From positions 1 to 22,932 of the IMG/VR virus record IMGVR_UViG_3300037189_009318: a stretch of DNA of 22,932 nt. One strand, given 5' to 3'. The notes under the pieces were generated by a model. That model searched no databases. It was not told the DNA's origin and saw only the letters and a list, made by a program, of their open reading frames with translations. The DNA is from a virus. The translations under genes were made by a program, and so were the position numbers. Of the stretch, positions 1-22,932 are shown in pieces; position 1 is the first letter of the stretch; each line of letters opens with the position of its first letter.

Positions 1-144
1 GCCAGCTGCATCATAATTAGATGCTAAACCATCAGCATAACTCTTAGCGTTTGATTCTGCAGTTGATGCTGAGCCAGCTGCATCATAGTTTGATGCAAGT
101 CCGTCAGCGTAATCTTCTGCGTTGCTTTGTGCAGTCGCTGCTGC
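1..144 (-). repeat. 72-bp tandem repeat inside tail-fibre gene
   Basis: The blocks starting at positions 1 and 73 both begin GCCAGCTGCATCATA and stay alike over 72 bases, although the second copy diverges after about 55 bases. The period is exactly 24 codons, so copy number can change without breaking the frame. Confidence 0.75.
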
Positions 145-375
145 GCCATTAGCATCGTACCAACCATCAACAACTGTGCGGTCAATAGAAAGTACACTAT
201 CAGTTATCGATAATCCAGAAGCAACAGAATCAATTAAATTTGCTCCGCCAACTAAATCTAAAATATATTGATCTGATGTTGTTTCTAATAATACGTTATG
301 ACCATTAACGGTAGCGGTTGATCCTTCAACTACTAAACCATTTTTGATTCTAAAATTTTTATTTACTGTTGCCAT
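1..375 (-). CDS. Tail-fibre-like protein, N-terminal part (runs off window)
   Basis: The minus-strand frame opens with ATG at 375 after a GGGAGAT ribosome site and is open for 125 codons to the window edge, so the C-terminus is missing. The N-terminus MATVNKNFRIKNGLVVEG is the kind of start seen on phage tail and adsorption proteins. After about residue 80 the protein becomes an Ala/Ser/Asn-rich repeat containing SYADGLASNYDAAG, with a period of about 24 residues, as in elongated fibre shafts. It heads a run of small minus-strand virion genes, and its start resembles that of the gene at 1307-1657 (MAVNKNFEV). A virion fibre or adsorption role is inferred from the repeat and the context; no receptor-binding domain is in view. 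Confidence 0.7.
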   Translation of the reverse strand, partial: MATVNKNFRIKNGLVVEGSTATVNGHNVLLETTSDQYILDLVGGANLIDSVASGLSITDSVLSIDRTVVDGWYDANGAAATAQSNAEDYADGLASNYDAAGSASTAESNAKSYADGLASNYDAAG

Positions 376-400
376 TTATATCTCCCTGTACTGCTTTTTT

Positions 401-958
401 TTATGCTTTAAGCGCAGTCCTATAGTATCTGGCGGTTACCGCAGTACTAGTGGGAGTTACGCATAAGTTAATTATACCCGAATTTTCTTCAAATGTGACT
501 GTTGCTAATGTAGTATTGGTATTTGATATTACATTAGATTCTGAAAGGTTTATATTTGTTCCATCATTTAAAACGGACAACTCAGATGTATAATATTCTG
601 ATCCCTTTGATATAGATAGAATATACTTGACTACTCTATATTGTGCTTTGTTAAATGAATCAAGTGTTGTTTTGTTCTCAATTCCAGTTACTGTTAGATC
701 ATTATTTCCTTCAAGTCCTAATAATGTTTGAATAGTATCTGTGTTGTTGCCTAGACTACCTAATTGAGAAATAATATCTGTAATTTTGTAATCTAATGAG
801 TTTTCATCTTCAGATCCATCAATACCAACTTTTGTTTGCAATGCTTCAATAGCATCATTCGCATTTCTGTGTTGTTCAGAGTGTGAAGGATTACTTAATG
901 AATCAGTTGCATTTGGATTTGATAATTGATCTAATGATTCTGGAAAGTTTATTGCCAT
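401..958 (-). CDS. Putative virion-associated protein
   Basis: A 185-residue protein whose ATG follows a GAGG ribosome site. Residues 24-45 carry the phrase NPSHSEQHRNANDAIEALQT followed by KVGIDGS. Histidine/asparagine-rich, helix-forming N-terminal segments of this type recur in phage tail and structural proteins (family recollection, not searched). The rest is Thr/Ser/Asn-rich and low in Cys, fitting a beta-rich virion protein, and ends in TARYYRTALKA. It lies between the tail-fibre gene (26 bases downstream) and a small collagen-like gene, all on the minus strand, so a tail-tip or fibre-accessory role is likely. The exact function is unknown. Confidence 0.6.
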   Translation of the reverse strand: MAINFPESLDQLSNPNATDSLSNPSHSEQHRNANDAIEALQTKVGIDGSEDENSLDYKITDIISQLGSLGNNTDTIQTLLGLEGNNDLTVTGIENKTTLDSFNKAQYRVVKYILSISKGSEYYTSELSVLNDGTNINLSESNVISNTNTTLATVTFEENSGIINLCVTPTSTAVTARYYRTALKA

Positions 959-1019
959 GTTTACCTCGAAATTATGACTTCATCTAATTATATCAGCCAA
1001 TATTTATAATTGCCTAAAA

Positions 1020-1307
1020 TTATGGAACATATGTTTCATCAATTTCACCATCATATGTATGTCTGTGATCTGGAACTACGGATGATGCAAGTAAGAATGA
1101 ATGTGCGCCAGACCATGTTGAATCAGAAAGTTTTGGTCCATAAAATCTTGAAGTAAGATTATCTATGTAAAAATCATTCTGTATTCCAAGATTATTTGCT
1201 GGAGCACCGTTGCCATTTAAAATAGTATTTCCTCTAGGACCTTGAGGTCCAGGAGATAAAACAATTACTTTATTTTTTAATTCGGTTACTATTACTTTTT
1301 CAGACAT
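1020..1307 (-). CDS. Small collagen-like tail-associated protein
   Basis: A 95-residue protein with a short collagen-like Gly-Pro motif, SPGPQGPRGN, at about residues 18-27. It is followed by a region (NDFYIDNLTSRFYGPK) resembling the short linkers that phage fibre proteins place after collagen-like stretches. Its ATG overlaps the stop codon of the upstream gene (TAATG at 1305-1309), so translation is probably coupled. The neighbours are virion genes. It is too short to be a full fibre and may be an adaptor or accessory protein. Confidence 0.6.
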   Translation of the reverse strand: MSEKVIVTELKNKVIVLSPGPQGPRGNTILNGNGAPANNLGIQNDFYIDNLTSRFYGPKLSDSTWSGAHSFLLASSVVPDHRHTYDGEIDETYVP

Positions 1308-1657
1308 TATATGGTTACCGATCTACTGAGTGTCATAAAACCCTCTAGGAGTTTTATTTTATTCCCATTAGAATCGACGACCATAATGTCATAGGCAGAC
1401 TTTGGATAAAATAATTTATTAGTTTGAGTAGGTGTCATTTTAATTGTTAATGTACCAGTTGATCCATTAATTGTAATACCGCCAGAAGGTGATGTTAAAG
1501 TAAAAGCTAGTTTATCTCCACCTTGTGTATTTCTAACTTGCATCTTTGCTGTTGCACCAGTTAAATTAATAGGCGTTACTTCATCCTCTAAGGTATATTG
1601 AACCTGAAAGGTGAAAGTAGTATTTTGATCTACTTCAAAATTTTTGTTTACTGCCAT
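1307..1657 (-). CDS. BppU-like N-terminal domain protein (baseplate/tail)
   Basis: The ATG at 1657 (MAVNKNFEVDQNTTF) is chosen over an in-frame TTG two codons upstream because an AGGAG site lies 8 bases before it; the product is 116 residues. The pattern is: a polarised N-terminus, INLTGATAKMQVRN (about residues 31-44), a loop GGITINGSTGTLTIKMTP, then AYDIMVVDSNGNKIKLLEG. This matches the beta-sandwich plan of BppU N-terminal/DUF2479-type baseplate domains. In phages these anchor receptor-binding parts to the tail. The stop overlaps the next start. A structural role is well supported by pattern and context; the family name is recollection. Confidence 0.6.
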   Translation of the reverse strand: MAVNKNFEVDQNTTFTFQVQYTLEDEVTPINLTGATAKMQVRNTQGGDKLAFTLTSPSGGITINGSTGTLTIKMTPTQTNKLFYPKSAYDIMVVDSNGNKIKLLEGFMTLSRSVTI

Positions 1658-1677
1658 TTGCAAAATCTCCTAAAATA

Positions 1678-1709
1678 GGAAAACTCCTATGCTCATTTTA
1701 GCATAGGAG
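1678..1709 (-). terminator. Rho-independent terminator
   Basis: A ten-bp perfect stem CTCCTATGCT/AGCATAGGAG (1684-1709) with a six-base loop. Read on the minus strand it is followed by GTTTTCC. It separates the holin-like gene from the virion genes at 1-1657. Confidence 0.6.
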
Positions 1710-1734
1710 CGATCCTAATTAGTATTACTTTATT

Positions 1735-1929
1735 TTACTTCTTGAAGCCAAATTCTTGATTACTTGGACTTAATGCCTTTAGAATAACTGGGGCTACTGC
1801 TGCAACTCCTGCTGCAACTAAATCTTTTGGATTTGTATTTCCAGTCATGTATAAGGCTGTAGCTGCCGCTAGGAATGCTCTTCCGTAAGTTCCTAGTGCT
1901 GCTAGTATTTGTGCTGTATATGTGTTCAT
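1735..1929 (-). CDS. Holin-like small membrane protein
   Basis: A 64-residue protein with a strong AAGGAGA ribosome site before ATG at 1929. Two hydrophobic stretches (about residues 7-29 and 38-52, AAGVAAVAPVILKAL) are separated by a short turn with NTNPKD, and the tail is charged (GFKK). The order GTYGRAFLAAATALY, then a NPKDL turn, then a second helix, resembles small holins and membrane proteins common in actinophages. No lysis gene is adjacent; the nearest is the endolysin at 5062, on the other strand. A holin role is plausible, but any small two-helix membrane protein would look similar. Confidence 0.5.
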   Translation of the reverse strand: MNTYTAQILAALGTYGRAFLAAATALYMTGNTNPKDLVAAGVAAVAPVILKALSPSNQEFGFKK

Positions 1930-1968
1930 GTTATCTCCTTTTGGCTTTCGCCACTATCTATTATACTA

Positions 1969-3903
1969 CTATGCTGAAATATCTACAATTTCACAATTTC
2001 CATCAGAAGTACATGCAAGTGTTTGAGTTCCAGATGTTCCATCTTCTGTTTCATAAAATGAAAGATCTGCCCATCTAATTTCTTTAGGCATTTTACCTAA
2101 AAGATCTAGATATTCTTCTTTAGAAACTTCTTGATAAGGTGCTTGCTTATATGTGTGATCTGAATGGGGTAGGAATGAAATTCCAGATACCTCATCAAAA
2201 TGCTTGTACACCCATGCTCCAACTTCCATCCACTCATCTTCTTTTACAGAAACTGTAATTGATGGCTTATGCTCACACCATGCACGTTGATAAATTAACC
2301 ATGTATTTAAATGATCAATTGCAGTAAGATCATTTCTAACAATAGCACCTTCTGGTGCTTTTACTGGAAATGAAAATACATATGTATCGTTTGGTTTCAT
2401 TACATCATCTTCTACTGGAATTCCTACTTCTTTTAAGAATGTAGAAATAGGATCTTTTTTATCCCCACGAACTGTACGAATATAGTGTTCAGAGTGCCAT
2501 GGGTGCATTCCAGATGAAACTCCAACTAATTGAGATACGGTTCCAGAAGGCTTAACACATGTAATTGCTGCTGATTCTTGAATACCAATTTTTTTAGCCT
2601 CTGCTGCATTTGTTTTTCTTGCAGACTCACGAAGTTCAATTAATACTTGTTCCAATTTATTAATATCTTCTTTACCTGAAAAGAATTTATGTCCAAATTG
2701 ACCAGTTAAAGAAACTCCTAATAAACGTTCTTCTTCTGTATTATCTTTCCAAATTTTACGAAGATATTTAAAATCTGTTAATGTTGATTGCCATGTTCCT
2801 AAAATAGTGGCAAGACGGACTTTATTTGCAACATCTTCAATTGTATCTTTTTCACGTAATACGACTTCTGAAAGATTACAAAACTGATAAGGACGTAGAA
2901 TAATCTCTGAACATGGGTTGGTTCCATAATGAATTTCAGGATCCCGTCTTCCATATTTAGCTGCTTGTTTTTGTGCTGCTGCAACATTGTAAATTCCACG
3001 TTCTCCTGATTTTGAATCATATAAAGATTTCCATTCTGCTATAAATTGTTCCATTTCTGGTTTACGTGAATAGGCCACTGAGTTATTAGACAATGCACGT
3101 TGTGAATTATTTTCCCACCAATTACCAGATTTTGCTTGAGCCATTTCAATATCATTAATGTTTGACAAAGAAATCATTGCAGATCTGCGAACTCCACCAA
3201 CTACTACAATTTCACCAATCTTGCACATAATGTCATGTGCCTCAATTGGTTTAAGTTGACGACCTGCTGCATTTTTAAATTTTGCAATTGTAAAATCAAA
3301 AAGATTAATTAATGGTTGTGGTCCAGATGAACGACCACCCATTGTTTTAAGTCTTGCACCTGCAGGACGAAGTTTGCTTACATCAATTGATGGAATTTGT
3401 CCCGTCCAAAGGAGTGCCAATAGTTCACGATATGCTTTTGCCCATCCTTGCTTAGAATCTTCAACGCTAATTATTGTTGATGACTTTTCAAATGATTCTG
3501 GAATGGCAGGAAGTTTATTAACATATTTATATTCAACAGAAAATCCAACACCAGTTCCACACATAAGAATATACATAGTCTCATCAAATGATCTTGGATT
3601 ATCTACTGGTACGAATGAACAATTATATCCAGCAACATGATCTCTTTCTAGTGCTGCACCAGCGGTCATTACTGATCTCATTGATGGCATTACATTTCGA
3701 TCTAATACTGCTTGCTTTAATTCTGCAATTAATTTTGATGATGGCTCGTATGCATGCTCTTTAAATAAGTGATCAAGCATAAAAGAAAAATAACGATCTA
3801 CTGTCTCACTCCATGTTTCTCTGCGATTCTCTTCTGGTATCCATCTTGCATAACGAGATAACGCAATAAAATTTTCATATGGGTTTTCAATAGATGTTGA
3901 CAT
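1969..3903 (-). CDS. nrdJ: Adenosylcobalamin-dependent ribonucleoside-triphosphate reductase (class II, monomeric type)
   Basis: Reduces ribonucleotides to deoxyribonucleotides using a coenzyme B12-generated thiyl radical, supplying DNA precursors during infection. At 644 residues it is shorter than the Lactobacillus leichmannii enzyme (739). The expected residues are present: Cys95 (GYNCSF) and Cys342 would form the active-site redox pair; NPCSEI gives the thiyl Cys331 and Glu333; Cys331 to Cys342 is 11 residues, as in Cys408-Cys419 of the known enzyme. A C-terminal shuttle pair, Cys631 and Cys637, lies in TLACTSDGNCE. The start follows GGAGGAAAAGG. It stands alone, with no small-subunit or NrdI gene, consistent with the B12-dependent class; the oxygen-independent mechanism needs cobalamin from the host. 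Confidence 0.93.
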   Translation of the reverse strand: MSTSIENPYENFIALSRYARWIPEENRRETWSETVDRYFSFMLDHLFKEHAYEPSSKLIAELKQAVLDRNVMPSMRSVMTAGAALERDHVAGYNCSFVPVDNPRSFDETMYILMCGTGVGFSVEYKYVNKLPAIPESFEKSSTIISVEDSKQGWAKAYRELLALLWTGQIPSIDVSKLRPAGARLKTMGGRSSGPQPLINLFDFTIAKFKNAAGRQLKPIEAHDIMCKIGEIVVVGGVRRSAMISLSNINDIEMAQAKSGNWWENNSQRALSNNSVAYSRKPEMEQFIAEWKSLYDSKSGERGIYNVAAAQKQAAKYGRRDPEIHYGTNPCSEIILRPYQFCNLSEVVLREKDTIEDVANKVRLATILGTWQSTLTDFKYLRKIWKDNTEEERLLGVSLTGQFGHKFFSGKEDINKLEQVLIELRESARKTNAAEAKKIGIQESAAITCVKPSGTVSQLVGVSSGMHPWHSEHYIRTVRGDKKDPISTFLKEVGIPVEDDVMKPNDTYVFSFPVKAPEGAIVRNDLTAIDHLNTWLIYQRAWCEHKPSITVSVKEDEWMEVGAWVYKHFDEVSGISFLPHSDHTYKQAPYQEVSKEEYLDLLGKMPKEIRWADLSFYETEDGTSGTQTLACTSDGNCEIVDISA

Positions 3904-3987
3904 ATAGACCTTTTCCTCCGCCTTACGGTTAAATAAATTTTTAAATGAGATCTAAGTGTATCAAATGTTATTTATAGAGGGAAGACT

Positions 3988-4977
3988 TTATGAAAATTTT
4001 TTAAAAATATGATTAAATGCATTTTTGGTCAACTGATCCCAATTATAATCTTTATGTATTTTAGTTGACTGAGCAAAATAATATCCAGAATATGCATTAA
4101 AGTTTATTGCTACATCTCTCATAAGCTCAAGTAAATGTTGATAGTTTGGTTCAAATACTTTTCCTTCATGTGGAAATGGCCAAGGCGAATCTATTAACTC
4201 TGATTTTAATTTTAATGGACCAAGATAATTTTCATAATGTGCCCAACCAGATGTACATATTGTTGGCATACCAGTTGCTAAAGCTTGAAGTGGAATAAAT
4301 CCAAATCCTTCTCCATAACTAGGATAAATTAATACATCATGTGTTTGATATAACTGCACTAATTCTTCATCATTTAAAATTTTAGTTATTAAATTAATAT
4401 TTGGATATAACTCATTAGGTAATCCAATTATATTTTTATCTATATAATTATTATATATTCTAGTAGTATTAATTTGATCTGCTTTAATTGTTAAAGAATA
4501 TCCTTCTTTTCCGCCAAATAATTTTGTAAATGCATCAACTACTATTTGTCCAGCTTTTCTAGGGGCTGGTTCTCCTATATGTAAAAATTTAATAACACCG
4601 TCGTCTTGTCTTCTATTTGGTATCCACATTGGATCAATTCCATGAGGAAATACTTTTATATCTTTAAATCCATTATCTTCAAATATATTTGCACACCAAT
4701 TTGATGTTGTCCAAATTTCATCACATGCATTCATATAGTATTTCCACTCTTCTGGTATGACTGTTGATTCCCATGGAGTATAACTAATTTGATATTGATT
4801 TTTATGTAATTTAAAATGTGATGGTTGAGAAAAATTTAATTGTACTGGTGATTTTGGATCTTGAAATGGAACATTGTGGCCTAGTTTATTTAATGATTCA
4901 ACTATATTTTTTGCTGCATAGCCATAACCATTTTTATTTTTTAAGTTGGCTATTACTGTTGAAAATGAAATATTCAT
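3988..4977 (-). CDS. Glycosyltransferase, GT4-like (GT-B fold)
   Basis: A 329-residue protein with a GT-B layout. The N-terminal half starts with a beta strand and a Gly-rich loop (NGYGYAAKNI, 16-25). Residues 105-115 (KDIKVFPHGID) form the hinge, as in GT4 enzymes. FLHIGEPAPRKAG (131-143) holds the Arg/Lys that usually bind the sugar nucleotide, and PSYGEGFGFIPLQALATGMP (219-238) is the C-terminal E-x7-E-like donor motif, with Glu223 and Gln in place of the second Glu. It probably transfers a sugar from a nucleotide donor; the acceptor (capsid, tail or host glycan) is unknown. The start follows AGAAGGA. A second, unrelated glycosyltransferase lies at 11349. Confidence 0.8.
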   Translation of the reverse strand: MNISFSTVIANLKNKNGYGYAAKNIVESLNKLGHNVPFQDPKSPVQLNFSQPSHFKLHKNQYQISYTPWESTVIPEEWKYYMNACDEIWTTSNWCANIFEDNGFKDIKVFPHGIDPMWIPNRRQDDGVIKFLHIGEPAPRKAGQIVVDAFTKLFGGKEGYSLTIKADQINTTRIYNNYIDKNIIGLPNELYPNINLITKILNDEELVQLYQTHDVLIYPSYGEGFGFIPLQALATGMPTICTSGWAHYENYLGPLKLKSELIDSPWPFPHEGKVFEPNYQHLLELMRDVAINFNAYSGYYFAQSTKIHKDYNWDQLTKNAFNHIFKKFS

Positions 4978-4986
4978 TAAATCCTT

Positions 4987-5034
4987 CTAGTTGACTGGCT
5001 TGACAGTCATTACCTGCCAATGTTATTATTATAG
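4987..5034 (+). promoter_or_regulatory. Sigma70-type promoter of the endolysin operon with palindromic operator
   Basis: A perfect -35 TTGACA (5000-5005) is followed after 18 bases by TATTAT (5024-5029), preceded by TG (extended -10). The inverted repeat TGACTG-N6-CAGTCA (4992-5009) overlaps the -35 and would suit a dimeric repressor. A divergent TATAAT on the minus strand (5028-5033) may serve the glycosyltransferase gene. Confidence 0.65.
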
Positions 5035-5061
5035 TTCGTTATCTCTAAAGGAGGAATGCCA

Positions 5062-5613
5062 ATGGAGAGAATCAAACAAAGTTTGAGCGATGTTGTTCAT
5101 AATTGGACTGCAATAGGAATGATAACATTATTCTTATTTTCCGTCCAACCTGGACCAACAGCAACTCAGGCTTTAGAAGTAAAACCGCAAAAAACCGAAA
5201 AACAACTAAAAAGAGAAATAATAAATAAGTTCAGTAATGATACTTATGACAGTTCTGAAATGCTTTCGCCTGAAGATTTAAAAGATCTTTTGTGGGCTGT
5301 AGGTTTTGAAGGAACTGGATTAAAAACAGCTTGGGCTGTTGCAACGGTAGAGTCACATGGGCGACCAATGGCTTTAAACGATAACAAATCAACTGGAGAT
5401 AAGTCTTACGGAATTTTCCAAATCAATATGCTTGGAGATCTAGGCATAAAGAGAAAAGAAAAATTCGATTTAGTTTCAAATAAGGAATTATTTGATCCAG
5501 TAACAAACGCAGAGATAACGTACTATATGACCGATGGCGGTAAAAATTGGTCAGCTTGGCCTAACTCAATAGGCAAAGCAAGGCAACTCATAACAGAGTT
5601 TCCATCAGCTTAA
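5062..5613 (+). CDS. Secreted lysozyme/transglycosylase-like endolysin
   Basis: Two ATGs (5056, 5062) follow AAGGAGG; the second has a 7-base spacing and is preferred, giving 183 residues. The N-terminus has a hydrophobic segment (about 15-28, NWTAIGMITLFLFSV) ending near a TATQA-like cleavage site: a signal peptide or signal-anchor. The C-terminal domain is lysozyme-like: catalytic Glu97 in VATVESHGRP, then SYGIFQINM (115-123), a pattern shared by SLT transglycosylases and goose-type lysozymes. It would cut peptidoglycan strands during lysis (or less likely entry). It is first in a plus-strand operon behind the promoter at about 5000. Export through the host Sec system could allow lysis without a dedicated holin. 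Confidence 0.8.
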   Translation: MERIKQSLSDVVHNWTAIGMITLFLFSVQPGPTATQALEVKPQKTEKQLKREIINKFSNDTYDSSEMLSPEDLKDLLWAVGFEGTGLKTAWAVATVESHGRPMALNDNKSTGDKSYGIFQINMLGDLGIKRKEKFDLVSNKELFDPVTNAEITYYMTDGGKNWSAWPNSIGKARQLITEFPSA

Positions 5614-5622
5614 GGAGCAATA

Positions 5623-5838
5623 TTGAAACAGATACAATATGTATCTAAATATATAGCTTTATCAGAAGAAGGCCTAGTTCCTAAAATGGAATGTCCAATG
5701 GATCAAGGTCTTCTTCTTTCTAATTTAGATTTAGAAGACAATGTTTATTTATATTGTCTTTCTTGCTCTTATAAAAAGTTTATAGGAGAAAAAGCTTATA
5801 ACGATATGAAAAAGGCGGTAGACGCAAATGTCAGATGA
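5623..5838 (+). CDS. Small zinc-ribbon-like protein
   Basis: 71 residues starting at TTG with AAGGAG five bases upstream; no ATG fits better. Four Cys in two groups, MECPMD (residue 24) and YCLSC (45-48), suggest a treble-clef or zinc-ribbon, although the first pair has only one clear Cys, so metal binding is uncertain. It starts 9 bases after the endolysin stop and overlaps the next gene by 11 bases, so it is part of the same operon. Function unknown. Confidence 0.6.
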   Translation: MKQIQYVSKYIALSEEGLVPKMECPMDQGLLLSNLDLEDNVYLYCLSCSYKKFIGEKAYNDMKKAVDANVR

Positions 5839-6031
5839 AAATCAAAATTTAGAAGAAAATATTCCAATGGTTACATATATTATGCTTCATAGAATATATG
5901 ATATATTAACTTTAATTTCTAATAAAGTTGCTGGAGAAGAAAAGACTTCTAAAATGGTAGAATATCATAATCAAGGATATTTATTAGGACCAGTTCCATC
6001 ATTTACACCAGAAGGAGAAATTAATGAATAA
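5828..6031 (+). CDS. Hypothetical small protein
   Basis: 67 residues, overlapping the upstream gene by 11 bases and the downstream gene by 8, which implies co-translation. It is acidic at the N-terminus (SDENQNLEENI), has one amphipathic helix (TYIMLHRIYDILTLISNKV) and a Pro-rich end (LLGPVPSFTPEGE). No domain was recognised. The tight overlaps and shared strand support it being a real operon member. Confidence 0.6.
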   Translation: MSDENQNLEENIPMVTYIMLHRIYDILTLISNKVAGEEKTSKMVEYHNQGYLLGPVPSFTPEGEINE

Positions 6032-6212
6032 AGAAGAAATTATTAAATTAATGCTAGATGGATTTATTGAAGATATGAAATTTATGTATTCTAATGCTGG
6101 TATCTCCGATGATGAGTCTGCTAATTATATAGAACAAGGTAAACCTAGTTTTGAATTGGTATGTACAAACACTTATCAAAGGCTATTAGAAAAAGAATTA
6201 ATAAAAGAATAA
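6024..6212 (+). CDS. Hypothetical small helical protein
   Basis: 62 residues behind an AAGGAGA site that lies inside the preceding gene. It is charged and predicted helical (NKEEIIKLMLDGFIEDMKFMY), with a single Cys. It is the last gene of the endolysin operon, 20 bases before the terminator. No family recognised. Confidence 0.6.
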   Translation: MNKEEIIKLMLDGFIEDMKFMYSNAGISDDESANYIEQGKPSFELVCTNTYQRLLEKELIKE

Positions 6213-6232
6213 ATTGTGCACAATAAATATAG

Positions 6233-6263
6233 GCCCTGGTCAATAGACTGGGGCTTTATTTAT
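6233..6263 (+). terminator. Rho-independent terminator of endolysin operon
   Basis: A nine-bp stem GCCCTGGTC/GACTGGGGC (6233-6254) with an AATA loop and two wobble pairs, followed by TTTATTTAT. Confidence 0.8.
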
Positions 6264-6278
6264 AAGTAAATTTAAAAA

Positions 6279-6362
6279 TTACTCTGGTTTTGATTTATGA
6301 GGAGTATCACAAGTACATGCTTCACAGCAGTTAACTGATGCCTCATTTATGTTTTCGGTCAT
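6279..6362 (-). CDS. 27-residue Cys-rich peptide, probably leaderless
   Basis: A short ORF (MTENINEASVNCCEACTCD then TPHKSKPE) with four Cys in a CC-x2-C-x-C cluster, suggesting metal binding. No ribosome site precedes ATG; instead TGATACAAT ends six bases before it, the leaderless arrangement shared by seven other genes here. It diverges from the oxygenase gene at 6423. Function unknown; the short length leaves some doubt. Confidence 0.5.
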   Translation of the reverse strand: MTENINEASVNCCEACTCDTPHKSKPE

Positions 6363-6369
6363 AGTGTTA

Positions 6370-6392
6370 TTGTATCACATAAGTGGTATAAT
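6370..6392 (+). promoter_or_regulatory. Extended -10 promoter of oxygenase gene, divergent overlap
   Basis: TGG-TATAAT (6384-6392) lies about 30 bases before the gene at 6423, with AAAGGAGG following. On the opposite strand, TGATACAAT serves the Cys-rich peptide, so the two promoter regions abut. Confidence 0.55.
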
Positions 6393-6422
6393 ATTAACAT
6401 AAAATAAAGGAGGAAATAATAT

Positions 6423-7235
6423 ATGTTTTACGATGATCCTAGATGTAAAAAAATAGCAAATAGAATTTATATATTTAAAAATATTATTCCTAAAGAAATA
6501 ATTGAATCGATTAATAAAGATCTTGCAACCTTTGAAAGAGGTGGGTCAGATAATGACTGGAGTGTTAGGGACTGGTATAAGGACAAAATGACTCCAGGTT
6601 TTTCTAGCACATTCCCTTTATGGAAATTTATGTCAGAATTAATACATCCAGAAATTGTTATTCATCCAGTAAGAAGTTTAATGGTTTCTCAACCACATGA
6701 TGAAGGTATGTTTGTTCATGCTGACAGTCCTGGAAAAGGAAGATGTGAATTATTACTTGAAATAGATCAATGGTCTACATGTTGTGAACTTGAATATGGA
6801 ATGATTGCCTATTTGGGTGACTTTACTGGCGGTGCTTTATATTATCCAAATATTAATCCAGATGGTACTGAAAAAACTGGCGATATGAGAATTGATGAGA
6901 AAAAACTTGCTCAGCCTTGTCTTGAAGTTCAGCCAGAACCAGGAGATATTGTATTACATGGAGCATGTATTCCTTATGATCATGGAACTAGAAAAACAAA
7001 AAGTGGTACAAGATTTGCATTTTCATGCTTTGCTTTATTAGCAGAGGATAACCCAGGAACATTTTATAATTATAAAACTCCTGAATGGGAAGAACAAATT
7101 GGAAAATATGAAAATCCTAGCGAACAACAATTAAATGATTGGAATTCTCCGCTAAGAATTAATCCACAATTTGCAGATATAATAGAAGAAAAAACAAAAA
7201 TTATGATGGAAAAAATGGTTGGTAATATTTACTAA
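6423..7235 (+). CDS. 2-oxoglutarate/Fe(II)-dependent oxygenase
   Basis: 270 residues with ATG after AAAGGAGG. The jelly-roll metal site is complete: His99-x-Asp101 (FVHADS), distal His187 (DHGTRK) and, ten residues later, Arg197 (GTRFAF), which would bind 2-oxoglutarate. These enzymes hydroxylate proteins, sugars or nucleobases using O2. The phage substrate is unknown. It is monocistronic, with its own promoter and with a structured-RNA locus behind it. A second, diverged oxygenase lies at 12195. Such oxygenases are frequent in aquatic phages (general knowledge). Confidence 0.82.
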   Translation: MFYDDPRCKKIANRIYIFKNIIPKEIIESINKDLATFERGGSDNDWSVRDWYKDKMTPGFSSTFPLWKFMSELIHPEIVIHPVRSLMVSQPHDEGMFVHADSPGKGRCELLLEIDQWSTCCELEYGMIAYLGDFTGGALYYPNINPDGTEKTGDMRIDEKKLAQPCLEVQPEPGDIVLHGACIPYDHGTRKTKSGTRFAFSCFALLAEDNPGTFYNYKTPEWEEQIGKYENPSEQQLNDWNSPLRINPQFADIIEEKTKIMMEKMVGNIY

Positions 7236-7240
7236 TTCTA

Positions 7241-7269
7241 TTGACTTATAAAATTAAGAATTATATACT
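7241..7269 (+). promoter_or_regulatory. Sigma70 promoter for candidate small RNA
   Basis: TTGACT (7241-7246), exactly 17 bases, TATACT (7264-7269). It directs transcription towards a non-coding structured stretch that ends in a terminator. Confidence 0.7.
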
Positions 7270-7275
7270 TATTTT

Positions 7276-7358
7276 GTAGGTCGAGCTTTAGCTCCTTACA
7301 TTGCATCATTAGATGCCAGAACCCAATTGGATCCGCCTCCGATTGGGTTTTCTGTTAT
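7276..7358 (+). ncRNA. Candidate structured small RNA (~80 nt)
   Basis: No credible ORF lies between the promoter at 7241 and the terminator. The predicted RNA has hairpin GAGCT-TT-AGCTC (7283-7294), hairpin GCATC-ATTA-GATGC (7303-7316), then terminator stem AACCCAAT/ATTGGGTT (7320-7349) with an inner GGA/TCC helix and a TTTTCTGTTATTTT tail. It could be a free-standing sRNA or just a terminator with upstream hairpins. The near-consensus promoter dedicated to it favours an sRNA. Confidence 0.55.
7320..7358 (+). terminator. Rho-independent terminator
   Basis: An eight-bp stem AACCCAAT/ATTGGGTT followed by a T-rich run (7348-7360). It ends the candidate RNA and the oxygenase unit, just before the structural gene at 7422. 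Confidence 0.75.
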
Positions 7359-7381
7359 TTTAGTTATTGTTTATATGGGTG

Positions 7382-7416
7382 TATAATGGAATTGTTGCAA
7401 ATTAGCAACTAAGGAG
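7382..7416 (+). promoter_or_regulatory. -10 box, hairpin and ribosome site before structural gene
   Basis: TATAAT (7382-7387) is followed by a perfect hairpin GTTGC-AAATTA-GCAAC (7394-7409) and then AAGGAG (7411-7416). The hairpin sits two bases before the ribosome site at the predicted 5' end of the mRNA and may protect or control it. Confidence 0.5.
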
Positions 7417-7421
7417 ATTTT

Positions 7422-7682
7422 ATGCTAAGAACTAGAAATTTAACAGTAAATGGAACCCCAGCATTATTGACAATTGTTGATGAAGTAGATGGGCCAAATA
7501 CAATATCAATTCAAAATACAGATTCTACAAATCCAGTTTATTTAGGCGGATCATCTGTAACAACATCATCATATGGAATTAAACTTGCAGCGGGACAAAT
7601 ATTTAGTGCAGATTTAAGTGCTTATGATAAACTTTATGCTATTGGTTCTGGAACAGTTTCTGTTCTAATTTTGGAGAGATAA
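7422..7682 (+). CDS. Small virion structural protein (putative)
   Basis: 86 residues, ATG after AAGGAG. Wholly beta-like composition: TPALLTIVDEV, NTISIQNTDSTNPVYLGG, then YGIKLAAGQIFSADLSAYDKL and AIGSGTVSVLIL. This strand pattern is typical of small phage head or tail decoration proteins encoded beside fibre genes (recollection of family shape). Its stop overlaps the ATG of the collagen-like fibre gene (TAATG), so the two are made together. Confidence 0.6.
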   Translation: MLRTRNLTVNGTPALLTIVDEVDGPNTISIQNTDSTNPVYLGGSSVTTSSYGIKLAAGQIFSADLSAYDKLYAIGSGTVSVLILER

Positions 7683-8569
7683 TGCCATTTAATATTACCC
7701 CAGAGCGTGGACCATCAGGTCAATCATTTACATTAAAAGGTAACTACGCAAACTTAGCAGCATTTAATGCTGGCGCAGGTGCATCTGCAGGAACCCCAGG
7801 AGATTGTTGGTTATTAGAATCAGACGGATCTTTAATGGTTTATTCAACACTAGAAGGTTGGATAGATGCAGGAGACATTATTGGTCCACAAGGTATTCAG
7901 GGTCCACAAGGTATTCAGGGCCCACAAGGTGCTGCTGGAACAAACGGAACTAATGGAACTAATGGAACATCCCCAAACTTACAATCGGTAGCAGAAAATA
8001 TTGTTCCAGATACAACAAATACTAGAACTCTAGGTACATTGACAAAACGTTGGGCAGATGTTTATCTAGGGCCTAATACCATTAATGTAATTGATCAAAC
8101 CTTATTAACAAATGCAACAATTGGCATAAATAATGGAGCATTTTTTATTAATGGTATTGCACAAGCACAGTTGCCTAATATTAAGGTTACTAACTTAACT
8201 TTTGCCGATAACCACACTCAAAAACACTCCTCAGATATTCTTCTCATTAGTCACCAAGATGGTAATCAGACACCATTTGAAACTGTTGATCTAACAAAAC
8301 AAATTTTGGTAATGAGTGACGGAACATGGAAACTGCCAGATGGTGCAGAAGGACAGATTATGTATTTTGTTCAAGGAAACGGCGGGAGTGCTGAAGATTC
8401 ATATCTTAATGTTGCACACTTAAAATATAATAACAATGGACTGGCAACACAAATGAATAATGGTGTATGGTCTCCATTTAATTATGAATCTGGATATCCA
8501 CGAAGCCCGATGTGCACAGCAATATTTACTGATGGATATTGGTCATTTAGTAATGGAAGAAAACGATAG
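7682..8569 (+). CDS. Collagen-like tail fibre protein
   Basis: 295 residues. The N-terminal domain (1-65) has FTLKGNYANLAAFNAGAGAS, GTPGDCWLLESDGSLMVYS and GWIDAGDIIGPQG, a particle-binding pattern common in phage fibres. A collagen-like stretch follows at about residues 66-95, with GPQGIQ repeats and GTNGTNGTNG. Then comes SVAENIVPDTTNTRTLGTLT with KRWADVYLGP, a motif common in fibre shafts. The C-terminal domain (about 180-295, SSDILLISHQDG...YWSFSNGRKR) may be a trimerising or receptor-binding tip. The frame ends at TAG 8567, but the following 60 bases look coding in another frame. Confidence 0.75.
   Translation: MPFNITPERGPSGQSFTLKGNYANLAAFNAGAGASAGTPGDCWLLESDGSLMVYSTLEGWIDAGDIIGPQGIQGPQGIQGPQGAAGTNGTNGTNGTSPNLQSVAENIVPDTTNTRTLGTLTKRWADVYLGPNTINVIDQTLLTNATIGINNGAFFINGIAQAQLPNIKVTNLTFADNHTQKHSSDILLISHQDGNQTPFETVDLTKQILVMSDGTWKLPDGAEGQIMYFVQGNGGSAEDSYLNVAHLKYNNNGLATQMNNGVWSPFNYESGYPRSPMCTAIFTDGYWSFSNGRKR
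7880..7933 (+). repeat. 18-bp in-frame repeats encoding GPQGIQ
   Basis: Two copies and a partial third copy of GGTCCACAAGGTATTCAG (third: GGCCCACAAGGTGCT) encode the collagen-like segment. A GGAACTAAT unit repeats immediately after (7949-7967). Confidence 0.8.
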
Positions 8570-8627
8570 AATTAACTCAGCTGGTGGAACAGACTACTAC
8601 ATTCTTGCCACATTTACTAATACATAA
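8553..8627 (+). pseudogene. Possible frameshifted end of the fibre protein
   Basis: Overlapping the last codons of the fibre gene in another frame, an open stretch reads MEENDRINSAGGTDYYILAT then FTNT and stop. It looks like a natural fibre terminus, while the annotated frame stops earlier in an A-rich GGAAGAAAACG. It could be a real one-base indel, programmed slippage or a sequencing error. Alternatively it is a chance ORF, as there is no ribosome site. Confidence 0.3.
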
Positions 8628-8671
8628 TTTATTTTATAATAACGATAATATATTTAAGGTATAATTAAACT

Positions 8672-8821
8672 ATGAGCCCAAGACACGTATCTAAACAAAT
8701 GTTTAGCCCATACTTTCAATCAGAGCATTACAAGAAAGAAAGCCCTGAACATATCCAACAAGAAAAAATTGAAAAATTTATTCAAAAATTATTGTTCTGG
8801 AAAAAATCACCTAAAGACTAA
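8672..8821 (+). CDS. 49-residue basic peptide, probably leaderless
   Basis: Highly charged and basic (RHVSKQMF ... EHIQQEKIEKFIQKLLFWKK), probably one amphipathic helix. TATAAT ends exactly six bases before ATG at 8672 and there is no ribosome site, so leaderless expression is likely. Its 3' end overlaps the convergent gene at 8807 by 15 bases. No family recognised. Confidence 0.55.
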   Translation: MSPRHVSKQMFSPYFQSEHYKKESPEHIQQEKIEKFIQKLLFWKKSPKD

Positions 8822-9307
8822 AAATTTTCTTTTAGGATATGGTTTAATTCCCTCAGATTCTATATCTGGCATATCTAAATAGGCTTTAAAATAAACTTCT
8901 TTTATATTACATAATTCTTCTAATTTATCAAAATGAGAATGATTATGAGCATCTCTGGAGTATTCTATGACGGCTATTTTAGATCTTTTAAATAACTCTA
9001 TAAAAGCATCCCATTGTTCTTGTCCACCTTCTATAGCCAATCCTAAACAAGATAATGAAAAATTAATTGGGTCTACTTCTTTTAAAAATGTTTTAACATC
9101 CTTATTATATCCACCTTCAAAAGTATAAAGGGGATCTATAGATATTAACTTACCATTAACCTTAAGTGGAACTTTATATGTTCCTAGATCTACTACTAAA
9201 GGTTCATCTACTAGAAAGTATTCAGCCATTCTTTGACGGATGGTATATGGTTCTTTATTTAAATACTCCCAAAGCGGTTCATCACCTTTAATATATTGTT
9301 CTTCCAT
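8807..9307 (-). CDS. Hypothetical protein, possibly Rossmann-like
   Basis: 166 residues. ATG at 9307 has no ribosome site but has TAGAAT six bases before it (leaderless pattern). VVDLGTYKVPLKVNGKLISIDP (about 38-59) and KIAVIEYSRDAHNHSHFDKL (about 111-130) are suggestive of alternating strands and helices, as in a degenerate nucleotide-binding or methyltransferase fold. The glycine motif of true methyltransferases is absent, so no enzyme activity is claimed. Acidic, with a basic C-terminus (KPYPKRKFLVFR). Confidence 0.6.
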   Translation of the reverse strand: MEEQYIKGDEPLWEYLNKEPYTIRQRMAEYFLVDEPLVVDLGTYKVPLKVNGKLISIDPLYTFEGGYNKDVKTFLKEVDPINFSLSCLGLAIEGGQEQWDAFIELFKRSKIAVIEYSRDAHNHSHFDKLEELCNIKEVYFKAYLDMPDIESEGIKPYPKRKFLVFR

Positions 9308-9490
9308 GATCCCATTCTACTAAATAAGTGCAATTGCGTAAAATTGCAGTGCGTCGAAAGAGAGACATCCATACCCAACCCACCATCTATGCATAGAAAA
9401 CTCCCAAAAGGGCCTTAGAAGGCCAATATGGGCTATTCTAGAAAAAGTGGGTTACTTGAAACTTACACGTATAAATACTATACTAGGGTT

Positions 9491-9838
9491 ATGTCGAATA
9501 AGAAGAATAAATTAATATATATACTGGTAGGTTTAATATTAGCTGAAGGTATGGTTATTTTATTCTTAAATGACGATTTGCAGTATCAGAGAAAAAATTC
9601 TCTGCAATCCGCCCAATATTGTATTAAATACACTAGCGATATTATTATGAATGGATCTATAGAGTTAGTTAATGAAAGATCAAATCATAAGGCCGATGTA
9701 GATCAAGCAAATAAAAACATTGAATTTTTAGTAGATGAATATAATAAATTATCTACAAAATATAATAAGATAAATAGAGATGCAAAGTCTAAAGCTAAAG
9801 AATTACTTTACTATTCATTTTCTATAGCTAAATCCTAG
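9491..9838 (+). CDS. Single-pass membrane protein with coiled-coil tail, probably leaderless
   Basis: The ATG at 9491 (MSNKKNK) is preferred over an upstream ATG at 9428, because TATACT ends six bases before 9491 and no ribosome site serves either. The product is 115 residues: a short basic N-terminus, one transmembrane helix (about 8-28, IYILVGLILAEGMVILFL), then a helical, charged extracytoplasmic region (QYQRKNSLQSAQ ... KADVDQANKNIEFLVDEYNK) likely to form a coiled coil. The topology recalls i-spanins or membrane-anchored phage proteins, but a Gram-positive-like host makes spanin function doubtful. Function unknown. Confidence 0.55.
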   Translation: MSNKKNKLIYILVGLILAEGMVILFLNDDLQYQRKNSLQSAQYCIKYTSDIIMNGSIELVNERSNHKADVDQANKNIEFLVDEYNKLSTKYNKINRDAKSKAKELLYYSFSIAKS

Positions 9839-9862
9839 TCAACTAGAATATATATAGAGTAT

Positions 9863-10495
9863 TTATGCAGCTAACGCTTTCTCTATGTCTGAGCATATGG
9901 TTATATATTTTTGATCTGCTCTATCGGCATTTGGACTATCAGTTAATCCCATCATGTAATTTTCGTAATTTTGATTTAATAAAGATCCATTAGAGTAGTA
10001 CTTAATTAAGTTTCCTTCTTTATCAATTAAATACTTTTCAAAATTTCCAAACATATATTTAACGCTAGAGTATTCTGATTTTTCCATTTGATTAAAAATT
10101 TCTTGATAAATCTCATGCACAGGTTTTTCTCCATGCTTTGATGCCAGTCCAGGAATTATTTCGTCTGGAGTAGGGTTAGAACTAACTAATTCAGAAAAGC
10201 CATATGTAACATTATATAAGTTTTCGGCAAAAGTTTTTGCACCTTTAGCATTTTCAGTTCCATGTACATGCTCTCCATATGTTAGGTTTATACCACAATA
10301 ATCATTTGTAGGGATTGCTAGTACTTCAAATCCTTTATCTTTATATTTTCTGTATAGTGTTTCAACTACAGAAAATTGTGGAGCATTTCCGCAATCTCCA
10401 GTAACATTTATAATTAAAGTTACTTTACCTTTGTATTTAGATAATAGGTCTTCTTGACCATCCCAGGATTTTAATGGAATATCGTATATTGACAT
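9863..10495 (-). CDS. Glutathione peroxidase-like (thiol peroxidase) protein
   Basis: 210 residues with the thioredoxin-fold peroxidase core: LIINVTGDCGNAPQF (27-41) places the peroxidatic Cys35 as in GPx families, followed by LYRKYKDKGFEVLAIPTNDY (47-66) and the late motif GNFEKYLIDKEGN (150-162). Departures from the usual catalytic set: the NQF motif is NDY (64-66), and the Trp of the WNF motif is Gly150. It would detoxify peroxides during infection, if active. A possible resolving Cys67 follows. ATG has TGATATAAT six bases upstream and no ribosome site (leaderless). Peroxidase cargo in a phage genome is unusual; it is likely host-derived. Confidence 0.8.
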   Translation of the reverse strand: MSIYDIPLKSWDGQEDLLSKYKGKVTLIINVTGDCGNAPQFSVVETLYRKYKDKGFEVLAIPTNDYCGINLTYGEHVHGTENAKGAKTFAENLYNVTYGFSELVSSNPTPDEIIPGLASKHGEKPVHEIYQEIFNQMEKSEYSSVKYMFGNFEKYLIDKEGNLIKYYSNGSLLNQNYENYMMGLTDSPNADRADQKYITICSDIEKALAA

Positions 10496-10507
10496 AGTAT
10501 AATTATA

Positions 10508-10651
10508 TCACTTTTTTGTTAAGTCCCTATTTAAGGAACATACTTCATTTAGTTGACTTAAATACTGTATATACTCAATATTACATTTTATGCACAGTAA
10601 TTCATTATTTGATTTTTCAAAAATATGGTCTGATACATGACAAAATTGCAT
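10508..10651 (-). CDS. 47-residue Cys-containing small protein
   Basis: Begins with ATG at 10651, eight bases after GGAG and one base after the TAA of the gene upstream, so translation is coupled. MQFCHVSDHIFEKS and LLCIKCNIEYIQYLSQ give Cys at 4, 20, 23 and a late Cys38: a possible small zinc ribbon followed by a helix. The promoter of the peroxidase gene lies at its 3' end. Function unknown. Confidence 0.5.
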   Translation of the reverse strand: MQFCHVSDHIFEKSNNELLCIKCNIEYIQYLSQLNEVCSLNRDLTKK

Positions 10652-10652
10652 A

Positions 10653-10844
10653 TTAAATACTCCACCATACAACTGGAGGGTTAGGACCTACAACTATCTT
10701 ATGTGCTTCATGGGACCTATTAACATGTTCCCAATCTATTTTATTATTCTCTGGTATGGGTCTAAGATCAAAGTCCCAAATTCTTACTTCCCCGTTTTTT
10801 TCAATTTTCTCTGATGAGTTCTGATCCTGTGACAATTTGAACAT
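10653..10844 (-). CDS. Hypothetical protein overlapping HNH gene
   Basis: 63 residues from ATG at 10844 (an in-frame ATG at 10856 is also possible); both lie inside the HNH gene, which ends at 10784. The C-terminal half (EVRIWDFDLRPIPENNKIDW, then HKIVVGPNPPVVWWSI) is protein-like and Trp/Pro-rich. No ribosome site is obvious at either start, so initiation depends on coupling to the HNH gene. No family recognised. A frameshift within an originally longer HNH-fusion gene is an alternative. Confidence 0.45.
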   Translation of the reverse strand: MFKLSQDQNSSEKIEKNGEVRIWDFDLRPIPENNKIDWEHVNRSHEAHKIVVGPNPPVVWWSI

Positions 10845-11068
10845 ACTATTTCGCATTTAGCTATTTCCTCATCTATTTTCTTTTTTGATAATGTTGGAAT
10901 CAATTCCATTACATTTTTTTGTTTACGTCCTCTGACGTGATCGAAGTCCATTACATAATAAGGATAACTTATTTTACAATCCATACAAGGAGTCTTGGAT
11001 TTTAATTCCTGAATATATTTAGACAAGTATGCCTTTTGTTTAGAAATACTAGTCTTTTCAGACTTCAT
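10784..11068 (-). CDS. HNH endonuclease
   Basis: 94 residues with a zinc-binding frame and HNH motif: Cys28-x2-Cys31, DFDH (41-44) with the catalytic His44, and CSNCHRIRT (76-84) with Cys76, Cys79 and His80. It probably nicks or cuts DNA; free-standing phage HNH proteins may be homing endonucleases or packaging-associated. The gene is leaderless in appearance: TATAAT ends six bases before ATG. The overlap with the next gene is 61 bases. Confidence 0.8.
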   Translation of the reverse strand: MKSEKTSISKQKAYLSKYIQELKSKTPCMDCKISYPYYVMDFDHVRGRKQKNVMELIPTLSKKKIDEEIAKCEIVCSNCHRIRTHQRKLKKTGK

Positions 11069-11266
11069 GTCTTTATTATATATTATATATTTTTTTAAGT
11101 TATATCTGGGTATTTAGATTTTTAGGAAAGCCCCCCTACCCCCCAAATTTAAAAAATCTTTTTGGAAAGATAGAGAGGAATTTACATCTGGTACATTTGA
11201 GTCCCTAGTGTAAGCCCCCACAAACCGTGATTAGTATAACATTAAATAAAATTTTCTGTCAACTAG
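11069..11266. other. Intergenic region without a recognisable gene
   Basis: AT-rich, with a C-rich tract CCCCCCTACCCCCC (11132-11145). Leaderless -10 elements for the HNH gene sit at its left edge. I see no ORF or convincing hairpin. Confidence 0.6.
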
Positions 11267-11338
11267 TAGCCCCAACGGGAATCGAACCCGTCTTACCAGA
11301 TTGAAAATCTGGCGTCCTAACCGATAGACGATAGGGCC
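11267..11338 (-). tRNA. tRNA-Glu (anticodon UUC)
   Basis: A 72-nt cloverleaf on the minus strand: acceptor GGCCCTA/TGGGGCT (two G-U pairs), anticodon stem CCAGA/TCTGG with loop TTTTCAA, T arm ACGGG-TTCGATT-CCCGT, discriminator A, no encoded CCA. It follows the glycosyltransferase gene by about 10 bases and could be processed from its transcript. Confidence 0.92.
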
Positions 11339-11348
11339 AATTATTTAA

Positions 11349-11975
11349 TTATGGTTTAAATGAACTACCATGAAGAACTCCATCAAAAATAAATGCAGCA
11401 TCTTCTCTATATATAGATTCTAACCCAAAAGTAATATTTGGCATTATTCTTTCTATTCTTTCTTTAATTTGAGCATCATTTAAATAATCATAATCGCTAT
11501 TTAATACTTTTAAATATTTATCCAATACAGATTTTAAAAAATCTGAATTTTTTGGTGCAATAAAATTTGCATTGTTGCAACCCATTCCTAAATGATTTTT
11601 ATCTCTTGTACAAATAATAGTATATGGTTTTTTTAAAGAATTTGCATTAAATATTGCTTTATCTAAACATTGATCTAATGCTGGAACAGAATCCATATCG
11701 GCATAAGATCCACCAAATTGCCAAACTACAGCTACACGCCAAAGATTAGATTGCCAAGATTTTTTTAAATTATCATAACGATCTAAAGATAAATTATTTT
11801 TTAAAAATCCATTTTCAATTAAAAAATTTTTTCTTTGCTCCCCATTAAAATATCTATGATCCCAACCTAAATTTTTGTTTTTCCAAAAATTAATATTATT
11901 AATAAATCTTTGTGGCAAATCTTCAAAATTTTCATCATTTGTTTGCCATATTACTTTATTTATTGGAATATTCAA
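11349..11975 (-). CDS. Glycosyltransferase with DXD motif (GT32-like)
   Basis: 208 residues. The core LWRVAVVWQFGGSYADMDSV (about 78-97) is the sugar-nucleotide-binding DXD motif (Asp-Met-Asp) of the Gly_transf_sug/OCH1-like family, preceded by the N-terminal strand IPINKVIWQTND. A metal-dependent transfer from a nucleotide sugar is expected; the acceptor is unknown. It starts at TTG, whose sequence TTGA overlaps the TGA stop of the upstream 30-residue membrane peptide, so translation is by re-initiation. There is no independent ribosome site. Confidence 0.8.
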   Translation of the reverse strand: MNIPINKVIWQTNDENFEDLPQRFINNINFWKNKNLGWDHRYFNGEQRKNFLIENGFLKNNLSLDRYDNLKKSWQSNLWRVAVVWQFGGSYADMDSVPALDQCLDKAIFNANSLKKPYTIICTRDKNHLGMGCNNANFIAPKNSDFLKSVLDKYLKVLNSDYDYLNDAQIKERIERIMPNITFGLESIYREDAAFIFDGVLHGSSFKP

Positions 11976-12064
11976 GATGCTATAACAATGGAAAGAATTA
12001 CTAAAGCCATAATAAATACACCAATTGTAAATAATCCTTTAGGTGTCATTTTATTGGGTTCCAT
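11972..12064 (-). CDS. 30-residue membrane peptide, coupled to glycosyltransferase
   Basis: The ATG at 12064 follows a strong AAGGAGG. The peptide MEPNKMTPKGLFTIG ... VIASstop has one hydrophobic helix (VFIMALVILSIVIA). Its TGA shares bases with the TTG start of the GT32-like gene (TTGA), so its translation drives that of the enzyme. It could be a leader peptide or a small membrane anchor. Confidence 0.6.
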   Translation of the reverse strand: MEPNKMTPKGLFTIGVFIMALVILSIVIAS

Positions 12065-12084
12065 ATCTACCTCCTTGTAATATG

Positions 12085-12157
12085 CTGGTCCACCAGGGCT
12101 CGAACCTGGGACATCAGAGTTAACAGCTCTGCGCTCTGCCAACTGAGCTATGGACCA
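12085..12157 (-). tRNA. tRNA-Asn (anticodon GUU)
   Basis: 73 nt: acceptor TGGTCCA/TGGACCA fully paired, D arm GCTCAGTTGGCAGAGC, anticodon stem CAGAG/CTCTG with loop CTGTTAA, T arm CCAGG-TTCGAGC-CCTGG, discriminator G, no encoded CCA. It is upstream of, and probably cotranscribed with, the peptide and glycosyltransferase genes. Confidence 0.93.
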
Positions 12158-12194
12158 ATCTATATTAGTATACTATATTTGATACAATGTGTAT

Positions 12195-13019
12195 ATGAAT
12201 ATTGAAAAATTAGATGAAAATTGTTATTACTATACAGATTTAATTAATGAAGAAAACGCACAATATATTTTATCAATATTAAATAAACCTGAAAATTGGG
12301 TAAAAATATATGATACTGGTAAAATATATAACCCAGACCGAGATCCAGAAATAAGAGCAAATCAAAGTGGAATGGTAGCTTATAGAAAAGAATTTAGTAA
12401 ACAAACTCATCCTAAAGTAAATGAAATTATAAGCAAAGCATTTGCTGAAGCATCAATTCACTACTCTAATGATAAGCATATAGATGCTCAAAAGCCATTT
12501 GATGAATTTAGTCATATTGACAAGCATTGCCCAGGAACTGTTTACATAACACATATAGACACTGTTCCTGTTAATTTAAAAAGCTATTCGGTATTAATGT
12601 ATTTAAATGATGACTACGAGGGCGGAGAATTATCTTTTAGTTTACCAAGTGCTGATAAAAGAATAGAAGTAATAAATGGTAATCTTACAGAAGGTCCAAA
12701 TGGCCTGTACCCACCAGACCATGAAAAAAATAAAGATCTTATTACATTTTGGTTAAAACCAAAACCTTTTAGTGTAATTATATTTCCACCATTAAAACCG
12801 CATATATATCCACACACAGCTCATGAAATAAGAAGTGGAGAAAAATATATGATTAAAGGACACTGGCAAGTAGAAGAAGGTAAATCTGATCAATTTGTAA
12901 ATAATCCATATGTAAATAATGATGGATCAATGCTTACAGAAGAACAAGTAAAAAGAGTTAATCCAGGAGCAAAAATAAATGGCATAGTCCCAGATCAATA
13001 CAAAAAGTTTTATATATAA
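12195..13019 (+). CDS. Second 2-oxoglutarate/Fe(II)-dependent oxygenase (P4H-like)
   Basis: 274 residues from ATG 12195; TGATACAAT ends six bases before it with no ribosome site, so it is probably leaderless (a GTG six bases upstream is less likely). Metal ligands: His120-x-Asp122 (YITHIDTV) and His207, with Lys217 ten residues on as the 2-oxoglutarate anchor (HTAHEIRSGEKYMI). LMYLNDDYEGGELSFSLP is the characteristic double-stranded beta-helix core of prolyl-4-hydroxylase-like proteins. The substrate is unknown. Only about 25-residue blocks resemble the oxygenase at 6423, so the two are not recent duplicates. Confidence 0.8.
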   Translation: MNIEKLDENCYYYTDLINEENAQYILSILNKPENWVKIYDTGKIYNPDRDPEIRANQSGMVAYRKEFSKQTHPKVNEIISKAFAEASIHYSNDKHIDAQKPFDEFSHIDKHCPGTVYITHIDTVPVNLKSYSVLMYLNDDYEGGELSFSLPSADKRIEVINGNLTEGPNGLYPPDHEKNKDLITFWLKPKPFSVIIFPPLKPHIYPHTAHEIRSGEKYMIKGHWQVEEGKSDQFVNNPYVNNDGSMLTEEQVKRVNPGAKINGIVPDQYKKFYI

Positions 13020-13049
13020 AAATAAAAGTGCATCGGCGGAATTAAGAGA

Positions 13050-13733
13050 CTATCTTATACCCAATATCCCATATATCTCATTTATAAACATATTATAGAC
13101 GCCTACTCTATATTTAGGATGTAATCCATCTACTACATCATCTGGATGAAATCCTTTTACGGTATCTAGTATAGTAAATTTATCTAATCCAGCTGCTTCA
13201 TATATTTGTTGTTGAGTAATAGTAGAACCTAGACCAAATTCTAACGAATACTTCTGAAGAGCTTCGCAAAACTCTTTATTTTGTTTTTCTCTGGTTTCAT
13301 AGTCGAATCCTTCATGTCCCTCCCCTTTTCTAATCATATCTTCTACAAATTGAGGATGTGGTTCTATTATTTTAATTTTAGAATTTGGAAATGCCTTTAT
13401 TAAAGAGTTTAGATAGCTAATAACTACTTTTTCAGAATTTTTGTATTTAGGTAAATTATATTTTATATCTATATACCCAGCCCAAGCTAATATTAATCCA
13501 TCATCTTTTATATCATTAAAATGTAATACACTTGGCCAATCTTCTAAGTCTCCATACTCTATATTAGAAGCCTTTGTATTATTTCTTTTTAATTCTTCTA
13601 TATCAAAGGCTATATCCCAAGCATTTAATCCAGCCTTGCCCCAAATTTTTAAATCAATATCTTTACTATTAAAATCATGATGTTGATAAATTCTAGTTGT
13701 ATGACAATCACCAATTAAATATACATTATGCAT
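13050..13733 (-). CDS. SGNH/GDSL hydrolase-like protein with Cys in nucleophile position
   Basis: 227 residues. The N-terminal VYLIGDCHTTRIY (4-16) matches the SGNH block I (GDSxxT), but the Ser nucleophile is Cys10. The C-terminal DGLHPKYRV (202-210) gives the block V Asp202 and His205 at the usual Asp-x2-His spacing. GK-x-G (32-35) could supply block II Gly. The family includes esterases and carbohydrate deacetylases. Cys could act as nucleophile or mark a non-catalytic homologue. Leaderless: TATAAT ends six bases before ATG. It diverges from the early region, whose regulatory region it borders. Confidence 0.65.
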   Translation of the reverse strand: MHNVYLIGDCHTTRIYQHHDFNSKDIDLKIWGKAGLNAWDIAFDIEELKRNNTKASNIEYGDLEDWPSVLHFNDIKDDGLILAWAGYIDIKYNLPKYKNSEKVVISYLNSLIKAFPNSKIKIIEPHPQFVEDMIRKGEGHEGFDYETREKQNKEFCEALQKYSLEFGLGSTITQQQIYEAAGLDKFTILDTVKGFHPDDVVDGLHPKYRVGVYNMFINEIYGILGIR

Positions 13734-13758
13734 ACCCCTATTATATAATATATATATT

Positions 13759-13770
13759 CTAGTCGACTAG
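13759..13770. promoter_or_regulatory. 12-bp palindrome CTAGTCGACTAG
   Basis: A perfect palindrome just upstream of the leaderless promoter of the SGNH-like gene. Related sites occur at 9835-9846 (CTAGTCAACTAG) and 4987-4998 (CTAGTTGACTGG). It may be an operator. Confidence 0.4.
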
Positions 13771-13860
13771 TATTTCAGATTTCACAAAATGTTAATATAT
13801 TTTTATTTTGTATGATACACCATTTTGAAATGTCCGATTTATCCCTTTAGAGCGACCATA

Positions 13861-13876
13861 TGTGGTGCATATCACA
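13861..13876. promoter_or_regulatory. CRP-like operator (9 of 10)
   Basis: TGTGG-TGCATA-TCACA, one mismatch from the CRP/GlxR consensus. Centre about 95 bases before the predicted start of transcription of the first early promoter. Confidence 0.5.
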
Positions 13877-13986
13877 CGATTTTCCAAAAAAAGTTTTCAA
13901 AATGTCCGACATGTCCGATTTGCGACTTGAAAAATGTCGGTGCTTGCGTATAAGATTATAGTATAAATTAAATAAAGAATTAGAGC

Positions 13987-14028
13987 GTGAGCCTAGCAAA
14001 TAATCCGAAAGGTGAGCCTAGCGAATAA
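13987..14028 (+). repeat. 17-bp direct repeat in early leader
   Basis: GTGAGCCTAGCAAATAA and GTGAGCCTAGCGAATAA, 16 of 17 identical, period 25, separated by TCCGAAAG. The pair is enclosed by GAGCG (13983-13987) and CGCTC (14030-14034), so the leader RNA may fold. Confidence 0.75.
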
Positions 14029-14061
14029 CCGCTCAACATATATCAACGAAAGGATATAAAT

Positions 14062-14175
14062 ATGAATAATCAAATAACATGCGATACATGTATCGCCTAT
14101 GAGGGACAAGGTCCATCTCATACCCCGTTCACTAAGGGACACCAGTCCCATTGCTCATGTTCATCATGCTGGTAA
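14062..14175 (+). CDS. 37-residue Cys/His-rich peptide
   Basis: First gene of the early region, ATG after CAACGAAAGGATATAAAT. Cys7-x2-Cys10 near the start and HCSCSSCW at the end give a probable zinc site (two pairs plus His). Such tiny zinc peptides recur at 14264, 14861, 16433 and 16642. Function unknown. Confidence 0.65.
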   Translation: MNNQITCDTCIAYEGQGPSHTPFTKGHQSHCSCSSCW

Positions 14176-14191
14176 TGTGAGCGACATCACA
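14176..14191. promoter_or_regulatory. CRP-like operator (perfect)
   Basis: TGTGA-GCGACA-TCACA, a perfect match to the CRP/GlxR consensus, starting one base after a stop codon and centred about 54 bases upstream of the next predicted transcription start. Confidence 0.6.
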
Positions 14192-14195
14192 CCCG

Positions 14196-14231
14196 CAAGG
14201 CTTGCGCCTTGTCGGTGGGGTATGATAAGGT
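14196..14231 (+). promoter_or_regulatory. Early promoter with TGTC box
   Basis: TGTCGGT (14210-14216), then TAAGGT (14226-14231) 16 bases after the box start, preceded by TGA. A hairpin CAAGGC-TTGC-GCCTTG (14196-14211) overlaps the box, possibly terminating the upstream gene. Confidence 0.6.
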
Positions 14232-14263
14232 TTCACCATAACAACAACGAAAGAAGGTAAGAA

Positions 14264-14374
14264 ATGAACGACACACTAATCACCTTAAATTGTAAGGTAT
14301 GCGATGTAGAGATGTCCTCTATATTCTATGATGAGAGCGATGTAGTTATCTGCTCAGATTGCTGGGGTTTCTAA
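14264..14374 (+). CDS. 36-residue zinc-ribbon peptide
   Basis: ATG after ACGAAAGAAGGTAAGAA. Two CxxC pairs (CKVC at 10-13 and CSDC at 30-33) about 20 residues apart make a standard small zinc ribbon. One base separates the stop from the next ATG. Function unknown. Confidence 0.65.
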   Translation: MNDTLITLNCKVCDVEMSSIFYDESDVVICSDCWGF

Positions 14375-14375
14375 T

Positions 14376-14453
14376 ATGACTAACGATTGGCTAGTAGGAT
14401 TGGCTATAATTGTATCATCTGCTATCGGAATAATTTTCGGGATTGGGGCTTAA
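14376..14453 (+). CDS. 25-residue membrane peptide
   Basis: MTNDWLVGLAIIVSSAIGII then FGIGA: almost entirely one transmembrane helix. It follows the zinc peptide directly (TAATATG) and ends four bases before the next start, as in an operon. It lacks its own clear ribosome site, so coupling is likely. Confidence 0.5.
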   Translation: MTNDWLVGLAIIVSSAIGIIFGIGA

Positions 14454-14457
14454 TAAT

Positions 14458-14625
14458 ATGATGACTAAATGGGACACTATCCAAGCGGATATCGCAGACG
14501 CATACCGCCATTGGGACGAGAGAGAGGCTATCGCTAAACATGACGATGATGACGACATGTATGACGATGTAATTAGCCTTGATGAATTAGCAGAACAAGA
14601 ACTAACACTAGATTGGACGGAGTAA
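14458..14625 (+). CDS. Acidic hypothetical protein
   Basis: 55 residues from ATG 14458 (an upstream in-frame TTG at 14443 overlaps the previous gene). Strongly acidic: HDDDDDMYDDVISLDELAEQ, ending in LDWTE. The N-terminal part (WDTIQADIADAYRHWDEREA) is helical. The charge pattern recalls DNA-mimic proteins, but this is only a compositional hint. A frame on the opposite strand is an overlap shadow. Confidence 0.6.
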   Translation: MMTKWDTIQADIADAYRHWDEREAIAKHDDDDDMYDDVISLDELAEQELTLDWTE

Positions 14626-14628
14626 TAA

Positions 14629-14760
14629 ATGAACATTGAATTAAACGACTATGGGTTTTGTGTTGATAGCGATTGGTTCTATATCGCATTGAATTGGAAG
14701 GTAATTATTATCTCAGCCGTTCTAATCATTGGCGTTAAACTATGGAAGGGTCGTAGATAA
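14629..14760 (+). CDS. 43-residue membrane protein
   Basis: A short N-terminal region, then one transmembrane helix (WKVIIISAVLIIGVKLW, about 23-39) and a basic end (KGRR), so the C-terminus is probably cytoplasmic. It lies three bases after the acidic gene and directly abuts the next ATG. Confidence 0.6.
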   Translation: MNIELNDYGFCVDSDWFYIALNWKVIIISAVLIIGVKLWKGRR

Positions 14761-14868
14761 ATGAATAGACTAATTACCTCAGCCGTCCAATTAGGATTGC
14801 TAAGCGTTGCGGTAGTCCTAGTATGGGCTATCTATCAAGACTTCAAGAGTGGGGGTCTTAATGACTAA
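14761..14868 (+). CDS. 35-residue membrane protein
   Basis: ATG follows immediately on the previous stop (TAAATG). One transmembrane helix (about 5-24, ITSAVQLGLLSVAVVLVWAI) followed by a short polar tail (YQDFKSGGLND). It overlaps the next gene by 8 bases. Confidence 0.6.
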   Translation: MNRLITSAVQLGLLSVAVVLVWAIYQDFKSGGLND

Positions 14869-14959
14869 CCCTGCTGGCTTTTATACCTGCCCTAAATGTG
14901 GCAGGTTAAACGCTGGGGCTTATACCAAATGCGTGTGTGAGGAAACTCACAAGAAATAG
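14861..14959 (+). CDS. 32-residue zinc-ribbon peptide
   Basis: ATG within the previous gene after GTGGGGGTC. CPKC (10-13) and CVC (24-26) form an incomplete to complete zinc ribbon. Last of the seven-gene microprotein cluster; the stop is followed by the DnaA-box region. Confidence 0.55.
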   Translation: MTNPAGFYTCPKCGRLNAGAYTKCVCEETHKK

Positions 14960-14961
14960 AT

Positions 14962-15010
14962 GGCGTGTCGCCTTGACAAGGGCGACATGTGCCCGCAGCT
15001 TTTTGTGGGC
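14962..15010 (+). terminator. Intergenic hairpin pair after microprotein cluster
   Basis: TGTCGCC (14966-14972) pairs with GGCGACA (14981-14987) around TTGACAAG, and GCCCGCA (14992-14998) pairs with TGTGGGC. Homologous hairpins follow the modules at 16272 and 16741, so this is a shared end-of-module element. No clean T-run, so termination is inferred. Confidence 0.45.
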
Positions 15011-15011
15011 G

Positions 15012-15086
15012 TTATCCACAGGGTTTATGCACAGATGTGGAAAACCCCCGAAAATCTGTGGAAAACTTCGGGCGTGTCGTGGATAA
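15012..15086. promoter_or_regulatory. Cluster of five DnaA-box-like sites (candidate origin)
   Basis: Perfect TTATCCACA (15012-15020) and TTATGCACA (15025-15033), then TGTGGAAAA (15036), TGTGGAAAA (15057) and CGTGGATAA (15078), each one mismatch from the reverse box TGTGGATAA. The last three are spaced exactly 21 bases apart and share orientation. Five sites in 75 bases suggest DnaA-dependent replication or a DnaA sink. No AT-rich unwinding region was confirmed. Confidence 0.65.
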
Positions 15087-15088
15087 CT

Positions 15089-15108
15089 CGTGTGATTATG
15101 ATCACACG
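15089..15108. promoter_or_regulatory. CRP-like operator (perfect) in a 20-bp palindrome
   Basis: TGTGA-TTATGA-TCACA (15091-15106) lies inside the longer palindrome CGTGTGAT-N4-ATCACACG. Its centre is about 75 bases before the predicted transcription start of the promoter at 15145, immediately after the DnaA-box cluster. Confidence 0.65.
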
Positions 15109-15144
15109 AATACTGTCTCAAATACTGGTCAGTAATACGCAAAA

Positions 15145-15166
15145 TGTCAGTGGTAGATGTTAGAAT
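15145..15166 (+). promoter_or_regulatory. Early promoter with TGTC box
   Basis: TGTCAGT then TAGAAT at 15161 (TG-T extended -10). Leader TAAACGAAAGGAAAACTAA follows. Confidence 0.7.
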
Positions 15167-15193
15167 AAAACCATTAAACGAAAGGAAAACTAA

Positions 15194-15343
15194 ATGAAAG
15201 AATTTAGCGAAATCTATAACGAACTTTTGTTCGAATATAATAATGGCGGAATAAAATCCGAAACTGTTGCGAAATTAAATTTAACCAAATCGCAACGAAT
15301 TGGTTTATTAAAACTAATCATGGCGGAAGCGCCAACCCACTGA
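15194..15343 (+). CDS. 49-residue hypothetical protein
   Basis: ATG after ACGAAAGGAAAACTAA. Helical with two parts: a charged N-terminal (MKEFSEIYNELLFEYNNGG) and SETVAKLNLTKSQRIGLLKLI, whose shape is reminiscent of a small helix-turn-helix. It is the only gene behind promoter 15145. No family recognised. Confidence 0.6.
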   Translation: MKEFSEIYNELLFEYNNGGIKSETVAKLNLTKSQRIGLLKLIMAEAPTH

Positions 15344-15344
15344 T

Positions 15345-15366
15345 TGTCAGTGGCTTATGTTAAAAT
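15345..15366 (+). promoter_or_regulatory. Early promoter with TGTC box
   Basis: TGTCAGT (15345), TAAAAT (15361), TG before it. Box overlaps the end of the upstream gene's stop region by two bases. Confidence 0.7.
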
Positions 15367-15393
15367 TACACCATAAACGAAAGGAAAACTAAT

Positions 15394-15609
15394 ATGGCTA
15401 ATATCTACTCATATGCCGACCTATTGGTCGGAAGGACTTATGTGTCCAAAACTATCAGCGGAAAAATTGTTTCTGCTGAAAAACATTCTGCTTTTTTTGG
15501 CAGAGGTATCGATTCTTATTTAATTGAGATTGATAGAGGAATGTTCACTAATGAGTTCCGTGTTGTCGGGGTTGGCGATCCCGAAGATGTTTACCCTGAC
15601 ACCTACTAG
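15394..15609 (+). CDS. 71-residue hypothetical protein
   Basis: ATG after CGAAAGGAAAACTAAT. Mixed strands, including LVGRTYVSKTISGKIVSAEK and SYLIEIDRGMFTNEFRVVGV, ending in an acidic DPEDVYPDTY. It may be a small beta-barrel (SH3/OB-like) but no family was recognised. Sole gene in its unit. Confidence 0.6.
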   Translation: MANIYSYADLLVGRTYVSKTISGKIVSAEKHSAFFGRGIDSYLIEIDRGMFTNEFRVVGVGDPEDVYPDTY

Positions 15610-15610
15610 G

Positions 15611-15632
15611 TGTCAGCGGTATCCGCTATAAT
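15611..15632 (+). promoter_or_regulatory. Early promoter with TGTC box
   Basis: TGTCAGC, then TATAAT at 15627. AGCGG-TAT-CCGCT (15615-15627) forms a hairpin spanning the spacer. Confidence 0.7.
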
Positions 15633-15662
15633 TTTATTAACAAACTACGAAAGGAAAACTAA

Positions 15663-15794
15663 ATGGGAAATATAAATGAAATAATCTCAGTTGAATGTGA
15701 TGAATGCGGTGGCGCAGGATTTGTATTCTGGGGAGATGAAAAAAATTATGATGTTGAAAGTTGTGATTGTGTTCTAGATAAGTGGGTGATCTAA
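15663..15794 (+). CDS. 43-residue DnaJ-like zinc peptide
   Basis: CDECGGAGF (12-20) resembles the CxxCxGxG half-repeat of DnaJ zinc fingers; the second metal pair is CDC (34-36). ATG follows ACGAAAGGAAAACTAA; its stop overlaps the next start (TAATG). Confidence 0.6.
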   Translation: MGNINEIISVECDECGGAGFVFWGDEKNYDVESCDCVLDKWVI

Positions 15795-15994
15795 TGTATA
15801 AATTATTTACTTACTATGATGGCAAATTAGAATTTACTCATGAATTTTCTGATGCTCTTCAAGCGTTTGAGGCTTTTGCTAGATGTAAAGATCATGGCTT
15901 TGCCGTAGAAAACGCAACATATAATTTAACTATGCCTAATGGTAAAATGTATACTAAAAACTTTAACTTGATTGGATTGGTGTCCGCAAAATGA
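15794..15994 (+). CDS. 66-residue hypothetical protein
   Basis: Start at ATG 15794 (overlapping the TAA of the previous gene; a GTG upstream lies inside that gene). MYKLFTYYDGKLEFTHEFSD then ALQAFEAFARCKDHGFAVEN and NLTMPNGKMYTKNF: a small alpha/beta protein. It overlaps the next gene by four bases. No family recognised. Confidence 0.65.
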   Translation: MYKLFTYYDGKLEFTHEFSDALQAFEAFARCKDHGFAVENATYNLTMPNGKMYTKNFNLIGLVSAK

Positions 15995-16182
15995 TGACCC
16001 GTAAAGACTATATCGCAACCGCTGAAATTCTAAAATATATTAGCGATAAAATTCATCCCGCTGTTTTTTCTAAAACTGTTCACGATTTTGCAGAAATGTT
16101 TGCGAAAGATAATGAGCGTTTTGATGTTGTTAAATTTCACGAAGCAAGCGGTTATCATGTGCCAAAATACTCTTCTAAATAA
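15991..16182 (+). CDS. 63-residue hypothetical helical protein
   Basis: ATG overlaps the previous stop (ATGA). MMTRKDYIATAEILKYISDK ... FSKTVHDFAEMFAKDNERFD: the pattern TRKDYIATAEILKYI followed by an Asp-rich helical stretch is common in small phage proteins (recollection). Last coupled gene of the 15611 unit. Confidence 0.65.
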   Translation: MMTRKDYIATAEILKYISDKIHPAVFSKTVHDFAEMFAKDNERFDVVKFHEASGYHVPKYSSK

Positions 16183-16294
16183 AGTTAGGAGAATTCAAGA
16201 GTTGCGGAGATCAAACTCCGCAACCGCAATTCCTTCTAAGAAAAAATATAAAAGAAAAATAAAACATAAACGGCGTGTCGACTTGACAGATTAG
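16158..16294 (+). CDS. Possible small basic protein, overlapping
   Basis: A frame from ATG 16158, overlapping the end of the previous gene by 25 bases, encodes 45 residues ending in a very basic stretch (KKKYKRKIKHKRR). It has no ribosome site, contains a hairpin and overlaps intergenic motifs, so it may be an artefact of A-rich sequence. Confidence 0.25.
16201..16224 (+). terminator. Strong hairpin after 15611 unit
   Basis: Nine-bp perfect stem GTTGCGGAG/CTCCGCAAC with loop ATCAAA. No T-run follows, so it may be a stabiliser rather than a terminator. Confidence 0.45.
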
Positions 16295-16323
16295 GAAAAG
16301 CCCGCAAAAGCTGTGGGGGCGAT
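16272..16323 (+). terminator. End-of-module intergenic hairpin
   Basis: GGCGTGTCG (16272-16280), TTGACA (16283-16288), then GCCCGCA...TGTGGG: same order as at 14962 and 16741. Confidence 0.4.
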
Positions 16324-16324
16324 T

Positions 16325-16340
16325 TGTGATTTAAGACACA
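16325..16340. promoter_or_regulatory. CRP-like operator (9 of 10)
   Basis: TGTGA-TTTAAG-ACACA, centred about 78 bases before the predicted start of the promoter at 16383. Confidence 0.45.
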
Positions 16341-16364
16341 TCATAAAAATACCCTGAAAATTTC

Positions 16365-16404
16365 GGCGTGTCGATTTGGAAATGTCAGTGTGATGTGTTA
16401 GTAT
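16365..16404 (+). promoter_or_regulatory. Early promoter with TGTC box and upstream motif
   Basis: GGCGTGTCG (16365-16373), then TGTCAGT (16383) and TAGTAT (16399), TG-T before it. Confidence 0.65.
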
Positions 16405-16432
16405 TCCATTACTTAACGAAAGGTGAACTAAA

Positions 16433-16642
16433 ATGGAAAATCTAACAGTTGCTTGCTTAATGTACGAAATCTGTGGTGCTACTCAGACTTTCGAAACTAT
16501 TGAAGAGTATGAAATCTTTGGCGACGATTATGTCTGCCCTGAATGTTATGATATGTCAGAAATGGCTTACTTTGGCTGGCGTGATATTGATGCAGATCAT
16601 ATGAATACACGCATGGCTGACGCAGAAATGGGGGATTTATAA
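16433..16642 (+). CDS. 69-residue zinc-finger-like acidic protein
   Basis: ATG after ACGAAAGGTGAACTAAA. Cys9 and Cys14 near the start and CPEC (35-38) suggest a zinc site, and the rest is acidic (DIDADHMNTRMADAEMGDL). Coupled to the next gene (TAATG). Confidence 0.65.
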   Translation: MENLTVACLMYEICGATQTFETIEEYEIFGDDYVCPECYDMSEMAYFGWRDIDADHMNTRMADAEMGDL

Positions 16643-16734
16643 TGAATAAATGTTCATCTTGCAATCAAGATACTACTCAGTTTATTACTGATGATGGCGA
16701 ATACTACTATCCATTATGTGGAGAGTGTTATTAA
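16642..16734 (+). CDS. 30-residue zinc-ribbon peptide
   Basis: CSSC (4-7) and CGEC (26-29) separated by a hairpin-like spacer (QFITDDGEYYYPL). A classical minimal zinc ribbon. Overlaps the preceding stop by one base. Confidence 0.65.
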   Translation: MNKCSSCNQDTTQFITDDGEYYYPLCGECY

Positions 16735-16740
16735 ATAATC

Positions 16741-16801
16741 AGCGTGTCCCCCTTGACAAAAGGGGGCTTCGCCCGCAAATACTGCGGGGTCGGGCGTGTC
16801 G
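16741..16801 (+). terminator. End-of-module intergenic hairpins
   Basis: AGCGTGTCC (variant motif), CCCCCTT-GACA-AAAGGGGG hairpin, then GCCCGCA...TGCGGGG and GGCGTGTCG (16793). Confidence 0.5.
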
Positions 16802-16808
16802 TTAAGAA

Positions 16809-16824
16809 TGTGATAATAATCACC
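16809..16824. promoter_or_regulatory. CRP-like operator (9 of 10)
   Basis: TGTGA-TAATAA-TCACC, centred about 75 bases before the predicted start for the promoter at 16864. Confidence 0.5.
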
Positions 16825-16846
16825 CTGAAAATTTTTACGAGCTGAC

Positions 16847-16885
16847 GGTGTGTCGCAATAAAATGTCAGTTAATACTGCTATAAT
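16847..16885 (+). promoter_or_regulatory. Early promoter with TGTC box
   Basis: GGTGTGTCG (16847), TGTCAGT (16864), TATAAT (16880), TG-C extended -10. Confidence 0.7.
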
Positions 16886-16912
16886 TCCACTAATTAAACG
16901 AAAGGAAATAAA

Positions 16913-17173
16913 ATGAATACAATGCTAAACACAACTAATTGGGTGGCCTACCCATTCGAAGTTAATGGAGTTAAATTTAATTCCATGCTTGACCCTAAAG
17001 GTAAATTCTATCCAAAAGTAGAAGCCCTGCCTGCTGGTATGTTTGTTAAATGGAATCGAGAAGCAATTAAAAAGTTTGTCGGTAATCCTACTGAAATGTC
17101 AGTAGATGAGATCAATGCTAAGTTAGATATTGCAAATGAGTTTGCAACTGAGGCTCTTATAGTACTGGCTTAG
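16913..17173 (+). CDS. 86-residue hypothetical protein
   Basis: ATG (16913; a second in-frame ATG is at 16922) after ACGAAAGGAAATAAA. WVAYPFEVNGVKFNSMLDPKG then a helical C-terminal half (EMSVDEINAKLDIANEFATE). No family recognised. Stands alone between two TGTC-box promoters. Confidence 0.65.
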   Translation: MNTMLNTTNWVAYPFEVNGVKFNSMLDPKGKFYPKVEALPAGMFVKWNREAIKKFVGNPTEMSVDEINAKLDIANEFATEALIVLA

Positions 17174-17177
17174 TAAA

Positions 17178-17199
17178 TGTCGGTGGGCTGGTGTATAAT
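17178..17199 (+). promoter_or_regulatory. Early promoter with TGTC box
   Basis: TGTCGGT (17178), TATAAT (17194). The leader CAACGAAAGGAAAA (17211-17224) is the best match to the loop of the small RNA at 22427-22560 (14 of 14). Confidence 0.75.
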
Positions 17200-17225
17200 C
17201 AGCCCATCACCAACGAAAGGAAAAT

Positions 17226-17501
17226 ATGTTAGCAACAGCGATGGCAATAGCAGGGGCAACCCAACAGGCAGTATTTCATGATGATATTACAGCCTTAGCA
17301 GGGGACTTAATGGAACGCAGAAATGAAATAGATGATAAAACTTTCGCAAAGTTAATTTATCTTTATTCTGCTAGTCTTGCTAGTAAAACAGCAGACCTAA
17401 CTACTAAAGTATTACTATCTGAAACCGAGATGAAAGAGATGATGGATAGTATTAACGAAATAGAAAACTTATCCGAAACTATACTAGAGGAGAATGAATA
17501 A
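17226..17501 (+). CDS. 91-residue helical hypothetical protein
   Basis: ATG after ACGAAAGGAAAAT. Mainly helical: AGATQQAVFHDDITALAGDL, then a long acidic C-terminal helix (SETEMKEMMDSINEIENLSE). The N-terminal LATAMAIAGATQQ is Ala-rich but not a signal peptide. Abuts the next gene (TAAATG). Confidence 0.65.
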   Translation: MLATAMAIAGATQQAVFHDDITALAGDLMERRNEIDDKTFAKLIYLYSASLASKTADLTTKVLLSETEMKEMMDSINEIENLSETILEENE

Positions 17502-17771
17502 ATGGGATTAAATACAGCAATAGACTTAGCAGAAAACTTAGACTTAGAAATGGCTATTGGTTATCACTTACAAGGTAATCACTATCCACCCGTCCCGCTA
17601 TCAATGGTGCAACCATGTATTGATGCTATTGATGCTTACTATGATGAGGACTATGATCGCATGATCCAGCTACCAGCACCAGTACTATGGAAAGGTAGAG
17701 ATCAAGCACCAGCCTCGGCAATCATAGAGGCTCACCACCTAGAGTCGTGGCTACCTGAAACCGATTACTAA
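17502..17771 (+). CDS. 89-residue acidic hypothetical protein
   Basis: Starts on the base after the previous stop. MGLNTAIDLAENLDLEMAIG then DAIDAYYDEDYDRMIQLPAP, ending LESWLPETDY. Acidic, Pro/His scattered, no domain recognised. Cotranscribed with 17226. Confidence 0.6.
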   Translation: MGLNTAIDLAENLDLEMAIGYHLQGNHYPPVPLSMVQPCIDAIDAYYDEDYDRMIQLPAPVLWKGRDQAPASAIIEAHHLESWLPETDY

Positions 17772-17772
17772 T

Positions 17773-17794
17773 TGTCGGTGGCAGGTGCTATAAT
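17773..17794 (+). promoter_or_regulatory. Early promoter with TGTC box
   Basis: TGTCGGT (17773), TATAAT (17789), TG-C extended -10. Confidence 0.75.
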
Positions 17795-17822
17795 AACAAC
17801 CCATAAACGAAAGGAAACAAAA

Positions 17823-17966
17823 ATGGAAATCGGACAACTATACACAACCACTCAAAGTGGTATTACTGGAATTATCAAAGCCGTTGATAATCACCCAAGT
17901 GGAGTGGCTCGTATCTTGCTAGATGTAAATGGCAAGGAACGCTGGACTTCAGTAGTCTTAAACTAA
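17823..17966 (+). CDS. 47-residue beta-rich hypothetical protein
   Basis: ATG 17823 after ACGAAAGGAAACAAAA is right; an upstream start at 17772 would translate through the promoter. MEIGQLYTTTQSGITGIIKA ... VARILLDVNGKERWTSV resembles a small SH3-like/KOW-like barrel. No family assigned. Confidence 0.6.
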   Translation: MEIGQLYTTTQSGITGIIKAVDNHPSGVARILLDVNGKERWTSVVLN

Positions 17967-17973
17967 GTAATAT

Positions 17974-18007
17974 GCGGACACCGCTTGTCGGTGGTGTCCG
18001 CTATAAT
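17974..18007 (+). promoter_or_regulatory. Promoter with TGTC box inside a perfect inverted repeat
   Basis: TGTCGGT (17986) with TATAAT (18002). Arms GCGGACACC (17974-17982) and GGTGTCCGC (17993-18001) enclose the box in the loop; the right arm ends directly before the -10. It may serve both as terminator of the previous unit and promoter of the next, or as an operator. Confidence 0.7.
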
Positions 18008-18035
18008 AAACCCAACCTAACGAAAGGAAACATAA

Positions 18036-18458
18036 ATGGCAAGACAGAAAGCAATTAGCGTTAAAATCGCTACACCTAAAGTAATCAAGGCTTTAGAAAC
18101 TAAGTTAGCAGAAATTGAGGCTAACTATAAGAAGCAAGATGAAAACGAGGCAAAGTATCAAAAGTCTTATGCTAAGTGGCAAAAAGATGTTGTTAAGTTT
18201 GCTCTTGATAATATATCAAAAGCAGAAAATACACGCACCAACTATCGTTCATGGAACAACATGCTTAATGTTGATTTTGATATAAAGTGTGATGAGAAGG
18301 ACTTTCCTAAACAACCTGAGCGTGATTTTGAAACTTATCATGTTCAGACTTACAAGGCTACTAAAGATGAAATTGAAAATGCTATCCGCATCTTAAAAAT
18401 GACAGATGAGGAATTAGTTTCAACTTCTACTTACAACGCAATCGCTCAATATCTATAA
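18036..18458 (+). CDS. 140-residue coiled-coil hypothetical protein
   Basis: ATG after ACGAAAGGAAACATAA. A basic start (MARQKAISVKIATPKVIKAL), then a charged helical stretch (ETKLAEIEANYKKQDENEAK) likely to be coiled coil, then a C-terminal ENAIRILKMTDEELVSTST. The pattern resembles small phage helical proteins of unknown role. A hairpin closes the unit. Confidence 0.65.
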   Translation: MARQKAISVKIATPKVIKALETKLAEIEANYKKQDENEAKYQKSYAKWQKDVVKFALDNISKAENTRTNYRSWNNMLNVDFDIKCDEKDFPKQPERDFETYHVQTYKATKDEIENAIRILKMTDEELVSTSTYNAIAQYL

Positions 18459-18467
18459 TAAACAAAT

Positions 18468-18503
18468 GGGGGCTAGACAAAATCTAGCCCCCTATGTTAA
18501 AAT
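18468..18503 (+). promoter_or_regulatory. Hairpin followed by -10 (terminator/promoter overlap)
   Basis: Ten-bp stem GGGGGCTAGA/TCTAGCCCCC (18468-18492) with loop CAAAA, then TG-T-TAAAAT (18495-18503). No TGTC box here, so this is an exception to the early promoter class. Confidence 0.55.
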
Positions 18504-18530
18504 AGTTCTCCCTACTACAAAAGGAAACAA

Positions 18531-18749
18531 ATGCGGTATCGTGTAGAAATCTATGATGCTAACAAAGCGCATGATTTAACTTTACATTTTAATGACATTT
18601 TAAATCGTGAAGCGCTAAATAAAGTTGTTAGAAAAAATCTAAATAAATTCCAGGGCAATGTCAAAGCATATGTGTATGACAATGTTGAAAAGAAAAAGAT
18701 CCTGGCAATGTTTTTTCCAACCGATTTTAAATCGTTAGTAATTTCTTAA
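18531..18749 (+). CDS. 72-residue hypothetical protein
   Basis: ATG after CAAAAGGAAACAA (leader variant lacking the CG). MRYRVEIYDANKAHDLTLHF ... KFQGNVKAYVYDNVEKKKIL: a small alpha/beta protein with a single helix. No family recognised. Followed by a terminator. Confidence 0.65.
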   Translation: MRYRVEIYDANKAHDLTLHFNDILNREALNKVVRKNLNKFQGNVKAYVYDNVEKKKILAMFFPTDFKSLVIS

Positions 18750-18755
18750 TTAAAA

Positions 18756-18782
18756 GCCCCCAGATACTGTGGGGGCATTTTC
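18756..18782 (+). terminator. Rho-independent terminator
   Basis: GCCCCCA/TGGGGGC (18756-18776), then ATTTTCCC. Confidence 0.65.
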
Positions 18783-18810
18783 CCGTTTAAGTCAAGCTTT
18801 CAAAATCCCT

Positions 18811-18858
18811 GGCGTGTCGGATAGGATATTGCCAAATGTCAGTCATGTATGCTAGAAT
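18811..18858 (+). promoter_or_regulatory. Early promoter with TGTC box and upstream motif
   Basis: GGCGTGTCG (18811-18819), TGTCAGT (18837), TAGAAT (18853). Confidence 0.7.
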
Positions 18859-18886
18859 AACGCTACTTAAAACGAAAGGATAAAAA

Positions 18887-19894
18887 ATGGCTCATGAACT
18901 AGAATCACAAAATGGTGTTGCAAGTTTTGCATCATTCCGTGAACCTGCGTGGCATGGTTTAGGTACCGTGTTTACAGAAGAGAAAACAACTAGCGAAATG
19001 CTAGAAACCGCAAATTTAAATGGATGGAATGTCCGTTTACAAGATTTGCAAATCCCATCGGAATTAACATCCGATAAAAACTATCAATATGTTGTGCGTA
19101 CTAATCCTACGGACAAAACACAAACCGATGTTTTAGGAATCGTTGGTGAGCGTTATGTGCCATTGCAAAATGAAGATTTGTTCGCATTCGGCGATAACAT
19201 TCTTGATGGCGGTGGACGTTGGGAGACCGCTGGGTCGATTCGTGGCGGTCGTGTTGTATTTGGCTCATTAGCATTAGAGCGTGAAACCGTTCTAGATCCT
19301 AGTGGCGTATCGGATGTTGTAAAAACATATCTGCTTATTAATACATCACATGATGGCTCAATCTCTATTCAAGCATCTATAACACCCGTTCGTGTTGTGT
19401 GTGCTAATACTCTCAATCTTGCATTGGGTAATATCAAAAAGAAAGATGGCGTTAAGCAATCTTTTAAAATCCGTCATACACAATCTGCCGAAGGTCGTGT
19501 ACGTGTGGCTCGTGAGGCTTTAGGTCTTGCGAATTCATACATGGATAAATTTGATATCATGGCTAAGCAAATGATTGAGAAGGAAATTACTGCTCAACAA
19601 TTTAACGATATCATTTTGGCTGCGTACCCTAAGCCTACAAAAGATACTAAGGGCGCAATTAAAAAATGGGAAACGAAAGTTGATCTCATTAATGACATCT
19701 ACACTGGCGAATTTAATCACATGATCGCTGGTAATGCATGGGGTGCGTTTAACGCTTTAACTGAGCGTTTAGACTGGCATCGCCGAGGAAATGCCGAAAC
19801 TCTTTTGGCATCTGCAAGTGGCTTTAATCCTGTAATTAACGCAGAAAAAAATCGCTTGTTAAAAGTTGTACAAAATAATCTGCAACTAGTATAA
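18887..19894 (+). CDS. DUF932 (phage/plasmid-like TIGR03299) protein
   Basis: 335 residues. The N-terminus (FREPAWHGLGTVF, 18-30) and later conserved stretch (VPLQNEDLFAFGDNILDGGG, 92-111) followed by TPVRVVCANTLNLAL (about 166-180) identify the DUF932 family found in phages and plasmids. The biochemical role is unknown; members are often early, near DNA-metabolism genes. ATG after ACGAAAGGATAAAAA. It is the largest early gene in this window. GC and codon use are slightly higher than the neighbours' (for example many CGT/GGC codons). Confidence 0.88.
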   Translation: MAHELESQNGVASFASFREPAWHGLGTVFTEEKTTSEMLETANLNGWNVRLQDLQIPSELTSDKNYQYVVRTNPTDKTQTDVLGIVGERYVPLQNEDLFAFGDNILDGGGRWETAGSIRGGRVVFGSLALERETVLDPSGVSDVVKTYLLINTSHDGSISIQASITPVRVVCANTLNLALGNIKKKDGVKQSFKIRHTQSAEGRVRVAREALGLANSYMDKFDIMAKQMIEKEITAQQFNDIILAAYPKPTKDTKGAIKKWETKVDLINDIYTGEFNHMIAGNAWGAFNALTERLDWHRRGNAETLLASASGFNPVINAEKNRLLKVVQNNLQLV

Positions 19895-19900
19895 ATAAAA

Positions 19901-19920
19901 TGAGCCCCGAAAGGGGCTCA
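19901..19920 (+). terminator. Hairpin with GAAA tetraloop after DUF932 gene
   Basis: TGAGCCCC-GAAA-GGGGCTCA (19901-19920), eight bp. No T-run; it may mark processing before the tRNA. Confidence 0.6.
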
Positions 19921-19926
19921 CCTTAA

Positions 19927-20000
19927 GGTCCGTTAGCTCAGTTGGTTAGAGCGCTACCCTGTCACGGTAGAGGTCGTCGGTTCAAGTCCGATACGGATCG
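19927..20000 (+). tRNA. tRNA-Asp (anticodon GUC)
   Basis: 74 nt: acceptor GGTCCGT/ACGGATC, anticodon stem CTACC/GGTAG with loop CTGTCAC, T arm GTCGG-TTCAAGT-CCGAT, discriminator G, no encoded CCA. It lies between two hairpins and likely comes from the DUF932 transcript. Confidence 0.93.
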
Positions 20001-20002
20001 CA

Positions 20003-20032
20003 AAGCCCCCAGAAGCTAAGGGCCTTTTTTGG
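20003..20032 (+). terminator. Terminator after tRNA-Asp
   Basis: GCCCCCAGAAGCTAAGGGC forms a short stem followed by CTTTTTT (20024-20030). Confidence 0.6.
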
Positions 20033-20074
20033 CTTTTATGAGACCCTAAATTAATTTCCCGAAATCCTTGTAAA

Positions 20075-20096
20075 TGTCAGTTCCATGGTGTACAAT
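20075..20096 (+). promoter_or_regulatory. Early promoter with TGTC box
   Basis: TGTCAGT (20075), TACAAT (20091). Confidence 0.7.
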
Positions 20097-20120
20097 TCTT
20101 CCCATAACGAAAGGAAGTAA

Positions 20121-20717
20121 ATGGAAACCTGGTTTCAAGATTCACATCTTTGCACAGTATGTGATGCTTTAATAGAAGTAACACGTAAAGATGAATTTAG
20201 AAACATCTGGCACTGCGGAGTAGAATGTATTCTACTGTCAGTGGAAGATGCTACAATACACCCAACAACAACGAAAGAGGAAAAAATGCAGTCAACAGAA
20301 TATAATTCAAATCTGCTTGTTACATACAAGAAGATTGAGGATGGAATAGTATCTTATCCGACTATTAAGGTAACTGAGTTGGAATATCAATTAGATAGAG
20401 TTCAATCATTAGTTAGAACTATTAACAAGCATGATAGTTTAATTAGTAATCTTGAGGAAAACATTGTTGAGTGGTATAACCCTAATTATGACAAGGAAGA
20501 AGTTCTTCATGCTCTTTGTGAGTTAATTGGATATACACCAGTTAAGAAGGTTAGAGTAACTGGTCAAGTTTATGTAGAAGTTGACATAGATGTTCCAGCA
20601 GATGAGGCTGAAGGCTTTGATGCTCAACAAGCCTTGAATGATTATCTTGTAGTTGATTACACAGATAACGGAATTGTAAATTCTCACTATGTGGAAGATG
20701 TGGACGTGGAATGGTAG
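20121..20717 (+). CDS. Two-start gene: zinc-type N-extension fused in frame to hypothetical protein
   Basis: From ATG 20121 (after ACGAAAGGAAGTAA) the product is 198 residues. Residues 1-40 hold HLCTVCDALIEV and WHCGVECI, a plausible zinc ribbon. A complete promoter (TGTCAGT at 20236, TACAAT at 20252) and leader (ACAACGAAAGAGG) lie inside the frame, followed by ATG 20286, giving a 143-residue form. The body (KVTELEYQLDRVQSLVRTIN ... VEVDIDVPADEAEGFDAQQA) is helical, then strand-rich, ending in an acidic VEDVDVEW. Either a real two-isoform gene or an upstream peptide whose stop was lost. No family assigned. Confidence 0.65.
   Translation: METWFQDSHLCTVCDALIEVTRKDEFRNIWHCGVECILLSVEDATIHPTTTKEEKMQSTEYNSNLLVTYKKIEDGIVSYPTIKVTELEYQLDRVQSLVRTINKHDSLISNLEENIVEWYNPNYDKEEVLHALCELIGYTPVKKVRVTGQVYVEVDIDVPADEAEGFDAQQALNDYLVVDYTDNGIVNSHYVEDVDVEW
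20236..20257 (+). promoter_or_regulatory. Internal early promoter within ORF
   Basis: TGTCAGT and TACAAT with exact class spacing, entirely inside the longer reading frame; it drives the 143-residue form from ATG 20286. Confidence 0.6.
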
Positions 20718-20722
20718 CATGT

Positions 20723-20730
20723 GCTATTAT
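20723..20730 (+). promoter_or_regulatory. Extended -10 without TGTC box
   Basis: GC-TATTAT with ATGTG upstream, followed by CAACGAAAGGATATAAT leader before ATG 20757. It begins right after the stop of the previous gene. Confidence 0.45.
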
Positions 20731-20756
20731 TCTCCCAATCAACGAAAGGATATAAT

Positions 20757-21455
20757 ATGCCAAACTGGGTAGACAATACATTAACTGTTGAGGGCTCTCC
20801 TGAAGCAGTCATGCAATTAAAAGCACAAATGAACAAGCCATTCAGTTATTCTGTACAGGCAGTTGGTGATTTGGCTTTTGAGATTAAGGAAGTTACCTAT
20901 TCCAATCCTGTATTTTCTTTTTGGAATATCGTCGCACCGCCTGCCGACAAACTAGAAGAATACCAAAGCACACATGGTTATGAGAATGGTCAACGAGTTG
21001 GAGAAACTCCATACAACTGGTACAACTTTAATACTCGTGAATGGGGTGTTAAATGGGATGTAGCAGTATCTGATGATGAAAAATACTCAGAGACACAACT
21101 AATCAATGATGAGCCTAATGGTGAGAATCATGTATTAGTTTATCGCTTTAGAACTCCATGGGGTATTGCTGATGAGGCTCTATCTAAATTATCTGCACAA
21201 TATCCAACTTTATTACTTACTTTGGAATACGAAGAAGAAACAGGTTGGGGTGGACAAGCAGAATTCCTCAGAGGTAACTTTACTAGTCTTGGCGAATATA
21301 ATTGGATTTGCTGGCAATGTGATTATGCAGAGACTGCAGATCCTGATAGTAATTACTGTGAAGACTGTGATGGATTAATTTGTCCTCAATGTAATCATAG
21401 CAATTGGGTAGATGTAAGATGTGAGAAGCATAAGGAGACTGCAAATGTTTTATAA
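20757..21455 (+). CDS. Api92-like (DUF1281) protein with C-terminal zinc ribbons
   Basis: Starts at ATG 20757 after CAACGAAAGGATATAAT; an in-frame start at 20721 is unlikely. MPNWVDNTLTVEGSPEAVMQ matches the Api92-like/DUF1281 signature start (MPNW.xNxLxVxG), a ferredoxin-like domain common in phage genomes. The middle holds FRTPWGIADEALSKLSAQYP. The C-terminus adds CWQCDYAET, CEDCDGLICPQC and VRCEKH: a metal-binding tail, unusual for the family. The product is 232 residues. Function unknown. Confidence 0.8.
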   Translation: MPNWVDNTLTVEGSPEAVMQLKAQMNKPFSYSVQAVGDLAFEIKEVTYSNPVFSFWNIVAPPADKLEEYQSTHGYENGQRVGETPYNWYNFNTREWGVKWDVAVSDDEKYSETQLINDEPNGENHVLVYRFRTPWGIADEALSKLSAQYPTLLLTLEYEEETGWGGQAEFLRGNFTSLGEYNWICWQCDYAETADPDSNYCEDCDGLICPQCNHSNWVDVRCEKHKETANVL

Positions 21456-21678
21456 ATTAAAAGCAAATAGTAATGTTGACTTTCATAAAGCCTCATGGGA
21501 TGCGGAGGTCATGGGGCTTGATCCTGATTCTCATGACCGCAAGTCCTTGACTTTCGAGATCGGAACAGGTAATATTGAGAAGGTGAGTAAGTTAATTCAA
21601 ACTCACAAACTTACAGTATTAAATGAAAAAGATTATGCTGAGAATGAATTAGCATATGTTAGGAGAGAAAATGTCTGA
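21445..21678 (+). CDS. 77-residue hypothetical protein
   Basis: ATG 21445 with AAGGAG seven bases before it is preferred over the earlier in-frame start at 21421, which would need 35 bases of overlap. It overlaps the Api92-like stop by 11 bases. MFYKLKANSNVDFHKASWDA then LTFEIGTGNIEKVSKLIQTH. Small mixed fold, no family. Coupled to the next gene by a 8-base overlap. Confidence 0.65.
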   Translation: MFYKLKANSNVDFHKASWDAEVMGLDPDSHDRKSLTFEIGTGNIEKVSKLIQTHKLTVLNEKDYAENELAYVRRENV

Positions 21679-21817
21679 TTATAAAGATGGTTTTGATGAC
21701 GGGTATAAATTTGCTCGTGAGGAGATCATTGAGAAACTCAGAGAAATTGATATTGCTGATATTGATGGCTGGTTATTAGATAGATTATCAGATATGATTG
21801 AAGAGCAAAAGATATGA
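21671..21817 (+). CDS. 48-residue acidic helical protein
   Basis: ATG after AGGAGAGAAA. MSDYKDGFDDGYKFAREEII then LREIDIADIDGWLLDRLSDM: acidic, helical. Similar GFDDGYxxGRxE starts occur on many small phage proteins (recollection). The stop overlaps the next start (ATGA). Confidence 0.65.
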   Translation: MSDYKDGFDDGYKFAREEIIEKLREIDIADIDGWLLDRLSDMIEEQKI

Positions 21818-22005
21818 ATGAGTGGATTAAATGTGATTCATGCTCTGCACAGGCTAAATGGTTAGCCCGTGGCACAGCTGGTGAGTTAGCATTTTGCGGA
21901 CATCATAAAAATAAAAATTCAGAAAGCCTAGACAAGTGGGCCTATGAAATGATAGAATTAAACAAAACGGAAGAAACACCTCAACTAGAAAAGGCGGAAA
22001 TATAA
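21814..22005 (+). CDS. DUF7455-like zinc-ribbon protein
   Basis: 63 residues. CDSCSAQAKWLARG and GELAFCGHH (Cys7, Cys10, Cys28, His30-31) match the actinobacterial/actinophage DUF7455 pattern CDxCSAQA...GELxFCGHH, presumed zinc-binding. The start overlaps the previous gene and the stop overlaps the next (TAATG). Confidence 0.75.
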   Translation: MNEWIKCDSCSAQAKWLARGTAGELAFCGHHKNKNSESLDKWAYEMIELNKTEETPQLEKAEI

Positions 22006-22409
22006 TGGGAGACAGAGCAAACTTTGTATTCGTAGATGGAGCAGGAGATACCATTTGTCTATATGGACATTGGGCTGGAAATAATATGTTAGGTAAATTA
22101 GCAGATGCTGTTATTGCTGCCCGTCCTCGTTGGAATGACGAATCATATGCAACACGTATTGCTATCAGTTATTTAATCGGCGACCAATGGAACATGGAAA
22201 CAGGCTGGGGTCTGCAGGTAAATTCAATTGGTGACAATGAGCACAAGATTGCCGTAATTAATTGGCAAGATCAAACATTCTCATTGCACGAGCAAGATGA
22301 TCATCGCAACTTAGAGAATAAAGTTTTAGGTATGCAGAATAAAGCAATCTTCACCATGGATCTCACGGCGTTCTGTGAGAAGTATGCATTGGAGAGACTG
22401 CTCGTCTAA
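22005..22409 (+). CDS. Conserved actinophage hypothetical protein
   Basis: 134 residues. MGDRANFVFVDGAGDTICLY then GHWAGNNMLGKLADAVIAAR and SYATRIAISYLIGDQW: a conserved actinophage family (recognised by shape from memory; name not known to me). Ends the five-gene coupled run starting at 20757. The promoter of the candidate small RNA overlaps its final codons. Confidence 0.75.
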   Translation: MGDRANFVFVDGAGDTICLYGHWAGNNMLGKLADAVIAARPRWNDESYATRIAISYLIGDQWNMETGWGLQVNSIGDNEHKIAVINWQDQTFSLHEQDDHRNLENKVLGMQNKAIFTMDLTAFCEKYALERLLV

Positions 22410-22420
22410 TATGCTATAAT
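22399..22420 (+). promoter_or_regulatory. Promoter of candidate antisense small RNA
   Basis: TATAAT (22415-22420) preceded by ATGC, an extended -10. The box position (22399) reads TGCTCGT, only 4 of 7 identical with TGTCRGY, so it may respond differently from the early promoters. The -35 is not recognisable. Confidence 0.6.
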
Positions 22421-22426
22421 TTGATT

Positions 22427-22560
22427 AGGCCCAGGGTGCCTATTCATATGAGTGGTGCAACTAGTCTAGTTGCTAAGTAATGCAGGCTTTTCCTTTCGTT
22501 GAGGTCCTAGCAGCCACTCTCTTAATCCCCCAGTAGTCTCGGCTGGGGGATTTTATAATT
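22427..22560 (+). ncRNA. Candidate small RNA with anti-leader loop
   Basis: Predicted start A22427. Folding seen by eye: AGGC/GCCT 5' hairpin (22427-22441); closing stem GAGTGG (22450-22455) with CCACTC (22514-22519); inside it hairpin GCAACTA-GTC-TAGTTGC (22457-22473) and hairpin TGCAGG/CCT(A)GCA (22481-22512) whose loop, CTTTTCCTTTCGTTGAGGT, carries the reverse complement of the shared leader; then the terminator. No convincing ORF. The leader of the gene at 17226 pairs for 14 consecutive bases; most other early leaders pair for 10 to 13. Confidence 0.6.
22524..22560 (+). terminator. Rho-independent terminator
   Basis: AATCCCCCAG/CTGGGGGATT (22524-22552), nine-base loop, followed by TTTATAATT. 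The opposite strand lacks a T-run, so it acts on the plus strand. Confidence 0.75.
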
Positions 22561-22671
22561 CCCACAGCTTGTGAGGGTATCATATCTCTGTTACGAGAGT
22601 CAAGTATATTTCCTGGAAATCTCAAAGCTTGGACAATGTGGTGTGAAACACACCAATATCCTATATACAAA
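22561..22671. other. Intergenic stretch between small RNA and last gene
   Basis: No ORF supported. Contains the inverted repeat GGTGTG-AAA-CACACC (22640-22654), 18 bases upstream of the next TGTC box and possibly an operator. Confidence 0.5.
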
Positions 22672-22693
22672 TGTCAGTGGTCTGATATATAAT
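22672..22693 (+). promoter_or_regulatory. Early promoter with TGTC box
   Basis: TGTCAGT (22672), TATAAT (22688). Confidence 0.7.
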
Positions 22694-22716
22694 TAAGCCA
22701 TAACGAAAGGGGAAAA

Positions 22717-22926
22717 ATGTTTGTAGATACATTAGCACAACATGTAGTAGATGTGATGAATAATGAAATATCTGAGCAACTACTAGAAGACTGGTCAAAT
22801 AATAATTTAGATGAAGGCGAAGCATATGCTGAATTTAAATTTATGGAATTTGCCTCAGATGATTTAAAGAAACAATATAATGAATATTATGGATATGTAG
22901 AGGGAGATGATTATTTCTTATGCTAG
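22717..22926 (+). CDS. 69-residue acidic hypothetical protein
   Basis: ATG after TAACGAAAGGGGAAAA. Acidic and helical (HVVDVMNNEISEQLLEDWSN, then GEAYAEFKFMEFASDDLKKQ), ending in VEGDDYFLC. No family. It begins a new unit that continues beyond the window, directly downstream of the small RNA locus. Confidence 0.6.
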   Translation: MFVDTLAQHVVDVMNNEISEQLLEDWSNNNLDEGEAYAEFKFMEFASDDLKKQYNEYYGYVEGDDYFLC

Positions 22927-22932
22927 GATATA

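Follow-up and report, generated by a model that had tools for sequence, protein, structure and literature searches.

A structured phage RNA family with a conserved loop complementary to a leader common to numerous genes of the phage

Analysis of the virus record IMGVR_UViG_3300037189_009318, a stretch of 22,932 bases hereafter called the window, revealed an RNA-like locus at positions 22415-22552 that probably encodes a phage small RNA whose loop covers the Shine-Dalgarno (SD) sequence of about 15 genes with a shared leader, lowering translation of the whole set. A covarying fold, conservation of the loop core and complementarity to the leaders can be read from the sequences; transcription, pairing in the cell, repression over activation and timing are what we infer from them. 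In the proposed mechanism, the locus, equipped with a promoter and a terminator of its own, would encode an RNA of roughly 100-130 nt. Folding of this RNA into a three-way junction (stems P1, P2 and P3) would expose the P3 loop, whose core, CUUUCGUU, would pair together with flanking pyrimidines with the leader AACGAAAGGA of about 15 window genes, and the duplex would cover the SD, so that translation of the gene set would be lowered; the purpose would most likely be temporal or dosage control. The part of any chaperone would be conjectural; actinobacteria are not known to possess Hfq.

Judged by its sequence, the locus looks like an RNA gene consisting of a -10 box, a three-way-junction RNA and a terminator, all on the plus strand. 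The -10 box TATAAT, preceded by TGC, is located at 22415-22420, the predicted RNA has its probable start near 22427, and the predicted intrinsic terminator (AATCCCCCAG...CTGGGGGATT, then TTATAAT) occupies 22524-22552, in agreement with the initial annotation, which had placed a non-coding locus between a -10 box and a terminator. The complete three-way-junction element spans 22448-22521 and has a defined architecture, in which P1 ends in GGU/GCC, P2 follows directly, an 8-nt junction comes next and P3 carries a bulged A. The P1 strands GAGTGGT (22450-22456) and GCCACTC (22513-22519) are supported by the fold and by covariation in relatives, and the P2 hairpin GCAACTA-GTC-TAGTTGC (22457-22473) by the fold and by relatives. 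The junction strand J2/3 (22474-22481) is the conserved UAANUAAN, both TAA of which are invariant in the alignment A2 described below. The P3 hairpin GCAGG.../...CCTAGC (22482-22511; fold and covariation) bears the anti-leader loop UCCUUUCGUU at 22491-22500, with the conserved core CUUUCGUU at 22493-22500, both identified from sequence, fold and conservation. The earlier folding by hand had given P1 as GAGTGG/CCACTC and P3 as TGCAGG/CCTAGCA, which stand, and had missed the P2 hairpin GCAACTA/TAGTTGC; the antisense motif that it located at 22487-22501 is present there as CTTTTCCTTTCGTTG.

The minimum free energy (MFE) of 22427-22556, terminator included, was found to be -46.8 kcal/mol (z -2.65), and one of 200 shuffled sequences was as good. 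The MFE structure of the element leaves loop bases 22491-22500 unpaired, although in the window ensemble the probability that the first core bases are unpaired is only 54-75%. A pseudoknot between junction UAAGUAA and loop UUUACUU, considered for one class of elements, was rejected, as one junction base differs between elements (UAAAUAA, UAACUAA) and the loop does not change to match.

Searches of 50,697 phage records with the window (megablast) and with the locus (blastn) gave no match, and a nucleotide search with the window and two relatives found no cultured member of the main group; relatives of the window include contigs of 100-120 kb. The gene directly upstream of the locus (P0001, 22005-22409, plus strand; PHROG 31860, function unknown) serves as syntenic anchor in the relatives. 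Distant homologues of this neighbour gene are found in Actinomycetia phage DSL-LC01 and in Streptomyces, Gordonia and Nocardia phages, and hence the host of the window phage is probably an actinobacterium. In the Streptomyces phage Yaboi a tmRNA gene (L110, 4416-4694) lies directly after the homologue of this gene, which therefore adjoins structured RNAs in both phage groups; ARAGORN and Rfam found no tmRNA in the window, where three tRNAs are present. The window also encodes, at 1969-3903 and 7682-8569, a ribonucleotide reductase whose domains are of the B12-dependent type and a protein with collagen repeats. Between the terminator and the next promoter, the stretch at 22560-22660 (TTCCCACAGCTTGTGAGGGTATCATATCT...TTTCCTGGAAAT) has close counterparts in many relatives and could be a second promoter, an RNA or an origin.

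The neighbour gene has 74 relatives in viral contigs, and a related element on the same strand was found downstream of it in all 73 that are readable at this place (contig L080 ends there). All 73 carry CTTTCGTT, the complement of the leader AACGAAAG. The elements beside the neighbour gene, together with the window, represent 52 distinct sequences, L035 and L080 being outside this set. Alignment A2 was built from 19 diverse hand-picked sequences without the class of the window, whose short P2 an earlier alignment, A1, had misplaced. In A2, 88.4% of the pair cells of the fold are standard, and covariation is 0.410 compared with 0.153 +/- 0.017 for shuffled alignments (none of 500 reached the real value) and at most 0.143 for slid partners. 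Changes on both sides were found in 13 of the 23 pairs, a count that 65 of the 500 shuffles also reach; P2 in the relatives is paired in 100% of cells, with changes on both sides in two of its six pairs. The full junction, judged by eye, appears in the single-sequence MFE structures of 13 of the 19 A2 sequences. The covariance model R1, built from these 19 sequences without the window, matches the window over its full length (62.1 bits, E 5.6e-12). Scanning of Rfam release 15 at gathering thresholds with the window, one sister-clade locus, Yaboi and one locus of loop class C2 gave no RNA-element match near threshold, and one strict scaffold pattern, which does not cover the window's own class, found no stretch in cellular genomes. 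The relatives form a structured RNA family with covariation and without an Rfam match among the four elements scanned.

The scaffold patterns used for wider searches left the loop free, and element counts refer to the matches listed, so that the true size of the family exceeds these counts. Among these, searches that did not select on the loop revealed that the core CTTTCGTT is kept in 112 of 113 distinct main-group elements, and none of the 112 depends solely on the loop-selected scan. Pooling of all loci gave, among the matches listed, 112 distinct elements with CTTTCGTT and eight without it; the eight are six sister-clade elements, L195, which matches by chance, and L268, which closely resembles L267, has CTTTCGAT and lies in a locus whose leaders include AACGAAAGG. 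L119 and L195 were dropped as scaffold homologues since both are chance matches; among 20 distinct core-less hits of the scaffold pattern, four (8 loci) were true homologues and sixteen, judged by eye, lacked the rest of the fold. Among the matches listed, TATAAT is present upstream of the RNA in 69 of the 107 distinct main-group elements with enough flank and absent, by a simple pattern, in 38 of the 107 RNA genes; a terminator-like hairpin at most 75 nt away is present in 75 of the 107 and its pattern absent in 32. Complementarity of the loop is conserved in the relatives while much of the RNA varies, an outcome in favour of the initial annotation in one of the tests that it named, and the covarying fold together with the core in 112 of 113 distinct elements (among the matches listed) argues against its alternative, a fossil leader on the opposite strand.

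Comparison of the P3 loops revealed three classes that differ in length and in the 5' part of the loop, with CUUUCGUU constant. The bases before UUUCGUU are UUUUUCC in C1, UUUUAC in C2 and UUUACUUAAUUCC in C3. Across the 113 main elements among the matches listed, window included, the mean unpaired probability is 0.64 for the core compared with 0.41 for the whole RNA. Among these listed matches, the mean for the core exceeds 0.5 in 96 elements and is 0.5 or less in 17, and the first two core bases are mostly predicted to be paired (mean unpaired 0.34 and 0.47). A core that is only partly open in predicted folds would suit an RNA whose main function resides in the junction UAANUAAN and the P1-P3 scaffold, for example in binding a host or phage protein, with the loop as a minor add-on, and persistence of the scaffold without an anti-leader loop in a sister clade and in Streptomyces phages points the same way. 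Nevertheless, the main-group core stays constant between drifting flanks and chance falls far short of explaining how well loop and leader match, and we regard such a function as very unlikely to be the main one.

The predicted targets of the loop are the leaders. Directly before ATG, in the 14-22.7 kb region of the window, the plus strand carries ten exact copies of AACGAAAGGA and four copies with one mismatch. Counting AACGAAAGAGG near 20270, the window has 15 leaders; the shared leader reported in the initial annotation is thus real and its number of 16 slightly high. The sole exact minus-strand AACGAAAGGA of the window is at 22491-22500, and with this copy included the 15 matches compare with 1.65 expected, a number that none of 100 shuffles reached. 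The 14 predicted targets, all on the plus strand, are given here with the energy of the predicted duplex in kcal/mol in brackets. The first are AACGAAAGGA at 14045-14054 (-18.5), AACGAAAGAA at 14246-14255 (-13.3, the weakest), 15177-15186 (-18.7), 15376-15385 (-19.4), TACGAAAGGA at 15646-15655 (-15.4), AACGAAAGGT at 16415-16424 (-18.7) and 16897-16906 (-16.1). These are followed by the site cited in the initial annotation at 17212-17221 (-20.2), then 17806-17815 (-17.8), 18019-18028 (-20.3), the leader of a DUF932 gene at 18871-18880 (-15.7), 20106-20115 (-19.7), 20741-20750 (-19.2) and, before the gene that follows the locus, AACGAAAGGG at 22702-22711 (-21.7).

In main-group loci, among the matches listed, the triplet preceding GAAAG(G)..ATG is AAC at 635 of 1419 distinct sites, followed by AAA at 58, and on the opposite strand AAC is found at 14 of 315 sites; in the same loci, again among the matches listed, AACGAAAG..ATG occurs 655 times compared with 6 times for the reversed control. 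For the 339 leaders with both promoter marks, out of 631 distinct leaders, the mean distance is 7.9 nt (sd 1.5) from the end of the leader core to ATG and 11.5 nt (sd 2.45) from the -10 box to its beginning. The spacing to ATG is the tighter of the two, suggesting that the position of the leader is set by the start codon and that it is close to the 5' end of the mRNA. A box, TGTCRGTGG, occurs about 8-11 bases before the -10 box of the window leader genes, too near for a -35, and may be a phage-specific promoter element. Among the matches listed, the TGTCRGT box accompanies 474 of the 631 leaders compared with one of 107 RNA genes; a promoter type unlike that of the targets suggests another time of expression for the RNA.

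Closeness of the leaders to promoters with a common TGTCRGT box would also be expected if the inverted leader copy were a DNA operator or a protein site common to the leaders rather than an RNA-pairing site, and a structured RNA loop could bind a protein. This appears highly improbable, given that leader spacing is tighter from ATG (sd 1.5) than from the -10 box (sd 2.45) in those 339 of the 631 leaders, that the inverted copy stays in the P3 loop despite changes in loop length, and that its antisense orientation is what pairing needs.

Energies of pairing were calculated for the 19-nt window loop and the 14 leaders, and the mean was -18.2 kcal/mol (-13.3 to -21.7). The real loop outperformed all 1000 shuffled loops (-8.6 +/- 1.4 kcal/mol, none reaching it), so its pairing energies are better than those of shuffled loops, a comparison that the initial annotation had proposed. 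A 16S tail gave -10.1 kcal/mol, and RNA segments clear of the loop gave a median of -5.9 kcal/mol. With the start regions of 14 other window genes the loop gave -5.3 to -16.0 kcal/mol, the best being the gene at 22005 just upstream. Scanning of every 8-mer against start sites revealed the loop core as the maximum in 97 of the 103 distinct elements with at least 6 kb examined (among the matches listed), with a mean of 6.4 leaders at the core compared with 0.07 per other 8-mer; six of the 103 have no leader in the stretch examined, L061 and L105 lying near contig ends.

The sequence CCUUUC occurs in the 16S tail. A loop that contains it might be a general mimic of the anti-SD, directed at host mRNAs or at all SDs in a host shut-off, which the phage leaders would match simply as good SDs; the pyrimidine-rich sequence that four of ten cluster K phages have in place of an exact antisense copy (see below) agrees with such a role. 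We consider it rather improbable on three grounds. The conserved CUUUCGUU includes a GUU that lies outside the SD and matches the AAC of the leaders (635 of 1419 sites, among the matches listed), class C2 has A before the core in place of the SD-pairing C, and the energies of the loop with the 14 other window starts (-5.3 to -16.0 kcal/mol) compare with -13.3 to -21.7 kcal/mol for the leaders.

Comparison of the loop classes was done with 89 of the 113 elements, those among the matches listed with 6 kb and three leaders, using leaders of equal length. In C2, which has A instead of C before the core, the leaders shift from AACGAAAGGA to AACGAAAGGT, with 68 GGT to 51 GGA compared with 38 GGT to 180 GGA for the remaining two classes together (Fisher 2e-13, ancestry uncorrected). 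If one G were looped out, the leader U could pair with the loop A, which would agree with the shift; as a point against the model, the C2 loop offers nothing for the second SD G to pair with. Each of the three loop classes pairs best with the leaders of its own class. When the leaders are taken as the starting point, those of every class pair best with the C1 loop, the C2 and C3 leaders giving -17.6 and -18.7 kcal/mol with C1 loops compared with -15.6 and -15.9 with their own. The prediction that leaders vary and loops follow is borne out weakly, as the AACGAAAG core shows too little variation and differences between classes are confined to the bases that follow it. The comparison supports, without proving, a match of loop and leader at the level of the class.

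All of the pairing evidence fits equally well an RNA that pairs with the leaders and helps them, shielding mRNA 5' ends from decay or keeping the leader open. The leaders follow closely behind the -10 box (mean gap 11.5 nt in the 339 cases), which would put the duplex near the mRNA 5' end. The predicted duplexes cover the SD itself, however, which would normally block the ribosome, and activation seems unlikely.

The scaffold and the leader also occur apart from each other. A sister clade (L175, L184, L189, L213, L247, L251, L254 and L256) keeps the scaffold with the loop CCTNGAAA, and AAC was found at none of its 20 GAAAG..ATG sites; L254 has one opposite-strand AACGAAAG. The six sister-clade elements tested all have a -35/-10 pattern and none has the terminator pattern. 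The clade is one lineage and may thus represent one event. Model R1 also matches the Streptomyces phage Yaboi (NC_048730; 29.8 bits, E 1.1e-4) in two copies, at 787-855 and 119605-119673 of 131,250, and the feature table lacks the RNA at the first copy. All nine further Streptomyces phages examined match R1 (E 1.5e-4 to 0.007), and DSL-LC01, Gordonia phage Yvonnetastic and Nocardia phage NTR1 gave no match to it. By nucleotide search, part or all of a 201-nt Yaboi stretch is present in 86 records, with at least 80% of it covered in 46. The Yaboi element has a TTGACA..TACACT promoter and a short P3 loop with GGUCGG, common to nine other phages. Targets sought for this loop (CCGACCWT) in three phages gave 11, 9 and 13 places compared with 22, 11 and 12 for the reversed control, and no repeated target was found.

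Phage DSL-LC01 (OQ999401) presents the opposite case, with 20 ACGAAAGGA leaders at 24-43 kb and no scaffold. Its leaders are mostly GACGAAAGGACAA, located behind promoters with TTATAAT or TTATAGT, and no antisense RNA was found in it. In its first 50 kb the triplet before GAAAG is GAC at 16 and AAC at 3 of 39 sites, and the only leader-strand CTTTCGTT is located in a gap at 4279, where a predicted stem engages most of its bases. A retargeted loop CTTTCGTC for the GAC leaders of this phage was sought and dropped, as GGTG before it and GCAGCC after it were present in none of 120 stretches among the matches listed.

Leaders without the scaffold in DSL-LC01 indicate that retention of the leader has a separate reason. 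As leader and scaffold each exist alone, the anti-leader loop is what joins both in the main group, and the claim that the RNA is the reason for keeping the leader is weakened. The occurrence of the scaffold with other loops in the sister clade and the Streptomyces phages fits the P3 loop being an exchangeable module; on sequence grounds, the scaffold seems to be the older part and the anti-leader loop a targeting module placed on it. The anti-leader RNA proposed in the initial annotation thus gains support from sequence comparison, with two corrections, namely that the scaffold also exists without the anti-leader loop and that one phage has leaders without the RNA.

A possible parallel was found in the cluster K mycobacteriophages. 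The available portions of two reports describe their Start-Associated Sequence (SAS) as a 13-bp sequence at the SD of many non-structural genes, with 11-19 copies per genome, conserved beyond the needs of 16S pairing and with a single antisense copy in some genomes (PMC3203893, PMC11373665). The 2011 report went no further than 'either RNA or protein' (PMC3203893, in the portion available), and in those portions of both reports the role is left open and an anti-SAS RNA is not proposed (PMC3203893, PMC11373665). In Adephagia (JF704105, ~58661-58710, L417) we found the lone antisense SAS in the 10-nt apical loop of a 20-pair hairpin between genes 92 and 93. Adephagia and nine more of 164 matching records were compared. 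The exact core at the loop, with exactly one reverse GGGATAGGAG per genome, was found in four of the ten (Adephagia, Anaya, LastHope and Enkosi); the reverse GGGATAGGAG is absent in the other six, and all ten have 12-16 forward copies. Four of the six genomes without the reverse copy have a pyrimidine-rich sequence at that place, giving -15.1 to -19.6 kcal/mol with SAS (some stem bases included; unshuffled), and the sequences at the hairpin site in Keshu and Marshawn gave -9.5 and -6.3 kcal/mol. The hairpin of Shandong1, Keshu and Marshawn was seen in alignment only, and the fold of Amgine is of another shape. Model R1 gave no match at E 1 or less to Adephagia (L416, L417) or to a 900-base Anaya stretch, and the hairpin bears no relation in fold to the window RNA.

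According to the part of the report available, RNA-seq of Adephagia indicates that late transcription appears to start between genes 92 and 93 (PMC11373665), so the hairpin may be made late. The same report assigns to Adephagia gene 39, which has an extended SAS, an Hfq-like predicted fold with a DALI z of 8.8 (PMC11373665, Table 1 and Fig. 1 legend), and on this structural prediction its product is possibly a phage RNA chaperone. Like the window leaders, SAS is an SD-containing sequence common to many genes, and in four of the ten genomes its lone reverse copy occupies the loop of a hairpin; it differs in its sequence, GGGATAGGAGCCC, and in having a plain hairpin, not the three-way junction of the window. 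By analogy, the anti-SAS hairpin is a possible independent parallel and is treated here as a lead. Tentatively, and with somewhat less confidence than doubt, both might be instances of an actinobacteriophage modular device, a leader on many early mRNAs with an RNA of matched loop as post-transcriptional off-switch, that arose at least twice, once on the retargetable three-way-junction scaffold of the phages related to the window and once, in certain cluster K phages, as the anti-SAS hairpin.

Bacterial trans-acting sRNAs of the RsaE/RoxS type and the Streptococcus csRNAs have pyrimidine loops that pair with SD regions. The window RNA resembles them in its predicted pyrimidine loop directed at the SD and its several predicted targets, and its complementarity to an SD leader is beyond chance, as in trans-acting antisense RNAs that target SDs. 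Whereas those RNAs are host-encoded with host targets, the window RNA is phage-encoded and without an Rfam match, and its one conserved loop fits one leader that recurs ahead of many genes of the phage. Phage antisense RNAs are represented by P22 sar, lambda OOP and PreS, and sar is said to interfere with translation initiation (PMC12197685, available in part). They share with the window RNA a phage origin and an antisense nature, but in the portion of that source available each is tied mainly to one gene (ant, cII and dnaN, respectively) and not to a multi-gene leader (PMC12197685). The cluster A mycobacteriophages D29 and L5 produce highly expressed non-coding RNAs from a transcribed region of about 500 bp, with function unknown according to the available part of the report (PMC5712189); these are likewise actinophage non-coding RNAs, likened to the window RNA by that description only (PMC5712189).

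Antisense pairing with SD regions is of an already known kind; what is new is a family of RNAs of phage origin in which one loop is designed for one shared leader. No description of a phage design with one RNA for a shared leader was found in the papers searched, which included few subscription journals. This study defines a structured RNA family that has no Rfam match and is present in cultured Streptomyces phages, and its scaffold is a possible natural retargetable scaffold. The finding would give the open SAS question of the cluster K mycobacteriophages a specific, testable answer, in phages that can be propagated on a standard laboratory strain. If the proposed reading is true, one RNA of about 100 nt would control a phage regulon through a leader placed before many genes.
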